Shown here: piece by piece, positions 1-64,000 of the stretch
Layout: every line of letters starts with the position of its first letter
How positions within the stretch are numbered: the first letter of the stretch is position 1
DNA from: Lysinibacillus sphaericus
GTDB taxonomy: Bacteria; Bacillota; Bacilli; Bacillales_A; Planococcaceae
Length of the DNA stretch: 64,000 nt
Reading direction: 5' to 3'
NCBI RefSeq assembly: GCF_002982115.1
Contig: NZ_CP019980.1
Coordinates: 132,001-196,000 of the forward strand
Translations under genes and position numbers: made by a program
Notes under the pieces: model-generated
What the model was told of the DNA's origin: nothing
Database searches by the model: none
Seen by the model: only the letters and a program-made list of their open reading frames with translations

Positions 1-134
1 ATGTAACAAGCCTATTTGGGGTGACTAAAAATATGTAGCTTTATTTTTAATACAAAGCAATAATATATTTTTTACTTAAATCACTATATACTTATCTAGA
101 ACTAAAACGTAATTTTTCTAAGGAGGGGAGCCTT

Positions 135-284
135 TTGAATTGGATTTCTAAAAATAAGAAACCCTTTTTAGCATTCATCGTTATTCTTATTATTATTGCG
201 GGTCTGCTCGATATTAAATATGAAGGACTATTCTTTCAAATGTTACCTAAAACTGTTCAAGACTTTTTAGCTAACTTGTTGTAA
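135..284 (+). CDS. Small membrane peptide, 49 codons, TTG start
   Basis: The frame opens at TTG 135, 7 bases after a strong ribosome site (AGGAGGGG at 121-128), and closes at TAA 282-284. It encodes a basic N-terminus (about residues 1-10, rich in Lys and Asn), one hydrophobic helix (about 11-25, FIVILIIIAGLL) and a short amphipathic tail ending ANLL. A Rho-independent terminator follows at 313-339, so this looks like a complete single-gene unit. I do not recognise the family. A single-span membrane peptide is what the sequence shows; any role, including spore membrane or toxin-like, would be guesswork. The strong ribosome site plus terminator make it likely to be real. Confidence 0.55.
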   Translation: MNWISKNKKPFLAFIVILIIIAGLLDIKYEGLFFQMLPKTVQDFLANLL

Positions 285-312
285 ATACAAGTTTGATTAA
301 ACGTCTAGACAA

Positions 313-339
313 GCAAAAGTACAGACTGTGCTTTTTTGC
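313..339 (+). terminator. Terminator after the 49-codon gene
   Basis: GCAAAAGTACA pairs with TGTGCTTTTTTGC across a 3-nt loop and includes a run of six T. It sits 28 bases after the stop of the small membrane peptide gene. Confidence 0.55.
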
Positions 340-448
340 ATAAATGAATTCGTGTATAAATAAAAGTCCATCAGACTGGCCAAACTTTAAGATGAAAAGT
401 AATCGCGTAGTTCGATTCCTTTTCAATAAAAATCAATGGAGGATGGCT

Positions 449-667
449 ATGTCAAATATAAACACAAATCGTAACAATGCAAAAGCTAAGGACAAGTTTA
501 GTGCGAAAAAACAAGAAGTTAATCAAAATGGTAAAAAGCTCTATCAAGGAGAGTTTGGCTCTGAATTTGATTTTGATGGGGCTGTAGCACAAGCAAATAA
601 CTTTCCTGAAGCACAAGGGAAAAATGCCGCTCGACAACCCGTAAGCGAGCGGACTGCATGGCACTAG
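449..667 (+). CDS. Probable gamma-type small acid-soluble spore protein
   Basis: This encodes a 72-residue hydrophilic protein. It is rich in Asn, Gln, Lys and Ala, has no cysteine, and contains an EFGSEF segment (about residues 35-40) followed by AVAQANN. That recalls the FGTEFASET...QQN repeats of gamma-type SASPs, which bind no DNA and serve as an amino-acid store degraded on germination. The frame is open from 344, but ATG 449 is preferred because GGAGG lies at 438-442, 6 bases upstream. It is monocistronic with a strong terminator at 701-734. The family call rests on composition and one short motif only, so another small spore protein is possible. Confidence 0.5.
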   Translation: MSNINTNRNNAKAKDKFSAKKQEVNQNGKKLYQGEFGSEFDFDGAVAQANNFPEAQGKNAARQPVSERTAWH

Positions 668-700
668 TTTGTATTTGACAACTATTCAATACATTGAGTT

Positions 701-734
701 AAAGGACTAAGGCGTCAATGCCTTAGTCCTTTTT
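701..734. terminator. Bidirectional terminator between convergent genes
   Basis: AAAGGACTAAGGC and GCCTTAGTCCTTTT form a 13-bp stem with a 6-nt loop, flanked by A-rich and T-rich runs. It can serve both the spore-protein gene and the convergent kinase gene ending at 747. Confidence 0.85.
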
Positions 735-746
735 AAAAGAATGCGT

Positions 747-2480
747 TCATGATTTTATTGTTGATGGAATTTTAATAGAGATGGTTGTTCCTATGCCGAT
801 ACTCGAATCAATCGTTATGCCATAGTCAGGGCCATAATAGAGTTTAATGCGCTGATCAACATTTTTAATGCCAACGCCTCCTAGTTTTGTGCGCTTTTCA
901 GTTGGCTCCTTGTTTAATTGATTAACGTCGAAGCCTTGTCCGTTGTCTTGGACACTAAGTTCTACATCACTACCAGTGAGTTTTGCACTAATATGAATAT
1001 GACCAATATGAGAAGAACTTCGAATTCCATGATATAAAGCATTTTCTACGATGGGCTGTAAAAGAATTTTAGGCATTTGTACATTGCGTATGGCTGGTTC
1101 ACAGACAATCGTGTAATTTAACTTCTCCCCATACCGTTCTTTTTGAATAAATAAATATTGACGAACATGATCTAATTCATTTTCTACAGTTGTCAGTTCA
1201 TTTCCACCACTTAGTGAAAGTCGGAAAAATTGAGCGAGTGCTTTTGTCATTTCTATCACTTTCTCACTATCATTAAACTCAGCCATCCACACAATTGTAT
1301 CTAATGTATTGTATAAGAAATGCGGATTAATTTGACTGTGGAGCGCACTAATTTCTGTCGCTCTTAAGTGCTTTTCTTTTTCAGTAATTTCTTGCATTAA
1401 TTTTTCAATTTGGACAATCATACTATTGAAATGTTTTGCTAAACTTTGTGCCTCATAGCATCCTTTGGCATCAATAGGCACCTCTTTTAAGCCATATTCG
1501 ATAGTTTGCATAGCTTTTTCTAAACGTTGGAATGGTTTCGTAATCCGCCCAGCGAATAATGCAACACTAACAGCAGCAATAATAAAGAGAACAGTTCCTA
1601 CTAACAGAAAGATTTCGAGCAATTGCCTTTTAATCATTAACAATCCATCTTGCGAAGAGACACCAACAAACGTCCAGTCTGCATTCATTAACTTATAGGT
1701 GTGCGTTAACGTATTTTTTTCTTTATCATAGCCTGCTTGATTGGCGATTATTTGCTGTAATTGTTGTTGTTTCATGGAGTCTGCAAAATACGCTGTATCC
1801 CTGTGATAAACGACTTCGCCTTGATCATTGATAATGAAAGAAAAGCCATTCTTCCCTAAATCTAAATTAGCTAAAAAGTCCTCAATCACTTTATACTGGA
1901 TATCGATAAGCAATACGCCAATATTTTGACCTTCATTATTTTTTATTTCGCGACTAATTGAAATAACCCAGTTGTCTTTATCCATTGAAAAGTGCTGCAT
2001 CCGTGCAGAGGTTAAAACGGGTTTGCTACCGTTATTAACAGCCGCCATATACCATTGTTCCTTCATCATATTGCTCGACATACTCATAATTAAACCTTTT
2101 TCATTGGAAAGTACTTGCCCATCTTTGCTCACAATAACGACCGATTGAATAAATGGATCGGTTGTCATCGTTGTCCGAATCATCGACAGTAAATTTTGCT
2201 TCATAGAGGGATCACGCTCTGTAGTTGAAAAATAGGATACAAGCTGAGGGTTTTCAGCAAGTAAAGCAGAGACCGCTTTTAGGCGCTCAATATAAAGGTC
2301 AATATACATACCGCTCTTTTCTACTGCTGTTTTCGTACTAGAGGTTGCTTCACTCAATACAACGGAGGAAATACTATAATATAAAATGCCGCCCATTAAT
2401 AACAAAATAACACCACTTGCTTTTAAATAGTGAAGGGCAATTTGCATGCGTAAAGTTTTCAGCATATTGGACTTCTTCAT
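747..2480 (-). CDS. YesM-like sensor histidine kinase
   Basis: This is a 577-residue membrane histidine kinase of the YesM/LytS class. It has TM1 at about residues 20-42, a large extracytoplasmic sensor resembling dCache (about 45-280), TM2 (about 288-311), and HAMP (about 312-365). A His_kinase domain follows, with the phospho-acceptor in QINPHFLYN, then an HATPase domain with ILLQPIVENA (N box), DNGQGF and GGVGIKN. It starts 2 bases after the stop of the AraC-type response regulator, so the two are co-transcribed and probably coupled. YesM kinases usually sense sugars or peptides beside an ABC importer; none is adjacent here, so the ligand is unknown. Confidence 0.9.
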   Translation of the reverse strand: MKKSNMLKTLRMQIALHYLKASGVILLLMGGILYYSISSVVLSEATSSTKTAVEKSGMYIDLYIERLKAVSALLAENPQLVSYFSTTERDPSMKQNLLSMIRTTMTTDPFIQSVVIVSKDGQVLSNEKGLIMSMSSNMMKEQWYMAAVNNGSKPVLTSARMQHFSMDKDNWVISISREIKNNEGQNIGVLLIDIQYKVIEDFLANLDLGKNGFSFIINDQGEVVYHRDTAYFADSMKQQQLQQIIANQAGYDKEKNTLTHTYKLMNADWTFVGVSSQDGLLMIKRQLLEIFLLVGTVLFIIAAVSVALFAGRITKPFQRLEKAMQTIEYGLKEVPIDAKGCYEAQSLAKHFNSMIVQIEKLMQEITEKEKHLRATEISALHSQINPHFLYNTLDTIVWMAEFNDSEKVIEMTKALAQFFRLSLSGGNELTTVENELDHVRQYLFIQKERYGEKLNYTIVCEPAIRNVQMPKILLQPIVENALYHGIRSSSHIGHIHISAKLTGSDVELSVQDNGQGFDVNQLNKEPTEKRTKLGGVGIKNVDQRIKLYYGPDYGITIDSSIGIGTTISIKIPSTIKS

Positions 2481-2482
2481 TA

Positions 2483-3250
2483 CTATTCCCTCATTTTTTC
2501 TCTAAACTGATTCGGAGAAACATCAAATTTCCTTTTAAATGTGGCACTGAAATAATTAGGGTCGTCAAAGCCGACAGCTGCTGCTACTTCATATACTTTC
2601 ATATCTGTGCTAAGTAAAAAAATTTTCGCTCGGTCTAAGCGAGTAGAGAGCATATAATCTTGAAAGTTTTTGCCGTACAGGCTTTTAAACAAGCTACTCA
2701 AATAAGAATTACTTAGTGCCAGTTGTTTTGCTAAGTAGCTTAAAGAAAAATTGACATTGGCAATATTGCGGTCAATTTCCTTTTGAATTTTTGCTTTATA
2801 ACCAGTATCATCATGTACTTTTGTATCGTTTAATATTCCTTCGACAAGCTTCGATATTTCATGCTGGCTTTGTGTTGCTTGCAGTTTTTCAATCAGATTT
2901 TTTAATGTTTCTTGAATGTCTTTTTTAGAGACTGGTTTTAGAACATAGTCATCAATGCCAGCCTTTAATGCTGTTACAGCATAATCAAAATAGTCATAGC
3001 CTGTAATAATAGCAATTTTGACATCTGGTTTTAGTGCCTTTGCCGCAGTGGCAAAATCAAGACCGTTCATTTTCGGCATATTGATGTCAGCTAGTATAAG
3101 GTCAGGGCTATATTTTTTGAAAATTTCAAGTGCGGTTTCACCATTTGAAGCTTCGAATACCGTTGAAATAGAAAGCTCCTCGAAATTAACAAATGAGCGA
3201 ATTCCTTTAATGATAATAGCTTCGTCATCGACGACCAATAATGTATACAT
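2483..3250 (-). CDS. YesN-like response regulator, AraC-type
   Basis: This 255-residue protein has an N-terminal receiver domain with the acidic pair D8-D9, the phospho-acceptor D55 (LADINMPKMNG) and the conserved Lys in DDYVLKPVS. A short linker leads to a C-terminal AraC/XylS double helix-turn-helix (about 155-250, with the signature GFDDPNYFSATFKRKF). It should be phosphorylated by the kinase encoded 2 bases downstream and act as a transcription factor. It is first gene of the two-gene operon. No transport genes that could be its targets lie next to it. Confidence 0.92.
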   Translation of the reverse strand: MYTLLVVDDEAIIIKGIRSFVNFEELSISTVFEASNGETALEIFKKYSPDLILADINMPKMNGLDFATAAKALKPDVKIAIITGYDYFDYAVTALKAGIDDYVLKPVSKKDIQETLKNLIEKLQATQSQHEISKLVEGILNDTKVHDDTGYKAKIQKEIDRNIANVNFSLSYLAKQLALSNSYLSSLFKSLYGKNFQDYMLSTRLDRAKIFLLSTDMKVYEVAAAVGFDDPNYFSATFKRKFDVSPNQFREKMRE

Positions 3251-3343
3251 GACATCACCTCTTTAAAAACATTCATAAAATAGGAGTTATTCCTTCATTG
3301 ACAACTAAACAAGCATAGATGCAAATGGCACTGCTTATGCGCA

Positions 3344-3464
3344 AAATCCACTGTACTTTCTGCGGGCACGACGGAAGCCGCAACATTCGTCGCTAACCGC
3401 GCGAGCCTGTTGCGGCTTATGTTCTGTACATTGCTAAAAGGAGTCTGCGTAAATTTTAGTGGAT
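3344..3464. repeat. GC-rich nested palindrome, dispersed repeat
   Basis: In an AT-rich genome this stretch is unusually GC-rich. It contains perfect 11-bp arms AAGCCGCAACA (3375-3385) and TGTTGCGGCTT (3408-3418). Outer arms ATCCACT (3346-3352) and AGTGGAT (3458-3464) enclose the whole. The core (AAGCCGCAAC ... GCTAAC-GCGCG) resembles the centres of the two larger elements at 27662-27945 and 60116-60428. It codes for nothing visible and fills the gap between the regulator gene and the end of the MsrAB gene. Confidence 0.65.
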
Positions 3465-3474
3465 CGACATAAAT

Positions 3475-3504
3475 TGTTTCAGAATTGTTTGAGTGACTGG
3501 CACC
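3475..3504. repeat. 30-nt dispersed motif, copy 1
   Basis: This 30-nt stretch matches 44401-44430 at 27 of 30 positions (core AGAATTGTTTGAGTG). Here it lies 5 bases from the stop codon of the MsrAB gene on the minus strand. The second copy lies 9 bases after the stop of the YeiH gene. Confidence 0.6.
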
Positions 3505-3508
3505 GTCA

Positions 3509-4621
3509 TTATTTTGTGAGATGTACTAAGTATCCGTAACCTGCTGCTTCCATTTCGGCTTGTGGAATGAACTTAATGGCAGCACTATTGATGCAATAAC
3601 GTAAGCCGCCACGATCTTTAGGCCCGTCATTAAATACATGCCCTAAGTGGCTATCACCACTGCGACTTCTCACTTCAGTTCTAATCATATTATAACTTGT
3701 ATCTTCATATTCAAGCACTACTGCTGGGTCAATTGGTTTTGTAAAGCTTGGCCAACCGCACATCGAATCATATTTGTCCGCTGATGAAAAAAGGGGCTCC
3801 CCCGTAACAATATCAACATAAATGCCTGGATCATAATTATCCCAGTATTCATTGGAGTAAGCCATTTCTGTACCATTGCCTTGTGTTACTCGATATTGTT
3901 CTTTTGTTAATATTTTTTTAATTTCATCGTCGCTTGGCTTTGGATATCGTGCAGGATCAATGAGTGATGGTATTTCTTGATTTTCCAAAGAATCAAACTT
4001 TACATGACAATAGCCATCTGGATTTTTTTCAAGATAATCTTGGTGGTACTCTTCTGCAATTGTAAAGTTAACAAGTGGTTCCACCTCGGTAACAATAGGC
4101 TTATCATAGCGTTCTTGTTCTTTTGCTATTACTTTGTCAATAATCGCTTTATCGGCTTCATCTTTATAATAAATACCTGTACGATATTGGGTACCACGGT
4201 CATTTCCTTGCTGATTGAGTAAAGTTGGGTCAATTATTTGAAAGAAATGTGCTAATAGTTTTTCTAAATTAACACGTTCAGGGTCATAGCGCACATGAAC
4301 TGTTTCTGCATGGCCAGTATTTTTCCAAATGACGTCTTCGTAGGTTGGGTTTTCTGTGTTGCCATTTGCATAACCAGATACGGCATCATAGACACCATAA
4401 ACACGCGCCATATAATGTTCTACACCCCAGAAGCAACCACCTGCAAGCCAAATATCTTTTAAATTATTTGTATCAAAACTGACATTGACGTTAGGGTTTG
4501 GTGGATATTTAGATTGTGCTTGTGCTGTACTTGCATTACTTGCTAACAGAGAAGTGTCCGCTGAACATGCAGATAAAAGTAGTAAGATACTTACTAATAC
4601 GCCAAATAATTTTATCTTCAT
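3509..4621 (-). CDS. msrAB: Lipoprotein MsrA-MsrB methionine sulfoxide reductase
   Basis: This 370-residue fusion repairs both methionine sulfoxide epimers. A lipobox LSAC (Cys19) anchors it outside the membrane. The MsrA domain (about 55-205) has catalytic Cys63 in GGCFWG. The MsrB domain (about 225-365) has the recycling Cys in MCGWPSF and the catalytic Cys in RYCINSAA. The usual zinc-binding CxxC of many MsrB proteins is absent at the position of [13 protein letters not shown], which fits the zinc-free form. It is third in an operon after CcdA and the thioredoxin-like protein, which should supply the electrons. This matches the architecture of the pneumococcal CcdA-Etrx-MsrAB systems and Neisseria PilB. 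Confidence 0.94.
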
Positions 4622-4639
4622 TAGAGATTCCTCCCTTTA

Positions 4640-5173
4640 TTATTGGATACTTTTAAATTTCTCAATAATTTGTGGATTGCCTACATGGCCGGGGAGCGTT
4701 TGAATTAGTTTGCCATCAGATCCAATATAGGAAGACGTTGGATATGCTCGCACATTGTATTGTTTTGCAATGGCGCCATCTTCATCTAATAGCACTTTAA
4801 TATTTGAAGTGTTTTCAACCCCATTAAACCATTTAATAAATGCATCACTGTCTTTTTCATTATTAAAGTTCGGCGAAACGATGCTTAAGACAACAAAATC
4901 CTGTTCCTCACCAGCCAGTGTATTTAGTTCTTCTAAGCCAGCTAAACAAATAGAGCACCAAGAAGCCCAAAACTTTACGTACACTTTTTTACCCTTGTAG
5001 TCAGCAAGATTATAACGATCCCCTTTAACATCAACTAAGTTAAAGGAGGGAGCCACAATGCCCTCGTTACTAGCCGCTGCAGTAGTAGTAGCTGTATTTT
5101 TGGAATCTGCAGAACATGCCCCTAAAAAAAGGACTGCTACGAACAAAATAACAAGATGTTTTAAATGATTCAT
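4640..5173 (-). CDS. TlpA-like extracytoplasmic thioredoxin lipoprotein
   Basis: This 177-residue protein has a lipobox (LGAC, Cys20) and a thioredoxin fold of the TlpA/ResA type carrying the active-site motif WCSIC (in FWASWCSIC). The cis-proline region appears as AYPTSS. It is expected to take reducing equivalents from CcdA and pass them to the MsrAB lipoprotein. It lies 18 bases upstream of the MsrAB gene and 14 bases after ccdA, so all three form one operon. A role in cytochrome c maturation is less likely given the neighbour. Confidence 0.9.
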   Translation of the reverse strand: MNHLKHLVILFVAVLFLGACSADSKNTATTTAAASNEGIVAPSFNLVDVKGDRYNLADYKGKKVYVKFWASWCSICLAGLEELNTLAGEEQDFVVLSIVSPNFNNEKDSDAFIKWFNGVENTSNIKVLLDEDGAIAKQYNVRAYPTSSYIGSDGKLIQTLPGHVGNPQIIEKFKSIQ

Positions 5174-5187
5174 ACTAAATCTCCTTT

Positions 5188-5904
5188 CTATTGTGGAATG
5201 AATGTTAATAATAGGTTTAAATTATTTGTCATTAAAACAATTCCCATGAAAATAATCATGACACCACCGACAATTTTAATTTTCTTTGTATGCTTATTGA
5301 TTTTTGTAACATGACGTAAAAGGAAATCGGAAAAAAGTGCAAGAACTAAAAAGGGAATTAGTAATCCAAGTGCATAGAAAAACATCATCAGCGCCCCATA
5401 AGTAGCTTGCCCCTCACTTGCTGATAAGCCTAACACTGCTCCTAAAATTGGTCCGATACAAGGTGTCCAACCCATACTAAATGTTAGACCCAAAAGATAG
5501 GTGCCGAGTAAGTCACGTTTATTACTCCGTGTTAGTTGCACTTTTGTTTCTTTATGAAGCACGGCTAATTTAATGAAGCCAATTTGATGTAGACCGAGCA
5601 AAACGACTACTGCCCCACAGACGACGATAAACCAGTCTGTATTAATGACCGAACCAAGAAAACCGGCGCCAAATCCTAAAATTACAAAGCTTGTTGAAAG
5701 ACCGACAACAAAAATAATCGTTTTAAATAGTAAATGTGTATTTACATGCCATTTACCGATAGAGAAGCCATGTTGCATAGCAGTTCCACTTTCATTGGTT
5801 GACAAAACTGAAAAATAAACCGGTAGTAAAGGGACAATGCAGGGGGAGAGGAAAGAAAGAATTCCCGCAATAAAAACCGTACTGAATAAAAGCTGTCCGT
5901 CCAT
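5188..5904 (-). CDS. ccdA: CcdA-type thiol-disulfide transmembrane reductase
   Basis: This is a 238-residue polytopic membrane protein of the DsbD-beta/CcdA family, about six spans. Two conserved cysteines sit in FLSPCIVPLLP (about residue 22) and GWTPCIGPILG. They shuttle electrons from cytoplasmic thioredoxin across the membrane. It is first in the ccdA-thioredoxin-msrAB operon, which indicates that its main client here is extracellular methionine-sulfoxide repair. The divergent MFS gene begins 214 bases away, and that gap holds the promoters. Confidence 0.92.
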   Translation of the reverse strand: MDGQLLFSTVFIAGILSFLSPCIVPLLPVYFSVLSTNESGTAMQHGFSIGKWHVNTHLLFKTIIFVVGLSTSFVILGFGAGFLGSVINTDWFIVVCGAVVVLLGLHQIGFIKLAVLHKETKVQLTRSNKRDLLGTYLLGLTFSMGWTPCIGPILGAVLGLSASEGQATYGALMMFFYALGLLIPFLVLALFSDFLLRHVTKINKHTKKIKIVGGVMIIFMGIVLMTNNLNLLLTFIPQ

Positions 5905-6118
5905 GATCGAAGCACCACCTTTCTTGTATAGTTTTATAGTAAGAAAAGTGAATGCAAAGCAACATAGAATGATTTTATGAAACTCTTAGAAATCATCTTG
6001 TAAAAACATTAAGTGTGTAAAGTTAGTGAATTTTGTGCGTTTAGGGTAAGAAGGTATTAAACGAATACACTATTATTTTTCAAGTTTTTGGTAAGATAAG
6101 GTAGGGGGAGGGGTTGCT

Positions 6119-7327
6119 ATGAAGATTTTTCGAAGCTATGGCTTATTATTAGGGGGATTTGGCTTTTCTTATTTAGGAAATTGGATTTATCTCGTTGCTT
6201 TAAACTTAATGGTTTGGCATTTAACGTATTCAGCAACAGCAGTAGCAGGTATCTTTATTGTTGGTCCGATTGCCCGCATCCTTACAAATTTTGTGGCAGG
6301 TTCCATTATTGATCGGTCAAATAAAAGAAACATTATGATTGCGATGGATGTTTTACGTGGACTAATTGTTTTCTTAATGCCCTTTATGACATCCATCTGG
6401 CTTGTCTACGGCTTATTATTTTTAGCGAATGTCGCTAGTAGTTTCTTTGGACCAAGCAGTACATATTATATTGCCAAATACGTGCACGATGCAGATAAGC
6501 AACGTTTTAATGCCCTGTTAGGCACATTCAATTCAGGTTCTTTTATGTTAGGCCCGGCCATCGCGGGTGTGCTTATTGCCTCTTTTAATATTAATATTGC
6601 GATGTGGGTAAACAGTGTGACATTTTTTGTTTGTGCATGGGTGATTGCCCGTTTACCGAACTTAGAGGAGGAAGTGAAAGAGAAGCGGGGAGTTCTTACA
6701 ATTCGAGTAATGATAGCGGACTTTAAAATCGTTTGGACTTTTATACAACAACAAAGGCAATTTTTAAAATTTTTTATTGCCTATCAAATTGCACTCATGG
6801 TTGCTTTTGCATTAGACTCGCAAGAAATGACGTTTATCAAAAAAGTTTTATCAGCTTCTGATAGTTTGTATGGTGTACTTGTCAGTGTTGCAGGGGGAGG
6901 GGCTATTGTTGGTGGTTTATTGGCAATGGCTTTAGTACAGAAATTTCCAATCACTACCTATATAGGAGTTGGACTAACATGTACGATGTTATCCTATACC
7001 TTATTCTATGCGTCCAGCAATATTTGGTTTGCAACAGGTTGCTTTATCACGTTAGGTGTTTTTATGGCATTTAGCAATACGGGATATGATACGGTCTACC
7101 AAAAAAACATTCCACCACATTTAATGGGACGATTCGGTAGCGCTGTCAGCCTTGTTCAAAGTGTTATTCAAATAGTACTTACATTTAGTTTAGGCGTAAT
7201 GGCAGATTGGTTTTCTCTACAGCTTGTAGCTGTTATTTTTGGTGCAATTGGTCTGGTATTTGCCATATACATGGCTATCCATATTGCAACAAATAAGCAG
7301 GCACTGCAAATCAAAAAAACAAATTGA
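6119..7327 (+). CDS. MFS transporter (EntS/MFS_3-like)
   Basis: This 402-residue, roughly twelve-span major facilitator has the N-terminal pattern LLLGGFGFSYLGNWIYLVAL and the cytoplasmic loop IIDRSNKRNIMIAMD between helices 2 and 3. Those features mark the MFS_3 (EntS/macrolide-exporter-like) group. Efflux is the likely direction, but the substrate cannot be read from sequence. The start at ATG 6119 is supported by AGGGGGAGGGG a few bases upstream. It is a single gene, divergent from ccdA and convergent with the beta-helix gene. Confidence 0.85.
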   Translation: MKIFRSYGLLLGGFGFSYLGNWIYLVALNLMVWHLTYSATAVAGIFIVGPIARILTNFVAGSIIDRSNKRNIMIAMDVLRGLIVFLMPFMTSIWLVYGLLFLANVASSFFGPSSTYYIAKYVHDADKQRFNALLGTFNSGSFMLGPAIAGVLIASFNINIAMWVNSVTFFVCAWVIARLPNLEEEVKEKRGVLTIRVMIADFKIVWTFIQQQRQFLKFFIAYQIALMVAFALDSQEMTFIKKVLSASDSLYGVLVSVAGGGAIVGGLLAMALVQKFPITTYIGVGLTCTMLSYTLFYASSNIWFATGCFITLGVFMAFSNTGYDTVYQKNIPPHLMGRFGSAVSLVQSVIQIVLTFSLGVMADWFSLQLVAVIFGAIGLVFAIYMAIHIATNKQALQIKKTN

Positions 7328-7402
7328 CTATATTTATTATAGACTGCGAAATAACGGTAGGACCCATCAACTATAGTGAAAGGTCCTTCTTTGTCATAGC
7401 GG

Positions 7403-9298
7403 TTATGGAATTGGCGTTGACACATTGCCCATTAAAGCAAAAGCATTTAATGACATCGTTCCTGGGGCATCAGTCATATTATAGCCAACTGGATCATTCG
7501 GAAAAACGACGTCATAAATATTTGGTGGTACTACTAATCCCCAAGGTAAGGCCACATTAAATATATTGTTATAGACTTGTATTTGGCCATTGGCTGGAAT
7601 GGATGTTGGAAGCCCGAGTGTATAAGTATAGTCTACATAAACAGAAAGGTTACTTGATACAGAAAATGGATCTGGACTTTCAATAGGTGGATTAGGATTT
7701 GTGATTTGATTGTTTTCAATCAATATTGGTGCAATCGTTGAAAAATTGTACGGCTGTGTAGGAGGAATAAACGTAATGGTCGGCCCTGGTCGGTCTTGTT
7801 GGTCAATAACATTGTTTGAAACATGAATAGAAACAGTGTCGTTAGCTGCAAGGTTAAATAATACAAAGTGTGAAAAACGGGTCACAGTATTATTTAATAT
7901 AATAAATGAAGCGTTAATAAAAGTGTCTGTAGGTGTATCTACTTGGAAAATAATAGCGTTTCTGCTATCGGGTCCACCTGAAAATGTGTTGCCGGAAATA
8001 TTCATTGTTCCTGTCCCGCTTCTGAGCTCTATGGCATGTCGATTACCAGTATGAATAAATGTTGAATTGAGGATGGCTATATTGGAGGCATTGATAATTG
8101 CAAGACGCTTTGGTCCTCCTTCTATAATAAGATTATTTAACGTTATATTATCATATAAAGTGTTGCCAGGAGCATGGTCAATTCTCAATAATGACACATC
8201 ATCTGCATTTGTAATGGTCGGACTGAGAAAATGAAGATTGTTAATTGTCACATTATTTGCGGCAATATTGAGATTTGATTGTGCCACCGGTGGATTTGGA
8301 AACTCAATCACTGTATTCTGTGCAGAAAGGCCAGAAATTGTTAATGGTTTATTGACAGTGATATCAGCTGTTTCAATAAAATTTCCTGGGAAAACAATAA
8401 GACTATCCCCAGCATTGGCCCCATCAATTGCTGGTTGTAAATCGTTATAATAGATTCCCTGATTAATGTTAAGTATACGCCCTGCTGGTGGCGTACAAAC
8501 AAAATCAGGTGAAAGTGAACGCCCTCCTGCAGGGCAAAATGTGCAGTTCGATGAAGTAAGACTTAATAATAATGTACAACTTTGGTTAGAACAAATGAAA
8601 GTCTCCTCACATATGCCCGTACATGTTTTACAAATGTAATCTCCAATACTAATACCATTACAATTTCCCGCCACATACATTACTTCATATACACAGGAAA
8701 AGGGAACATTGATTTGTGGAATGCTAATCGGTGTAATGACCCAATCATATACTTGTGGGACTTTCAAGCAGAGCTTTTCAAACAGTTGTGTTGTTTTTTC
8801 TAGATTTGGCTTAAATGGAATGGACGGTTGTTGATCTGGTAAAAAACATTTTGATAGTAATATATCTTTTCGAGGTTTACAAAACTGACTTTCCATTGTG
8901 ACTACAATGTCATGGATAGACTGAACTGATAAACATAGGTCGATGGCTATTAATAAACCTTGGAACATACCATTTGCATTAACTGCCTGAGAGGAACAGT
9001 GAAAATCAGTCAGTCTACAGGTTATTTGCGTCCCCTCGGGTGCACATAATAAAATTTGTTTTGTTACAGAAAAAGGTTCTATATGTCTAAGGCCATTATC
9101 GAGCACAATCGTTACATAACCAGTGATAAGAATATCTACTCGTTGAAGGTCAATAGTTGTTCCATTTGGCAAGACGGACCATTGTTTAGGACGTGCGTTT
9201 GCAGTAGTTAACTCTGTACAGCTTATACTCTTTGGCAAATACGGGTCCAGTTCACGCCCGTTTTCATCTGATAGAAAACAACATAAGACGCTTACCAT
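7403..9298 (-). CDS. Cys-rich N-domain fused to parallel beta-helix
   Basis: This is a 631-residue protein of two contrasting halves. Residues 1 to about 270 hold all 20 cysteines (for example CC at 6-7 and the cluster YICKTCTGIC). Residues from about 275 on contain none. That second half is built of Asn/Ile/Val-rich rungs (NNVTINNLHFLS, NASNIAILNSTF, GTMNISGNTF) typical of right-handed parallel beta-helix (pectate-lyase/NosD-like) proteins. No signal peptide is evident, so a cross-linked spore-surface or exosporium protein is a reasonable inference. Its ATG has only a weak ribosome site; a well-initiated 14-codon frame overlaps it (9292-9336). Confidence 0.75.
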   Translation of the reverse strand: MVSVLCCFLSDENGRELDPYLPKSISCTELTTANARPKQWSVLPNGTTIDLQRVDILITGYVTIVLDNGLRHIEPFSVTKQILLCAPEGTQITCRLTDFHCSSQAVNANGMFQGLLIAIDLCLSVQSIHDIVVTMESQFCKPRKDILLSKCFLPDQQPSIPFKPNLEKTTQLFEKLCLKVPQVYDWVITPISIPQINVPFSCVYEVMYVAGNCNGISIGDYICKTCTGICEETFICSNQSCTLLLSLTSSNCTFCPAGGRSLSPDFVCTPPAGRILNINQGIYYNDLQPAIDGANAGDSLIVFPGNFIETADITVNKPLTISGLSAQNTVIEFPNPPVAQSNLNIAANNVTINNLHFLSPTITNADDVSLLRIDHAPGNTLYDNITLNNLIIEGGPKRLAIINASNIAILNSTFIHTGNRHAIELRSGTGTMNISGNTFSGGPDSRNAIIFQVDTPTDTFINASFIILNNTVTRFSHFVLFNLAANDTVSIHVSNNVIDQQDRPGPTITFIPPTQPYNFSTIAPILIENNQITNPNPPIESPDPFSVSSNLSVYVDYTYTLGLPTSIPANGQIQVYNNIFNVALPWGLVVPPNIYDVVFPNDPVGYNMTDAPGTMSLNAFALMGNVSTPIP

Positions 9299-9336
9299 AA
9301 TACCCTGTTAACGGATTTAAGCTTGTTTATTTTCAT
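9292..9336 (-). CDS. 14-codon upstream ORF overlapping the beta-helix start
   Basis: On the minus strand an ATG at 9336 follows AAAAAGGAG by about 9-10 bases and reads MKINKLKSVNRVLW, then TAA at 9294-9292. The stop overlaps the ATG of the beta-helix gene in the sequence ATGGTAA. The two frames differ. This layout could couple translation of the poorly equipped downstream start, or it could mark a frameshift that removed the real N-terminus of the large protein. Confidence 0.4.
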   Translation of the reverse strand: MKINKLKSVNRVLW

Positions 9337-9444
9337 TATAAAATTGCTCCTTTTTCCATTACTCCTATCTCCCATTATTATATGTACGTTGTGGTAAGTT
9401 AACAGGTGATTGGCCTAGAAACCAATTTCATTTCCAACAAATGA

Positions 9445-9484
9445 AAAGAGGTTCAAGTAGTGATATAAAGATGTGAACCTCTTT
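9445..9484 (-). terminator. Terminator after the 90-aa membrane protein
   Basis: Read on the minus strand, AAAGAGGTTCA pairs with TGAACCTCTTTT around an 18-nt loop. It lies 23 bases past the stop at 9507. Confidence 0.65.
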
Positions 9485-9506
9485 GCTAAGAGCACGACGC
9501 ACCATT

Positions 9507-9779
9507 TTAAAACTTTAGTTTTGAAAAACAAAATGTGATCGAACGTTTGATGTAAAGCGAACAAAAGAACAGCAAGCAAGATATAACGAGTGCAAAAGGG
9601 ATACTGAAAGCAATCGGAAGTTCAATGCCTTGCCAAATGCTCATTTTGATTTCATCAATGCCTACAGTTCGTAAAATACCAGCAAGTATGGATATTATGG
9701 CGCTTACAACCAGTCCTACGTATAGAATGGTTAACACAATAAGGGCTAAGGAACAAAAAAATCCACGAATCATTTTCAT
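9507..9779 (-). CDS. Small two-span membrane protein, unknown
   Basis: This 90-residue protein has two hydrophobic helices (about residues 5-35 and 50-75) separated by a short polar loop, and a basic tail (KRSITFCFSKLKF). ATG 9779 lies 7 bases after AGGAGGG. Its start overlaps the stop of the bactofilin-like gene as ATGA, so the two are translationally coupled. I do not recognise the family. Given the coupling it may anchor or position its partner at the membrane (inference). Confidence 0.65.
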   Translation of the reverse strand: MKMIRGFFCSLALIVLTILYVGLVVSAIISILAGILRTVGIDEIKMSIWQGIELPIAFSIPFALVISCLLFFCSLYIKRSITFCFSKLKF

Positions 9780-10444
9780 CCTTGTTCCCTCCTAATGATG
9801 TGATGTACTTTCGCAAGGGGGGAAATGGTATAACTTTCGGTGTAATAAAGTTTCTGTATTGTACAATGGTCCCCAACTTCAATAACAGTACCGTCTACAA
9901 ACTCTGCAATTGTGTAAGCAAGGTGTAAATTTTTGCCCTTTATCGAATGACAATGCAGTTTTTTACTGAGAAGAGAAAGTGAGAACTTATCTTTTTCTAT
10001 GATGATGTCATCTGCAACGAGTTGGGTAATGCTACTTGGACCAGATAATTTTAAGTGAAAATGTGATGCCTGTATTTCTTGAGCTTTCACAAAGCCGATT
10101 GCCTGAAACTGCTGTGCATGTAAGGATTGTGCAATTGTCAGTTTTCCTGTACTCGTAATAGTCGAAACTTCCCCAGAGCGGATTGTTACATTCCCAGCAT
10201 TCGTCAACTCTCCTATTTCACAATAATCTTTCATATTACAAGAGCCTGTATTTTTTAAAGTGCGAGCAATAACACGGGAATGAAATACACTATGTCCATG
10301 TGTGGATATAATCTTTAAGTTCACTTTTTGATGGACACCAACCGCCCCGCGAATATTCAACTGTTCGCAGTCGGGCATTAAATCATAAATTTTGCCACTA
10401 GTAAGCGTAATACAATGCTGTTTTTGTATGCGTTCATTTGTCAT
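9776..10444 (-). CDS. Bactofilin-like polymer-forming protein
   Basis: This 222-residue soluble protein is made of short beta-rungs with alternating hydrophobic residues (GNVTIRSGEVSTI, KLTIAQSLHAQQF, AQEIQASHFHLKL). They resemble the beta-helical bactofilins or the related YhbE/YhbF-type proteins that form filaments. A GTG 12 bases upstream is in frame but lies inside the ribosome site (AGAGGTG), so ATG 10444 is taken as the start. It is first of a two-gene unit with the 90-residue membrane protein. A 51-nt AT-rich palindrome lies directly upstream. The call rests on rung pattern, not on a conserved catalytic motif. Confidence 0.55.
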   Translation of the reverse strand: MTNERIQKQHCITLTSGKIYDLMPDCEQLNIRGAVGVHQKVNLKIISTHGHSVFHSRVIARTLKNTGSCNMKDYCEIGELTNAGNVTIRSGEVSTITSTGKLTIAQSLHAQQFQAIGFVKAQEIQASHFHLKLSGPSSITQLVADDIIIEKDKFSLSLLSKKLHCHSIKGKNLHLAYTIAEFVDGTVIEVGDHCTIQKLYYTESYTISPLAKVHHIIRREQG

Positions 10445-10462
10445 GCTAATTATCACCTCTTT

Positions 10463-10513
10463 TAATTTAATTAATATATATTTTAATAATTAAAACATAT
10501 ATTAATTAAATTA
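10463..10513. promoter_or_regulatory. 51-nt AT-rich palindrome upstream of bactofilin-like gene
   Basis: Perfect 17-nt arms TAATTTAATTAATATAT (10463-10479) and ATATATTAATTAAATTA (10497-10513) flank a 17-nt spacer. That spacer holds a second dyad, TTTTAATAATTAAAA (10481-10495). It lies just upstream of the ribosome site of the gene starting at 10444. The MarR gene is immediately upstream on the same strand, so a MarR operator is the simplest reading. Confidence 0.5.
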
Positions 10514-10587
10514 TATGCTGCTCTATTTTGTCAAGAACAAAAAACTGCCTAGTCTATAGGTGAAAAATAAATACCGTTATGAGGGCA

Positions 10588-10620
10588 ATAAAAAAAAGGA
10601 TTTCAATGTTTGAAATCCTT
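10588..10620 (-). terminator. Terminator of the marR-family gene
   Basis: On the minus strand AAGGATTTCAAA pairs with TTGAAATCCTT and is followed by TTTTTTTATTG. The left arm abuts the stop codon of the regulator gene at 10619. Confidence 0.75.
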
Positions 10621-11032
10621 AAAAAATTTTTTGCATTAACTGATTTACATCCGTTAATACATTTGCTATTTCTGTTAGTTTTTCTTGTGGAAGTTTTAAA
10701 AATATTTCTTGTACTTTTTGTTCTCCTTCTGTCGTTAACTTCATATTTACGACACGTCGATCTTCACTTTCTCTAACGCGTTGAACAAAATTAAGCTTCT
10801 CCAATTTATCGCACATGGATGTAACAGCCCCGGGGGTTACACTAAAGAAATCAGCAATTTCTGTTGCCTTCATACCACCGTTGATTTTTAGCTGAAGAAG
10901 AAGGATAAGCTGGTTTTGAGATAATGTTTCGCCTTCTGACAGCAGATTCACAAACATCATAGATTTTTGCTGTATTTCAAGCATTTCGCGCATGATGCTT
11001 TCAACTTCGTGCATTGGATTATTTTTTGACAT
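10619..11032 (-). CDS. MarR-family transcriptional regulator
   Basis: This 137-residue winged-helix regulator contains the MarR core: FFSVTPGAVTSMCDKLEKL is the recognition region and REDRRVVNMKLTTEG the wing. It probably represses its own gene and perhaps the bactofilin-like unit. A GTG at 11047 is in frame, but no ribosome site precedes it. ATG 11032 follows AGTGGGCTGTGAT, itself only a weak site. A perfect AT-rich dyad (11052-11082) lies just upstream as a candidate autoregulatory operator. The signal is unknown. Confidence 0.85.
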   Translation of the reverse strand: MSKNNPMHEVESIMREMLEIQQKSMMFVNLLSEGETLSQNQLILLLQLKINGGMKATEIADFFSVTPGAVTSMCDKLEKLNFVQRVRESEDRRVVNMKLTTEGEQKVQEIFLKLPQEKLTEIANVLTDVNQLMQKIF

Positions 11033-11051
11033 ATGATCACAGCCCACTAAA

Positions 11052-11082
11052 ATATTTACTTATTAAATTATATAGTAAATAT
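11052..11082. promoter_or_regulatory. Candidate MarR operator (9-bp inverted repeat)
   Basis: ATATTTACT (11052-11060) and AGTAAATAT (11074-11082) are perfect inverted repeats around 13 AT-only bases. The dyad sits between the start of the MarR gene and the stop of the serine-hydrolase gene, where an autoregulatory site would be expected. Confidence 0.5.
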
Positions 11083-11104
11083 ATAATTTATGTGAAGTGA
11101 ACCA

Positions 11105-12601
11105 TTAATTATTTCCAGGTAACCTTGAAGCGAATATAGGTTTCTTCAGTAGGTATTGAACTAACGTGATGAGCCCTATTATTAAAAGCGATACAGGTAT
11201 TATAAATAACAAATGTCCTATTCCAGGAGCAAATAAAGTTACAGTAGATAATGGACCAAATAATTGTGGGAAAGCAATTAAAACAAATGAAGGTAGTAGC
11301 AAGTTAAAGACCGGTAGTGAGAACCACTGAAACGCCAGCTGAAAAGTTGTTACTTTAGGTTTTTTACGGTTAAACAATCGATAAATAGACCGAACAATAA
11401 GCGCAATAATGATCGCTAATAGTAAATCGAATAGTATATATTTTAGAAAGGGCTTACTATTCGATAATGAGGGTTGTTCTTGATGGACAAGTTGATGAAG
11501 GCCATTTACGATGGCATCATATTCATTTAAATTAAAATAATCCATTGCATTGATTTGGAGACTAATACCGTATTCCTTGTCCAATAACACTTTTGAATAG
11601 GTGTTTTCTGTCCAGCCATTATGGGAGATAATCGCATTTTTTACTTCCCAACCCATGGCATAATAAGTACTATCCCCGATAAATGCAAAAGGGTGGTGTA
11701 ATTTGTTCATTGCGTTTGGTGATAGTATGTTTTTCCCGTTAAAGTGGCCATTATTCAATTGCGCTATCATGTAATTTGCCATATCCTCTGCACTAGAAAG
11801 AAGATATCCTGAAGAAACAGTGCCACGATGGATTAACTGTTTTGTAGGCATCTTAAATCCAAATACAGTTTGATAACCCGTAGCGCTAGTATTGTTGCGA
11901 TCATCTTTTGGATCTGCATAACTATTATGCATTGCCAGCGGCTTAAAAATATGTTCCTCTACATATTCTTTATAGGATGTATTTGTAACTTCCTCTATGA
12001 CTGCACCTAATAAGTTATAATTCAAATTTGAATATTCATATTGGCTACCTACAGGTGATGCCAACTTTATAGTGGCTAAGGTTTTTACATGTTCTTGTAA
12101 TGTTTGATCACCGTCGGATATTGCTACTTGGCCATCATAAGTAGAGAGACCGCTTGTATGGTTTAACAAGTGTAGAATGGTTATTTTTTTAGCTTCTTCT
12201 TTATTAGCAAGTTGAAACGTTGGTAGTATGGAGGACACTGTATCATCTAAATGGAGTTTCCCTTGTTCTACAAGCTGCATGATGGCAAGAGCAGTAAACG
12301 ATTTACTAACGGAGCCGATGACGATAGGTGTTTGTGGTGTCATTTTTGTCCCATCTGGTTTTGAAACACCAAAACCTTGCAAATATTCAACTTGGTGTTC
12401 CTTAACGATAGCGAGTGAAGCCCCTGGGATGTGCAATCGGTCAATTTCTTTTGTCATAAATGCGTCAATAGCAGAAATATCTAAGGTTTTATCTTTATCC
12501 ATGACAGGATCGCTAGTGGCAAATACAACACCATTGACAGTGAATAGTATGAGCAGGAAGATGACGATAATTTTCCCAATAGCTGATTGTTGTTTATACA
12601 T
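11105..12601 (-). CDS. Membrane serine hydrolase, beta-lactamase/PBP4* family
   Basis: This 498-residue protein of the class C beta-lactamase/DD-peptidase-like family has an N-terminal signal or anchor helix (about residues 8-28) and the SxxK motif in GSVSKSFTAL (catalytic Ser). It also has the YxN motif in YSNLNYN and an HNG motif in place of KTG. Three or so membrane helices end the protein (about 385-490), a layout common in Bacillus serine hydrolases of unknown substrate. It follows the W-P repeat gene by 33 bases and is probably the last gene of the PadR-led operon. Cell-wall peptide cleavage is possible; beta-lactamase activity is not implied. Confidence 0.85.
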   Translation of the reverse strand: MYKQQSAIGKIIVIFLLILFTVNGVVFATSDPVMDKDKTLDISAIDAFMTKEIDRLHIPGASLAIVKEHQVEYLQGFGVSKPDGTKMTPQTPIVIGSVSKSFTALAIMQLVEQGKLHLDDTVSSILPTFQLANKEEAKKITILHLLNHTSGLSTYDGQVAISDGDQTLQEHVKTLATIKLASPVGSQYEYSNLNYNLLGAVIEEVTNTSYKEYVEEHIFKPLAMHNSYADPKDDRNNTSATGYQTVFGFKMPTKQLIHRGTVSSGYLLSSAEDMANYMIAQLNNGHFNGKNILSPNAMNKLHHPFAFIGDSTYYAMGWEVKNAIISHNGWTENTYSKVLLDKEYGISLQINAMDYFNLNEYDAIVNGLHQLVHQEQPSLSNSKPFLKYILFDLLLAIIIALIVRSIYRLFNRKKPKVTTFQLAFQWFSLPVFNLLLPSFVLIAFPQLFGPLSTVTLFAPGIGHLLFIIPVSLLIIGLITLVQYLLKKPIFASRLPGNN

Positions 12602-12634
12602 AAAGTATGATTCCTTTAGCTGTATTGTAGTCGT

Positions 12635-13294
12635 TTAAAAATCTTTGGTCATGGTAGAACTTTGATAAAGTCTTCTTTTATAAACATAAAAATACATACT
12701 TAATGGCCACCAAAGTACTAAGAATATTGGGTAGATCGCCCAAATTACGCTTGGTGAAGAAACAATGTTGACGATAATAAAAAAGATACTGATGTGTAAG
12801 CTAGCATAAACCGAGAAGGCAACGAACGTTCTTTTTTGGGCATGATATAGAGCTAATGGCCACCATATCACTAAAAATGCAGGGTAAATCGCCCAAGGAT
12901 ATTGTGGGGACATGATGAAATTGATGAATGAATAATAGAAGATGGTGCTTGCACAGCCAATCAGTGCAATATTCAATGATTTCGCTTTTTCCTCTAAATA
13001 CATAAGAATGGGCCACCATACTATCGGATAAATAGCATAGATAAACCATAAATGCTGCGGTGAATACAATAGATTTTCAATAATGAGAAAAGCAATAACC
13101 ATGGCGCTACAAATGACGGCGTATTGTTTATATAGTTTTTTGGACATGAAATATAAAGTGATTGGCCATAGCAACAGCAATATACAAGGGTAAATAAACC
13201 ATATTGTTTGAGGAGTTGTTGTATAATTGACAATTCCTAAAAATAGCATAGTCATCAAACTGCCAACAACCGAAAAACTAATAAAATGTTTCAT
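12635..13294 (-). CDS. Membrane protein with four W-P repeats
   Basis: This 219-residue integral membrane protein contains four copies of a unit of about 51 residues. Each ends in a pattern like SP-(x)3-W-x-IYP-(x)5-WWPL-x-MY. The first Pro of the units falls at residues 28, 80, 130 and 181, with the W-P pairs at 43-44, 94-95, 145-146 and 196-197. The same unit occurs once at the C-terminus of the preceding gene product, 2 bases upstream, so this gene probably arose by internal duplication of that 2TM module. I know no function. The PadR-led operon suggests an envelope-stress role (inference). Confidence 0.75.
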   Translation of the reverse strand: MKHFISFSVVGSLMTMLFLGIVNYTTTPQTIWFIYPCILLLLWPITLYFMSKKLYKQYAVICSAMVIAFLIIENLLYSPQHLWFIYAIYPIVWWPILMYLEEKAKSLNIALIGCASTIFYYSFINFIMSPQYPWAIYPAFLVIWWPLALYHAQKRTFVAFSVYASLHISIFFIIVNIVSSPSVIWAIYPIFLVLWWPLSMYFYVYKRRLYQSSTMTKDF

Positions 13295-13296
13295 AT

Positions 13297-13704
13297 TTAC
13301 TCACTCCATTTCTTACGTGACCAGACGAAGTACATCGAAAGGGGCCACCATAGTATTGCGAAAATTGGATAAATCGCCCAAATTGTATTGGGTGTGTAAT
13401 AAAGATTGATAAAAATAAAGAACGCTGCTATTAATCCACTTCCCCATAGCGAAAATTCTAAATTTAACTTAGCCATACTTTTCTTTTCAGGCTCTTTTAC
13501 ACCCAATTCCTTTTTTAAATCTTCAATATCGCCAAATTCAACGATTGCTTTATTGATGGCATCCTCTTCTTCCTTCCCTTGCTCCATTAAATAAAATACT
13601 TTTTCTTCAAGGTTTTCGATGATTTCCTGTTTCACCATTTCTGTTTCAGTATTGCGTGGCATGTCTTTAAATAGCTCATCAATATGATGTTTAATTTTTT
13701 TCAT
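13297..13704 (-). CDS. HAAS-like domain plus one W-P membrane module
   Basis: This 135-residue protein has an N-terminal helical domain (about 1-70; IDELFKDMPRNTETEMVKQEI, then INKAIVEFGDIEDLKKELG). It resembles the HAAS/permease-prefix domains that accompany PadR regulators. A two-span membrane segment follows, ending in IWAIYPIFAILWWPLSMYF, the same unit repeated four times in the next gene. The frame is open further upstream, but ATG 13704 follows GGAGGG by 6 bases and overlaps the padR stop as ATGA, so translation is coupled. The product may signal to or sequester PadR (inference from domain pairing). Confidence 0.8.
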   Translation of the reverse strand: MKKIKHHIDELFKDMPRNTETEMVKQEIIENLEEKVFYLMEQGKEEEDAINKAIVEFGDIEDLKKELGVKEPEKKSMAKLNLEFSLWGSGLIAAFFIFINLYYTPNTIWAIYPIFAILWWPLSMYFVWSRKKWSE

Positions 13705-14030
13705 TCTAAGCCCTCCATAAATAAGTCGATAATTTCCTTCACTTCTGCCCATTCTTTTACAAGCTCGCTTAAATAAGCCTTGCCTAATGAGGTAATGCGA
13801 TAATATTTTCTTTTGCCTCCGTGCGATACATCGCCATAATAGGCTTCAATTACTTCTTTTTTTTCTAAACGTTGAAATACGGCGTATAGAGTTGCTTCTT
13901 TAATTTGAAAACGATTTTTTGTCCGGTTGCTTATTTCTTGGGAAATTTCGTAACCATAGCGATCCTTCTCTAAAATTAGCCGCAAAATAATTGAATCCAA
14001 GTGTCCACGGATAATGTCACTTCGAACCAT
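13701..14030 (-). CDS. PadR-family transcriptional repressor
   Basis: This 109-residue PadR regulator carries a winged helix (about 10-80, with RFQIKEATLYAVFQRLEKKEVI and wing GGKRKYYRITSLG) and a short dimerisation helix at the end, which makes it a subfamily-2 type. It heads an operon with the HAAS/W-P gene, the four-repeat gene and the serine hydrolase. Two 23-bp dyads 20-75 bases upstream are strong candidate operators for autorepression. The inducing signal is unknown. Confidence 0.92.
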   Translation of the reverse strand: MVRSDIIRGHLDSIILRLILEKDRYGYEISQEISNRTKNRFQIKEATLYAVFQRLEKKEVIEAYYGDVSHGGKRKYYRITSLGKAYLSELVKEWAEVKEIIDLFMEGLE

Positions 14031-14049
14031 ACGTCACCTACTTAAAATT

Positions 14050-14072
14050 ATTGCTCTATCTGATGGAGTAAT
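14050..14072. promoter_or_regulatory. PadR-like operator, copy 1
   Basis: This is a 23-nt dyad of the form ATTrCTCTATCTG-N4-AGTAAT, here ATTGCT...AGTAAT. Its near-identical partner begins exactly 33 nt further on, at 14083, about three helical turns away. The pair lies just upstream of the padR start. Confidence 0.6.
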
Positions 14073-14082
14073 ATTAGCAAAG

Positions 14083-14105
14083 ATTACTCTATCTGTCAAA
14101 GTAAT
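14083..14105. promoter_or_regulatory. PadR-like operator, copy 2
   Basis: This second 23-nt dyad has perfect outer arms ATTACT and AGTAAT and shares the CTCTATCTG interior with the copy at 14050-14072. The shared spacing and symmetry suggest cooperative binding of two PadR dimers on one DNA face. Confidence 0.6.
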
Positions 14106-14128
14106 AATTGGTACTTTATAGAAAAAGT

Positions 14129-14178
14129 TAAAAAATAAAAGCCGACCAAGTAGGACAAGTATCCTGAATGGTCGGCTT
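14129..14178 (-). terminator. Terminator of the endopeptidase gene
   Basis: On the minus strand AAGCCGACCA (14178-14169) pairs with TGGTCGGCTT (14148-14139) and is followed by TTATTTTTT. A smaller hairpin (GGATACTTGTCC) fills the loop. It lies 29 bases past the stop at 14207. Confidence 0.85.
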
Positions 14179-14206
14179 CGTTAAGTTTAAAAAGTAAAAT
14201 TGGTTG

Positions 14207-15397
14207 TTATAAATACAATCCAGCTAAAAAAATACCTAACGCTTCTTGGTATATAGTATCGAACTGGCTAATTGGCAGCGGGTTTGTACCGCTACCTAGC
14301 TCTACTGTGAAGCCTGGTCTGCGCCAATCTTGAATAAACCAATCTTTATAACCAGCATAGCTATTTGCAGATTGAATGGGCTCATAACCACTTACTCTGC
14401 TAAATTCTTCTACCATTGTTTGTGATTCAGGTGGTTCAAGATTTTCAAATCCCCAATAAATGACCCTGCCTTGCGTATGAAATGCTAAAACCCAAGCAAA
14501 ATGGCTGTTCCTTGTTAAATCAGCCATAGCAATAGCTTCTGGCTGGGTCAACGGAGCTTCCCCTCCATAATCACGTGGTCCTGGTGTTTGTGGATTGCGA
14601 GCATTTTCAAGCTCCCACTTTGCAGGAAATTGGTCGTTTAAATCAACACCATTAATGTTCGCCTTCCATCCAGAAAAGTTTTGACTGTTATGATTCCAAG
14701 CAATTAGTTTATTTTTTAATGCTTCGTTAGCTGGAGGACCGTTGATAACTAAATTGACGCCATCGGGGTTAACCATCGGAACTAGTGATAGCGTTGTTTG
14801 GTTATAAAGTGGTCCCATCGAGAGCCCTCTTATGGTCGTTTGATTTGTTAGTGCGAGTAAATAGTCGTTTAGAAAAGTCATGATGGTCGGTGTAGTAATC
14901 CATTCATTTGCATGAAAGGAACCGTTATAATGTATGCGTTTTGAGCCGTTTCCAATTAAAATCTCAGGAATTGGTTGTGCTAAAACGGAGTTGCCAATGG
15001 ATGTGCTTTGAAGAAATGGATAGGCGGTTTGTAGCTTTTTTATATCATTCATCATCATGCTGTAATCATAATTTTGCTGGCCATTTACGAGCCGCCAAGT
15101 TAGTCTTTGAGGAACTTGTATTGTCTGCCCAATGTGTAGTCGACTTGGTTGGATTTCTGGATTGACAAGTAAAATGGCATTGAGCGGAAGGTTTTTGTTT
15201 TGGGCGATTTGCCACAAAGAGTCGCCTTGGGTAATGGTATAACTAGTTGTTACATAACCAGGTATTTGAATACGTTGTCCTACTTGAAGGTGTTGAGGGT
15301 TGATGTTTCGATTGGAGTCCAAGAGTAGTTGAAGGGGTATTTTAAACAAATCGCTGAAATACCACAGTGAATCACCAGGCCTAATCAATATATCCAC
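14207..15397 (-). CDS. LysM-LysM-M14 endopeptidase I (ENP1-like)
   Basis: This 396-residue protein has two N-terminal LysM peptidoglycan-binding modules (about 3-48 and 52-98; PGDSLWYFSDLF and QGDSLWQIAQNK). A zinc carboxypeptidase-like M14 domain follows, with zinc-ligand motif FHANEW (His/Glu), MVNPDGV, the third ligand in AFHTQGR and a C-terminal catalytic Glu in FTVELGSG. It matches, from memory, gamma-D-glutamyl-L-diamino acid endopeptidase I of Bacillus sphaericus nearly throughout. That enzyme cleaves the gamma-D-Glu-meso-DAP/Lys bond of stem peptides and is linked to sporulation and cortex turnover. It has no signal peptide, as in the known enzyme, and is a single gene with its own terminator. 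Confidence 0.95.
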   Translation of the reverse strand: MDILIRPGDSLWYFSDLFKIPLQLLLDSNRNINPQHLQVGQRIQIPGYVTTSYTITQGDSLWQIAQNKNLPLNAILLVNPEIQPSRLHIGQTIQVPQRLTWRLVNGQQNYDYSMMMNDIKKLQTAYPFLQSTSIGNSVLAQPIPEILIGNGSKRIHYNGSFHANEWITTPTIMTFLNDYLLALTNQTTIRGLSMGPLYNQTTLSLVPMVNPDGVNLVINGPPANEALKNKLIAWNHNSQNFSGWKANINGVDLNDQFPAKWELENARNPQTPGPRDYGGEAPLTQPEAIAMADLTRNSHFAWVLAFHTQGRVIYWGFENLEPPESQTMVEEFSRVSGYEPIQSANSYAGYKDWFIQDWRRPGFTVELGSGTNPLPISQFDTIYQEALGIFLAGLYL

Positions 15398-15749
15398 ATT
15401 TTTCTCCCCTTATTTCAAAATCATTCAATATAAGATGTATATGAAATTATAAGATGCTTATTAACAAAATCACGAAACAATACAAAAGACTTTCTTGAAT
15501 TTGTCGACAAAAGAATGAATATAAATAGATATGTATAAATAGACAAATTTTCATTATTTTTTGGGGGTATTTTTGAAATGATAAGATTAAATGGCTTTGA
15601 AGCGGGAAATAAGTAGGGAGAAAGAAATGCCTAAATTTATAAATATGCAATTTTAGTAAAATGGATAAAAGGTGAAGTGCATCTGTAATTTTTAATTCCA
15701 TCATTATACTGTTAATATGTTAGTAGGACAGGTAAAGGTAGGGAATACA
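15398..15749. other. Intergenic region with a palindromic 0A-like box
   Basis: These 352 bases lie between divergent genes and hold the promoters of the endopeptidase and the split kinase. No coding frame has a credible ribosome site. A perfect palindrome TTTGTCGACAAA at 15500-15511 contains, on both strands, a sequence one base off the Spo0A box TTTGTCGAA. That would suit a sporulation-linked endopeptidase gene, but the match is short. Confidence 0.35.
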
Positions 15750-16259
15750 ATGGATAAAAAAATGAAAATGGGTATTCGGACTAAGATTACCCTCGGTTAT
15801 GTAGTTATTATTCTTTGTTTACTTGCGTCAGTGATTATATTAAACAATCAAATTACTTCCCTACAAAAGGAAAGGAATTTTATTATTAAATATGATTCTC
15901 AAGTACAAACACTTACAAATCGTATTGAAAAATATATTTTAGATATGGAAACGAGCCAACGAGGCTATATTATTACGGGTGATTCGAGCTATTTAGAGCC
16001 ATACGAAAATGCCGAAGAAAATTGGAAGATTGACTATGATGAACTCTATCAGTTATTAGAAAATAGGGGCAATCAGCAAAAGAAGTTAGAAACTATTAAG
16101 GCTACGATAGAACATTGGATTGCGACATCTGGTGAACCGACAATACATTTAAAAAAAGAAAAGAATACGGTAGCGGGACTGACCCCGATATATAAGACAG
16201 TAATCAAAAAAGCATTACCCAACCAGTTGTCGGTATTGAACCGGCGACTGGTTGTTTAG
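15750..16259 (+). pseudogene. 5' part of IS-split hybrid histidine kinase
   Basis: This is the N-terminal fragment of a hybrid histidine kinase, interrupted at 16174 by the IS. It has TM1 (about residues 10-30 from ATG 15750) and the start of a CHASE3 extracellular sensor (ETSQRGYIITGDSSYLEPYENA). ATG 15750 is preferred over an upstream ATG at 15717 because AGGTAGGG precedes it by 6 bases. After 16174 the frame continues into the IS and stops at 16259, adding 28 foreign codons. The fragment lacks the second membrane helix and all signalling domains, so it should be non-functional. Joining 15750-16174 to 17466-19788 gives an intact 915-residue protein. Confidence 0.9.
16171..16174. repeat. Target-site duplication TAGC, left copy
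   Basis: TAGC directly precedes the left inverted repeat of the IS and is repeated at 17462-17465 directly after the right end. The 4-bp length is within the 3-4 bp usual for IS3-family elements. Confidence 0.85.
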
Positions 16260-17063
16260 TTTCGTTTGAATTCGGTTATTGTTATAATAGTTTATATAGT
16301 CTTTGACAGTTTGTTCTACGATGGCCGTCGTAGTACTGTTCAAATTGTCTAAGTAGAATGTTTCAGACTTTAACACAGAATGAAACGATTCGATTGGGGC
16401 ATTATCAGCGGGCGTACCTTTACGGGACATGCTCATGGTAATGCCTTTTGCTTTTACGGCCTGTTGATAATCATACGATGTGTATACCGCCCCTTGGTCA
16501 CTGTGCAACGTACACCCTTCGGGCAAATGATGAAGTTGAGCTAATGTATCCAGCACAAAATCAGTATCTTGGCAGTCTCCAATCGAATAGGCAATAATTT
16601 CACCATTATATAAATCTTGAATACTTGAAAGATACAACTGTTTTTGACCAAATGGCAAGTAAGTAATATCAGTTACGAGCTTCTGTAACGGTGCGGTGGC
16701 TTCAAAATCGCGATTTAATAAATTTGCTGCGATTGCATAAGGTTGTCCTGTTCGTTTCCGTTTTTTCACTTTCACGCGACATTGCCAACCATATTTTTGC
16801 ATGATACGTTGAACCACTTTATGATTGACGCACATTTCTTGACGTAAGAGTGCTGTAATTTTTCTGTAGCCATAGCGAAATTTATTTGCTCGACAGAGTT
16901 CACCGATACGTCTCTCTATTGCTTGACGAGACCTTGCATCGGTTGATGCCTGTTTCCAACGATAGTAGGTAGATCGTGCAATCCCAAAGTGTTTACAAAT
17001 GTCCTTTACAGACATCATGCTTCTTAGTGACGCAACTAACTGTACTGCTACTTCTCCAACCAC
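16215..17063 (-). CDS. IS3-family transposase OrfB (integrase core)
   Basis: This 282-residue product has an HTH_21-type region near the N-terminus (IERRIGELCRANKFRYGYRKITALL) and an rve integrase core. The DDE acids are visible in VTDITYLPF (first Asp), LHSDQGAVYTS (second Asp) and the ESFHSVLKSE segment (Glu). The apparent GTG start is probably not used. The frame is open back to the slippery AAAAAAG at 17090-17084, and a -1 frameshift there would make an OrfAB fusion as in other IS3 elements. OrfB alone may also be made. Confidence 0.93.
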   Translation of the reverse strand: MVGEVAVQLVASLRSMMSVKDICKHFGIARSTYYRWKQASTDARSRQAIERRIGELCRANKFRYGYRKITALLRQEMCVNHKVVQRIMQKYGWQCRVKVKKRKRTGQPYAIAANLLNRDFEATAPLQKLVTDITYLPFGQKQLYLSSIQDLYNGEIIAYSIGDCQDTDFVLDTLAQLHHLPEGCTLHSDQGAVYTSYDYQQAVKAKGITMSMSRKGTPADNAPIESFHSVLKSETFYLDNLNSTTTAIVEQTVKDYINYYNNNRIQTKLNNQSPVQYRQLVG

Positions 17064-17365
17064 TTCCTCTCCAACTCTGCGTACTTTTTTAGCACCTCAA
17101 TTTGTTGCTTTAAATAACGGTTTTCCAATGCTAATTTCGTTTGTTCATTGTCCGGTTCAGGACCCTTATTAAAGATATATTGTTTGCCTACAGGTTGTTT
17201 CAAACGATTGACTTCACCATTTCTATACCAACGCACCCATGTTTCGACCTGTGTTTTATGGCGTATATTTAATTCCAATAGAATCTGTTTGACAGGTACA
17301 CCCGCTAATCGCATCTTAATCGCTTTCATTTTTACTTCATAGGGATAACTCACTCTTGTTCCCAT
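17048..17365 (-). CDS. IS3-family transposase OrfA
   Basis: This 105-residue product has an N-terminal helix-turn-helix (YPYEVKMKAIKMRLAGVPVKQILLELNI) that binds the terminal repeats, and a C-terminal leucine-zipper-like helix (LALENRYLKQQIEVLKKYAELE). It begins 97 bases inside the right end of the IS, after a ribosome site GGAGGTG. Its last codons contain the slippery A-AAA-AAG used to shift into orfB. OrfA alone usually regulates transposition. Confidence 0.93.
   Translation of the reverse strand: MGTRVSYPYEVKMKAIKMRLAGVPVKQILLELNIRHKTQVETWVRWYRNGEVNRLKQPVGKQYIFNKGPEPDNEQTKLALENRYLKQQIEVLKKYAELERKWLEK
17084..17090 (-). promoter_or_regulatory. Programmed -1 frameshift site A-AAA-AAG
   Basis: On the minus strand orfA reads CTA AAA AAG TAC. 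The heptamer AAAAAAG is in the correct phase for -1 slippage, after which the frame continues GTA CGC AGA GTT into orfB without a stop. Confidence 0.75.
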
Positions 17366-17421
17366 AGAAAAAACACCTCCAAATTGAAATTTAAGTATCT
17401 ATACCCGAATTTCAATCGAAG

Positions 17422-19788
17422 ATGCTTTTTTTATTTGTCTATACCTATTGGGGTCAGTTCCTAGCATTGCAAGAATTTTTTAAAGTAGATGTTGGACGCA
17501 AAGATATGGACACGATGCGAAAGCAATTTGACGCTTTCCGTGCAGATGAGAACGCATTTACGCAAACTAAAGCAAAACAATTAGACAAAACAAATAGTAA
17601 TTTAACTACGGCATTATTTGGTATCTTAGTGCTTGTATCTTTTATTGCGATTGTTATAGCTAGTGGGATTTCACGTTCAATCGTCAAAACAATAACAGAG
17701 GTCACACAAACAATTAAAGAAATTGCCGCTTCAAAAGGTAATCATCGAACAAGGATTCACGTTAAAACGAATGATGAAATTAATGCGCTGGCAGATGCGA
17801 CAAATGAGTTGTTAGATACACTTGAGCGAAGAGAATGGCTGCAAGCTAATATCGCTGAAATCGTTACAAAATATCAAGGTATTTCTGCTATCACGAAATT
17901 GGCTGAAACTTTTCTTTCAGAAATGGCGCAAAAAACACAATCATCCTTCGGTGCATTTTATGTGCGAGAAATGCACAATAACGAAGTCTGCTTTGTGAAG
18001 AAAGCGTCCTTTGCTGACATGGGAGACAAGGTTGGTATTGACCAATTTAAAATTGGACAAGGTTTAATTGGTCAATGTGCGCTTGAAAAACGGGTTTTCA
18101 TTAATCACGATGTTTCGCAAGATTATCGTTTAATCGGAACAGGTTTAGGTGAAGCACCACCAAAGAGTATTTTTATTTTCCCCATTATATTCGAAGATGA
18201 GGTTATAGCTGTCGTAGAACTTGCGACGATGAAGAGTTATACAGCGTTACAGCAGGAATTGGTGAACCAAGTAATCGAAACATTTGGATTAACGGTCAAT
18301 AGCATTTTAGGACGTATGGAAATTGTACGACTCTTAAATGAATCAAGAGCCATGACAGAGGAATTACAAGTACAATCGGAAGAGCTACAAACGCAATCGG
18401 AAGAGTTACAAATGCAAACAGAAGAGCTCACGATGATTAATGAACAGCTTGAGGAAAGAACAAAAGAAGCTGAAATGAAAACGAAAGAATTAGAGAGCGC
18501 CAAAAAAGATTTAGAAGATAGTGCGGAGCAACTTGTATTAAATTCTAATTACAAATCTCAGTTTTTAGCCAACATGTCCCACGAATTACGGACACCATTA
18601 AATAGCATTTTAATTTTGTCTGAAATGTTATCAGAGAATGGCAACGATAATTTAACGGAAGAAGAGATGGAATTTGCAAGAGTCATTCATTCTTCTGGTG
18701 AGGATCTACTTGCATTAATCAATGATATTTTAGATATATCAAAGGTTGAGGCTGGTAAAATTGAAATTATTTTTGATGAAGTAAATATGAGTGAATTGCC
18801 AATGCAAATAGAGCAAATCTTTGCGCCAGTAGCTAAGAAAAAGAATTTAGAATTGCATATTTCGAAAGCACCAAACGTAGTCGATATTTTCTATACAGAC
18901 GAAAAGAGATTCCAACAAATTTTAAAAAATTTATTATCAAATGCATTGAAATTTACGGAACAGGGTTATGTACATTTAAATATTAAGCAGCTTGATCATC
19001 AACAACTAACATCTAATATGCAAGAAGTAAGCACAGAATGGCTTGAAATTACGGTATCTGATACGGGAATAGGTATTCCAAAGGACAAGCATCAGCTAAT
19101 CTTTGAATCCTTCCAACAAGCAGATGGGGCTACTGTACGTAAATATGGTGGAACAGGTCTTGGTTTATCCATTTGTAAGGAATTTGCAAAATTACTTGGA
19201 GGTTGGGTTGCATTACAAAGTGAAGAAGGGAAAGGCAGTAGCTTTACGCTCACTATTCCAAGTTTACCTAACGGCTTAAATACGACAGCCATAGATTCCG
19301 CTTATGTTGAAGTGGTCGCTACACTAGAAGCAGATGACATTGTTGAAGAAGTGGAAGAGCAAGTAGAGGAAAGCTATCAGGTTTCTCCACAAGAAGTAGA
19401 AGTTTTCCAAGGGAAAAATATTTTAATCGTAGATGATGATAATCGCAATATCTATGCATTGAAAGCAGCGCTTGAAAAAAGAGGCATGAATATTCTCGTT
19501 GCAAAAGATGGATTAGAATGTTTAGAGATTATGGAGACGAATAATAAAATAGATCTTATTCTGATGGATATTATGATGCCGAATATGGATGGATATGAAA
19601 CAATGTCTATTATTCGTACGAAAATGAAGCTTACTGATTTGCCAATTATCGCTTTAACAGCAAAAGCAATGAGTACAGATCGTGATAAATCTCTAGAAGC
19701 AGGTGCATCTGATTATATTAGTAAGCCGTTAAATCTAGATCAATTAGTATCGGTCTTACGCGTATGGCTAGTTTCTAAAGGGAGTTAA
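17422..19788 (+). pseudogene. 3' part of IS-split hybrid histidine kinase
   Basis: This frame opens inside the IS end (ATG 17422). The original gene sequence resumes at 17466 with the CHASE3 remainder (LQEFFKVDVGRKDMD). Domains in order, numbered from 17422, are: TM2 (about 54-76), HAMP (77-130), GAF (about 150-295), and a coiled coil with EELQTQSEELQMQ heptads (about 310-375). HisKA follows with MSHELRTPLNS (His near 390), then HATPase (DTGIGIPKD and GTGLGLSICKEF) and a C-terminal receiver (phospho-acceptor in ILMDIMMPNMDGYE). If translated from 17422 it would be a one-span kinase without its sensor. Its catalytic domains are undamaged, so residual or constitutive activity is possible. Confidence 0.88.
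17462..17465. repeat. Target-site duplication TAGC, right copy
   Basis: This is the right partner of 16171-16174. Keeping one TAGC gives ACG GTA GCA TTG CAA GAA across the junction, which restores the kinase frame. Confidence 0.85.
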
Positions 19789-19797
19789 AAAATAAGC

Positions 19798-20652
19798 ATG
19801 GATAATCAATTCCAAAATTTTGAGCTAAAGCAACAAATGAATAAGCATGCGGATATGGAAATTGAGTTACTACTCGAAGCTATCTATCGTTTATCCGGTT
19901 TTGATTTTCGACAATATAATCGCTCATCTATTTCTCGTCGCATTTATAATCGGATGAGGGTGAGTAATATACCGACTATTTCCCGGGTACAAGAAAAAGC
20001 GATACATGAAGAAAGTTTTTTGGAACAGCTCTTGAATGATTTTTCTATCAATGTCACAGAAATGTTTCGTAATCCTAGCTTTTTTAAAGCGTTCCGTAAA
20101 GAAGTTGTGCCCTATTTAAGACAGTACCCAGAAATTCGTATATGGCATGCAGGATGTGCTACAGGCGAAGAGGTGTACTCAATGGCTATATTATTACAGG
20201 AAGAAGGACTAATAGATAGGTCTGTGATTTACGCTACGGATATGAATGAGCATGTGTTAGAAAAGGCAAAAAAGGGCGCCTTCTCAATAAAAAAAATGCA
20301 AGCATATACAACGAATTATATGCTTGCGGGGGGGAATCATGCTTTTTCGGAATACTATAAAACTGACTATCAATACGCCTATTTCCATCCGGAACTTTTA
20401 AAAAATATTATTTTTGCACAGCATAATTTAGTAACAGATCAATCCTTTAATGAATTTCATGTGATTGTCTGCCGCAATGTTTTAATTTATTTTTCTCCTG
20501 CTCTACAAAGCCAAGTACATCATTTATTTTACGATAGTCTAAGCCGAGATGGCTTTTTATGTTTAGGTGATAAAGAAACGCTACGTTGTGACGGGATCAT
20601 TTCAAAATATAAAGAAACTGTTGCCATTGAAAAAATTTATCAAAAAAAATAG
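19798..20652 (+). CDS. cheR: CheR-type protein-glutamate methyltransferase
   Basis: This 284-residue product has the all-alpha CheR N-domain (about 20-80; GFDFRQYNRSSISRRIYNRM) and an SAM-dependent methyltransferase domain. The SAM loop reads IWHAGCATGEEVYSMA and the later motif is FHVIVCRNVLIYF. It begins 9 bases after the split kinase gene, so it was co-transcribed with it. In related stress-signalling clusters a CheR is paired with hybrid kinases and RsbU-like phosphatases and need not act in chemotaxis. The IS upstream is likely polar on it unless an internal promoter exists. Confidence 0.88.
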   Translation: MDNQFQNFELKQQMNKHADMEIELLLEAIYRLSGFDFRQYNRSSISRRIYNRMRVSNIPTISRVQEKAIHEESFLEQLLNDFSINVTEMFRNPSFFKAFRKEVVPYLRQYPEIRIWHAGCATGEEVYSMAILLQEEGLIDRSVIYATDMNEHVLEKAKKGAFSIKKMQAYTTNYMLAGGNHAFSEYYKTDYQYAYFHPELLKNIIFAQHNLVTDQSFNEFHVIVCRNVLIYFSPALQSQVHHLFYDSLSRDGFLCLGDKETLRCDGIISKYKETVAIEKIYQKK

Positions 20653-20664
20653 AAGGTAGTCATA

Positions 20665-20739
20665 GAAAAAATCCGCTATACATTCTGTTGCAGACATTGC
20701 GTTTACGCTTGGCAGCAGCAGAAATGTATGCGGATTTTT
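20665..20739. terminator. Bidirectional terminator between cheR and the phosphatase gene
   Basis: AAAAATCCGCTATACATT pairs with AATGTATGCGGATTTTT with one bulge, around a partly paired loop. Both flanks can give U-tracts. The genes on either side are convergent. Confidence 0.8.
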
Positions 20740-20759
20740 GAAATTATTGACTCCTAAAT

Positions 20760-21902
20760 TTACATTGCTTGTGCTTGAATCATTAATACACACATATCGT
20801 CCGGTTGGTTTTTTTGCTTTTCTTTAGGTAGTAAATTATCAATCAGACATTGTGTATAATTCCATTTGTTTGAGGTTAGTTTTTGTAAAAGTTTTTCAGA
20901 TTCTATTTCGCATGGTCCCATCGCCTCTAAAACCCCATCTGTATATAAAACAATTTGAACATCCTTTTGATATTGTATTGTTTGTTTTTGTACCTTTATT
21001 TCTTCAAAAAAGCCGACAGCACAGCTTCCTTGGTTTAAAGGAACTAGTGTAGTTTCATCAACAAGTGCGTATCCAGCAGGATGGCCCGCGTTAACGTATT
21101 CAATTGTTTTTTGTTCCGTATCAATCACTATGTAAATAGCTGTAAAGTAATGAATATTTTCTTCCTTTGCATTTTGCAGAAGCGTCATATAACGATTTAG
21201 TTCCTTAATAACGAGCTCGGGTTCCACCAACTGTTTGACAGCTTCCCTTAGTACAGAAGAGATAAACATACAAACGAGCGCTGCTGGTATACCGTGACCC
21301 ATCATATCGAGTAAAATAACCGCGTAACGGTGATCGTTAATTTTATACCAATAGTACATATCCCCTGCTAAATTTGAAGAGGGGAGGTAGGATACCTCGA
21401 TTTGAATATGATCTTCAGTTAAAGGTGCACTTAGTAAACTGCGTTGTACACGTGTGGCTAAATCTAATTCATACTTGATTTTCATTTCTTGTTTCATATG
21501 CCAATCTAATTCAGCCTTTAATCTTAGAGCAACACGAATTCTTGCAAGAAGTTCCGTCTTATTGATGGGCTTTGTAATATAATCGACCCCTCCAATATCG
21601 AGTGCTTCCGCAAGCTTGTTTTTATCTTCTAATGCTGTAACGAAAATAATTTGAATATCTTTGAATTTTTCATTTTGTTTTATCCGTTTGCAAGCTTCAA
21701 TACCATCTATTTCAGGCATCATAATGTCTAATAAAATCAGCTCGACAGAAGTACCTGCGGGATTTTTTGCATCTAACTGAAGATAGTCGAAAAGCTCATA
21801 AGCTGATGAAAGAGATACACAGTTATCATAACCTGCATTTTTTAAAATTTTTTCGATTACGAATAGATTGACTGAATTGTCATCTACAAGAAGAATTGTC
21901 AT
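20760..21902 (-). CDS. Response regulator with PP2C (RsbU/SpoIIE-like) phosphatase domain
   Basis: This 380-residue protein has an N-terminal receiver (about 1-125; acidic pair D7-D8, phospho-acceptor in LLDIMMPEIDG, Lys in DYITKPINK), a helical linker (about 125-165), and a PP2C-type phosphatase domain (about 170-375). The metal-binding motifs are SNLAGDMYYW, LLDMMGHGIPAAL, VNAGHPAGY and LYTDGVLEA. Such proteins dephosphorylate anti-sigma-factor antagonists. It is convergent with the kinase-CheR unit, whose receiver-bearing kinase is its most plausible upstream partner (inference). Confidence 0.9.
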   Translation of the reverse strand: MTILLVDDNSVNLFVIEKILKNAGYDNCVSLSSAYELFDYLQLDAKNPAGTSVELILLDIMMPEIDGIEACKRIKQNEKFKDIQIIFVTALEDKNKLAEALDIGGVDYITKPINKTELLARIRVALRLKAELDWHMKQEMKIKYELDLATRVQRSLLSAPLTEDHIQIEVSYLPSSNLAGDMYYWYKINDHRYAVILLDMMGHGIPAALVCMFISSVLREAVKQLVEPELVIKELNRYMTLLQNAKEENIHYFTAIYIVIDTEQKTIEYVNAGHPAGYALVDETTLVPLNQGSCAVGFFEEIKVQKQTIQYQKDVQIVLYTDGVLEAMGPCEIESEKLLQKLTSNKWNYTQCLIDNLLPKEKQKNQPDDMCVLMIQAQAM

Positions 21903-22182
21903 AGTTTTTTCCCCTTATTCTGCTTGAACCATTGATGAAGTGCAGATTATAAATTGTATTAAAAATACTCTTAACATCATTATTATACAAAATATTAGAG
22001 AATAACGGTATTTTAATGAATTTAAGGTATATTTTACTAGGAAATAAGTTTGTTTTTTATTGCTAAACCTCTGTTAACTATAGGTGAAAGTCACAACGAG
22101 TAGTGAAAAAATATGAAAAAAAATCAATATTAATTTATTACCCTTTCTGTTTGGTGATTTAAACTATTTTTCATAAAGAATT

Positions 22183-23202
22183 TTAGCGCTTTTTAGCCTT
22201 TTTAAAGCCACTATAAATATCAAATACACTTGCTAGAATCGTCAGAGTAATTACGACAAGTAGTATGCGATCTAGCGTAAACAAAATCTTTGTAGAAGTG
22301 GTTTCCATAATAGCCGCCATATAGGGTATTGCCGCACTATGAATAATATCAGGCTGATTTGCCATGACAATCAACACAATTGTACCCATACATTGAAGAA
22401 CGGCACTTATAATGGCAATCGGCATGGTCCATTGTCTAACCTTCCATTTATATATGGTTAAAGCCATACTTAAAACGATGCAAAATAAAATAATCGGTCT
22501 ATAAGACAAGAGGGTATCTTGGTTGAAAATAGGCATAACAAATTTTAAGCCACTTCTTTCATCCGAAGAGTAAATTCCAATCAGATGAGCGGCATTCAAA
22601 TAAACAAACGTAAAAATGGCTATTCCTAATATGCTAAAGATAATATCAGTAAGCGGTATATAATTGTCTTTGTCGATAATTTTTGTTTTCTTTAAATCTT
22701 CCGGTGTCCATTCTTTGTTGCTTTTCATAAAGAATAGTAGATTTTTCGTGTTACCATAGCGTTCCGTTATGATAAAGGCAATGGTAATCCAAAACAGTAC
22801 TTGTAAGACTACTTCGATCATAGTGGCAATCGTTATAGATATGGCTTGAATAATAGCAGACAACAGCAATCCATCCGCTGGGAAGGAAAAAATACTTTTT
22901 ACAAGAAGTACAATTATTGTAATAAGGATTGCCCAAGGAAGCACTACTTTGATTGTCTGCATGTAAGTGCTGTACAGTTCAGGACCAATTAAATATTTCG
23001 GTTCCTGTTGATAGCTCGCAGCAAGTATTGCTGGGTCTCCAAGTTTTAAAAGAGCTTCTTTTACCTCTAATTCTGAAAAATCCTCGGGTAACATATCTTC
23101 AATTGTAGATTTTAATTCAACTCCAATCGCGTCCCTTTTCTTTTTAGGAATCCTTCGAATCACTTCATAAATATAGGCATCAATCAAATCCAACTTTGTC
23201 AT
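22183..23202 (-). CDS. HAAS-domain multi-span membrane protein
   Basis: This 339-residue product has an N-terminal cytoplasmic HAAS-like domain (about 1-70; YIYEVIRRIPKKKRDAIGVEL, then KLGDPAILAASY). About seven membrane helices follow between residues 90 and 330. HAAS domains usually accompany PadR regulators, but no padR is adjacent here. The transported or sensed molecule is unknown. The start at 23202 is supported by AAGGAGGATG just upstream. The gene is divergent from the Eis-like gene. Confidence 0.7.
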   Translation of the reverse strand: MTKLDLIDAYIYEVIRRIPKKKRDAIGVELKSTIEDMLPEDFSELEVKEALLKLGDPAILAASYQQEPKYLIGPELYSTYMQTIKVVLPWAILITIIVLLVKSIFSFPADGLLLSAIIQAISITIATMIEVVLQVLFWITIAFIITERYGNTKNLLFFMKSNKEWTPEDLKKTKIIDKDNYIPLTDIIFSILGIAIFTFVYLNAAHLIGIYSSDERSGLKFVMPIFNQDTLLSYRPIILFCIVLSMALTIYKWKVRQWTMPIAIISAVLQCMGTIVLIVMANQPDIIHSAAIPYMAAIMETTSTKILFTLDRILLVVITLTILASVFDIYSGFKKAKKR

Positions 23203-23516
23203 CCTCCTTATAGTAATGTATATAGCTCTAACAACGTTGTTAGAAGCAAAAGAAATAGCGTTTCAACACATCATATTTGAGGCAACTACTACGCTCTCTG
23301 TTTTGCATTTCCCAGCGAACATGTTGATATTGGGGGAAGCTAACAGCCCCGTGCCTTCGAAGGCACATTTTTATCGACACACATTTTTTAGCTTCTCTAC
23401 AGTTATCATACAGTAATGAATAGTGTGTGGTAATATATGTTATTAATAGGGGCGGGAATTAATGTGAAAGCAAATGGCATTAAGCCAAATATTTTTATAA
23501 TAATAGGAGGGTGTAT
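23203..23516. other. Divergent intergenic region with terminator-like hairpin
   Basis: These 314 bases separate divergent genes. They hold a perfect 16-bp palindrome GTGCCTTCGAAGGCAC at 23351-23366 followed by ATTTTTATC, which has the form of a Rho-independent terminator for rightward transcripts. No annotated gene on the plus strand lies upstream of it, so it may end a short untranslated RNA or a leader. A 66-codon frame across the region has no ribosome site and is rejected. Confidence 0.45.
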
Positions 23517-24773
23517 ATGCGAATTGTAAAGAAAATTCAAGAAGAAGAAGAAGTTTTAAAATATGTAGATATTGTTATTGGTGCTTATCCGGGAGTCGTG
23601 CAAACTTCTCCACAAACAAAGGAGCGATTAGTATCCATTTTTAAGCATAACATGAGCAATGAACCCACTATAAATTATTATGGACTATGGGAAAACCACA
23701 ATTTATTGGGTGGTATGCGTATCCATGATTTTAAAATGAACTTATTTTCGAATATCATTCCAATTGGTGGTGTTGGTCAAGTTGCAGTAGACTTACTGCA
23801 TAAAAAAGAGCGAGTTGCTAAAGAACTAATCGATCATTTCTTTCAAATTTTTTTAGAGAAGGATGTGCACATCGTTGCCTTATATCCATTTAGACCGGAT
23901 TTTTATAAAAAAATGGGCTTTGGCTATGGACCGAAAATGTACCAATATTCAGTCCAACCATCAAGCTTTCCGAAAGGGTCCACCAAACAGCATCTTAAAT
24001 ATTTACATCAACAGGATCAGCAATTGTTGGAAGAATGTTATAACAGAATAGCACTGAAAAAGCATGGTATGTTTTTAAAAACAAAAAATGAGTTGGATAG
24101 CATTTTTCAAAGTTCGCAAAACTATATTATTGCAGTCGACAAAGGTGACCATATAGAAGGCTATATCGTATTTTCATTTAAAAAGCAAAGTGAGTCGAAT
24201 TTTTTGCTGAATAATATGGTTATAAAAGAATTTTTATATGAAACACCCGAGGCTTTACTGGAGCTTAGTACGTTTTTAAATAGTCAGGCAGATCAAGTAA
24301 ATCGAATTGAATGGCATACACAGGATGACAATATTCATTTCTTTTTAGGGGATGTCCGTAATGAATCCAATCATTTAATTCCGAGTGTATACCATGCCAA
24401 TGCTATTGTAGGGATTGGTTTAATGTATCGGATAATCAATGTAAGAGGTTTCTTTCAGGAACTCAAGCGACATCATTTTAATAATAGCAATATAACGTTT
24501 AAGCTTACTGTTTATGATTCGTTGTTAGAAGAAAATAATAAGCCTCTTATAATAAGAGCGGTAGATGGCGCTCTGGAGATGTTAGAAAACGCACACTATG
24601 ATGTAGAAATGACAATTGATATTGCGGAGCTTTCTTCGCTAGTGATGGGTGTGGTGACGGTTCAAGAATTATTTATGCTCGGCATGCTAAAGATTAGTGA
24701 TGAACAGTTTTTACAGGAATTGCACAAGTTCTTCTTTGTTTTGAATAAACCAACGTGTGTAACAGCATTCTAA
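23517..24773 (+). CDS. Eis-like GNAT N-acetyltransferase
   Basis: This 418-residue protein has the Eis-family layout: an N-terminal GNAT domain (about 1-150, with the acetyl-CoA region IGGVGQVAVDLLHKKERVAKEL), a second GNAT-like domain (about 155-290), and a C-terminal SCP2-like domain (about 300-415). Eis enzymes acetylate amines, including aminoglycosides in mycobacteria, but the Bacillus homologues have no settled substrate. ATG 23517 is chosen because AGGAGG ends 6 bases upstream; the earlier GTG 23511 lies against the ribosome site. Confidence 0.82.
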   Translation: MRIVKKIQEEEEVLKYVDIVIGAYPGVVQTSPQTKERLVSIFKHNMSNEPTINYYGLWENHNLLGGMRIHDFKMNLFSNIIPIGGVGQVAVDLLHKKERVAKELIDHFFQIFLEKDVHIVALYPFRPDFYKKMGFGYGPKMYQYSVQPSSFPKGSTKQHLKYLHQQDQQLLEECYNRIALKKHGMFLKTKNELDSIFQSSQNYIIAVDKGDHIEGYIVFSFKKQSESNFLLNNMVIKEFLYETPEALLELSTFLNSQADQVNRIEWHTQDDNIHFFLGDVRNESNHLIPSVYHANAIVGIGLMYRIINVRGFFQELKRHHFNNSNITFKLTVYDSLLEENNKPLIIRAVDGALEMLENAHYDVEMTIDIAELSSLVMGVVTVQELFMLGMLKISDEQFLQELHKFFFVLNKPTCVTAF

Positions 24774-24802
24774 TAGAAGAAAGACGTTAAAATTTTTTCG
24801 TG

Positions 24803-25252
24803 TTAATCCTTTTTCATTAGGATGGATGAACGGACGGGTCTTTCTAAAGGTGTAATATTAATAATAAAATAGCTAATAATTAATATTAAAATAATAAGGG
24901 CATAGATTAATGTGTTAATGGCATGATCGTGTTCGACAATGATTAAGCGAATCATCGCTGTAATCCCTATATAGATAAAGTATCGTAGCGGGAAATGGTA
25001 ATCCTCTTTAAAGTACTTAATAATCATTGTAATAAATTCAAAATACAAAAAGAAAATAAGAATATTTGCTAGGAAAAGTTTGTAGTCACTAGTACCGCCT
25101 TTTAATAAGATGTTTAGAAACTCAATGAGCTCTTTCATAAGCAGGAAGGACAGTATAAGTGCTAATAATACAAGGCAGACGTTGAGAAATAATTGTAAAG
25201 ATTTTGGGACAGCTTTTACAAGTTGTTGATACGTATTATGCTTGTGATTCAT
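24803..25252 (-). CDS. psiE: PsiE-family membrane protein
   Basis: This 149-residue, four-span membrane protein has the PsiE signature region (YFEFITMIIKYFKEDYHFPLRYFIYIGITAMIR, here cut in the middle of the protein, about residues 70-105) and the following IIVEHDH. PsiE is named for induction by phosphate starvation in E. coli; its biochemical role is unknown. The gene is single and convergent with the Eis-like gene, 29 bases away. Confidence 0.8.
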   Translation of the reverse strand: MNHKHNTYQQLVKAVPKSLQLFLNVCLVLLALILSFLLMKELIEFLNILLKGGTSDYKLFLANILIFFLYFEFITMIIKYFKEDYHFPLRYFIYIGITAMIRLIIVEHDHAINTLIYALIILILIISYFIINITPLERPVRSSILMKKD

Positions 25253-25515
25253 GTAATTCCTCCATCTTCTTATTTAAACATAATATTTATCTTATAGAAT
25301 ATGAATAAAACGTCGAAAAGAGAATAGCAATTTCACAAAAATTTGAGTTATTTGGTGTATTTTCTTACTTTTATTGAATATAACATGATAACGTAAACAG
25401 AAGATGCGTAATACTGTAAATAACTGTATAGTATTGTAAAAGAAAGTTTTTAAAAAATTTAGGCTGTATGATAAAATAGAGTTGCATGAATATAAAATAA
25501 AAGGGGTTTTTTTAA

Positions 25516-25740
25516 ATGGCAAAATCAGCAAAATCTGATGCAAAAATTACACCAGAGCGTTTAGAAGAGGCGTTAAATGTTCGTGACCGTCTTATTATTG
25601 AGTTATTAGTTCAAGTTCTTGACGAGAAATTAGTCATTGAACGTCCTGTATTACGTGAGCGTTTAGGTAACCTTGTAGACCTTTCTGATCATGATGCAGA
25701 ATTACAAGAAACTTTACATGCTGTAATCAACAAGCTGTAA
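25516..25740 (+). CDS. Small helical protein, 74 residues, unknown
   Basis: This is a charged, probably all-helical protein (for example ERLEEALNVRDRLIIELLVQ) with no cysteine, tryptophan or membrane helix. AAGGGG precedes ATG 25516 by about 9 bases, and a terminator at 25791-25816 follows. Codon usage is strongly biased to common codons (CGT, TTA, GAA), as in well-expressed genes. I do not recognise the family. Confidence 0.65.
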   Translation: MAKSAKSDAKITPERLEEALNVRDRLIIELLVQVLDEKLVIERPVLRERLGNLVDLSDHDAELQETLHAVINKL

Positions 25741-25790
25741 TATCTAATCTTTAAAGGCGATTAGTAAAGCATAAAGATGTACTTCAAACA

Positions 25791-25816
25791 GGCAAGCTCC
25801 TTTGGGGGCTTGTTTC
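25791..25816 (+). terminator. Terminator after the 74-aa gene
   Basis: CAAGCTCC and GGGGCTTG (one shift) form a short GC stem with a TTTG loop, followed by TTTCTTTG. Confidence 0.7.
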
Positions 25817-25885
25817 TTTGTCTATGGGATATTTCAAGTGCATTGTGTAGAGTTATCAACTTTCGCCATAATCGTATGAAAAGTG

Positions 25886-25933
25886 AAAAGTACCCTATAA
25901 GATAGATTGTTGTCTATCCTATAGGGTACTTTA
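25886..25933 (-). terminator. Terminator of guaC
   Basis: On the minus strand AAAGTACCCTATAGGATAGA pairs with TCTATCTTATAGGGTACTTTT around a 6-nt loop. It lies 18 bases past the guaC stop. Confidence 0.88.
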
Positions 25934-25950
25934 CGTTAAGCTAATAGTGC

Positions 25951-26934
25951 TTAGTAAACTTTATCGCCATTAAAAATTGAATTTTTTACAATAACGTAAT
26001 CTACGTTGCGAATAGCCTCTAGCTTCGTGCCACCAGCATAAGAAATAGATGATTGAAGGTCTTGTTGCATTTCAATTAACGTATCTTTTAGGCTACCTTT
26101 ATGTTCTACAAACATTTTTTTACCTTCGACATTTTTCTTCTCACCTTTTTGGAATTCTGATGCAGAGCCGAAGTATTCTTTTACTAATTTGCCATCGATT
26201 TCAATCGTTTCACCTGGCGATTCCTCGTGGCCTGCAAATAAAGAACCAATCATGACCATTGAAGCACCGAAACGTACAGATTTCGCAATATCACCATTTG
26301 TGCGGATACCACCATCCGCAATAATTGGTTTCGTTGCAGCTTTTGCACACCAACGTAGTGCTGCTAATTGCCAACCACCTGTGCCAAAACCAGTTTTAAT
26401 TTTTGTAATACATACTTTACCTGGCCCAATACCAACTTTTGTAGCATCTGCACCAGCGTTTTCAAGCTCACGTACCGCTTCAGGTGTACCAACATTACCA
26501 GCAATAACAAAGCTATTTGGTAAATGTTGTTTAATATGTTGAATCATACGAATGACAGCGTTTGAATGACCATGTGCAATATCAATTGTAATAAATTCCG
26601 GAACTAAGCCAGCACTTGCTAATTCTTCTACAAATGTATATTCCTCATCTTTTACACCGACACTAATGGAAGCAATTAAGCCACGGCTTTGCATATCTTT
26701 AATAAAGCTAATACGCGTTTCAGGGTTGAAACGGTGCATAATATAAAAGTAACCGTTTTCAGCAAGCTTAGCGGCAATACTTTCATCAATAATAGTCTGC
26801 ATATTTGCAGGGACTACAGGTAATTTAAATTTGTGTCCGCCTAATGTAACAGATGTATCACATTCTGATCGACTGTTTACAATACATTTTGCGGGAATTA
26901 GTTGAATATCTTCATAATCAAATACGTTATCCAT
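25951..26934 (-). CDS. guaC: GMP reductase
   Basis: This 327-residue enzyme converts GMP to IMP with NADPH, returning guanine nucleotides to the purine pool. It is close to Bacillus GuaC throughout: the N-terminus [18 protein letters not shown], the nucleotide-binding [18 protein letters not shown], the catalytic loop [15 protein letters not shown] (active Cys), [13 protein letters not shown] and [21 protein letters not shown] 26934 is used because AGGAGTG lies 6 bases upstream; the in-frame GTG 26943 is part of that site. Two degenerate PurR-box-like sequences lie just upstream (26949-26992). Confidence 0.97.
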
Positions 26935-26948
26935 TATATACACTCCTA

Positions 26949-26992
26949 AAATACGAATATTTTTCGATGTTTATTTTAAATTGTTCGCCATT
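26949..26992. promoter_or_regulatory. Candidate PurR boxes before guaC
   Basis: AAATACGAATATT (26949-26961) and ATTGTTCGCCATT (26980-26992) face each other 18 nt apart. Each differs from the B. subtilis PurBox (AWWWCCGAACWWT and its complement) at two positions. GuaC belongs to the PurR regulon in B. subtilis, which supports the reading, but both matches are imperfect. Confidence 0.4.
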
Positions 26993-27151
26993 TGGTAATT
27001 TACATGATTTTCAATGAAAAGTCAAAGATTTTATCAAAATAAATAAAAAATAGACAGTTGGAGACAAGAAAGGTACTAAAACATAGAAAAGCATATCCTT
27101 TTTTGACAGTATAATATGAATGTTAGAAGTAAAACTATGGAGGATTTCCTA

Positions 27152-27205
27152 ATGGTAAGACTAGCTTATCGTTCGCTATCTAAGTACAATAGAGTTGTTT
27201 CATAA
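27152..27205 (+). CDS. 17-codon small ORF before the VOC gene
   Basis: ATG 27152 follows TATGGAGG by about 7 bases and encodes MVRLAYRSLSKYNRVVS, then TAA. It ends 20 bases before the VOC gene start. The strong ribosome site makes it worth recording. It may be a leader peptide, the remnant of a longer gene, or chance. Confidence 0.3.
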   Translation: MVRLAYRSLSKYNRVVS

Positions 27206-27225
27206 ATGACAGAGGAGTGGTGAGC

Positions 27226-27648
27226 ATGGCAGTAGAGGTGTATTTAATTTTCAATGGCAATTGTCGAGAGGCTGTAACATTTTATGAGCAAGTTTTTAAT
27301 ACGGACAAGGCTGAAATTATGACATTTGGAGATTCACCAAGTGATCCAAGCTATCCATTACCAGAGGAAGCGAAAAATCTCGTTATGCATACACGCTTAT
27401 CCATTTTAGGCAGTACGGTAATGTTTTCGGATACATTCCCAGGTTCACCGTTTACCATTGGTAACAATGTCACATTAGCTGTTGTAACAGATGATGAAGC
27501 GCAGTTACGACAAGCGTTTGAAAAACTGAAAGAGGGTGGCAAAGTGACGATGGAACTTCAAGAAACATTTTGGAGTAAATGTTACGGTTCACTTACAGAT
27601 AAGTTTGGTATCGAGTGGCAGTTTAGCCATGAGGAAAAAGCTAGATAG
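27226..27648 (+). CDS. PhnB-like VOC-superfamily protein
   Basis: This 140-residue protein is of the vicinal-oxygen-chelate (glyoxalase/bleomycin-resistance) fold, PhnB/YjdN type (FNGNCREAVTFYEQVF at the start, LGSTVMFSDTFPG in the middle, KFGIEWQFS at the end). Members of this group are often catalytically uncharacterised. Two in-frame GTG codons (27217, 27220) overlap the ribosome site AGGAG, so ATG 27226 is taken. The ~284-bp repeat element begins 13 bases after the stop. Confidence 0.85.
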   Translation: MAVEVYLIFNGNCREAVTFYEQVFNTDKAEIMTFGDSPSDPSYPLPEEAKNLVMHTRLSILGSTVMFSDTFPGSPFTIGNNVTLAVVTDDEAQLRQAFEKLKEGGKVTMELQETFWSKCYGSLTDKFGIEWQFSHEEKAR

Positions 27649-27661
27649 GAAAATTGAAATA

Positions 27662-27945
27662 GGCTGGGACAAAAGAGAAAAAGTGTTAGATTGAACCTAA
27701 TCAATCTAACACTTTTTTGCTATGTCGTTGTTGTCCGCTACGACGATGCTTTCCGCTCAGCACCGTAAGCCGCAACCCTTGCTAACGCGCGGAATGCCCG
27801 CGTCTTACATTGTGTGCTGTTCCAGCCGGAGTCACCGTCTCCGCTTGAACACTTCTCTTTATTGCAAAGCAAGAAGAGCCATAAATAGCAAAAATTTATG
27901 AACATCTTTTCTCTGTTCCTTAAATTTTTTAGTTATGTCCCAGCC
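27662..27945. repeat. MITE-like element, copy 1 (284 bp)
   Basis: The ends GGCTGGGACA (27662-27671) and TGTCCCAGCC (27936-27945) are perfect 10-bp inverted repeats (11 bp counting the flanking A and T). Inside are a strong hairpin, AAAAAGTGTTAGATTGA against TCAATCTAACACTTTTTT (27678-27718), and a GC-rich core (GTAAGCCGCAACCC...GCTAACGCGCGGAATGCC). A second copy lies inverted at 60116-60428. No frame codes for a transposase. It occupies the whole gap between two convergent genes and ends 2 bases from a stop codon. No clear target duplication is seen. Confidence 0.8.
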
Positions 27946-27947
27946 TC

Positions 27948-29912
27948 TTAATATTTAAAACGACCTACAAAGCTTTGTAACTCGTCCGCCATATCGAGTA
28001 AAGCTTTAGCTGCGGATGTCATCTCCTGCATAGAGGACAATGTTTGTTCAGTTGAAGCGGCAACTTCTTCAGAGGCTGCTGCATTCATTTTTGCATGATC
28101 AGTTAGCTCGATTGCCGTTGCAGTAACTTCTTCCACTACAGCTGATATTTCTTGAGCAGATGCAGAGATACCTTCCATTTTCGGTGCAATATTACGTAAA
28201 CTTTCAGTAATGCTCGCGAATTTTTTACTTGTATCTTCTGATAGCTGTAAACCTTCATGTACATCAGAAGAAGCTTTGATCATCGTTTCCACCGATTTAG
28301 CCGTATCTTGTTGAATCCCTGTAATAAGCGAAGAAATTTGCTCAGCAGATTGATGTGATTGCTCGGCTAATTTTCTTACTTCATCAGCTACGACAGCAAA
28401 TCCTTTACCGTGCTCGCCTGCTCTAGCAGCCTCAATCGCAGCATTTAATGCTAGTAAATTTGTTTGGTCGGAAATCGCACTAATAATTTCTAATATTGAA
28501 CCAATTTCTTTTGTCCGATCATAAAGCGACTTAATCATTCTGTCTGATTGTGTCACGGATTCATTAATTGATACCATTTGATTTACAGTGCGTTCAACGG
28601 ATTGACCACCTTCCTCGGCTTGCACAATCGCGTGGTTAGAAAGGTCTGTCACTTGCATTGCGCTATCTGCTACTTCAACGATTCCTTGTGCAATTTCTTC
28701 GATAGAGATAGCATTTTGGTCGATACCTGTTGTCTGTCTTTCTGCACTAATCGCTACTTGTTGCATCGCTTGTGAAACCTGCTCAGAAGAAGCAATATTT
28801 TGCTCTGCGTGGGCAGATAATCCTTGTGCGGATTCTTGTACATGTTGGACGCTGCGGTCAACATTGCGAATCAGGTTTTTCAAGTTCACCTTCATTGAAA
28901 TAAATGCTTCACTAAGTAAGCCAATTTCATCCTTAGAGTGAATTTCGATAAATTCCGTTAAATCGCCTTCACTAATTTTTAAAGCACTATGTTTTAGTCG
29001 ATTAATTGGATTTACGACAGAACGAATCATAATCAGCATAAACATTACACCCACAACAATGGACACCGCAATAATGATTAAGTTCATATTAAACGTTGTA
29101 GCGGCCGCCTTTGTCGCTTCAGCTGTGAACATTGTACCAACAAGTTTCCAACCCGTTAGTTCATTTGTGATAAATTGTAGCTGTCGATCAGCTTCTAAAA
29201 TTGTGCCACTATCCTGTTCATAAATTTTAGCGATATAACTTTCAGTAGCCTTGGAACCACTTTCTTTATCACGTTGAGAAATATATAGTTTGTTGTTATC
29301 TAATAGTGAGGCAAAGCCTGTTTTTCCAATACGAATATCATTCGTAAGGGCACTTAATGTAGATATATTGAGATCTAATCCGATGACTCCAGAATTATCT
29401 GGCAATGCTTGTGTAATTGTAATAACCATGTCACCAGAAGCTTGTGAAATATAGGGTTCTGTAATCGTTACCTGCCCTTTGTTGTTTACTGCTTGTGTAT
29501 ACCAAGGTCTTGTTCGTGGGTCAAAGTCACTTTGATATTGCTGAGCGGGCTCATCGAGAATTTTGCCCTCACTTGTCCCAAAATAGACAAGTTCAATCTC
29601 TGGATGCATATTTACGTATTCTTTAAATAGTGACTTAAGCTCCGGCACTTTACTTTCTTGTAAGTAAGATTGATTAAGTTTCTTAGTAAAATATTGAATG
29701 TCCTCAATCTTTGGCTTAATTGTACTAGTAATATTCGTATTAAGCATACGAATACTTTCGTTTGTACTTGCTTGTTGTTCCTTAGAAATTTGCTTCTCTG
29801 CACTTTGATAAGAAATGATACCGATTAATAAAGTTGGGATGAGAAGCATTGCTAAGAATGAAAAAATGAGCTTTTTCCGTAAACTTAGTTTTGTCAATTG
29901 TATTATCCTCAC
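27948..29912 (-). CDS. Methyl-accepting chemotaxis protein with dCache sensor
   Basis: This 654-residue chemoreceptor has TM1 (about 14-35), an extracytoplasmic double-Cache domain (about 38-275; [17 protein letters not shown] and VIGLDLNIS mark the ligand-binding lobe), TM2 (about 278-298), and HAMP (about 300-355). A long cytoplasmic signalling hairpin follows, its tip being [20 protein letters not shown]. Glutamine/glutamate pairs suitable for methylation occur in the flanking coiled coils. The WYTQA-type dCache pocket often binds amino acids. It is monocistronic, ending beside the repeat element. Confidence 0.94.
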
Positions 29913-30143
29913 TAAAAATGTTTTATTGTTATTGTTCTATACTTTTCCCCAAGAAGGTAAATAATAGACGACTAGCTAATTTTAACAAATATACAATAAA
30001 AGTTAAGCCCTTATCGGTTTTTATTTTTAGATAATTGATCGTATCGAAAAAATATCTCAAAACTTGAAAAACATTCTTTGTTGATAGACATAGAAATGTT
30101 CTAATTGATGTATACTATTGCTCAGAAGAGGAGGGAATTTGTA

Positions 30144-30518
30144 ATGATTCAACAAATTGGACAAGTAATGTTATATGTAAATGATCAAGATGCAGCTGTC
30201 GCGTTTTGGACTGAAAAAATAGGATTTGTAGTAGTAGCTGATAATAAGGAAGCAGGGATGCGTTGGATTGAAATTGCTCCTACAAAGGATGCCCAAACGT
30301 CATTCGTACTGCACAATAAAGAAGTAATTGCAAAAATGCAACCGGAATTAAATTTAGGGACACCTTCTATTATGTTTTACGCTGATAACATAACTGACAT
30401 GTATCAAGATTTCCAAACGAAAGGAATTAAAGTAGGGGATTTAGTCATGATGCCAATCGGTAGAGTTTTTAACTTTGCGGATCCTGAAAACAATTACTTC
30501 GCTTTAGTGGAAAAATAA
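30144..30518 (+). CDS. VOC-superfamily protein (glyoxalase-like)
   Basis: This 124-residue protein shows the two beta-alpha-beta-beta-beta modules of the VOC fold (IGQVMLYVNDQDAAVAFWTEKIGF at the start, PIGRVFNFADPENNYFALVE at the end). It is similar to Bacillus glyoxalase/bleomycin-resistance-like proteins of unknown substrate. The frame extends upstream to 30105, but ATG 30144 follows AGAGGAGGG by 7 bases. Two hairpins follow the stop. Confidence 0.85.
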   Translation: MIQQIGQVMLYVNDQDAAVAFWTEKIGFVVVADNKEAGMRWIEIAPTKDAQTSFVLHNKEVIAKMQPELNLGTPSIMFYADNITDMYQDFQTKGIKVGDLVMMPIGRVFNFADPENNYFALVEK

Positions 30519-30521
30519 AAA

Positions 30522-30581
30522 AAGGGGGGCTTTAAACCCCTCATTACTAAAAATCCGTAGGGCTGTCTACGGATTTTTTTA
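30522..30581 (+). terminator. Tandem terminators after the VOC gene
   Basis: A short hairpin (GGGG...CCCC) at about 30524-30542 is followed by a strong one: AAAAATCCGTAG against CTACGGATTTTTTT (30549-30580) with a 6-nt loop. The second can act in both directions. Confidence 0.8.
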
Positions 30582-30634
30582 TATAAACACCAAAGTAGTT
30601 CTATTTCCAGAGGGCTACCTGTCTTAATGAGCGT

Positions 30635-31381
30635 TTATGTTAAATCCTCACCATAAATGGCTACAGATTGTCGATCAACGACAAACTCCCGACCATTCCA
30701 TTTTAAAATGTTTTCAACATATCCTAACCCATCCGCATGATATCTGCCCGCAATTTCTTGATAAGCTAATATTTCATATGTGCCATCACGATCAAAATCA
30801 ACAGGGTATAATCCACTGATAGGGTCAACCCAACCTTCAATCGGTTGCTTTAATGTGCCATCTTGATTATAAATTTCCGCTAAGTACTCGGGTCCTTTAT
30901 ATTGTAAATCCAGAATATATTGCTTTTTAGGATTAAAACTCCGCACGGATGCTTTATAGTTATTTAAGTAGTTGACTGAGTAAGTTAGTTTATTATTAAA
31001 TGACTCGGTATCAAATATTGAACGTACTTTGCCGTTTATAGATGAAAAAATTTCACCGTTAATAATTCCTCCACTACCACCAGTATCAGAAATCACCATA
31101 ATATCTTCTATATGATCTCCAGTAAAATCTCCGAGAAAAATGGTAGGACTATAGCCAACGTTTTCTTTCAGCCCGATTTGTTCGAATTGCCGTGTCTGCC
31201 CGTAAAAGATGACAAGTGTAATGTTTTTCCAGAGCGGGCTATCGGGTGTTTTAGTACCCATTAAAAATACAGTTTCAAAAAAACCATCACCGTTAATATC
31301 TCCAAATTTTGTTTGAATAATTTGAGGAGCCATTTGGGTCATGCTGATAGTACTTGGAGATGGATTTAAATTATTGTTCAT
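30635..31381 (-). CDS. FG-GAP/VCBS-like beta-propeller protein
   Basis: This 248-residue protein has repeated Asp/Gly-rich loops of the FG-GAP/VCBS type: FGDINGDGFFETVFL, LGDFTGDHIEDIMVI and VDFDRDGTYEILAY. These are typical calcium-binding blades of integrin-like propellers. No signal peptide or membrane helix is evident, unlike most relatives, so it is either cytoplasmic, spore-associated or exported by another route. It is a single gene. Its molecular role is unknown. Confidence 0.7.
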   Translation of the reverse strand: MNNNLNPSPSTISMTQMAPQIIQTKFGDINGDGFFETVFLMGTKTPDSPLWKNITLVIFYGQTRQFEQIGLKENVGYSPTIFLGDFTGDHIEDIMVISDTGGSGGIINGEIFSSINGKVRSIFDTESFNNKLTYSVNYLNNYKASVRSFNPKKQYILDLQYKGPEYLAEIYNQDGTLKQPIEGWVDPISGLYPVDFDRDGTYEILAYQEIAGRYHADGLGYVENILKWNGREFVVDRQSVAIYGEDLT

Positions 31382-31504
31382 TTATACACCTCTTTCTTAG
31401 TGTTAGCATATGTTTTGAATACAGCTTGGTGCATAAAATAAGTTGTGAAATAAAAGAGGGGAATAAATCCTATAATACTTACTAAAAAACTTGTGATTAG
31501 CCCA

Positions 31505-31533
31505 TTGACAATTAACCATGTTGAAAGTATCAT
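31505..31533 (+). promoter_or_regulatory. SigA-type promoter of the flavoprotein-ABC operon
   Basis: TTGACA (31505-31510) and TATCAT (31528-31533) are separated by 17 bases. Transcription would begin near 31540. ATGAATCAGAAAATT at 31541-31555 matches the CodY box (AATTTTCWGAAAATT) at 11 of 15 positions with one half-site perfect, so CodY control is possible. Confidence 0.5.
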
Positions 31534-31569
31534 AATGTCAATGAATCAGAAAATTCAGTACCACAAGTT

Positions 31570-31603
31570 ATCTCACTACTTAATGTAGGTAGAGATTTTT
31601 TTT
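31570..31603 (+). terminator. Leader terminator/attenuator before the operon
   Basis: ATCTC-A-CTAC and GTAG-GTA-GAGAT fold around TTAAT and are followed by eight T. The hairpin lies between the promoter at 31505-31533 and the first gene at 31664, so it may attenuate the operon. Confidence 0.45.
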
Positions 31604-31663
31604 AAACCGTTAATTCTTAGTAAATATATATGTTTTATATAATTTGGGAAGAAGGAGATTTTT

Positions 31664-32830
31664 GTGAAAGAGTTATTTATTAAAACGGAGCGTCAGCGTT
31701 ACTGGCTAGAGCAGTTGGCTTCAATTGCAGAGCCAATCAAATCGGAGGCTGTAGAAGTCGACGAACAGTCCCGGTTTCCATTTGAGGCATATAAGCTACT
31801 ATTACAAATCGGCTATCCAAAACTAACTTTACCGAAACAATATGGAGGAGAAGGATTATCTGTTTACGATATGATTCTCGTTCAAGAAACATTAGCTAGT
31901 TACGATGAAAACGCCTCTCTTTCACTCGGATGGACATTAGGTGTTGTTGGCGAAATATATGACAAAAAGCTATGGGCTGAGGATTTACTCCAAAAATTCG
32001 CACAGAAAGTACAACAAGGTGCCATTATCAATCGAGCCGTCAGTGAATTAGCAACTGGTAGTCCAACGCGAGGTGGCCGTCCAGGAACAAATGCCGTATC
32101 GACAGCGGATGGCTGGTTATTAAATGGCCGTAAAATATTTACGACTGCATCGCCCGTACTCGATTATTTCTTAACGTCTGCTTGGATTGAAGAAAAAGGG
32201 CAAATTGGCTTTTTCCTCATTCATAAAGATGTAGCAGGGCTATCAATTGAAGAAAATTGGCAAATGTCAGCGATGCGTGGCACAAGCAGTCATGATTTAG
32301 TATTACAGAACGTAGTGGTTCCTACTAATCATTTAGTAGAATTGCCGAGTCATCCAAGTGGTGGCAAGATTAATGGCTGGATTTTGCACATCCCTGCAAC
32401 TTACTTAGGGATTGCACAGGCAGCGAGAGACTATGCGTTACATTTCGCTAATCATCATCAACCAAACAGTTTAAATGCCCCGATTAGCACATTACCAAAT
32501 GTACAGCAGTTATTAGGAGACATTGAATTAAAGCTACATCAGGCACGTTTTGTCCTTTATGGCGTGGCAGAGGCTTATGATGATCCAACAAGACGACATA
32601 CTTTAACGAATGAAATGGCGGTTGCCAAGCATACGGTGACGAATATTGCGATTGATGTCGTGGATAAGGCGATGCGCGTTGTTGGAGCAAAAAGTTTACA
32701 GCTTACGAACCCGTTACAACGCTATTATCGTAATGTTCGTGCAGGATTACATAATCCACCAATGGATGATATGACGATACTAAAATTAGCGACAGCTGCC
32801 ATTGAGCAACAAAAATTATCTGAACAGTAA
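31664..32830 (+). CDS. Acyl-CoA-dehydrogenase-fold flavoprotein (SfnB/DszC-like)
   Basis: This 388-residue protein has the three-domain acyl-CoA dehydrogenase fold: a helical N-domain (PKQYGGEGLSVYDMI), a middle beta-domain (ELATGSPTRGGRP, LNGRKIFTTASP, MRGTSSHDLVLQNV) and a C-terminal helical bundle (DVVDKAMRVVGAKSL). Clustered with an amino-acid ABC importer, it resembles flavin monooxygenases of the SfnB/DszC branch that open C-S bonds, rather than a beta-oxidation enzyme. That branch assignment is inference. It starts at GTG 31664 after GAAGGAG. The ABC genes follow after 35 bases. Confidence 0.78.
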   Translation: MKELFIKTERQRYWLEQLASIAEPIKSEAVEVDEQSRFPFEAYKLLLQIGYPKLTLPKQYGGEGLSVYDMILVQETLASYDENASLSLGWTLGVVGEIYDKKLWAEDLLQKFAQKVQQGAIINRAVSELATGSPTRGGRPGTNAVSTADGWLLNGRKIFTTASPVLDYFLTSAWIEEKGQIGFFLIHKDVAGLSIEENWQMSAMRGTSSHDLVLQNVVVPTNHLVELPSHPSGGKINGWILHIPATYLGIAQAARDYALHFANHHQPNSLNAPISTLPNVQQLLGDIELKLHQARFVLYGVAEAYDDPTRRHTLTNEMAVAKHTVTNIAIDVVDKAMRVVGAKSLQLTNPLQRYYRNVRAGLHNPPMDDMTILKLATAAIEQQKLSEQ

Positions 32831-32865
32831 TCATATAATCACTTGAGATGAAGGAGAAATGACAT

Positions 32866-33735
32866 ATGTTTAAACAAAAGAAAAAATTATTTCAAATTGC
32901 AGCAGTCGGGTTGGCCTCTCTTGCTATTTTAGCAGGATGCAGTTCGGGCGAAGCTTCTAAAAATGAAACAGAAGATGGGGTTAAAGTACGTACTGTGAAG
33001 GTAGCATACGATCAAGCATCTAAACCGATTAGCTATATTGACGATAAAGGTAATCCAACAGGCTACGACGTGGAAGTAATGAAGCTAGTAGATGAACTAT
33101 TACCTGAATATAAGTTCGAATATGTTGGAACTACAAGTGATGATTTATTAATCGGTGTAGAGCAAGGAAAGTACCAAGTCGGTGTGAAAAATGCATTCTT
33201 CACGCAGGAACGTACAGAGAAATTCATTTTCCCTAAAGAATTTTTAGGATTAAGTAGTGCAGGTTTAGTGCTACGCAAAGAAGATGAAGGGATTAAAACA
33301 TTAGCGGATTTTGCGTCAAAAGGATATTCATTAGCGCCGATTGCTGCTAACAATGCCCAGTATACAATTATCGATGAGTACAACAAAGCAAATCCTAACA
33401 ACAAAGTAAAATTACAAGCAGGTGATGCCTTTACTGTCGATGTTGTGCAATGGGTAAATGAAGGGCGCGTTGATGGTGGTGTCATGATTGAAGGTCCATT
33501 TAAGCAGCAAGTATTAGCGGACGATGGCGCTTATCATAATTTGAAGGATGAGGTTGTTTATAACGAATTTGCAGTGATTAAAACATGGCCACTGTTCAAT
33601 AAAAAAGAACAAGAATTTGCGGATGCTTATGATAAAGCGATTGCCCAAATTAAAGAACAAAAGAAAACAAGTGAATTAAGTAAAGAGTTTTATGGCCGTG
33701 ATTTATTTGAAGTGTTAGAAAACGTAAATCGATAA
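32866..33735 (+). CDS. Amino-acid ABC transporter substrate-binding lipoprotein
   Basis: This 289-residue family-3 solute-binding protein has a lipobox (ILAGC, Cys25). The binding-fold hallmarks are KVAYDQASKPISYIDDKGNPTGYDVEVMK near the start (longer than shown continuously elsewhere, about residues 45-75), VGVKNAFFTQERTEKF, and GGVMIEGP in the hinge region. It is similar to the TcyJ/TcyK type of cystine or S-compound binders. A hairpin follows the stop, which often favours higher expression of the binding protein than of the permeases. Confidence 0.88.
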   Translation: MFKQKKKLFQIAAVGLASLAILAGCSSGEASKNETEDGVKVRTVKVAYDQASKPISYIDDKGNPTGYDVEVMKLVDELLPEYKFEYVGTTSDDLLIGVEQGKYQVGVKNAFFTQERTEKFIFPKEFLGLSSAGLVLRKEDEGIKTLADFASKGYSLAPIAANNAQYTIIDEYNKANPNNKVKLQAGDAFTVDVVQWVNEGRVDGGVMIEGPFKQQVLADDGAYHNLKDEVVYNEFAVIKTWPLFNKKEQEFADAYDKAIAQIKEQKKTSELSKEFYGRDLFEVLENVNR

Positions 33736-33744
33736 TTTTTAAAA

Positions 33745-33777
33745 GGCTGCCTGAGTCAAGTTACTCAGCAGTCTTTC
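33745..33777 (+). terminator. Hairpin between binding-protein and permease genes
   Basis: GCTGCCTGAGT and ACTCAGCAGTC pair around CAAGTT and are followed by TTTCTTA. It is probably a partial terminator or RNA-stability element within the operon. Confidence 0.55.
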
Positions 33778-33849
33778 TTAATAAACGGAGAGCGAAGGCG
33801 TTGAAATTTAGCTGCCTTTAGTGAAGACATTGATAAAGTTGGTGAGGAA

Positions 33850-34557
33850 ATGGAGAAGTATTTTGATGCATCGTACATTTGGAACGCTATTCCCTTATTA
33901 TTGCCGTTTTTAAAAGTAACCTTTTTAGTTGCAGGGTCTTCCATTGTACTAGGTATATTCTTCGGCTTATTATTAGCCGCTGCAAAGTTAAGTTCAATGA
34001 AGGTATTACAAAAAATGGCGAATTTATATACAACTATTATGCGTTGTACGCCATCCATTGTTCTATTATTCCTTGTTTATTATGGGGTACCTGCATTAGC
34101 AGAAAACATCGGTTTAAATCTTCATGCGATAGAGACAGCCTTCTTCGTCGTCGTGACATTTACATTGCAGTTTGCTGCAATTATGTCTGAGGTGATTAGG
34201 TCTTCCTATTTGGCGATTAATAAGGGACAGTTTGAAGCTGCTGTTAGTGTAGGGTTAACACCGTTCCAAGCTTATCGCCGCATTGTTTTCCCTCAAGCGC
34301 TTGTAATCGCATTACCAAACTTCGGAAATGCCATGATTGCGTTATTACAAGAAGGAGCATTGGCATACACAATTGGGCTAATTGATATTGTTGGTAAGGC
34401 TAATTTAATTATTGCAAGTAATATTAATGCGCATGCATTAGAAATCTATATCGCACTTGCGATTGTTTATTGGGTACTATCGATTGTGATTGAAAAATTC
34501 TTTGCTATGTTAGAAAAGTTTTTTGGCAAGGGAAAAAGAACGTTAGAAACAACGTAA
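33850..34557 (+). CDS. Polar amino-acid ABC transporter permease 1
   Basis: This 235-residue permease of the HisM/GlnP group (TcyL/TcyM-like) has about five spans and the EAA loop QFEAAVSVGLTPFQAYRRIVFPQAL that contacts the ATPase. It begins 114 bases after the binding-protein gene and is followed 9 bases later by a second permease, with which it should form the heterodimeric channel. Confidence 0.9.
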   Translation: MEKYFDASYIWNAIPLLLPFLKVTFLVAGSSIVLGIFFGLLLAAAKLSSMKVLQKMANLYTTIMRCTPSIVLLFLVYYGVPALAENIGLNLHAIETAFFVVVTFTLQFAAIMSEVIRSSYLAINKGQFEAAVSVGLTPFQAYRRIVFPQALVIALPNFGNAMIALLQEGALAYTIGLIDIVGKANLIIASNINAHALEIYIALAIVYWVLSIVIEKFFAMLEKFFGKGKRTLETT

Positions 34558-34566
34558 GGGGGCGTA

Positions 34567-35271
34567 ATGATGAACTACCAATTTTTAGTTGAAACCTTTT
34601 TTGTAGCATTATCGGGTGTACCGATCGCACTCCTTGTAACGGTTGTTGCATTACTCGTTGCTCTTCCACTTGGCTTTTTATTAGCACTGACACGCATTAA
34701 TAAAATTCCGGTTATACATCATCTAGCAAAGATTTATGTATCCTTTGTTCGAGGTACGCCCATTATTATTCAGATTTTTATTATTTATAGTAGTATTCCA
34801 CTCATATTAAAAATGGTTTTTGAAAAATATCATATTACCTATGACATTTATAAAATCAATCCAATTTGGTATGCATTTATCGTGTTTGCTTTTAGTACAA
34901 CAGCTATTTTAATCGAGGTATTCCGTTCGGCACTTGGTACCATTGAAAAGGGTCAGCTAGAGGCGGCACATGCAGTGGGTTTAACGACATTTCAAGCTTA
35001 TCGCCGAATTATTATTCCACAAGCATTAGTAGTGGCGATGCCGAATATTTGTACAGCAACAGTAAACCTAATAAAAGCGACGTCATTGGGATATGCGATG
35101 TCCTTACCAGAAATTACATTGAAGGCAAAAGTTGCTGCAAATGTGGGCTACAATTATGTGGAAGCATATCTTGATATATTCATCGTGTATTTAATTTTAT
35201 GCAGTACGGTTGAATACTTGTTTAAGCGATACGAGCAACATTTGAGCAAATACAAAGTGGCAAATGCCTAA
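34567..35271 (+). CDS. Polar amino-acid ABC transporter permease 2
   Basis: This 234-residue permease has the EAA motif QLEAAHAVGLTTFQAYRRIIIPQAL and the typical FVRGTPIIIQIF N-terminal region of the three-TM HisM/GlnP group. It pairs with the preceding permease. AAGGGGGC precedes the start. Two adjacent ATG codons are possible starts; the first is taken. Confidence 0.9.
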   Translation: MMNYQFLVETFFVALSGVPIALLVTVVALLVALPLGFLLALTRINKIPVIHHLAKIYVSFVRGTPIIIQIFIIYSSIPLILKMVFEKYHITYDIYKINPIWYAFIVFAFSTTAILIEVFRSALGTIEKGQLEAAHAVGLTTFQAYRRIIIPQALVVAMPNICTATVNLIKATSLGYAMSLPEITLKAKVAANVGYNYVEAYLDIFIVYLILCSTVEYLFKRYEQHLSKYKVANA

Positions 35272-35284
35272 GGGGTGAATCTTT

Positions 35285-36040
35285 ATGTTAACAATCAAAA
35301 ATATTCATAAATCATTTGGCGATAATGAAATTTTAAAAGGTGTAGATTTATCGATTGATAAAGGTGATGTAGTTGTTATTTTAGGCCCGAGTGGCTCAGG
35401 TAAAACGACTTTATTGCGTTGCATTAACTTTTTAGAAAAGGCAGACCAAGGGCATGCGACATTCGGTACAATCGATGTGGATTTTCAAAATGTCAAAAAG
35501 AAGGACGTCCATGCTATTCGTCAACGTGTAGCGTTTGTATTCCAAAATTATAATCTTTTTACGAATAAAACAGCTTTAGAAAATGTGACAGAAGGACTTG
35601 TTATTGGCCGAAAAATAGCAAAGGCTGAAGCGATTGAAATCGGTAAAAAAGCGCTTGATAAAGTAGGGCTGTCAGAAAAATATGATGCTTATCCAAGTCA
35701 GTTATCTGGCGGTCAACAGCAGCGTGTTGGTATTGCCCGTGCAGTGGCCTTGAACCCAGATATTATTTTATTTGATGAGCCGACTTCTGCCCTTGACCCA
35801 GAACTAGTGGGAGAAGTATTGACGGTTATGAAGAACATTGCGAAAGAGGGCACGACAATGCTTGTTGTAACGCATGAGATGGGCTTTGCAAAGGATGTAG
35901 CTAACCGCGTTATTTTTATGGATGGTGGGGTTGTTGTCGAAGAAGGAAGCCCACATGATATATTCGTTAGCCCGAAAGAAGAACGGACGAAAAAGTTTTT
36001 AAAGCGTGTGATACCAGAGGATTATACATTTTATATTTAA
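35285..36040 (+). CDS. Polar amino-acid ABC transporter ATPase
   Basis: This 251-residue ABC ATPase of the GlnQ/TcyN type has Walker [14 protein letters not shown]-loop FQNYNLFTN, signature [14 protein letters not shown], Walker [13 protein letters not shown] and the H-loop VVTHEM. It completes the importer with the two permeases and the lipoprotein. The operon probably ends here, as 244 non-coding bases follow. Confidence 0.95.
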
Positions 36041-36284
36041 GGTTTTCATTGGAACTAGTGAAACGTTTTTAGTGGCAGGGATGTAGCTCTAGTTGTTGTA
36101 ATATCTTTCTTCGGACCGATGATTTACGTTTTTATTTGTCATTGCGTCCTATAGAATTTATACTTTTACTTGAAAAAAAGGTTCAATTCTTGTAGGCATA
36201 ACAAGGAGTTGAGCAACAGTTTTATTCGGAAAGTTTTTGAGAACTTACAGTAAAAGCTAAATTTTCAAAAAGGGGTTTACAACA

Positions 36285-37022
36285 ATGCCACTTACTTTTG
36301 CACATCCCGCTGCCGTATTACCGTTCTCAAGAAAAAGTAAGTATATTCATTTTTCTGCCATGGTTATCGGTAGTATGGCGCCAGACTTTGAGTATTTTCT
36401 AAGAGGCCAACCTAAGGGTGAAATAGGTCATACTTTTATGGGGTTTATTACGTTCAATCTACCGTTAGTAGCTTTCATCTACTTTATCTATCATTTCTTT
36501 ATACACCAAACCTTCGTTCATTATTTGCCTAATATACTACAAGATACTTCTACAAATAGAGTAGATTCCAATAAATTGTTGAAATTAGTCGTGTTTATTT
36601 ATTCTGCCTTGTTTGGCATGCTTACTCATGTCGTATGGGATTCCTTTACACATATAAATGGTTATATGGTGCTTACTTTCCCTACAATATTTACTAAAAT
36701 CTATCGTATTTATGGTTTTCATCTACCTTTGTATAAGTTTTTGCAACATGGTAGTACATTACTGGGATTCATTTTGATATTTGGTTATATGTATTTCAGA
36801 GCATTATCTCAGAGACATAGAAATGCTACCGTTGGTGTTACACATAAAATTATTTATTGGTCATCCTTATTCGTAATGACATGTTCAGTAGTAATTAGTT
36901 GGTATGTCATTGACCATGTTCCATTTTTAAATTATGGCATTCTTGTTGTAAGAATAATCGATTCTTTTTTTATTAGTTTATTCGTCATATCAATCTACTT
37001 AAAATATTGGCTAAAAAGGTAA
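36285..37022 (+). CDS. DUF4184-family membrane protein
   Basis: This 245-residue protein begins MPLTFAHPAAVLPFSRK and has PDFEYFLRG, GHTFMGFI and LTHVVWDSFTH motifs, characteristic of DUF4184. The conserved His and Asp recall membrane-bound metal hydrolases of the YdjM/LrgB-like type. About six spans are visible. Function is unknown. It has its own terminator and does not look like part of either flanking transport operon. Confidence 0.82.
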   Translation: MPLTFAHPAAVLPFSRKSKYIHFSAMVIGSMAPDFEYFLRGQPKGEIGHTFMGFITFNLPLVAFIYFIYHFFIHQTFVHYLPNILQDTSTNRVDSNKLLKLVVFIYSALFGMLTHVVWDSFTHINGYMVLTFPTIFTKIYRIYGFHLPLYKFLQHGSTLLGFILIFGYMYFRALSQRHRNATVGVTHKIIYWSSLFVMTCSVVISWYVIDHVPFLNYGILVVRIIDSFFISLFVISIYLKYWLKR

Positions 37023-37043
37023 AGTACTGAGATTTATCTTTAA

Positions 37044-37077
37044 AGAGACTGTTCTGGTAAATGGGACAGTCTTTTTT
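37044..37077 (+). terminator. Terminator after the DUF4184 gene
   Basis: AGACTGTTC (with one wobble) pairs with GGGACAGTCT around TGGTAAAT and is followed by TTTTTT. Confidence 0.8.
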
Positions 37078-37158
37078 GTTGCTGAAAGGAGCGTGGGATT
37101 TTGGCTATATGAAGGGAGCATCTTTCAATTCTTTATTAAACAGAATTATCAAAAAATA

Positions 37159-37187
37159 TTGACATTTAAGTTTTCTTTTTTTATATT
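37159..37187 (+). promoter_or_regulatory. SigA promoter of the YfcC/M20 operon
   Basis: TTGACA (37159-37164) and TATATT (37182-37187) have an exact 17-base spacer. Transcription should start near 37194, a few bases before the two dyads at 37201-37236. Confidence 0.6.
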
Positions 37188-37200
37188 TTTACTAATATAT

Positions 37201-37236
37201 TTCCGTTTATCGGAATTAATTTCCGTATAGTGGAAA
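37201..37236. promoter_or_regulatory. Tandem IclR-like dyads downstream of the promoter
   Basis: TTCCGTTTATCGGAA (37201-37215) and TTTCCGTATAGTGGAAA (37220-37236) are two adjacent TTCCG-N5-yGGAA dyads, the form seen for several IclR-family operators. Their place just after the transcription start would suit repression by blocking. No IclR-type gene lies in this window. Confidence 0.5.
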
Positions 37237-37315
37237 TGTATATGGTGGATTTTTTGTCTTATGTAGCAAGTTGCTACTTTAAGGTTTTGTACTACGAATG
37301 CAAAGGGGAGAGAGG

Positions 37316-38728
37316 ATGGCAAATCTACAAGAGAATCATAATGTTGAAGAGCCGAAAATCAAGGGGATTAATGCGTTTGTTTTAATGTTTATTATTATTT
37401 TAGTTATGAGTGTCCTTACGTATATTATTCCAGCTGGTCAGTATGATCGAGTTGAAATAAACGGGCGTATGGTTGTAGACCCTGAATCATTTCACTATAT
37501 AGATTCGAGTCCAGTCGGTTTCCTTGAAATATTCAATAGTGTCCATTTAGGGATGCTAGAAGGTGCTTCCATTATTTTATTTGTTTTCTTATTTGGGGGA
37601 GCGCTTGGTATTATGCAAAAAACGGGAGCGATCGATTCATTTATTAAAGTAATGGCTTCTAAATTTGGTCAGAAGGAGTACGTGTTAATTCCAATTCTGA
37701 TATTAATCTTTGGTAGTTTAGGAACATTAATCGGTTCAGCAGAGGATACACTTGTGTATATTGCCATCATTATTCCATTAACGATGGCTCTAGGAATGGA
37801 TGCCATTACAGGCTTTGCAATTGTCATGTTAGGGACATTAGCAACTGGTTTTACATCTGGCATTACCAATCCATTTAACATCGGCGTTGCTCAAACGATA
37901 GCTGAATTGCCAATGTATTCAGGTATGTCTTATCGCATTATTGTATTTGTTGTGTTCTATCTTTTAACAGTAATTTATATTATTCGGCATGCAAAAAAAG
38001 TGAAAGAAGACCCAGCGAAAGGAATCTACGGAAAGTTTAAGAGAGAAGAAACGGTGGAACTATCTTTAGACTTTAAAATGAGCGGTCGTCATTTATTGGC
38101 TTTGCTGGTGTTGTTAGCGAATTTTGTTGCATTAATTGTCGGGGTTATTAAGTTTCAATGGTATATCAGTGAAATTGGTGGCGTATTCTTATTAAGCAGC
38201 ATTATTATGTCGGTAATTTGTAAAATGAGTCCAAATCAAATGGCTGAAGGCTTTATTTCAGGAGCGCGAGATATGGTGGAGGGTGCTTTAATTATTGGCT
38301 TTGCTCAAACAATCCTCGTTATTACGACATCGGGTGGCTTAATTGATACTATTTTACATTTTGTAGCGAATGCAGTCAGTGTACTACCTGCTTCTATTAA
38401 TGCAGTAGGCATGTTCTTGCTACAACTGTGTTTAAATTTCTTAGTGCCATCAGGTAGTGGACAAGCTGCTTTAACAATGCCCATTATGACACCATTAGCT
38501 GATTTAATTGGTGTAACAAGACAGACAGCCGTATTGGCTTTCCAATTTGGAGACGGTATATCGAATATGGTCATTCCTACAAGTGGTGTTTTGTTAGCAG
38601 GTTTAGCAATCGCAGGTATTCCATTTTCCAAATGGTTTAAATGGGTTTTCCCATACTTCGTTATTCAAACGACGTTAGCCATTATTTTATTAGTTATTGC
38701 GCACGTTATGAATTACGGCCCGTTTTAA
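37316..38728 (+). CDS. YfcC-family (DcuC/ArcD-like) permease
   Basis: This 470-residue, roughly twelve-span transporter of the YfcC branch of the DcuC family (PF03606) has GINAFVLMFIIILVMSVLTYIIPAG-type first helix (about residues 17-41), the loop GSAEDTLVYIAIIIPL, FTSGITNPFNIGVAQ and VPSGSGQAALTMPI. Relatives move carboxylates, amino acids or peptides. ATG 37316 follows GGGGAGAGAGG; an ATG at 37298 is in frame but poorly placed. The M20 amidohydrolase gene follows after 27 bases, so an N-acylated amino acid is a likely cargo (inference). Confidence 0.85.
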   Translation: MANLQENHNVEEPKIKGINAFVLMFIIILVMSVLTYIIPAGQYDRVEINGRMVVDPESFHYIDSSPVGFLEIFNSVHLGMLEGASIILFVFLFGGALGIMQKTGAIDSFIKVMASKFGQKEYVLIPILILIFGSLGTLIGSAEDTLVYIAIIIPLTMALGMDAITGFAIVMLGTLATGFTSGITNPFNIGVAQTIAELPMYSGMSYRIIVFVVFYLLTVIYIIRHAKKVKEDPAKGIYGKFKREETVELSLDFKMSGRHLLALLVLLANFVALIVGVIKFQWYISEIGGVFLLSSIIMSVICKMSPNQMAEGFISGARDMVEGALIIGFAQTILVITTSGGLIDTILHFVANAVSVLPASINAVGMFLLQLCLNFLVPSGSGQAALTMPIMTPLADLIGVTRQTAVLAFQFGDGISNMVIPTSGVLLAGLAIAGIPFSKWFKWVFPYFVIQTTLAIILLVIAHVMNYGPF

Positions 38729-38755
38729 TTTAGAGAATGATAGGAGGATTTACAA

Positions 38756-39925
38756 ATGATAAAAACAAAAGATTTACATCAACAGGTCATTGCTTGGAGA
38801 CAGCATTTACATATGTATCCTGAATTATCACATCAAGAGCATCAAACAGCACAGTTTATCTATGAGCAATTAATAACATTCCCACATTTAGAAGTAAAAC
38901 GGTTAACAGAAACGAGTGTTTATGCATGTTTAAAAGGGACGAAGACGGAGGGGCAGGGTCATACGATTTTATTGCGTGCAGATATTGATGCATTGCCAAT
39001 TGAAGAAGAGACCGATTTGCCATTTAAATCAAAAAATCCAGGGGTGATGCATGCTTGTGGGCATGATGCACACCCAGCGATGTTATTAGGTGCTGCGAAA
39101 GTATTAGCTGAACGGGGTACAGATTTCAATGGTGAAATCCGTTTTATTTTCCAGCATGCTGAGGAGGTAACGCCAGGGGGAGCTGCTCAACTTGTGTCAT
39201 TAGGTGTTGCGGATAATGTAGATTATGCATTTGCATTACATGTAAGCCCGGATTATCAAGTCGGTCAATTTGCCATGAAGGATGGAAAGTTTACGGCAGC
39301 TGCAGATGATTTTGAGATTAAGATTTACGGTCGAGGTGGACATGCTTCGACGCCAGAGGTTGCAATTGATCCGTTATTGATTGGGTCAGAAATGGTTGTG
39401 GCATTGCAAACTATTGTGTCGCGTAAAGTACCAAGCATTCATGCTCCGGTTTTAACGGTAGCAAAATTTCATTGTGGTACAGCTTTAAATATTATTGCGG
39501 ATACGGCAGAGCTTGGTGGTACAATTCGTTCGCTTGATGCGACAGTACGTGTGGAGGCTCGTCACTATTTAGAGAAGATTGTCAATGGTATAGCGTCCAT
39601 GCATGGGGCTAGAGTAGATATTAAATGGGAACTTGGTTGTCCTTCTGTAACCAATGACAAGGAGCTTACAGCTTTATCGCGTCAAATAGCGGGGGATATT
39701 GTAGGGGCAGAAGGTGTACAGGAATTACCTGCACCAATGTTTGGAACAGAAGATTTTGCCGATTTTTCAGAGATTGTTCCTTCTTCAATGCAGTATATAG
39801 GGGTGCATAATGAGGATTTTGGTGAAGCCTATCCTTTGCATCACCCTCGCTTTAAAATTGATGAGGATGCCTTGATTTATGGTGTTCGCTATTTTGAAAA
39901 AATCGCACGGACATTATGCCCTTAA
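38756..39925 (+). CDS. M20 amidohydrolase (HipO/YxeP-like)
   Basis: This 389-residue metal-dependent amidohydrolase has the conserved LRADIDALPIEE, HACGHDAHPAMLLGAA (Cys/His metal ligands), FQHAEEVTPGG (catalytic Glu pair), a dimerisation insert (GRGGHASTPEVAIDP) and the C-terminal GTEDFADFSE. Members cut N-acetyl, N-benzoyl or related acyl groups from amino acids. It forms an operon with the YfcC-type permease 27 bases upstream, which argues for import then deacylation. Confidence 0.92.
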   Translation: MIKTKDLHQQVIAWRQHLHMYPELSHQEHQTAQFIYEQLITFPHLEVKRLTETSVYACLKGTKTEGQGHTILLRADIDALPIEEETDLPFKSKNPGVMHACGHDAHPAMLLGAAKVLAERGTDFNGEIRFIFQHAEEVTPGGAAQLVSLGVADNVDYAFALHVSPDYQVGQFAMKDGKFTAAADDFEIKIYGRGGHASTPEVAIDPLLIGSEMVVALQTIVSRKVPSIHAPVLTVAKFHCGTALNIIADTAELGGTIRSLDATVRVEARHYLEKIVNGIASMHGARVDIKWELGCPSVTNDKELTALSRQIAGDIVGAEGVQELPAPMFGTEDFADFSEIVPSSMQYIGVHNEDFGEAYPLHHPRFKIDEDALIYGVRYFEKIARTLCP

Positions 39926-40044
39926 AACCATCACCAGTGTGGGTGGGTGTTTGAGTGTATTGGTGTAAAGTATCTAGTAGTTAATTGGAGTGATGTATGG
40001 AAACGCCCGCAGCGGAAATCAACGGCAGTAACTATCTACATCAA

Positions 40045-40075
40045 TAAACACCCACCTTATGCAGGCGGGTGTTTA
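40045..40075. terminator. Terminator between M20 and CofE-like genes
   Basis: ATAAACACCC pairs with GGGTGTTTAT around ACCTTATGCAGGC. It can serve both convergent genes. Upstream at 39990-40022 lies a fragment (GCCCGCAGCGGAAATCAACGG) resembling GC-rich dispersed repeats common in this group. Confidence 0.75.
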
Positions 40076-40091
40076 TCGTTGTTATCGCGTA

Positions 40092-41282
40092 TTATTTTGT
40101 ATAGTTATCAAAATAACCTTGAATATAAATCATTGGTGTTCCTTTATCGCCTGAGCCTGAAGTTAGGTCAGAAAGAGAACCGATTAAGTCTGTTAATTTA
40201 CGAGGTGTTGTACCTTGAGCGGCCATTTGACCAGTTAAATCTTCGTCTTTATTTTGAATATATTCAGAGATAGCTGTTTTTAATTCTTCTCCGCGAAGAT
40301 CAGCAAAATCATTATCTGCTAAGTATTTTAATTTTACTTCATTCGGTGTACCGTCTAAGCCTGCAGTGTAGGCAGGTGAAACAACAGGGTCAGCAAGCTC
40401 CCAAATTTTACCCACTGGATCTTTGAATGCACCATCTCCATAAACCATTACCTCTACTGTTTTACCAGTAGCTTCTTTGATTTTTGCTTGGATGCCATCA
40501 ACGATTGGTTGGCAAGTATGTGGGAATAGTTTTACACTTTCCTCAGTTGCTTTGTTTGAGCCAAGTAGACCGTATTCTGCATTAAAGCCAGAACCATTAA
40601 TAGATTCAGCTAAAATATTATCTAACGAAAATACCTTTTCAGCACCATTCGTTGTTAAAATACGTTTTGTACGGAAGCGAGTGTGAATATCGCAAGTTAG
40701 TACACTTTTTGTATAGGCTAAAATTGTTTTTGGATTGTTTGAGAAGATGACTTCACAAGCTGCACCTTCAGCTTCGATTAATTCTTTGTAGTATTCAATA
40801 TAATCTACACCTGTAAATGTGTGTTTTTTATAGCCGAAATGCTCGCGGAACTCAGCTTCTGTTAAGGTATCAGTCCAAGGATTAATACCTTTAACATCTA
40901 GTTCGTCGATATCAACTAAGTGGTTGCCAACTTCATCCGATGGGTAGCTTAGCATTAAAACGACTTTTTTTACCCCTTTCGCAATACCACGTAAGCAGTT
41001 TGCAAAGCGATTACGGCTTAAAATTGGGAAGATCACACCAACTGTATCATCACCAAACTTAGCAGCTACATCCGTTGCAATGTCATCGATTGATGCATAG
41101 TTACCTTGTGCACGGGCTACAACAGATTCTGTTACTGTCACAATATCTTGATCCTCAATTGAATAGCCTTCCACTTTAGCAGCGTTTAGTACTGTATCGA
41201 CAACGATTTGTTCGATGTTATCGCCTTCGTTAATAATCGGACCACGAAGACCTCTTACCACTGTTCCAACTACACGTTCCAA
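40092..41282 (-). CDS. Coenzyme F420 gamma-glutamyl ligase (CofE)-like protein
   Basis: This 396-residue protein carries the CofE/FbiB N-terminal fold: VVRGLRGPIINEGDNIEQIV at the start, the conserved TVTESVVARAQGNYA, then FPILSRNRFA and later YGDGAFKDPVGKIWELADPV. CofE adds glutamates to F420-0, but this window shows no other F420 gene and Bacillaceae are not known to make F420. It is also longer than CofE (about 250 residues). A different gamma-glutamyl or amide ligase role is likely. It is divergent from a LysR regulator gene. Confidence 0.75.
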   Translation of the reverse strand: MERVVGTVVRGLRGPIINEGDNIEQIVVDTVLNAAKVEGYSIEDQDIVTVTESVVARAQGNYASIDDIATDVAAKFGDDTVGVIFPILSRNRFANCLRGIAKGVKKVVLMLSYPSDEVGNHLVDIDELDVKGINPWTDTLTEAEFREHFGYKKHTFTGVDYIEYYKELIEAEGAACEVIFSNNPKTILAYTKSVLTCDIHTRFRTKRILTTNGAEKVFSLDNILAESINGSGFNAEYGLLGSNKATEESVKLFPHTCQPIVDGIQAKIKEATGKTVEVMVYGDGAFKDPVGKIWELADPVVSPAYTAGLDGTPNEVKLKYLADNDFADLRGEELKTAISEYIQNKDEDLTGQMAAQGTTPRKLTDLIGSLSDLTSGSGDKGTPMIYIQGYFDNYTK

Positions 41283-41417
41283 AATAATCTCTCCTTATTA
41301 AATAGCTATATGTTAATTTTTAATGAGATGAATAAAACCAATATGATTTTACTATACGCTCAGTTAATGATATAAGTAAAATTAATAGTTTAAATAATAG
41401 CTATAAGGAGAGCTTAT

Positions 41418-42338
41418 ATGATAGGGAAATTAGATTTATATCGTGTTTTTAGTGTCGTTGCAAAAAATAGTAGCTTTTCTAGGGCGGCTAAAGATTTATT
41501 TATGACACAACCCGCCGTTAGCCAAGCCATGATGCAGCTCGAAAGGGAGCTAGGCACTAGACTCTTCAACCGAACACCAAAGGGCGTCACATTAACGACA
41601 GAAGGAAAGTTGCTATTTGAATATACTAACTCGGCATTAGGTCTTTTAGATGCAGGGGAAGAAAAGCTGCTAGAATTTAAAAATTTAACGACAGGCCAAT
41701 TGAAAATAGGGGTAGGAGATACAATTTCCCGCTTCTTTTTAATGCCATATCTTGAGTCATTTCATACGATGTATCCAAATATAAAATTGCAAATGTTAAA
41801 TGGCACTACTTCGGAAATATGTAACTTTATAAAATCGGGTGAGGCTGATGTCGGGCTTTGCAATTTCCCGATAGAAGATGTCAGTTTACAATTAACCGCG
41901 TGCACGGAAGTTCAAGATATTTTCGTCTGTGGAGAGAAATATAAAACGCTCAAGTCAAAAAGCTTAAGTTTTGCGGATTTATTAAAGTTCCCCCTTATTT
42001 TTCTTGAGAAGAAATCGAACTCGAGAAACTATGTTGAAACTTATTTAATGTCAAAAGGTATTCAAATTGCACCGGAGTTTGAGCTCGGTTCACATGATTT
42101 AGTGCTTGAATTCGCACGTAGTAATTTAGGAATCGCGTGTGTAACAAAGGAATTTTCAAAGGATTATTTACAGCGAGGGCTACTTTATGAATTACCACTT
42201 GTAGAAAGCATTCCAAATCGTAGTATTGGGATGTGTTATTTAAAAAGTGTTCCATTGTCCCGTGCTGCTACAAAATTTATCGAGATTATTGAACGTAAAC
42301 AAGCTCGGAAGCAGATAAACCCCCGAACTTTAAAATAA
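41418..42338 (+). CDS. LysR-family regulator next to the CofE-like gene
   Basis: This 306-residue LysR regulator has an N-terminal winged HTH (about 5-63; SFSRAAKDLFMTQPAVSQAM) and a periplasmic-binding-fold effector domain (about 90-295). ATG 41418 follows AAGGAG. It is divergent from the CofE-like gene with 135 bases between starts, the usual arrangement for a LysR protein and its target, so it probably controls that gene. Confidence 0.9.
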   Translation: MIGKLDLYRVFSVVAKNSSFSRAAKDLFMTQPAVSQAMMQLERELGTRLFNRTPKGVTLTTEGKLLFEYTNSALGLLDAGEEKLLEFKNLTTGQLKIGVGDTISRFFLMPYLESFHTMYPNIKLQMLNGTTSEICNFIKSGEADVGLCNFPIEDVSLQLTACTEVQDIFVCGEKYKTLKSKSLSFADLLKFPLIFLEKKSNSRNYVETYLMSKGIQIAPEFELGSHDLVLEFARSNLGIACVTKEFSKDYLQRGLLYELPLVESIPNRSIGMCYLKSVPLSRAATKFIEIIERKQARKQINPRTLK

Positions 42339-42376
42339 GCTTAGCGACTAGATGATAGCCTGCTAAGCCTTTTTTT
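42339..42376 (+). terminator. Terminator after the LysR gene
   Basis: GCTTAGC pairs with GCTAAGC around a 16-nt loop and is followed by CTTTTTTT. It overlaps the end of the convergent second LysR gene. Confidence 0.65.
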
Positions 42377-43262
42377 ATGCTTCGCTTTTCTTTGTAATCA
42401 ATTCAATCAGTGCATCAACATTTCGTTTGTTTTTCATTGTAGGAGAGTGTAGATAGGAAAATGTCCGGATAAATCGTTGTTCAGCAAGTGGCAAAATAGC
42501 AAGATCACCATTTCGAAGGTCGCGCTCAATTACACTGCCAGATAGTAAAGATAGGCCTAGTCCTTCAATCACACTTTCTTTCACACCTTGGTTGCTACTA
42601 ATGGTTAAGAGTGATTGCACTTGAAGTCCGTTTGTTCTAAATAGATGATCTAAATAATTACGTGTACCTGAACCAACTTCACGTGCAACCCAATTTTGCC
42701 GTTGTAATTGTGGGATCGTGATAGCAGATTGTTGAACAAGAGGGTGGTCGTTTGCGCTAACTATAAATAACTCATCTTCCATAAAAGGATGAATAATAAG
42801 CTCGTTGTCATGTGCCTGACCTTCAATAAGCCCTATATCTACTTGTAATAGTTTAGTAAATCGAATAATTTCATCGGTATTGCCAATAATAACTTGTAGC
42901 TCTAATTGAGGGAATTTGTGCTGAAGTTTCGATAACATGACAGGCAATATATTTTCTCCAATTGTAAAGCTAGCCCCTATTACGAGCGTGCCTTGAATCG
43001 AATGATGATAAGCTAATATATCTTCCTTTGCTGCCTCAGCAATAGCCATAATTTGTTTGGCACGCTTATATAAAATCTCACCAGTTGGTGTTATTTGCAC
43101 AGACTTTGGCGAGCGGATAAATAAAGTAGTTTGCAACGCTTGTTCAAGGTTTTTAATATGCAGACTGACACTAGGTTGGGAAATATGGAGAATTTCTGAG
43201 GCCTTCGTAAAGTTATTGACTTCAACTAATGTAACGAACGTTTTTAACGCATCGTATTGCAT
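42375..43262 (-). CDS. LysR-family regulator (CysL-like)
   Basis: This 295-residue LysR regulator has the HTH ALKTFVTLVEVNNFTKASEI...SQPSVSLHIKNLEQ (about residues 5-45) and an effector domain with GEILPVML-type start. It resembles CysL/CbbR-like regulators that sit opposite YeiH-type transporters. The divergent YeiH gene and a perfect dyad at 43276-43296 between them support control of that transporter. Confidence 0.88.
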   Translation of the reverse strand: MQYDALKTFVTLVEVNNFTKASEILHISQPSVSLHIKNLEQALQTTLFIRSPKSVQITPTGEILYKRAKQIMAIAEAAKEDILAYHHSIQGTLVIGASFTIGENILPVMLSKLQHKFPQLELQVIIGNTDEIIRFTKLLQVDIGLIEGQAHDNELIIHPFMEDELFIVSANDHPLVQQSAITIPQLQRQNWVAREVGSGTRNYLDHLFRTNGLQVQSLLTISSNQGVKESVIEGLGLSLLSGSVIERDLRNGDLAILPLAEQRFIRTFSYLHSPTMKNKRNVDALIELITKKSEA

Positions 43263-43275
43263 CGTATCACCCCTT

Positions 43276-43296
43276 ATTATTAGAAAAATTAATAAT
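43276..43296. promoter_or_regulatory. LysR operator candidate between cysL-like and yeiH-like genes
   Basis: ATTATTA and TAATAAT are perfect inverted repeats with a 7-base spacer (GAAAAAT). It contains a T-N11-A pattern and lies 13 bases upstream of the LysR start. Confidence 0.5.
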
Positions 43297-43375
43297 TGTA
43301 ATTATATATATGTATTTTACTGATGATTAACTTTTTTATAAAGTATAATCATCAAGAATGAAAGAAGTGGACAGC

Positions 43376-44392
43376 ATGAATCAACAACAGGGGATAAAGA
43401 ATTTACTAGCGCCACCATTTATGAAGGGGCTTATCTTGACATTAGGTCTTGCCTTAGTGGCTAAGTATATTTCGACATTTCCTTTTTTCTCAATATTGGG
43501 CCAGCTTGTAATAGCAATCATACTTGGGATGGTATGGCGAGCAATATTTACTGTACCTGATGTCTGGCAAACAGGTATATCTTTTTCGAGTAAAAAACTA
43601 TTGCGATTAGGTATTATTTTGCTGGGGATGCGCTTGAATTTAGCTGATATTTATCATGCAGGAGCGAGCGTCTTTTTGATTGCCTTTCTCAATTTAGTAT
43701 TTGCTCTCTTTGTTGTTTACTGGTTAACGAAGGTATTTCATGTCGATAAAAAGCTCGGCATTTTAACGGCTTGTGGAACAGCTATTTGTGGAGCTGCGGC
43801 TGTTGTAGCGATTGCCCCTCAAATTAAGGCGAATGAAAAGGAAACTGCTGTAGGTGCAGCGATTGTCGCCTTGCTTGGCACAGTATTTACACTTATTTAT
43901 ACAGTGGTGTATTCACTTATTGGCTTAACACCGACACAATATGGCATTTTTGCAGGAGGTACATTGCATGAAATAGCTCACGTTATTGCAGCAGCGGCGG
44001 CGGGTGGCGATGAGGCTGTAGATATGGCGGTCATTGTAAAATTAACGCGTGTCGCTTTGCTCGTACCAGTAGCGATTGTAATTGGAATTATGTATCAAAG
44101 AAGAAACAAAGAACAAGGAAACAAAGCATTTTCGTTATCTATAATCCCTTGGTTTATTCTAGGTTTTTTAGTTATGAGCGCTATTAATTCGTTAGGAATA
44201 GTACCACCAGCATTTGCACAAACAGTCGTAAATTGCGCATATATTTTAATTGCTATGGCGATGGCAGGCTTAGGATTGAATGTAGAAATGAAAACATTTA
44301 AGCAATTAGGCATTAAAGCCTTTATCGCAGGACTGATTGGTTCGGTATGTTTATCAATAGTCGGTTATTTCTTAGTAGTAGTATTTCAATGA
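43376..44392 (+). CDS. YeiH-family (UPF0324) putative sulfate/anion exporter
   Basis: This 338-residue, roughly ten-span membrane protein of the UPF0324/YeiH family has the family hallmarks LRLGIILLGMRLNL, TACGTAICGAAAVVAIAP, GGTLHEIAHVIAAAAAGG and MAMAGLGLNVEMK. Relatives are annotated as sulfate exporters and are often paired with LysR regulators; taurine or sulfonate links are described. ATG 43376 is taken, with the weak site AGAAGTGG upstream, over the in-frame ATG 43358. Confidence 0.9.
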   Translation: MNQQQGIKNLLAPPFMKGLILTLGLALVAKYISTFPFFSILGQLVIAIILGMVWRAIFTVPDVWQTGISFSSKKLLRLGIILLGMRLNLADIYHAGASVFLIAFLNLVFALFVVYWLTKVFHVDKKLGILTACGTAICGAAAVVAIAPQIKANEKETAVGAAIVALLGTVFTLIYTVVYSLIGLTPTQYGIFAGGTLHEIAHVIAAAAAGGDEAVDMAVIVKLTRVALLVPVAIVIGIMYQRRNKEQGNKAFSLSIIPWFILGFLVMSAINSLGIVPPAFAQTVVNCAYILIAMAMAGLGLNVEMKTFKQLGIKAFIAGLIGSVCLSIVGYFLVVVFQ

Positions 44393-44400
44393 CTAAGAAT

Positions 44401-44430
44401 TGTTTGAGAATTGTTTGAGTGCCTGACACC
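44401..44430. repeat. 30-nt dispersed motif, copy 2
   Basis: It matches 3475-3504 at 27 of 30 positions and sits 9 bases after the YeiH stop. The tail GTGCCTGACACC is an almost self-complementary sequence common between genes in Bacillaceae (from memory). Confidence 0.6.
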
Positions 44431-44433
44431 AAG

Positions 44434-44474
44434 AAAAAACCATGCATATTTTCTAGAAATATGCATGGTTTTTT
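44434..44474. terminator. Bidirectional terminator after the yeiH-like gene
   Basis: AAAAAACCATGCATATTT and its exact complement form an 18-bp stem with a TCTAG-type 4-nt loop. A and T runs on both sides suit termination of both convergent genes. Confidence 0.92.
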
Positions 44475-44517
44475 AGATAGAATCAGAAGATAATTTAAAT
44501 AGGTTTACAATTTGTTA

Positions 44518-44853
44518 TTAACGTTGTGCTTCGATAGAAGAAGCTAGCTCAGCAACGACAATTTTACTGCCGATAATTGGGCTGTTCTCAGGTTTTGCGC
44601 CTTCAGAGCCAGGCTCAGGACGGTGATGCGCCGCCGCAAAAGCATCGCTATTACGCCACGCTTGGAAATGCTCTTTCGATTCCCAGTACATATTAACGCT
44701 CATTTCGTCATATGTAGGATCGTCTGTAGAAATTAATACTTCTACTTTGTGAAAACCCTCAAACTGTTGCAGTGGACCTGGCTTCGTAAAGTTTGGAGCC
44801 ATTTTCGCAGCAAAGCCAGGCTTTACTTGAATACGATTGGTAACAATAATCAT
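44518..44853 (-). CDS. IsdG/HmoB-like haem-degrading monooxygenase
   Basis: This 111-residue ferredoxin-like protein of the antibiotic-biosynthesis-monooxygenase/IsdG family has MIIVTNRIQVKPGFA at the start, the distal Asn in TNRI, the W of MYWESKEHFQAW and the proximal His region FAAAHHRPEP. It should cut haem to release iron in the cytoplasm. Fur-box-like sequence upstream (44905-44925) supports induction by iron limitation. It is a single gene. Confidence 0.85.
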   Translation of the reverse strand: MIIVTNRIQVKPGFAAKMAPNFTKPGPLQQFEGFHKVEVLISTDDPTYDEMSVNMYWESKEHFQAWRNSDAFAAAHHRPEPGSEGAKPENSPIIGSKIVVAELASSIEAQR

Positions 44854-45180
44854 ACTAATACCCCCTAATCATTTTATTGAAGATAAATTAAAGCAAAATC
44901 GAATGAATTATCAATGATTATCATTCGCAATCAATGATAAGTGTCCTAGGAAGTCATTGTCAACAAAATTGCAAAGGAAAACGATATTTCAAATGACGAT
45001 ATTGACTTCTATTCTTTATTATATCTCAACCAGTAGTTGTAGGCATTCTATAACTATCGTTACCATCTTGTTTTCAAATATACATACATAGGGTTCTTTT
45101 GTAGCGTGGGCTGACATTTTGTTGACATAAATAGATGCTATTATAAAAAATCAACAAGCAAGTGGCGAGGTGAGAAAGTG
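44854..45180. other. Divergent intergenic region with Fur box
   Basis: These 327 bases lie between the haem monooxygenase and the response regulator. Overlapping TGATAAT/ATTATCA-like half-sites occur at 44905-44925, with another TGATAA at 44935-44940. No coding frame is credible here. The far half holds the promoter region of the two-component operon (TTGACA at 45122-45127) without a clear -10 at normal spacing. Confidence 0.45.
44905..44925. promoter_or_regulatory. Fur box upstream of the haem monooxygenase
   Basis: GAATTATCAATGATTATCATT contains overlapping copies of the Fur 7-1-7 pattern (TGATAAT-N-ATTATCA on the complementary strand, with a one-base offset). It lies about 50-70 bases upstream of the start at 44853. 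Confidence 0.6.
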
Positions 45181-45867
45181 ATGATAAAAATTATAGTGGT
45201 AGAAGATGAGTTTGCAATTAGCCAAGTACTGAAGGCTTATTTGCAAAAGGTTGGCTATGAAGTTATACAATGCTTTACTGGTGGTCGTGCATTGGAATTG
45301 TTTCTGGAGCACCAGCCAGATTTAGTGTTATTAGATATTATGTTACCTGAAAAAAACGGTTGGACAATTTTGCATGAAATTCGCAATGAGGGCTCTTGTC
45401 CAGTTATTATGTTAACGGCTTTAGGCGATGTAAATTACCGCTTAGAAGGGTTCGATCAAGGTGTGGATGATTATATTGCGAAACCATTTATAGCGGACGA
45501 AGTTGTTGCGCGAGTAAAAGCTGTTTTAAGACGATCTGAAAGCAAGCGAGAATCATCTTTAACGAAACGATTTGGACAGTTGGAAATTGATATGCAGGCA
45601 CATCAAGTGTTCCTCAATGGTCAAGAAATTGTGTTAACACCACGAGATTTATCGGTATTATTATTTTTAGCTGAGCATCCAAATCAAACATTCACTCGTG
45701 ACCAGCTTATTGAACATGTGTGGGGATGGGAATACGAGGGCAGTGATCGAGCTGTCGATTTAGCAGTGAAGCGATTACGGAAGGCACTTACAGACTGGGA
45801 TGAGGCAGAAGGAGAGATAAAAACATTACGAGGATTGGGGTATCAGTTAAGTGTTCAAAAAAAATAA
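45181..45867 (+). CDS. OmpR-family response regulator
   Basis: This 228-residue protein has a receiver (about 1-118; VVEDEF acidic pair, phospho-acceptor in LVLLDIMLPEKNG, Lys in DDYIAKPF) and a C-terminal winged HTH (about 130-225; LTPRDLSVLLFLAEHPNQ and RAVDLAVKRLRKAL). ATG 45181 lies 6 bases after GAGGTGAG; a GTG three bases earlier is also possible. Its 3' end overlaps the kinase gene by 17 bases. The downstream foldase/VTC/DUF4956/CotH cluster is a plausible target. Confidence 0.93.
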   Translation: MIKIIVVEDEFAISQVLKAYLQKVGYEVIQCFTGGRALELFLEHQPDLVLLDIMLPEKNGWTILHEIRNEGSCPVIMLTALGDVNYRLEGFDQGVDDYIAKPFIADEVVARVKAVLRRSESKRESSLTKRFGQLEIDMQAHQVFLNGQEIVLTPRDLSVLLFLAEHPNQTFTRDQLIEHVWGWEYEGSDRAVDLAVKRLRKALTDWDEAEGEIKTLRGLGYQLSVQKK

Positions 45868-47281
45868 GCGAATCTCCTTACTTCAATATTGGACGAGCCG
45901 TTACTTACTCACACTCTTTATAGGGCTAGCTATTATTTCTTTTATTTCTGCTAGTTGGATACGTCACACAACTTTGGAGAATCGACTAGACTTAATGAAT
46001 TTTATAGCAGAGGAAACGGTTTATCGTTTGTCGGATTCAGCTGTTCCAAATAATAATACGCCCTCAGAAGGTATACCAGGCTTTATCGGCAATCGTGAAC
46101 GCTTGAACATGAGGGAAATTGACCCAATCTTATATGTAGTTGATGGGAAAGGCAATATCTTGACAAGAAATCGTCCCATGCCACCGGGAAGTAGTGATAA
46201 TGTGACTAACTTATTAGATGGAGAAGAGGGAACGAAAAAAATTGTTGTGGAAGCTGAAGGAAAAAAGATGGTTCATTATGTGGTGAAAAAGAAAATTGTA
46301 AAAGAGAATAAGGTTGTTGGCTGGGTGCTTGTGTTAGAGAAGAAGGAAAACTTGACGAAAGTTCAACAAGCATATGGACAACTAGCCATCATAATTGGAG
46401 CACTTGCTATCCTCGGCTGGGGAGCTATCTATTTTTTATCGAAGCGCTTAGTGCGTCCGATTAAGCAAGTAGCGGAAGCGGCTAAACAAGTACAAGAAGG
46501 CAATTATACATTTGAGTTACCTCAAAATAGTAAAGAGGAAGAAGTATTTGAACTTGTTACATCCTTTAAGGACATGGCCAATAAGTTACAACAACTCGAA
46601 CGAACGCGAACGGAGCTGTTAGCAGGAGTTACCCATGAGTTAAAAACGCCCGTTACATCTATTAGTGGGTTGTTGCAGGCTGTAAGAGATGGCGTTGTAA
46701 CGGGGGAAGATGCCAAAGAATTTATTCAAATGGCTCTTATAGAAACGACGAAAATGAAAACAATGGTTGGGGATTTATTAGCTTTTAACAGTTTTGCGGT
46801 GGATGCGATTCCTGTTAAGCTCGTAGCGCTCAATGTCAATCACATTGTACGGGATGCAGTGGCACAGTGGGAAGTGATGGAGGATGAGCAACATATTAAG
46901 ATACAGGTGCACTATCTTCCGGAGCCGGTAAATGTGCAAGCTGATGTTGTACGTATACAGCAAATATTCACCAATCTTTTAACTAATGCAAAGCAAGCCA
47001 TGCAGGCTGGTTACGTGACGATTACATTAAGGGAAAATCTTGATTGTGTTATTATTGCTGTACAGGATTCAGGAAACGGAATATCACAAGAAAATCAGGC
47101 ATTTATTTTCGAGCGCTTTTATCGAGGTGAGAATAAAAAATATACTGTTCGAGGGCTAGGCTTAGGGCTTCCATTAAGTAAAATGATGGCTCAATCAATT
47201 GGCGGCGATTTACGATTAGTTGAAAGTAACCCTTCTGGAACATGTTTTGAAATAATAGTATTGAAAGCTACTACGCAGTAA
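45851..47281 (+). CDS. Membrane sensor histidine kinase (HisKA)
   Basis: This 476-residue kinase has TM1 (about 17-37), an extracytoplasmic loop (about 38-170), TM2 (about 175-197), HAMP (about 198-250), HisKA with LLAGVTHELKTPVTS (phospho-acceptor His), and HATPase with NLLTNAKQAM, DSGNGIS and GLGLGLPLSK. It starts at GTG inside the end of the response-regulator gene, so translation is coupled. The sensed signal is unknown; the neighbouring envelope genes suggest surface stress (inference). Confidence 0.92.
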   Translation: MFKKNKRISLLQYWTSRYLLTLFIGLAIISFISASWIRHTTLENRLDLMNFIAEETVYRLSDSAVPNNNTPSEGIPGFIGNRERLNMREIDPILYVVDGKGNILTRNRPMPPGSSDNVTNLLDGEEGTKKIVVEAEGKKMVHYVVKKKIVKENKVVGWVLVLEKKENLTKVQQAYGQLAIIIGALAILGWGAIYFLSKRLVRPIKQVAEAAKQVQEGNYTFELPQNSKEEEVFELVTSFKDMANKLQQLERTRTELLAGVTHELKTPVTSISGLLQAVRDGVVTGEDAKEFIQMALIETTKMKTMVGDLLAFNSFAVDAIPVKLVALNVNHIVRDAVAQWEVMEDEQHIKIQVHYLPEPVNVQADVVRIQQIFTNLLTNAKQAMQAGYVTITLRENLDCVIIAVQDSGNGISQENQAFIFERFYRGENKKYTVRGLGLGLPLSKMMAQSIGGDLRLVESNPSGTCFEIIVLKATTQ

Positions 47282-47298
47282 CGGCGTGGTAGCTTTTT
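47265..47298 (+). terminator. Terminator after the kinase gene
   Basis: AAAGCTACTACGC pairs with GGCGTGGTAGCTTTTT around AGTAA. Its left arm overlaps the last codons of the kinase gene, separating the two-component pair from the foldase operon. Confidence 0.8.
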
Positions 47299-47433
47299 GT
47301 TATGCCGTAAGAGTAAGGGTTGGGCAATGTAAAAATTTATTGAAGGAATTGTAAAGCTGACATCTGACTGACACATTAGCCCTTTATAGTAAGCAATGTA
47401 AACGAGGACATACACGAAAGGATGTTATAGAGA

Positions 47434-48297
47434 ATGGCTATATATTCAAGGTTTACCAATATCATTGCCGTTCCTGTTGCCTTCGTGCTGCTGTTAACGG
47501 GATGTGGTGATAGTAGCGATTATGTGGCAACGGTGGACGGTGAAAAAATTCTTCAGACAGAGCTAGATCAGGCATTGCGCGAACAATATGGCGCAGAAGT
47601 GTTAGACACACTTATAAACAATAAAATCATTGCGCTTGAGGCAGAAAAAGAAGGTATTACTGTATTGGATAATGCTATTCAAGCGGAATATGATGAGCTG
47701 GTCGAGTCTTATGGCGGAAAGGCAGCTTTACAAGAGGCACTCGATGCCAATGGTCTAACTGTGGAAAGTGTTAAAGATAATATTCGCATGTATCAGTTGA
47801 CAAAAGATGTTATGGCGAAAAGCATAGATATTTCGGATGAAGAATTACAGCAATATTTTGAAGAACACAAGGATGACTACGGTCAACAGGAGCAAGTGGC
47901 GGCTAGTCATATTTTCCTTGAAGATGAAGCAACTGCAAAAGAGGTTGAAGAGAAGTTAAAAGCGGGTGAAGACTTTGCAGAGTTGGCGAAAGCCTATTCC
48001 GTTGATACAGATACAAGAGAAGATGGTGGCGATCTAGGTTATATTCAGCGTGGTCAGATGGATGAGCAGTTTGAAGCGGCAGCATTCGCTCTTGAAAAAG
48101 GGGCTGTAAGTAGTGTCGTGCAGTCAGTAGAAGGTTATCACATTATTAAAGTAACAGGTAAAGAGCCTGCACAACAAGCTGTTTTTGAAGACGTTCAAGA
48201 TGAAGTGTATGAAACCGTTTTAGAATCACGTATCAACGAAGAATATATGACATGGCTAACAACGAAACAAGAGCAATACAAGATTGAAAAGCAATAA
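47434..48297 (+). CDS. prsA: PrsA-like foldase lipoprotein (parvulin PPIase)
   Basis: This 287-residue lipoprotein (lipobox LLTGC, Cys24) has an N-terminal SurA/PrsA-like chaperone region (about 30-140) and a parvulin peptidyl-prolyl isomerase domain (about 145-245; VAASHIFLEDEATAKEV, FAELAKAYSVDT, DGGDLGYIQRGQM, GYHIIKVTG). It helps proteins fold after export at the membrane-wall face. It heads a four-gene run with VTC, DUF4956 and CotH genes (gaps of 17, 17 and 35 bases), so it may fold the exported part of CotH (inference). Confidence 0.92.
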   Translation: MAIYSRFTNIIAVPVAFVLLLTGCGDSSDYVATVDGEKILQTELDQALREQYGAEVLDTLINNKIIALEAEKEGITVLDNAIQAEYDELVESYGGKAALQEALDANGLTVESVKDNIRMYQLTKDVMAKSIDISDEELQQYFEEHKDDYGQQEQVAASHIFLEDEATAKEVEEKLKAGEDFAELAKAYSVDTDTREDGGDLGYIQRGQMDEQFEAAAFALEKGAVSSVVQSVEGYHIIKVTGKEPAQQAVFEDVQDEVYETVLESRINEEYMTWLTTKQEQYKIEKQ

Positions 48298-48314
48298 AGG
48301 AAGGAGCGCTAATC

Positions 48315-49016
48315 ATGCCTAAAGTAACATCTTTTAACCCAAATGGTCGGAAAGAAATTAAACAGGCAATCTCCTATCCGGACTATGCACTGTTAAAAAG
48401 TAAAATCCAGCATTTGATGAAGTTAGATCGTAACGCTGGTCCAGATGGAAAGTATTTAATTCGAAGCACATACTTCGATAATTTTGCGAACAAAGTATTG
48501 AATGAAAAAAAAGAAGGGTTTATTAATCGCGATAAATATCGGGTACGTATTTATGGGAAATCGGCTGCTTTAGTAAATTTAGAGCGTAAAAGTAAGCGCA
48601 ATAATTTAACGTTTAAAACGAAATGTGTGATTTCACAAGCGGAGTACGAAAAGATGCGTATCGGGGACATAGATTGGATGGAAAATGATGACCGCCTATT
48701 AATACGGGAATTATTTTATGAGATGAAATATAACCAACTAAAGCCGACGACAGTTGTCGATTATGAGCGCGAGGCGTACATTTACCCTTTTGGTAATGTG
48801 CGTGTAACGTTTGATAGTAAGGTGCAGTCAAGCCTGCGCAATACCGAAATGTTCAATCAAAATCTGCCAATGGTGGATGTACTTGAGCCGAACCTTGTTA
48901 TTTTAGAAGTGAAATATGATTCGTACTTGCCAGACATTATTAAGTATTTACTTCAATCTGTAGATACCCGTGCTGAAGCTTATTCGAAATACCAGCTTAG
49001 TCGTATGCACGTATAA
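48315..49016 (+). CDS. VTC-domain polyphosphate-polymerase-like protein
   Basis: This 233-residue protein has the VTC (vacuolar transporter chaperone) tunnel-fold signatures: RSTYFDNFANKVLNEK near residue 55, YRVRIYG, LERKSK and EVKYDSYLPDI. The basic and acidic tunnel residues fit the CYTH-like triphosphate-binding fold. In eukaryotes VTC4 makes polyphosphate; the bacterial proteins are uncharacterised and almost always accompany DUF4956 and CotH genes, as here. It is predicted cytoplasmic. Confidence 0.9.
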   Translation: MPKVTSFNPNGRKEIKQAISYPDYALLKSKIQHLMKLDRNAGPDGKYLIRSTYFDNFANKVLNEKKEGFINRDKYRVRIYGKSAALVNLERKSKRNNLTFKTKCVISQAEYEKMRIGDIDWMENDDRLLIRELFYEMKYNQLKPTTVVDYEREAYIYPFGNVRVTFDSKVQSSLRNTEMFNQNLPMVDVLEPNLVILEVKYDSYLPDIIKYLLQSVDTRAEAYSKYQLSRMHV

Positions 49017-49033
49017 CAAAGGAGAAATAAAAA

Positions 49034-49717
49034 ATGGATAATATGAATTTTAGTGATATTTTTAAATCAAATTTTCTAGAGAAAACGACCTCATTTTCAT
49101 TAACCGATTCCATTATTGGATTAGTTGTTGCTTTCTTTGTTGGGCTATTTATTTACGCTGTTTATAAGAAAACCTTTAATGGTGTAATTTATTCCCACTC
49201 GTTTAATATTTCGTTGCTCATTATGACCATGGCAACAGCGCTCGTTATTATGGGGATTAGTTCCAACGTCTTGTTGTCACTTGGTATGGTAGGGGCATTA
49301 TCCATTGTTCGTTTCCGTACACCGATTAAAGACCCAATGGATTTAGTGTATATTTTCTGGGCAATCGTATCAGGTATTCTTTGTGGAGCAGGATTTATTC
49401 CACTCGTTATTATCGGTGCTATATTAATAGGCTTAGTTCTACTAGTATTAGTAAATAAAATTACGATTGAAAATCCTTATTTATTAATTGTGAAATTTGA
49501 AGAAGATGTAGCTTGTGAAGAAGTTGAACGTATCATTGCTGCACAATCTAAAAAATTCGCGTTAAAATCAAAATCAATTATTCAAAATGATGAAGTTGAA
49601 ACCACTTACGAAATTCGCGTAAAGCAAAATGATGCAAAGTTTATGGACAATGTAACAAAAGTACCTGGTGTCAAATCAGCAATTATGCTGAGCTACGATG
49701 GTAATTTCACAGCGTAA
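49034..49717 (+). CDS. DUF4956-family membrane protein
   Basis: This 227-residue protein has four membrane helices (about 25-45, 60-85, 95-115 and 118-140) with the conserved LSLGMVGALSIVRFRTPIKDP between helices 2 and 3 (about residues 83-103). A soluble C-terminal domain (about 145-225) follows. The DUF4956 family has the same fold signature as the MgtC-like SIVRFR motif proteins. It lies between the VTC and CotH genes and could couple nucleotide or polyphosphate chemistry to the envelope. That link is from context only. Confidence 0.88.
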   Translation: MDNMNFSDIFKSNFLEKTTSFSLTDSIIGLVVAFFVGLFIYAVYKKTFNGVIYSHSFNISLLIMTMATALVIMGISSNVLLSLGMVGALSIVRFRTPIKDPMDLVYIFWAIVSGILCGAGFIPLVIIGAILIGLVLLVLVNKITIENPYLLIVKFEEDVACEEVERIIAAQSKKFALKSKSIIQNDEVETTYEIRVKQNDAKFMDNVTKVPGVKSAIMLSYDGNFTA

Positions 49718-49752
49718 TGGTTTTCTAACGGCGAACAAGAGAGGTGCAGTCA

Positions 49753-51540
49753 ATGATTAAAAATCGCATTGTCTATACTAGTATGGCGATTCTCCTTCTA
49801 CTCTTTGGCGTGATGGTGGCTCTGCTTCCAAACTTAAATATCGAAACAAAAAACACGGAATTTTCCTATGAGACGCTTGTGTTCAATAAAAGCAAAGTAA
49901 CAACTGTAGATATTGAAATAGCTCAAGAGGATTGGGAGGACATGCTAGAAAATGCTGCTGATGAGGAGCTAAAGCAAGCCAATATTACGATAAATGGTAA
50001 GACAATAGAAAATGTGGCGATTCGTACAAAAGGAAACTTATCGTTACGTTCTGTTGTGAATAGTGACTCCGACCGTTATAGCTTGAAAGTCGATTTTGAC
50101 TATTATGATGATACGCAAAGCTTATATGGACTGAAGAAATTAAATTTAAACAATAATTACAGTGATTCAACTTTAATGCGCGAATATATTTCGTATGAGC
50201 TGATGGAAAAAATGGGCTTACCGACGCCTGCTCACGCCTATATGTATGTCACGGTAAATGGTGAAGAGCGGGGTCTATATTTAGGTATAGAAGCGGTCGA
50301 CGAAACATTTTTAGCGAATCATTACGGAGCCAACGATGGATTTTTATTTAAACCAGATGGTACAGGCAGTGATTTAAAATATATTAGCGATGATCTGGCC
50401 GATTATACGGGAATTGGTTTAAAAACGAATGAAGATAATGTTGAAAACTCAAAGCTAATTGATATGCTCGATGCCATTAATAATGGTGGAAATATCGAAA
50501 AATATTTAGATGTCGATGAGATGTTACGTTACTTTGCTGTAAATACAGCGCTAGTAAACTTAGATAGTTACCAAGGGAATATGAAGCACAACTACTATTT
50601 ATATGAGGATAAGGGTGTGTTTTCAATTATACCGTGGGATTATAATATGTCATTTGGTGGCTTTGGTGTTGGTGGTGGAATGGGTGGTAATCCAAATCAA
50701 ATGCAGACAAATGCAGTTGAGGAGGAAAATGGAGCTACCCCAGCGATAAAGCAACCACAAGGTGACCAGTCAAATGCTGAACAAATTCAAGAAAGACAAG
50801 CAAATGCCAACCGCAATAAAGGAGACTTCAATATGTTGGGCGGAATGACTGGAGATTTAATGGCGGATAGTGCCATTAATTTTAGCATTACGACACCAGT
50901 ATCTGGGACAACTTTAGAAGAACGCCCACTATTAAATGCATTATTGTCTAATGAAGCGTACCGCGCTAAGTATGAAGGGTACTTAGAAAAATTAGCAACA
51001 AGCTATTTAACAGAAGATTATATTCAGTCGCTTACGAACAATTTAGCGTTGCTATTAACAAGCTATGAGGAAGCCGATCCTACAAAATTTTTCACAACAG
51101 AGCAGTTTTTAGAAGGTGTGGAGGGGGACAACAGTCTACCTGAATTTGCAAAACAACGTTCTGCATCGATTTTAAAGCAACTATCTGGTGAACTAGTTGT
51201 CGAAACAAGTGCAACTGCACAAGGAAATATGATGATGCCAAATGGTGATGTAAATGGCAACCCAATGCAAATGCCTGATGACTTTGACCCGAGTCAATTA
51301 CCCGAAGACTTCGACCCTGCACAAGCACCTGAAGCTGGCGAGGGCAATGAACAGGGAGAAGGGGCGCGAGGTGGTCCAATGCAACGTCCAGAGGGAATGG
51401 GCAATCCAAATAAGGGCAATGAGCAGACGATGCAAGCAACAGGAATCGATCAAAGTACAGTGTTAACAGCAACCGCTTCATTTTCATTTTTAGTAGCTGC
51501 TCTCCTCTTTGTTTTTAGATTTAATCGTAGAGGACGCTAA
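49753..51540 (+). CDS. CotH-family surface protein kinase
   Basis: This 595-residue protein has TM1 (about 8-28) and an extracytoplasmic CotH kinase domain (about 45-430). The visible motifs are IRTKGNLSLRS, LKKLNLNNNYSD, ERGLYLGIEAVDE, NMKHNYYLYED and SIIPWDYNMSFGG. A Pro/Gln/Met/Asn-rich low-complexity stretch (about 500-565) and a C-terminal TM (about 572-590) follow. CotH phosphorylates coat proteins in B. subtilis; this membrane-anchored long form with VTC and DUF4956 partners is a separate subgroup. ATG 49753 is chosen over GTG 49744, which overlaps the ribosome site. Confidence 0.9.
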   Translation: MIKNRIVYTSMAILLLLFGVMVALLPNLNIETKNTEFSYETLVFNKSKVTTVDIEIAQEDWEDMLENAADEELKQANITINGKTIENVAIRTKGNLSLRSVVNSDSDRYSLKVDFDYYDDTQSLYGLKKLNLNNNYSDSTLMREYISYELMEKMGLPTPAHAYMYVTVNGEERGLYLGIEAVDETFLANHYGANDGFLFKPDGTGSDLKYISDDLADYTGIGLKTNEDNVENSKLIDMLDAINNGGNIEKYLDVDEMLRYFAVNTALVNLDSYQGNMKHNYYLYEDKGVFSIIPWDYNMSFGGFGVGGGMGGNPNQMQTNAVEEENGATPAIKQPQGDQSNAEQIQERQANANRNKGDFNMLGGMTGDLMADSAINFSITTPVSGTTLEERPLLNALLSNEAYRAKYEGYLEKLATSYLTEDYIQSLTNNLALLLTSYEEADPTKFFTTEQFLEGVEGDNSLPEFAKQRSASILKQLSGELVVETSATAQGNMMMPNGDVNGNPMQMPDDFDPSQLPEDFDPAQAPEAGEGNEQGEGARGGPMQRPEGMGNPNKGNEQTMQATGIDQSTVLTATASFSFLVAALLFVFRFNRRGR

Positions 51541-51585
51541 AAAAACACGATATCCAAATTTTTTGGATATCGTGTTTGCTTTTTT
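51541..51585 (+). terminator. Terminator of the CotH operon
   Basis: AAACACGATATCCAAA pairs with TTTGGATATCGTGTTT around a short T loop and is followed by GCTTTTTT. It begins at the CotH stop codon. Confidence 0.9.
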
Positions 51586-51631
51586 ACATGCTAAAATAAA
51601 GCATTCTTTTTTTTCGAGGAGTATCTAACTG

Positions 51632-52228
51632 ATGAATGAACAACAATTTGATAAATTTTTGCATATTAATACGGTCGGTGAACAATATGGATTTCCTAAA
51701 CTGGCTCACTATCATCGCTACGAGCCAACGCCCTATACTGGCTTAGAACAATTATTTTCCCAATATGAGATGCCGGAAAATCCAGTTTTTATTGATATGG
51801 GCTGTGGGAAAGGCAGGGTTCCTATTTATATTCATCATAAATTTCACATTCCGACAATTGGAGTTGAAATGGACGCAGGTTTTTATAAAGAGGCAGAGCA
51901 TAACAAGGAAAGTTATTGCCGAAAAAAGGGCTCACAAGCGAACATTTCTTTTGTTCATACAATTGCGGAAAACTATAACATACAGCCACATGATAATGTT
52001 TTTTTCTTTTTTAATCCATTTTCCATTAATATATTCCGTACGGTTATTCATAATATATGGAAGTCTTATGAGCAACAGATGCGCGAAATCCATATTATTT
52101 TATATTATCCACCATACGATTATTTGCAGTTTTTACATCACGGTACCCCTTTTGAATTGATACATGAGGTGCATCTAGAACATGAAACAAATATAAATGA
52201 ACGCCTTTGCGTGTTTGCAATAAAGTAA
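51632..52228 (+). CDS. Class I SAM-dependent methyltransferase
   Basis: This 198-residue protein has the SAM-binding motif FIDMGCGKGRVPIYI (about 55-70), the acidic strand-2 end GVEMDAGFYKEAE and the catalytic-region FFFFNPFSINIF. The fold is that of class I methyltransferases, and the NPF motif recalls N-methylating types. The substrate is unknown. A ribosome site CGAGGAG precedes the start. GC-rich repeat sequence follows. Confidence 0.78.
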   Translation: MNEQQFDKFLHINTVGEQYGFPKLAHYHRYEPTPYTGLEQLFSQYEMPENPVFIDMGCGKGRVPIYIHHKFHIPTIGVEMDAGFYKEAEHNKESYCRKKGSQANISFVHTIAENYNIQPHDNVFFFFNPFSINIFRTVIHNIWKSYEQQMREIHIILYYPPYDYLQFLHHGTPFELIHEVHLEHETNINERLCVFAIK

Positions 52229-52249
52229 TTTCCGTGCAAGAAGCGCCCT

Positions 52250-52345
52250 TTCCACAGGCACGGCTCCAACTAATTTTTGTGGCGGACGCTTTTTCCGCTC
52301 GTGTTATTCCTACAGGAGTGTTGCGCTTTCCACTCCAATCAACTG
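52250..52345. repeat. GC-rich dispersed repeat remnant
   Basis: This stretch contains GTGGCGGACGCTTTTTCCGCTCG-like sequence (52280-52303) and a short imperfect dyad. It resembles the GC-rich inter-gene repeats seen at 3344-3464 and in the cores of the two larger elements. It is non-coding. Confidence 0.45.
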
Positions 52346-52426
52346 GAACAGCCCACTGGCAGCAAAGTTTGCTCCTAGTATAGTAAAAATATGTTTATTG
52401 ATTATTTTTATTCAATCTAATTCGAC

Positions 52427-52458
52427 GCTTAGAGCACGAGTAGCTCTAAGCTTTTTTT
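52427..52458 (+). terminator. Terminator, plus-strand orientation
   Basis: GCTTAGAGC pairs with GCTCTAAGC around ACGAGTA and is followed by TTTTTTTATAG. It overlaps the 3' end of the convergent photolyase gene and would stop transcripts from the methyltransferase side. Confidence 0.8.
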
Positions 52459-53873
52459 ATAGCGTTATATCGTTCTAATGCACGGGCTCGTGCTGTTTTA
52501 TGATCTACGATTGGCAATGGATAGGTATCACCTAATGTGATTCCGGCTTGTTCCAAGATGGCCGTTGGTGCTGTTTGTGGCGCGTGTATATACTTTGCAG
52601 GGAGAAGTGCTAATTCAGGCACCCATTTTTTTATATAAGCACCATCTGCATCAAATTTCTCTCCTTGTAACGAAGGGTTGAAGATACGAAAATAAGGAGC
52701 AGAGTCGATACCCGTACCGCTTACCCATTGCCAACCCATAGCATTATTTGCTGCATTAAAGTCGACAAGCGTATGCTCAAACCATGCATAACCTTCTTGC
52801 CAAGGTTGTAATAAGTGTTTCACTAGAAAAGATGCAACAACCATTCTTACACGGTTATGCATATAGCCGGTTTCCCAAAGCTCACGCATCCCTGCATCAA
52901 CAAGAGGATACCCCGTTTGTCCAGTTTTCCATGCTTCAAGACGAATGGAATGAGGCTCCCACTCAAAATGTTGAAAATTACTGCGTAATGAATCGGTAGA
53001 AAATGTAGGATAGTTCAATAGTTGATAAATCGAAAACTCTCGCCATATAAGTTGTCTTAAAAAGCTTTCTATCTGCTGACTAAATATTGCGTTGTCCTCA
53101 TCATCTATTAGCTCTTGGCATGTTGCCCAAAGCAAGCGAATGCTAATGTTACCCACTGCAAGAAATGGCGACATTTTAGAAATGGTTTCTTTGGCAGGGT
53201 AATCTCGCTTATCTTGGTAGTCAAATAAACCTCGTTCTACGAAAAGTTCCCACTGCTCCATTGCCCCATCTATCCCAGGGTTCCAATAATGGTGAAACTT
53301 GTGATACCAATTACCATGCAGTAATTGCAATTGCTCTAAGGCTAGAGATGATACCTTCGTTGGAAAAGCTCTAATATTAGTAGGTTGACCAAGCGGTTTA
53401 CGCACGGGCTCCTGCAAACAACGCTTATAAAATGATGTAAAAATGGCATAAGGCTTGTTTTGTTGATTTTGAATGTTCGATAAGTTGAATAATGAATCAC
53501 CATAGAATGCTTTTACTTCAATATTATTAGCCTGTAATATATTGGTTAGCTGCTCATCTTCATTTCGTTCAGTTGGAAGAAAACGCTCGTTAAAATACAC
53601 AGCGTCCGCTTCAGTATCTAAAGCTAACTGTAGTACTTCTGAAATGACTTCACCCTTTCGTAAAATCAGTTGCGTGTTATAGTCATCAAGTGTCGCTTGT
53701 AGATTCTGAAGTGAATAGTACGTCCAAAAACTTTGAGCGGTATTGCACATTGAAAATTGCTCATTATGAATATAAACCGGTAAAATGACCCCTGATTTAG
53801 CTGCATGCCAGAGCGCGGGGTGATCATCTAGTCGTAAATCATTACGAAATAGTACAATTATTTTTTTATTCAT
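52446..53873 (-). CDS. phrB: Deoxyribodipyrimidine photolyase (class I CPD)
   Basis: This 475-residue light-dependent repair enzyme splits cyclobutane pyrimidine dimers. It has the N-terminal alpha/beta antenna domain (LFRNDLRLDDHPAL) and the FAD-binding helical domain with FLRQLIWREFSIY, the dimer- and FAD-contact region TGYPLVDAGMRELWETGYMHNR, and NAANNAMGWQWVSGTGIDSAPYFRIFNP near residues 372-399. The tryptophans needed for FAD photoreduction are present. The start at 53873 is preceded by AAAGGATG. The gene is single. Confidence 0.95.
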   Translation of the reverse strand: MNKKIIVLFRNDLRLDDHPALWHAAKSGVILPVYIHNEQFSMCNTAQSFWTYYSLQNLQATLDDYNTQLILRKGEVISEVLQLALDTEADAVYFNERFLPTERNEDEQLTNILQANNIEVKAFYGDSLFNLSNIQNQQNKPYAIFTSFYKRCLQEPVRKPLGQPTNIRAFPTKVSSLALEQLQLLHGNWYHKFHHYWNPGIDGAMEQWELFVERGLFDYQDKRDYPAKETISKMSPFLAVGNISIRLLWATCQELIDDEDNAIFSQQIESFLRQLIWREFSIYQLLNYPTFSTDSLRSNFQHFEWEPHSIRLEAWKTGQTGYPLVDAGMRELWETGYMHNRVRMVVASFLVKHLLQPWQEGYAWFEHTLVDFNAANNAMGWQWVSGTGIDSAPYFRIFNPSLQGEKFDADGAYIKKWVPELALLPAKYIHAPQTAPTAILEQAGITLGDTYPLPIVDHKTARARALERYNAIKKA

Positions 53874-53947
53874 TTTGAATCATCCTTTTATAGTTTAAAA
53901 ATATACGTTAGTACAATAAGTCGTTGGATTAAAGCAAGGAGGACATT

Positions 53948-54376
53948 ATGAAAACACTATTCAATCGTCAAGTAATGATAGCATCCTTAGTTGCGGGTTG
54001 CTTATTTGGTATTTTCTTTAAAGTTGTTGAAAATCTAACAGGAAGCCGCGTTTATACATTACTATTAAATGTCGATTATATACCGATTTTAAAAAATTAT
54101 CGATTTCCAGAAGTGATTGAATTTTCCTTTCATCTCGTGATTTCGTGGTTCATAACAGCCATATTATATACCCTTCGTAATAAGTATAAGTGGAATAATG
54201 GTACGTTAATCAGAAATAGTATCGTACTTCAAATGATTATAGGATGTATGTTGTTTCCTACAACAACCTTCTCAACACGAACACCTAACTTTACAGATTT
54301 CTACGCATTTAGTTGGTGGCTTGCAGGCCATATTTTGTATGGAGTATTGGTAGGGGTTCTTTTGAAAAAAAGATAA
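53948..54376 (+). CDS. Four-span membrane protein, unknown
   Basis: This 142-residue protein has four hydrophobic helices (about 8-25, 58-76, 90-108 and 118-138), joined by short polar loops such as RNKYKWNNG. AAGGAGG precedes ATG 53948. It is divergent from the photolyase gene and has its own promoter region. I do not recognise a named family. Confidence 0.65.
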   Translation: MKTLFNRQVMIASLVAGCLFGIFFKVVENLTGSRVYTLLLNVDYIPILKNYRFPEVIEFSFHLVISWFITAILYTLRNKYKWNNGTLIRNSIVLQMIIGCMLFPTTTFSTRTPNFTDFYAFSWWLAGHILYGVLVGVLLKKR

Positions 54377-54693
54377 GCAGTTAAACTATAAAAGGAAAGC
54401 AATTTTTGCAAAATGGACATTATTTTTCTAACGTCGAAAAAAATAGGATAAGAGGTTTCTGCTAATTTATACCAACAATTGATAGATAATTCACAAATAA
54501 CTAATTATACTGAAAAATCACTCTAGACTAAATATAAAGAATGTTTTACAATGTAAAAGGCTTAATTGAATATTATCTAGCTTCAAAATTAGATAGTTAT
54601 AAATAATTATTTTTGCTATTGAGGATTAGCCTTAGATTGTTTATAATTATCAGAAATATCTAACATTTGAGAATTTTCAGGGGGAATTAAATT
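54377..54693. other. Liv operon upstream region
   Basis: These 317 bases contain no credible gene. They hold an inverted repeat TATCTA-N10-TAGATA (54574-54595), a promoter (54619-54647) and a CodY-like box (54645-54659), all upstream of the Liv binding-protein gene. No terminator was seen for the preceding gene. Confidence 0.5.
54619..54647 (+). promoter_or_regulatory. SigA promoter of the Liv operon with CodY-like box
   Basis: TTGAGG (54619-54624) and TATAAT (54642-54647) have a 17-base spacer. AATTATCAGAAATAT at 54645-54659 matches the CodY consensus AATTTTCWGAAAATT at 12 of 15 positions and covers the transcription start. That would allow CodY to repress a branched-chain amino-acid importer. 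Confidence 0.55.
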
Positions 54694-55914
54694 ATGAAAG
54701 AGAACAACAAGCTTAAAAAGTTCGGTTCACTTCTAGTCGCTTCTTCACTTCTTGCAGGCGTACTGGCAGGTTGCGGTGCTGGAGATAGTGATACAAGTTC
54801 GGGAGGCGGCTCATCATCAGGCGGCTCAAAAGATGGCGATACAATTAAAATCGGTGCAAACTTGGAGCTTTCAGGTAACGTAGCTTCTTACGGTTCTTCA
54901 ATCGGATTAGGTGCGGAGTTAGCTGTTAAAGAAATTAACGATGCAGGCGGTATTGATGGCAAGAAGATTGAGCTTATTAAAGTAGATAACAAATCAGAAA
55001 ACTCAGAGGCAACAGCAGCGGCTATTAAACTAGCGACGCAAGATAAAGTAGTAGCGATGATGTCTCCAGCAACTTCTGGTAACACCATTGCAACAGTTCA
55101 AATTGCGAATGATAACAAAATTCCTTTAGTTGGTGCAGCTGCTACAGCACCAAACGTAACAGTAAATGATGACGGTAGCGTTAATGAATATGCGTTCCGT
55201 ACATGCTTTATTGACCCATTCCAAGGGATTGTCGCAGCAAACTTTGCAACGGGTGAGCTGAAAGCGAAAAACGTAGCCATTTTTGCTGATAACGCTTCTG
55301 ACTATGCAAAAGGATTAGCAAAGTCATTTAAAGATACGATTGCTGAAAATGGCGGAAAAGTTGTGAAAGAAGAAGCTTATGTTGCGAAAGATACAGATTT
55401 CCGTACGCAATTAACAAACATCAAATCATCAAATCCTGACTTCATCTTTATCCCTGGATATTATGAAGAAGTGGGTCTAATTGTTAAACAAGCGCGTGAA
55501 ATGGGCATTACAGTGCCACTTATGGGAGCAGATGGTTGGGATTCTCCAACTTTAGTTGAGTTAGCGGGCGCAGATGCACTGAATAATACGTACATCACAA
55601 ACCACTATTCTGCAGAAGACCCAGATCAAAAAATTCAAGACTTTGTAAAAGCATTTAAAGCTGCCAATGGCGATAAAGCACCAGATGCATTTAACGCACT
55701 TGGCTATGATACGGTTTATTACATTGCAGATGCAATTAAACGTGCAGGGTCTACTGACGGTGAAGCAATTAAAAAGGCATTAGCTGAAACAAAGGATCTT
55801 TCTTTAGTAACAGGTACTTTCTCAGTTGACGAAAACCATAACCCAATTAAAACAGCAACAGTTCTTGAATTTAAAGACGGTAAACAAGTGTTCAACTCTA
55901 AAGTAAATCCTTAA
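54694..55914 (+). CDS. livK: Branched-chain amino-acid ABC binding lipoprotein (LivK-like)
   Basis: This 406-residue lipoprotein (lipobox VLAGC, Cys27) has a Ser/Gly-rich linker and a type I periplasmic-binding fold: GANLELSGNVASYGSS at the ligand site, MMSPATSGNTIATV, AIFADNASDYAKGLA and GADGWDSPTLVE. It captures leucine, isoleucine, valine or related compounds. It is the first gene of the Liv operon. A terminator-like hairpin after its stop should give it more transcript than the membrane genes. Confidence 0.93.
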   Translation: MKENNKLKKFGSLLVASSLLAGVLAGCGAGDSDTSSGGGSSSGGSKDGDTIKIGANLELSGNVASYGSSIGLGAELAVKEINDAGGIDGKKIELIKVDNKSENSEATAAAIKLATQDKVVAMMSPATSGNTIATVQIANDNKIPLVGAAATAPNVTVNDDGSVNEYAFRTCFIDPFQGIVAANFATGELKAKNVAIFADNASDYAKGLAKSFKDTIAENGGKVVKEEAYVAKDTDFRTQLTNIKSSNPDFIFIPGYYEEVGLIVKQAREMGITVPLMGADGWDSPTLVELAGADALNNTYITNHYSAEDPDQKIQDFVKAFKAANGDKAPDAFNALGYDTVYYIADAIKRAGSTDGEAIKKALAETKDLSLVTGTFSVDENHNPIKTATVLEFKDGKQVFNSKVNP

Positions 55915-55925
55915 TTTTTAAGCAA

Positions 55926-55961
55926 GGGGGAGGCGGGCAACCTGCCTTCTCTTTTATTTTT
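55926..55961 (+). terminator. Partial terminator after livK
   Basis: GAGGCGGG pairs with CCTGCCTTC around CAA (one G-U pair) and is followed by TCTTTTATTTTTT. Confidence 0.65.
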
Positions 55962-56120
55962 TCATAGACAACTAGACTAATAAAAAAAGCATAGATTCTA
56001 GCATAAGGAATCGGAAATACTTTTTATGAGGGACACGAGTTTTTCTGCATTCACTTTCACTATGTAGAAATAGGTCCCATTTTTGCATGCTTTAAAAAAA
56101 TAATAAAGGAGTGAACGCTC

Positions 56121-56996
56121 ATGGAATGGATACAACAGCTTGTGAATGGTATTTCACTAGGTAGTATCTACGCGTTAATAGCGTTAGGGTATACGATGGT
56201 ATACGGTATTATTAAGCTCATTAACTTCGCCCACGGTGATGTTTTCATGATTGGGGCATTTATTGGCTTTTACGCAATTGCTAAATGGGAGCTGGGCTTC
56301 TTACCAGCATTATTATTAGCGATGGCAGTTTGCGCAATTTTTGGTGTGTTAATAGAACGTATAGCATATAAACGGTTACGAAATGCGACGCGTATTGCTG
56401 CTTTAATTACAGCAATCGGGGTGTCGCTATTAATCGAATATACGACAATTTTCTTCAGAGGGGCACAGCCTGCAGCATATCCTGAAGTCATTAAAAATAC
56501 AACATTTGATGTCTTCGGGGTTCAAATTAGTAGTACATCTATTTTAATTTTATCTGTCTCTATCGTACTGATGATTCTTTTACAATTCATCGTACATAAA
56601 ACAAAAATTGGCAAGGCGATGCGCGCAGTTTCACATGATGCAGATGCGGCACGCCTAATGGGAATTAACGTAGATAATACCATTTCAGCAACATTTGCTA
56701 TAGGTTCGGCATTAGCTGGAGCTGCGGGTGTAATCTTCGGTGTGTATTATACGAAAATTGACCCGTTAATGGGTGTTATTCCAGGGGTTAAAGCGTTCAT
56801 CGCCGCGGTTCTTGGTGGTATTGGTATTATTCCAGGGGCAATGGTTGGCGGTATGCTACTAGGTGTCGTGGAATCATTTGTAAGTGCACTTGGATTCTCT
56901 TTATGGCGCGATGCAGCAGCATTTGTCATTTTAATTTTAATCTTGATTTTCAGACCATCGGGTATCTTCGGTAAAAACGCCCGCGAGAAAGTGTAG
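56121..56996 (+). CDS. livH: Branched-chain amino-acid ABC permease LivH
   Basis: This 291-residue permease has about eight spans and the LivH signatures NGISLGSIYALIALGYTMVYG, FAHGDVFMIGAF and RAVSHDADAARLMGIN (the EAA-like loop). It pairs with LivM, whose gene begins 10 bases later. AAAGGAGTG precedes the start. The 206-base gap from livK holds a hairpin. Confidence 0.94.
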   Translation: MEWIQQLVNGISLGSIYALIALGYTMVYGIIKLINFAHGDVFMIGAFIGFYAIAKWELGFLPALLLAMAVCAIFGVLIERIAYKRLRNATRIAALITAIGVSLLIEYTTIFFRGAQPAAYPEVIKNTTFDVFGVQISSTSILILSVSIVLMILLQFIVHKTKIGKAMRAVSHDADAARLMGINVDNTISATFAIGSALAGAAGVIFGVYYTKIDPLMGVIPGVKAFIAAVLGGIGIIPGAMVGGMLLGVVESFVSALGFSLWRDAAAFVILILILIFRPSGIFGKNAREKV

Positions 56997-57006
56997 GTGA
57001 GCGGTA

Positions 57007-57945
57007 ATGATGAAGAAGTCTAAAGTTTTCTGGGGCTATGCAGTATTAGCGCTAGTCATCTATGTGGTTGTTCAGGCACTAATTACAACAGAAGTAATTG
57101 ACTTGTACTATAAAAATATGTTAATCACCATGTGCATTAACATCATGCTAGCTGTCAGCTTGCACATCGTTATCGGGGTTACGGGGCAATTCTCTATTGG
57201 ACATGCCGGTTTCCTTGCAGTTGGTGCTTATATTTCAGCTATTATTACTACAAAGCTAATGCTGCCGTTCCCGTTAGCTATTTTCCTAGGGGCGCTTGCA
57301 GCAGCAGTAGCTGGTTTAATCGTAGGTATTCCAACACTACGTTTAAAAGGGGATTATTTAGCCATTGCAACACTTGGCTTTGCTGAGATTATTCGTATTG
57401 TCTTTTTAAATACAGATTACGTCGGTGGGGCAGCGGGGATGCAAGTGAAATATTTATCGAATTGGACATATGCATTCGTAGGAGTGGTATTGACGATTTT
57501 AGTTATTTCTAACTTTACAAATTCTCGCCATGGACGTGCTTGTATTTCGATTCGAGAAGATGAAATCGCTGCGGATGCCATGGGTATTAATACAACTTAC
57601 TATAAAGTGGTAGCATTCGCGATTGGCTCTTTCTTTGCCGGTCTTGCAGGGGCTATTTTTGCACATAACTTCTACATTATTCAACCGACTACGTTCGGTT
57701 TCTTAAAATCATTTGATATATTAATTTACGTTGTGCTTGGAGGCTTAGGAAGTCTGTCAGGTTCTGTTATTGCAGCAGTATTTTTAACGTTGATTTCAAC
57801 ATACTTAGCGAACTTCCCAGAAACACGAATGATTATTTACAGCTTAGTATTAATCATTGTTATGCTATACCGTCCAACCGGTTTAATGGGGACAAAGGAA
57901 ATTACGCATTTATTTAAGTTTGGTAAAAAAGGAGGTACAAAATAA
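57007..57945 (+). CDS. livM: Branched-chain amino-acid ABC permease LivM
   Basis: This 312-residue permease has the LivM signatures TGQFSIGHAGFLAVGAYISA, LRLKGDYLAIATLGFAEI and SIREDEIAADAMGINTTYYK. It forms the channel with LivH. Its stop codon overlaps the livG start in the sequence TAATG, so translation is coupled. Confidence 0.94.
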   Translation: MMKKSKVFWGYAVLALVIYVVVQALITTEVIDLYYKNMLITMCINIMLAVSLHIVIGVTGQFSIGHAGFLAVGAYISAIITTKLMLPFPLAIFLGALAAAVAGLIVGIPTLRLKGDYLAIATLGFAEIIRIVFLNTDYVGGAAGMQVKYLSNWTYAFVGVVLTILVISNFTNSRHGRACISIREDEIAADAMGINTTYYKVVAFAIGSFFAGLAGAIFAHNFYIIQPTTFGFLKSFDILIYVVLGGLGSLSGSVIAAVFLTLISTYLANFPETRMIIYSLVLIIVMLYRPTGLMGTKEITHLFKFGKKGGTK

Positions 57946-58724
57946 TGACTGGAAACCTTCTTATCAAAGTAGAAAACATGGGTATTCAATTCGGTGGTTT
58001 AAAGGCGGTACAGGGCGTTAATATGTACCTAAATCAAGGTGAATTAGTAGGGCTTATCGGGCCAAATGGTGCAGGTAAAACAACAAGCTTTAATATGCTA
58101 ACTGGTGTGTATACGCCGACTGAAGGAACGATTACATTTAACGGATTAAAGTTAAATGGCCTTGCACCCTATCAAGTAACGCAAAAAGGTATTAGCCGTA
58201 CGTTCCAAAATATTCGTCTCTTTAAAGAACTATCTGTATTAGATAATGTAAAAGTAGCGAACCATTCTTTAGCAAAACACTCTATGTGGTCATCTATTTT
58301 CCGTTTGCCAAGTCACTTTAAAGGTGAAGCGGCAATGGAACAGCAATCAACGGAATTCTTAAAAATATTTGGTTTAGATATTTATAAGAATGAGTTAGCA
58401 AAAAACCTTCCGTATGGTATGCAGCGTCGTCTGGAGATTGCACGTGCATTAGCGGCAAATCCAAAGCTATTGTTACTCGATGAACCAGCGGCAGGAATGA
58501 ATCCACAAGAAACACACGACTTAATGGAACTAATTGCGTTTATCCGTAAAGAGTTTGGATTAACGATTCTACTAATTGAGCACGATATGAGCTTAGTAAT
58601 GGGGATATGTGAACGAATTTACGTCCTCGACCACGGGCAATTAATCGCTGATGGGACACCAGAAGAAATTCGCAACAATCCAAAGGTCATTGAAGCGTAC
58701 CTTGGTGAGGAGGTTATCAGCTAA
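57945..58724 (+). CDS. livG: Branched-chain amino-acid ABC ATPase LivG
   Basis: This 259-residue ATPase has Walker A GPNGAGKTTSFN, the Q-loop FQNIRLFKEL, a LivG-type signature NLPYGMQRRLEIARA, Walker B LLLLDEPAAGMNP and the H-loop LIEHDM. It pairs with LivF. Start and stop overlap both neighbours by one base (TAATG). Confidence 0.95.
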   Translation: MTGNLLIKVENMGIQFGGLKAVQGVNMYLNQGELVGLIGPNGAGKTTSFNMLTGVYTPTEGTITFNGLKLNGLAPYQVTQKGISRTFQNIRLFKELSVLDNVKVANHSLAKHSMWSSIFRLPSHFKGEAAMEQQSTEFLKIFGLDIYKNELAKNLPYGMQRRLEIARALAANPKLLLLDEPAAGMNPQETHDLMELIAFIRKEFGLTILLIEHDMSLVMGICERIYVLDHGQLIADGTPEEIRNNPKVIEAYLGEEVIS

Positions 58725-59431
58725 TGCTAAAAGTACAAAATATTGATGTATTCTATGGAAATATTCAAGCATTGAAAGGCGTCTCTTTAGAAGTTAACGA
58801 AGGGGAAATTGTCACATTAATCGGTGCCAATGGTGCTGGTAAAAGTACATTGTTAAAAACTTTGTCAGGCTTATTAAAACCTAAAGGGGGCATCCTTGAA
58901 TATGAGGGTTTCTCGATTGCAGGTAAGGCTGCACAAACCATTGTAAAATCAGGTATTTCACACGTGCCTGAAGGTCGCCGTGTATTCGCTAATATGTCAG
59001 TAGAGGAAAACCTTGAGCTTGGCGCATACTTGCGTAACGATAAGGCTGGCATAAAGAAAGATATGGATCATGTCTTTGAGTTATTCCCGCGTCTACTGGA
59101 GCGTCGTAAACAGCAATCTGGCACATTATCTGGTGGTGAGCAACAAATGTTGGCGATGGGTCGTGCATTAATGGCAAAACCAAAGTTGTTGTTAATGGAT
59201 GAGCCTTCAATGGGGCTTGCACCACTTATGGTAAAAAATATCTTCAATATTATTGAACAAGTGAATAAAGAAGGTACAACGGTATTGCTGGTAGAGCAGA
59301 ATGCCAATATGGCATTATCGGTAGCTGACCGCGCATATGTACTTGAAACAGGACGCATTGTATTATCAGGTACAGCGAAAGAGCTACAAGAAAGTGAACA
59401 AGTAAAAGCGGCATATTTAGGTGGTATGTAA
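58724..59431 (+). CDS. livF: Branched-chain amino-acid ABC ATPase LivF
   Basis: This 235-residue ATPase has Walker A GANGAGKSTLLK, VPEGRRVFANMSVEENL, signature LSGGEQQMLAMGRA, Walker B LLLMDEPSMGLAP and the H-loop region LLVEQNANMAL. It is last in the Liv operon, which ends at a clear terminator. Confidence 0.95.
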   Translation: MLKVQNIDVFYGNIQALKGVSLEVNEGEIVTLIGANGAGKSTLLKTLSGLLKPKGGILEYEGFSIAGKAAQTIVKSGISHVPEGRRVFANMSVEENLELGAYLRNDKAGIKKDMDHVFELFPRLLERRKQQSGTLSGGEQQMLAMGRALMAKPKLLLMDEPSMGLAPLMVKNIFNIIEQVNKEGTTVLLVEQNANMALSVADRAYVLETGRIVLSGTAKELQESEQVKAAYLGGM

Positions 59432-59435
59432 TCGG

Positions 59436-59472
59436 AAGGGGTGTCTCGGAATTGATTCGAGATACCCTTTTT
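59436..59472 (+). terminator. Terminator of the Liv operon
   Basis: AAGGGGTGTCTCG pairs with CGAGATACCCTTTTT around GAATTGATT. Confidence 0.88.
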
Positions 59473-59555
59473 CATGTTGTAGAACGACGATAATAGATGG
59501 AAGTAGCGCGAAACCTTTCTTTTTTGGTAAGGTGGGAAAAAGGAGTGAGGTTAGC

Positions 59556-60053
59556 ATGCACTATTCAGCACAATATTTTATAGAAAAATTAGCATTGGCA
59601 CAACATCCTGAGGGCGGATACTATATTTCTACGTTTAAATCGACAGAGGAAATAGCTGTAAGAGATGTAGAACGACCGATTTATACAAGCATTTATTTTT
59701 TATTACGTTCGCAAGATATCTCTCATTTACATCGGTTAAAGTCAGATGAGCTTTGGTATTATCATGCAGGTAGCCCATTAACGGTTCATATGATTTTCCC
59801 TGATGGTACATATGAGGCGAAAAAATTAGGCTTAAATATAGAAGCGGGTGAGGTGCCACAGGTGGCGGTGCCGAAAAATACGATTTTCGGTTCGTCTGTT
59901 GAGGATGCCAATACATTTAGTTTAGTAGGCTGCATGGTAGCACCAGGTTTTGATTTTGAGGACTTTGAGCTATTTACACAAGATGAGCTTTTAGCTGATT
60001 ATCCGCAACATGAAGCGATTATTCGTAAAATGGCTTACGAGACGATTAAATAG
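59556..60053 (+). CDS. DUF985-family cupin protein
   Basis: This 165-residue cupin has the DUF985 signatures LAQHPEGGYYISTFKS, SIYFLLRSQDISHLHRLKSDELWYYHAG (about residues 45-72, with the cupin His and Glu), and the closing strand SLVGCMVAPGFDFEDFEL. The family binds metal or small ligands; enzymatic function is unsettled. The frame is open back to 59421, but ATG 59556 follows AGGAGTGAGG. The second repeat element follows. Confidence 0.87.
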   Translation: MHYSAQYFIEKLALAQHPEGGYYISTFKSTEEIAVRDVERPIYTSIYFLLRSQDISHLHRLKSDELWYYHAGSPLTVHMIFPDGTYEAKKLGLNIEAGEVPQVAVPKNTIFGSSVEDANTFSLVGCMVAPGFDFEDFELFTQDELLADYPQHEAIIRKMAYETIK

Positions 60054-60115
60054 TCACAAAGAGTTTAGCAAAGAGCACTAGGTATACCGCAGAAAGCGAC
60101 TGTACAGTAATTAGT

Positions 60116-60428
60116 GGCTGGGACATAACTAAAAAAATTTAAGGAACAGAGGAAAGGTGTTCATACATTTTTGCTTTATGAAGAACTTATCTATTCTTGC
60201 TTTTGCAATAAATAAAACATTAGAAGGGTTCACTAGTTGTTTGTAGCGGAGGCGGTGACTCCCGCGGGACAGCACACATCGTAAGACGCTGGCATTCCGC
60301 GCGTTAGCGAGGGTTGCGGCTTACGTCTGTGACCGCGGAAAGTACCGTCGAAGCCAACAACAACGGCGAGCAAAAAAGGTGTTAGATTGACTGCCATCAA
60401 TCTAACACCTTTTCTCTTTTGTCCTAGA
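60116..60428. repeat. MITE-like element, copy 2 (inverted, ~313 bp)
   Basis: It begins GGCTGGGACATAACTAAAAAA, the reverse complement of the right end of the copy at 27662-27945. It ends CTTTTGTCCTAG, a decayed form of the other end. The hairpin AAAAAAGGTGTTAGATTGA against TCAATCTAACACCTTTT (60372-60413) and the GC-rich core (GGCATTCCGCGCGTTAGCGAGGGTTGCGGCTTAC) are both shared with copy 1. It fills the gap between convergent genes and ends at the stop codon of the 60429 gene. Confidence 0.8.
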
Positions 60429-61148
60429 TTACCATAAAATTTCTTCAGGGTAACTTGCATTGATTGGAATTTCATGTAGTGCTTTTTTTGTCGTACTGGC
60501 AACTTCGATTAATTGCGATTTAAGTGCAACGTATTCTTCATCCTCTAACATTAAACGAAGTGCAAAGGAGGCTAAATGCGCTTTGCGTGTTTGCGTATTT
60601 AAATCTATGTATTCTAAATTTAGTACATCTACATACTGCGTAGCATAGCGGAAGGTTAAAGGGCTCTTAGAATGAATCATCCTTAAAAATACTAAAAATT
60701 CATCTTCCGTAAGCTCTTGCTCCAGACAGTCAGCAACCGCTGCTTGGAATTTACGAATCGTTGCCACATCACCATTCCAATCGGAAGAATCAATCAATTC
60801 CTGATGTAAGCGAATGAAATCATTTAAAGCAATCGCTGTAAAAAGAAGCTCCGGCCACAGTACCTCTGTCCCGTAGTAGACATTTTTAGTTGGAAAAATC
60901 GTTTCATGTCGAGAAAGTATACTTTTGTTCAGTCCATTACTGACAAATGCAAGCTGATGCTCACCTTGCATTGCTTGATGGAGATTACGGCAAATACCAA
61001 GAATGCGAAGTCGCGCACCTTGGTAATCATAGTATTTGTTTTCATCTCCAGTTACTTGATAAATCGCTTGAATAAGGGCATCTAAATCCCAAAAGTCACC
61101 GCTTATTCGTACACCCGTAAGTTGTTCAGTACTTTGAATAGAAAGCAT
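60429..61148 (-). CDS. Probable DUF6904-family protein
   Basis: This is a 239-residue soluble protein, mainly helical. It begins LSIQSTEQLTGVRISGDFWDLD (about residues 2-23) and contains ICRNLHQAMQG and a tail that ends SYPEEILW. From memory this resembles the DUF6904 family of Bacillus and Lysinibacillus, with no known function. It follows the pseudouridine-synthase gene by 22 bases on the same strand. The repeat element touches its stop codon. Confidence 0.6.
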   Translation of the reverse strand: MLSIQSTEQLTGVRISGDFWDLDALIQAIYQVTGDENKYYDYQGARLRILGICRNLHQAMQGEHQLAFVSNGLNKSILSRHETIFPTKNVYYGTEVLWPELLFTAIALNDFIRLHQELIDSSDWNGDVATIRKFQAAVADCLEQELTEDEFLVFLRMIHSKSPLTFRYATQYVDVLNLEYIDLNTQTRKAHLASFALRLMLEDEEYVALKSQLIEVASTTKKALHEIPINASYPEEILW

Positions 61149-61170
61149 CTTTCCAATCCTCCCAATTGCT

Positions 61171-61872
61171 TTATTTTACTGTGTAATGAAGTAGTTTAAA
61201 TAATTCTGCTCGCTCTTTATCAGTTAAATCGCGCCATTGACCAACCTTTAAATTGCCAAGCTTAATATTCATAATGCGTATGCGCTGTAATCGTTTAACG
61301 GAATACCCTAATGCTGAACACATACGGCGTATTTGGCGATTTAAGCCTTGCTCTAAAATAATTTTAAACACTTTATCTGAAATTTTTTCAACGTAGCAAG
61401 GTAATGTCGTTGTATCTAAAATATCAACGCCAGCAGCCATCTTTTTAATAAATTGTTCTGTTATCGGCTTATCAACTTGTACGATGTATTCTTTTTCATG
61501 GTGGTTTTCTGCACGTAGAATTTTATTTACAATATCGCCATCATTGGTCAATAATAATAATCCTTCAGATTCCTTATCCAGTCGACCAATATGGAAAATG
61601 CGTAGAGGATGATTGATAAAATCAACGACATTTCCTTTGATATGACGCTCTGTTGTACTTGTAATACCAACTGGTTTGTTTAAGGCAATATAAACTAGTT
61701 GCTCTTCTTTTTTTACCTCTTTGCCATCCACACAAACAATATCGCCCGCTTCTACTTGGCTGCCCACAGTAGCAAGTACGCCATTAATTGTTACTTTACC
61801 TTCTTCGACCCATTTATCAGCACCACGACGAGACACGATGCCCGCTTCACTTAAATATTTGTTAATTCTCAT
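61171..61872 (-). CDS. rluF: RluF-type 23S rRNA pseudouridine synthase
   Basis: This 233-residue RsuA/RluF-family enzyme has an N-terminal S4 RNA-binding domain (about 1-60; [21 protein letters not shown]) and a catalytic domain with the aspartate in [19 protein letters not shown] and the motif [15 protein letters not shown]. The length and the NRQIRRM motif fit RluF (position 2604 in E. coli), but RluB/YtzG-like specificity cannot be excluded. It is the first gene of a two-gene unit. Confidence 0.88.
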
Positions 61873-62040
61873 ATAGTTCTCCTAAACATTTTATCGTAGC
61901 TTAAGTATACCCTATCGTTGTTTATAGCGTGAATTCTAGAAGCTTTTCTACTAAAAATAAATATTACAAAATTTTAATTTAAAAAGTTGAAATAATCATG
62001 CATTTCTGACAATATAGTGGGTAAGAAGGTTTCTATGAAA

Positions 62041-62058
62041 ATATCGTTATTTCGATAT
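62041..62058. promoter_or_regulatory. Inverted repeat upstream of the aldehyde dehydrogenase
   Basis: ATATCG and CGATAT are perfect arms around TTATTT, about 57 bases upstream of the start at 62115. It may be an operator; no regulator gene lies beside it. Confidence 0.35.
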
Positions 62059-62114
62059 ATAATTACGATTTTTCTAGATATTTTCTATTATTTTGTGTAA
62101 AGGGGAGAAGTAAA

Positions 62115-63635
62115 ATGGTTTATGCATTTCCAAACACTGAAGGATCGGTAGTTCAATTCAAAGAAAGATACGATAATTACATTGGTGGAGAATGGACACC
62201 CCCAGTGAAAGGTCAATACTTCGATAATGTCACTCCTGTTACTGGACAAGTTTTTACACAAGCAGCACGTTCCTCTGCTGAGGATATTGAACTTGCACTT
62301 GATGCAGCACATGCCGCAAAAGATGCATGGGGACAAACATCCGCTACAGAGCGTGCTAACATTTTACTTAAAATTGCGGACCGTATTGAACAAAACTTAG
62401 AAAAGTTAGCTGTTGCCGAAACATGGGATAACGGTAAGGCAGTACGGGAAACGTTAAATGCAGATATCCCTTTAGCCATTGATCATTTCCGTTATTTTGC
62501 TGGTGCATTACGTGCACAAGAAGGCGCGCTAAGTCAAATTGATAATGATACGGTTGCTTACCATTTCCATGAGCCAATTGGGGTAGTGGGTCAAATCATT
62601 CCTTGGAACTTCCCAATATTAATGGCTGTATGGAAACTAGCTCCTGCCCTTGCTGCTGGCAACTGTGTTGTGTTAAAGCCAGCAGAGCAAACACCAGTAT
62701 CTATTATGGTATTAGTAGAGTTGATTGGTGATTTATTGCCACCAGGCGTACTAAACGTGGTGAACGGATTCGGTTTAGAAGCAGGAAAACCACTTGCATC
62801 TAACCCTCGTATTGGCAAAATTGCCTTTACAGGTGAAACGACAACAGGTCGTTTAATTATGCAATATGCTTCTCAAAACCTTATTCCAGTTACGTTAGAA
62901 TTGGGCGGAAAGTCTCCAAATATTTTCTTTGAAGATATTATGGATGAAGATGATGCCTTTTTAGATAAAGCGGTAGAGGGCTTCGTATTGTTTGCCCTGA
63001 ACCAAGGTGAAGTTTGTACATGCCCTTCACGTGCATTAATTCAAGAATCGATTTATGACAAGTTCATGGAGCGTGTATTACAACGTGTTGAAGCGATTCA
63101 AGTTGGGAATCCGTTAGATCCAAATACAATGATGGGTGCACAGGCTTCAAGTGAGCAAATGGAAAAAATTCTGTCTTACTTAGATATTGGTAAACAAGAA
63201 GGTGCACAATGTCTAATTGGAGGCGAGAAAAATAATGTAGGGGCAGGCTTTGAAAATGGCTACTACGTTAAACCAACTGTCTTCAAAGGGCACAATAAGA
63301 TGCGTATCTTCCAAGAAGAAATTTTTGGCCCAGTTGTTGCAGTGACAACATTTAAAACAAAAGAAGAGGCATTGGAAATTGCCAATGATACATTGTATGG
63401 ATTAGGTTCGGGCATTTGGACACGTGATATGAATACAGCTTATCGTTTTGGACGTGGTATTCAAGCGGGGCGTGTTTGGACAAACTGCTACCATGCATAT
63501 CCTGCACATGCAGCGTTCGGTGGCTATAAAATGTCAGGAATCGGTCGTGAGACACATAAGATGATGCTATCGCATTATCAACAAACGAAAAACTTATTAG
63601 TAAGCTATAACGAAAACAAACTTGGTTTCTTCTAA
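62115..63635 (+). CDS. NAD-dependent aldehyde dehydrogenase (AcoD/ExaC-like)
   Basis: This 506-residue aldehyde dehydrogenase has the cofactor region [16 protein letters not shown], the general base in [14 protein letters not shown], the catalytic Cys in [12 protein letters not shown] (near residue 300), and [11 protein letters not shown]. The DUF779 gene directly follows (21 bases), the arrangement found in acetaldehyde dehydrogenases of the AcoD/ExaC group, so oxidation of acetaldehyde or related aldehydes to acids is likely. AAGGGGAG precedes the start. Confidence 0.93.
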
Positions 63636-63656
63636 TTAGTAAGGAGGTGCTAACGC

Positions 63657-64000
63657 GTGGTTGAACGTGTTTTAGCAACAGAAGAAGCGCTGGCACTAAT
63701 CGAATTATTGAAGGAAAAGCATGGACCGGTTATGTTTCATCAATCAGGGGGATGCTGCGATGGCTCCTCTCCGATGTGTTATCCTGACGGTGACTTAATA
63801 TTAGGTGAGCAGGATATATGTTTAGGTAAGGTGGGGGGCACACCATTTTATATGCACAAAAACCAATATGATTATTGGAAGCATACACAAATTATTTTAG
63901 ACGTAGTTGACGGCAGAGGCGGTATGTTCTCTCTTGAAGGCGTAGAAGGTAAGCGGTTTTTAACAAGGTCTAGAGCTTTTTCGACAGAAGAGTTAAAAGA
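63657..64000 (+). CDS. DUF779-family protein, truncated by window edge
   Basis: The frame opens at GTG 63657 after AAGGAGGTG (63641-63649) and is still open at the end of the window, giving at least 114 residues. Visible motifs are HQSGGCCDGSSPMCYPDGD (paired cysteines) and GTPFYMHKNQYDYWKHT, typical of DUF779. Members are always found beside AcoD-type aldehyde dehydrogenases, as here; the role may be metal- or cofactor-linked. Confidence 0.88.
   Translation, partial: MVERVLATEEALALIELLKEKHGPVMFHQSGGCCDGSSPMCYPDGDLILGEQDICLGKVGGTPFYMHKNQYDYWKHTQIILDVVDGRGGMFSLEGVEGKRFLTRSRAFSTEELK

Follow-up and report, generated by a model that had tools for sequence, protein, structure and literature searches.

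Insertion of an IS3-family element with a preference for terminator-like targets into a hybrid histidine kinase gene of Lysinibacillus sphaericus

A 1,287-bp insertion sequence (IS) of the IS3 family interrupts a hybrid histidine kinase gene of Lysinibacillus sphaericus, and copies of this type of element lie preferentially at sites that resemble transcription terminators, with A and T tracts on the two sides of the junction and, at about half of the sites, a strong hairpin across it. The favored reading, which is held with good confidence, is that the element prefers terminator-like targets, that it entered the kinase gene at a look-alike site bearing the tracts, that the sensor was thereby split, and that expression of the kinase and of the CheR gene behind it was probably lost. 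The insertion lies in a window of 64,000 nucleotides (contig NZ_CP019980.1, positions 132,001–196,000 of the forward strand), and the coordinates given below are those of the window.

The IS occupies positions 16175–17461 on the minus strand and is flanked by the target duplication TAGC (16171–16174 and 17462–17465), as an earlier note on this DNA had described. Matching ends, 15 full-length copies in the genome, and a duplication at each of these exclude a chance origin of this layout. The 5′ part of the kinase gene (15750–16174, plus strand) encodes most of a CHASE3 domain (Pfam, 2.1e-25 on 15750–16256) and ends with the first TAGC, and the 3′ part (17466–19788, plus strand) encodes HAMP, GAF, HisKA, HATPase_c, and Response_reg domains (Pfam). 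This domain order is that of a CHASE3-GAF hybrid histidine kinase, and the earlier description of an otherwise intact gene carrying a precise duplication holds. Removal of the IS and one TAGC leaves 2,748 bases in which the junction reads NTVALQEFF, as predicted; the restored frame is open for 915 codons and its sole stop is the last codon, whereas the earlier count of 916 codons without a stop includes this terminal TAA. All 2,748 bases align without a gap with the uninterrupted gene of two near relatives (G017 and G021), and the uninterrupted gene is therefore the ancestral state. An uninterrupted homologue is present in all 29 relatives whose DNA was read, with the junction DNA inspected in five of these. 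The next gene, encoding a CheR-type methyltransferase (19798–20652, plus strand; Pfam CheR, 6.9e-42), starts 9 bases past the kinase stop codon and follows the kinase gene in 28 of the 29 relatives. The interruption of a kinase gene is in itself ordinary, yet it makes this strain a natural mutant of a conserved kinase–CheR pair.

The element ends in 16-bp inverted repeats (GGGACTGACCCC and GGAACTGACCCC) that match at 14 of 16 positions (88%). OrfB (16215–17063, minus strand) is a transposase with an rve domain (Pfam, 2.4e-18) and scores 302.6 bits against NCBIfam transpos_IS3 (NF033516; cut-off, 160), and OrfA (17048–17365, minus strand), recognized from the reading frames, matches the N-terminal part of the same model under its cut-off. 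OrfB lies in the −1 frame relative to OrfA, with a putative slip site, A AAA AAG, at 17090–17084. Target duplications in the IS3 family span 3–5 bp. The rve domain of OrfB, the overlapping −1 frames with the candidate slip site, and the duplications of 3–4 bp assign the element, at the level of its sequence, to the IS3 family, in which it presumably resembles IS150. Inspection of its end sequences revealed no TG...CA ends, a feature that is typical of the family and not strictly defining; CA ends are described as “generally conserved” in the available part of one account (PMC6211511).

Eleven of the 15 copies are identical over 1,287 bases, which indicates recent activity of the element and upholds the earlier proposal of a recent insertion. 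The duplication measures 3 bp at 14 copies and 4 bp only at the kinase copy (L010). For the four other insertions compared, out of 14, exact empty sites are present in both G017 and G021 (8/8 comparisons). Hairpin loops hold 10 of the 15 copies, all of them intergenic, and the kinase copy is among the five outside loops. Four copies lie inside members of a dispersed hairpin family (one member is at 27680–27715), 47 members of which are uninterrupted genome-wide; the remaining occupied hairpins do not belong to that repeat.

Target preference, the main result and one absent from the earlier note, was assessed with 42 scorable copies, comprising the 15 of this genome and 27 from 16 other named organisms, and with 8,400 random points and 4,945 non-coding points as controls. 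The copies were collected by an end-motif search that retains only those with GNACTGACCCC-like ends, a first automatic end search having been dropped because it placed false ends at many distant copies. Of the 115 loci examined in the motif search, 46 yielded a total of 47 end pairs; the 69 loci without a pair include relics, contigs that are cut, and elements whose ends differ. Left out were L061 and L062, which repeat the insertions already represented by L066 and L068; L095, whose flank is cut; and two L108 pairs, which lack a left flank. A T tract (T at 4 of 5 bases, 6–28 bases from the junction) is present on the 3′ side, in transposase orientation, at 42/42 sites, compared with 33% of random and 42% of non-coding points. 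Tracts on both sides are found at 36/42 sites (12% and 18% of the respective controls), and a strong hairpin, defined as one that spans the junction with −12 kcal/mol or better, at 22/42 (6% and 4%). At 14 of the 42 sites the span energy is weaker than −8, and four (L067, L068, L069, and L121) have no duplication. The number of spanning base pairs in the minimum-energy fold, tried as a measure, separates sites from controls only weakly (≥12 pairs at 26/42 sites and at 34% of points) since short stretches of random sequence also form pairs by chance. The measure adopted in its place combines the tracts with the energy of the pairs across the junction, a choice made after a first look at the data; this measure was applied unchanged to the non-coding points and to 12 plasmid copies fetched as a test. 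All seven scorable plasmid copies lie in terminator-like hairpins of −18 or better, compared with 2% of controls at −12, and the other five, which have no recognizable ends with a duplication, were left unscored.

The preferred target would thus begin with an A tract and end with a T tract, the insertion point lying between them, usually in the loop of a hairpin enclosed by the two tracts, and the tracts or the hairpin may be read directly by the transposase. No good hairpin is present at the kinase site (span energy, −5.5). The site carries an A-rich tract to the left of the insertion point (16151–16165, plus strand; the T tract in transposase orientation) and a T tract to the right (17476–17481, plus strand; the A tract in transposase orientation). 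With a position model trained without the kinase site, only 161 of 125,316 empty-window positions outscore it (0.13%) and it ranks 5 of 5,394 in the gene; the top position over both strands is junction 420, next to the real junction 421 and on the same strand. Training on other genomes only lowers its rank to 23 of 5,394. Under that training several true hairpin sites score poorly (L001 and L011, near 0.3) and the model is therefore weak; one copy, L012, does not fit the position model at all, with 56% of positions outscoring it. The sensor gene thus looks like an off-target insertion at a look-alike site, which may have been chosen because its A and T tracts are properly spaced and on the right strand. 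The insertion splits the sensor domain. Loss of the kinase is the most likely outcome, together with a shortage of transcript for the downstream CheR gene.

If insertion were instead random, with no target preference, selection could have purged genic copies and left those at intergenic sites rich in terminators, as the 10 copies in intergenic hairpins might suggest. However, the contrast with controls persists against non-coding points alone, purging of genes does not produce tracts in register with the junction (T frequency of 64–86% at +14 to +20), and the copies within genes, that in the kinase gene and L002, keep their tracts; this account is hardly credible. A simple insertion, in turn, leaves a divergent 120-bp patch next to the IS unexplained. 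The frame is open on both sides, as the earlier note stated, but its description as undamaged needs qualification, because 13 of the 22 changes specific to this lineage fall in codons 104–143, the last of them at 17469, 4 bases past the second TAGC. The patch itself (codons 104–142; 16059–16174, plus strand) shares 87.5% identity with each of two near relatives, and the identity between these two is 96.7% over this stretch. Relaxed selection does not account for it, because silent changes (seven) and replacement changes (six) are both raised. Several of the 13 changes are shared with more distant relatives, and the 120 bases to the left of the kinase site contain 14 differences, compared with at most 7 per 120-base flank, to either near relative, at all four other insertions tested. 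The IS may therefore have inserted earlier in another strain and been imported by homologous recombination together with a short diverged kinase allele. Against this, the search for a donor among 29 relatives was negative, with none exceeding 87.5% over the patch; the kinase copy matches ten others in the genome exactly, which fits a jump from within; and the 40-codon stretch was picked after the data had been seen. Joint import is thus a doubtful alternative, although one to be taken seriously. The target preference stands whether the IS jumped in or came by recombination.

Loss of kinase expression, as favored here, would not hold if the IS drove expression of the 3′ part as a kinase free of regulation. 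A predicted frame of 788 aa (17422–19788, plus strand) starts at an ATG within the IS and retains the HAMP, GAF, kinase, and receiver domains, and two promoter-like matches lie on the kinase strand beyond a hairpin of the IS (16569–16598, 10 of 12; 16796–16825, 9 of 12). No clear ribosome site is seen by eye at this ATG, however, and promoter-like matches over the region are not in excess (20, compared with 21.1 in shuffles). The hairpin (16220–16254, plus strand; 15 pairs), which begins 45 bases into the IS and is strong (−27.3 kcal/mol for 16205–16275; z, −4.7), opposes read-through from the kinase promoter and may hinder transcripts of the kinase strand. Expression of the 3′ part is accordingly judged distinctly unlikely. 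A mixed population in which some cells keep an uninterrupted kinase gene is suggested by the recent activity of the element only and is very improbable, the genome being a single contig that carries the IS.

Class C group II introns are mobile retroelements that land behind intrinsic terminators, inserting after the hairpin and not in its loop; they share terminators as landing sites with the present element, which inserts in the loop. IS1397 and ISKpn1, of the IS3 family, insert into REP or palindromic units, and their transposases appear to be responsible for target specificity, as far as the available text of PMC1525189 states. They have in common with the present element the family and the use of dispersed palindromes as targets. 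Unlike them, the present element also hits hairpins without a common stem, in several genera, with the A and T tracts as the common feature, and the trait of insertion in a dispersed palindromic repeat applies to only 4 of its 15 copies in this genome. IS1272 and TnSha1 (IS1182 family) target hairpins, several of them confirmed transcription terminators, without primary sequence specificity, according to the accessible part of PMC4923244. Many of the hairpins hit by IS1272 and TnSha1 are terminators, and hairpins are targets of the present element as well; IS1272 and TnSha1, however, insert in the stem, with deletion of part of the target and no duplication, whereas the present element, of another family, inserts in the loop with a 3–4 bp duplication. 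IS1447, an IS3-family element of Firmicutes, likewise makes 3–4 bp duplications and reaches high copy number, and uses +1 transcriptional slippage, in contrast to the candidate A AAA AAG site and −1 frame of OrfB here; the available portion of PMC6211511 describes no terminator target for it. A literature search with a scope that excluded ISfinder and most subscription reviews, so that a prior description is possible, found REP targeting and IS1272 and no terminator-targeting IS3-family element.

It is likely that IS3-family elements of a broad clade in Bacilli recognize terminator architecture and not sequence and insert into the loop in a preferred orientation, so that the ends of transcription units, which are free of genes, serve as safe sites and insertions in genes, such as the kinase gene, are look-alike errors. 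If so, this would explain how high copy number is reached with little damage, and genes at risk would be predicted by A and T tracts separated by ~30–40 bases. An ordinary DDE transposase of this family that reads terminator architecture would offer a simple system for studies of how transposases detect hairpins or A/T tracts in duplex DNA.

The ends of rRNA operons were considered as a shared landing site and rejected, no rRNA being detected in nine loci tested (Rfam gathering scores). In a sister group whose ends resemble GGCACTGAC, examined outside the main counts and without controls, ends and a duplication are present in 13 of 18 loci, and 6 of these 13 lie in hairpins of −9.5 or better.

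The hybrid histidine kinase gene at 15750–19788 (plus strand), in a 4.68 Mb genome assembled as one contig, is interrupted by a 1,287-bp insertion sequence (16175–17461, minus strand) with TAGC on both sides. One piece of the gene has a Pfam match to CHASE3, and the second has matches to HAMP, GAF, HisKA, HATPase_c and Response_reg. Removal of the element and one TAGC in silico yields 2,748 bases, encoding 915 residues and a terminal stop, which align without gaps to the uninterrupted genes of the near relatives G017 (46 substitutions) and G021 (109 substitutions). These results bear out the claims of the earlier note that an insertion flanked by TAGC splits the kinase and that its exact removal restores the frame. 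The 3′ part of the kinase has a match at E 1e-100 or better in 34 of 61 genomes (including that of the host). DNA was retrieved for 29 of the 33 relatives concerned; because the kinase is uninterrupted in all 29 and is directly followed by a CheR methyltransferase gene in 28, the ancestral state was an intact kinase–CheR pair. In two of these relatives (L058 and L060), the matched kinase stretch contains one stop each. Interruption of a single kinase is an ordinary event.

The transposase far exceeds the cut-off of the NCBIfam IS3 model. OrfA and OrfB overlap, OrfB lies in the −1 frame, and the slip site reads A AAA AAG. The ends of the element are GG…CC, whereas TG…CA ends are given as typical of the IS3 family in PMC6211511. 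The genome carries 15 full copies, 11 of which are 100% identical over 1,287 bases; of the other four, three have 14, 15 and 17 base differences and the last has one extra base. The target duplication is 3 bp in 14 copies and 4 bp only in the kinase copy. The closest named transposase match (98%) is from Lysinibacillus mangiferihumi, and three of 32 genomes of the genus (including that of the host) have a match to the element at E 1e-200 or better. An inverted repeat at 17383–17416, directly upstream of the OrfA ribosome site, could be a guard against outside transcription.

At ten of the 15 empty sites in the host genome, the junction is spanned by a hairpin (−8 kcal/mol or better) with A and T tracts beside it, the arrangement of intrinsic terminators. 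Copies from other species were gathered by transposase match and by end motif, resulting in 42 scorable sites (15 from the host and 27 from 16 other organisms, three of them given as ‘sp.’). They were compared with 8,400 points placed at random in the same loci and with 4,945 non-coding points, defined as lying in no open frame of at least 80 aa. All 42 sites have a T tract on the side of the transposase 3′ end (33% of random and 42% of non-coding points), and 36/42 have tracts on both sides (12% and 18%, respectively). Spanning hairpins of −12 or better occur at 22/42 sites (6% and 4%), and those of −8 or better at 28/42 (21% and 15%). The tracts keep register with the junction, with T at 64–86% from +14 to +20 and A at 50–67% from −16 to −22. 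All six sites with a one-sided tract have it on the transposase 3′ side, which is a hint that the element inserts in a preferred orientation.

Plasmid copies provided a test on new material: 12 of the 20 plasmid matches listed, out of 99 records, were taken, these being from Priestia and Terribacillus, and only the seven with ends and a duplication were scored. Each of the seven sits in a hairpin of −18 or better and has a tract on either side; among 1,050 control points, 2% reach −12. In addition, both near relatives have exact empty sites for all four other host insertions tested (8/8 comparisons), and for two of these the hairpin is present in the relatives without the element. The target preference is a variant, itself new, of the already known hairpin-targeting insertion, with putative terminators as the hairpins. 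No description of this preference was found in the literature searched, whose coverage excluded most subscription reviews.

Four of the 15 host copies lie in hairpins with one identical stem. This stem, AAAGTGTTAGATTGA with a variable loop, occurs at 47 further places in the genome, including 27680–27715 of the window, and a reversed control pattern at none. Six relatives have 78, 67, 44, 49, 1 and 0 copies, the 44–78 being those of four near relatives. Since the bases flanking the stem are also alike (17 of 20 by eye, among the 47), the family appears to be a directional dispersed repeat. With its insertion sequence guests, it resembles REP elements with IS1397-type guests, as described in PMC1525189.

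The kinase site has tracts on both sides but only a weak hairpin (−5.5). In a position model trained on the remaining 41 sites, it ranks within the best 0.13% of the empty window and fifth among the 5,394 positions of the kinase gene, counting both strands; the gene's top position is at junction 420, on the same strand as the real junction at 421. The model is rough, because training on other genomes only lowers the site to rank 23 of 5,394 and gives some true hairpin sites poor scores. As the near relatives have the same tracts, these predate the insertion, which we read as an off-target event at a terminator look-alike. Among the five host copies without a good hairpin, three (the kinase copy among them) are in open frames and one is at the start of a sensor kinase gene. 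Besides the kinase copy, these lie in a PD-(D/E)XK transposase-family gene (L012, 2757–3782), in a 355-aa open frame (L002, 521–1477), of which a 318-aa piece has no Pfam match, and 11 bases before a start codon of an sCache/SPOB-type sensor kinase (L009, 1489–1501). The last is another identical copy, so that two sensor kinases are affected in this genome. The 81- and 91-aa open frames that run through two hairpin sites (L001 and L011) are taken for chance. Rfam matches near two copies of the element are RAGATH-18 (L001, 3623–3697) and ncr1575 (L009, 4109–4285).

The kinase gene carries a diverged patch that ends at the element (16059–16174 and 17466–17469). Thirteen of the 22 changes on the host branch fall in codons 104–143, adjoining the element, and nine across the other 875 codons (binomial 7e-13, for a stretch picked after the data were seen). 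Relaxed selection is ruled out as the cause, since silent (seven) and replacement (six) changes are both raised. Within the patch, the host shares 87.5% identity with either near relative, whereas the two relatives share 96.7% with one another. No comparable patch was seen at four other insertion sites, and no donor was found among the 29 relatives. The simplest reading of these alignments is that a diverged piece was imported, with or without the element.

The 3′ part of the kinase forms an open frame from an ATG at 17422, inside the element, with no clear ribosome site by eye. On the kinase strand, the element has a −27 kcal/mol hairpin close to its left end, followed by two promoter-like matches at 16569–16598 (10/12) and 16796–16825 (9/12); 20 such matches were counted over the whole region, compared with 21.1 in shuffles. 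The likelier outcome is that the kinase is lost and CheR expression reduced. The earlier note is correct in what it observed and partly correct in its reading, with a working catalytic half being the less likely outcome.

A sister group of elements (L077–L094, from Lysinibacillus macroides and others) has GGCACTGAC-like ends, and several of its copies lie in hairpins (six of the 13 with ends found, from 18 loci examined without controls).
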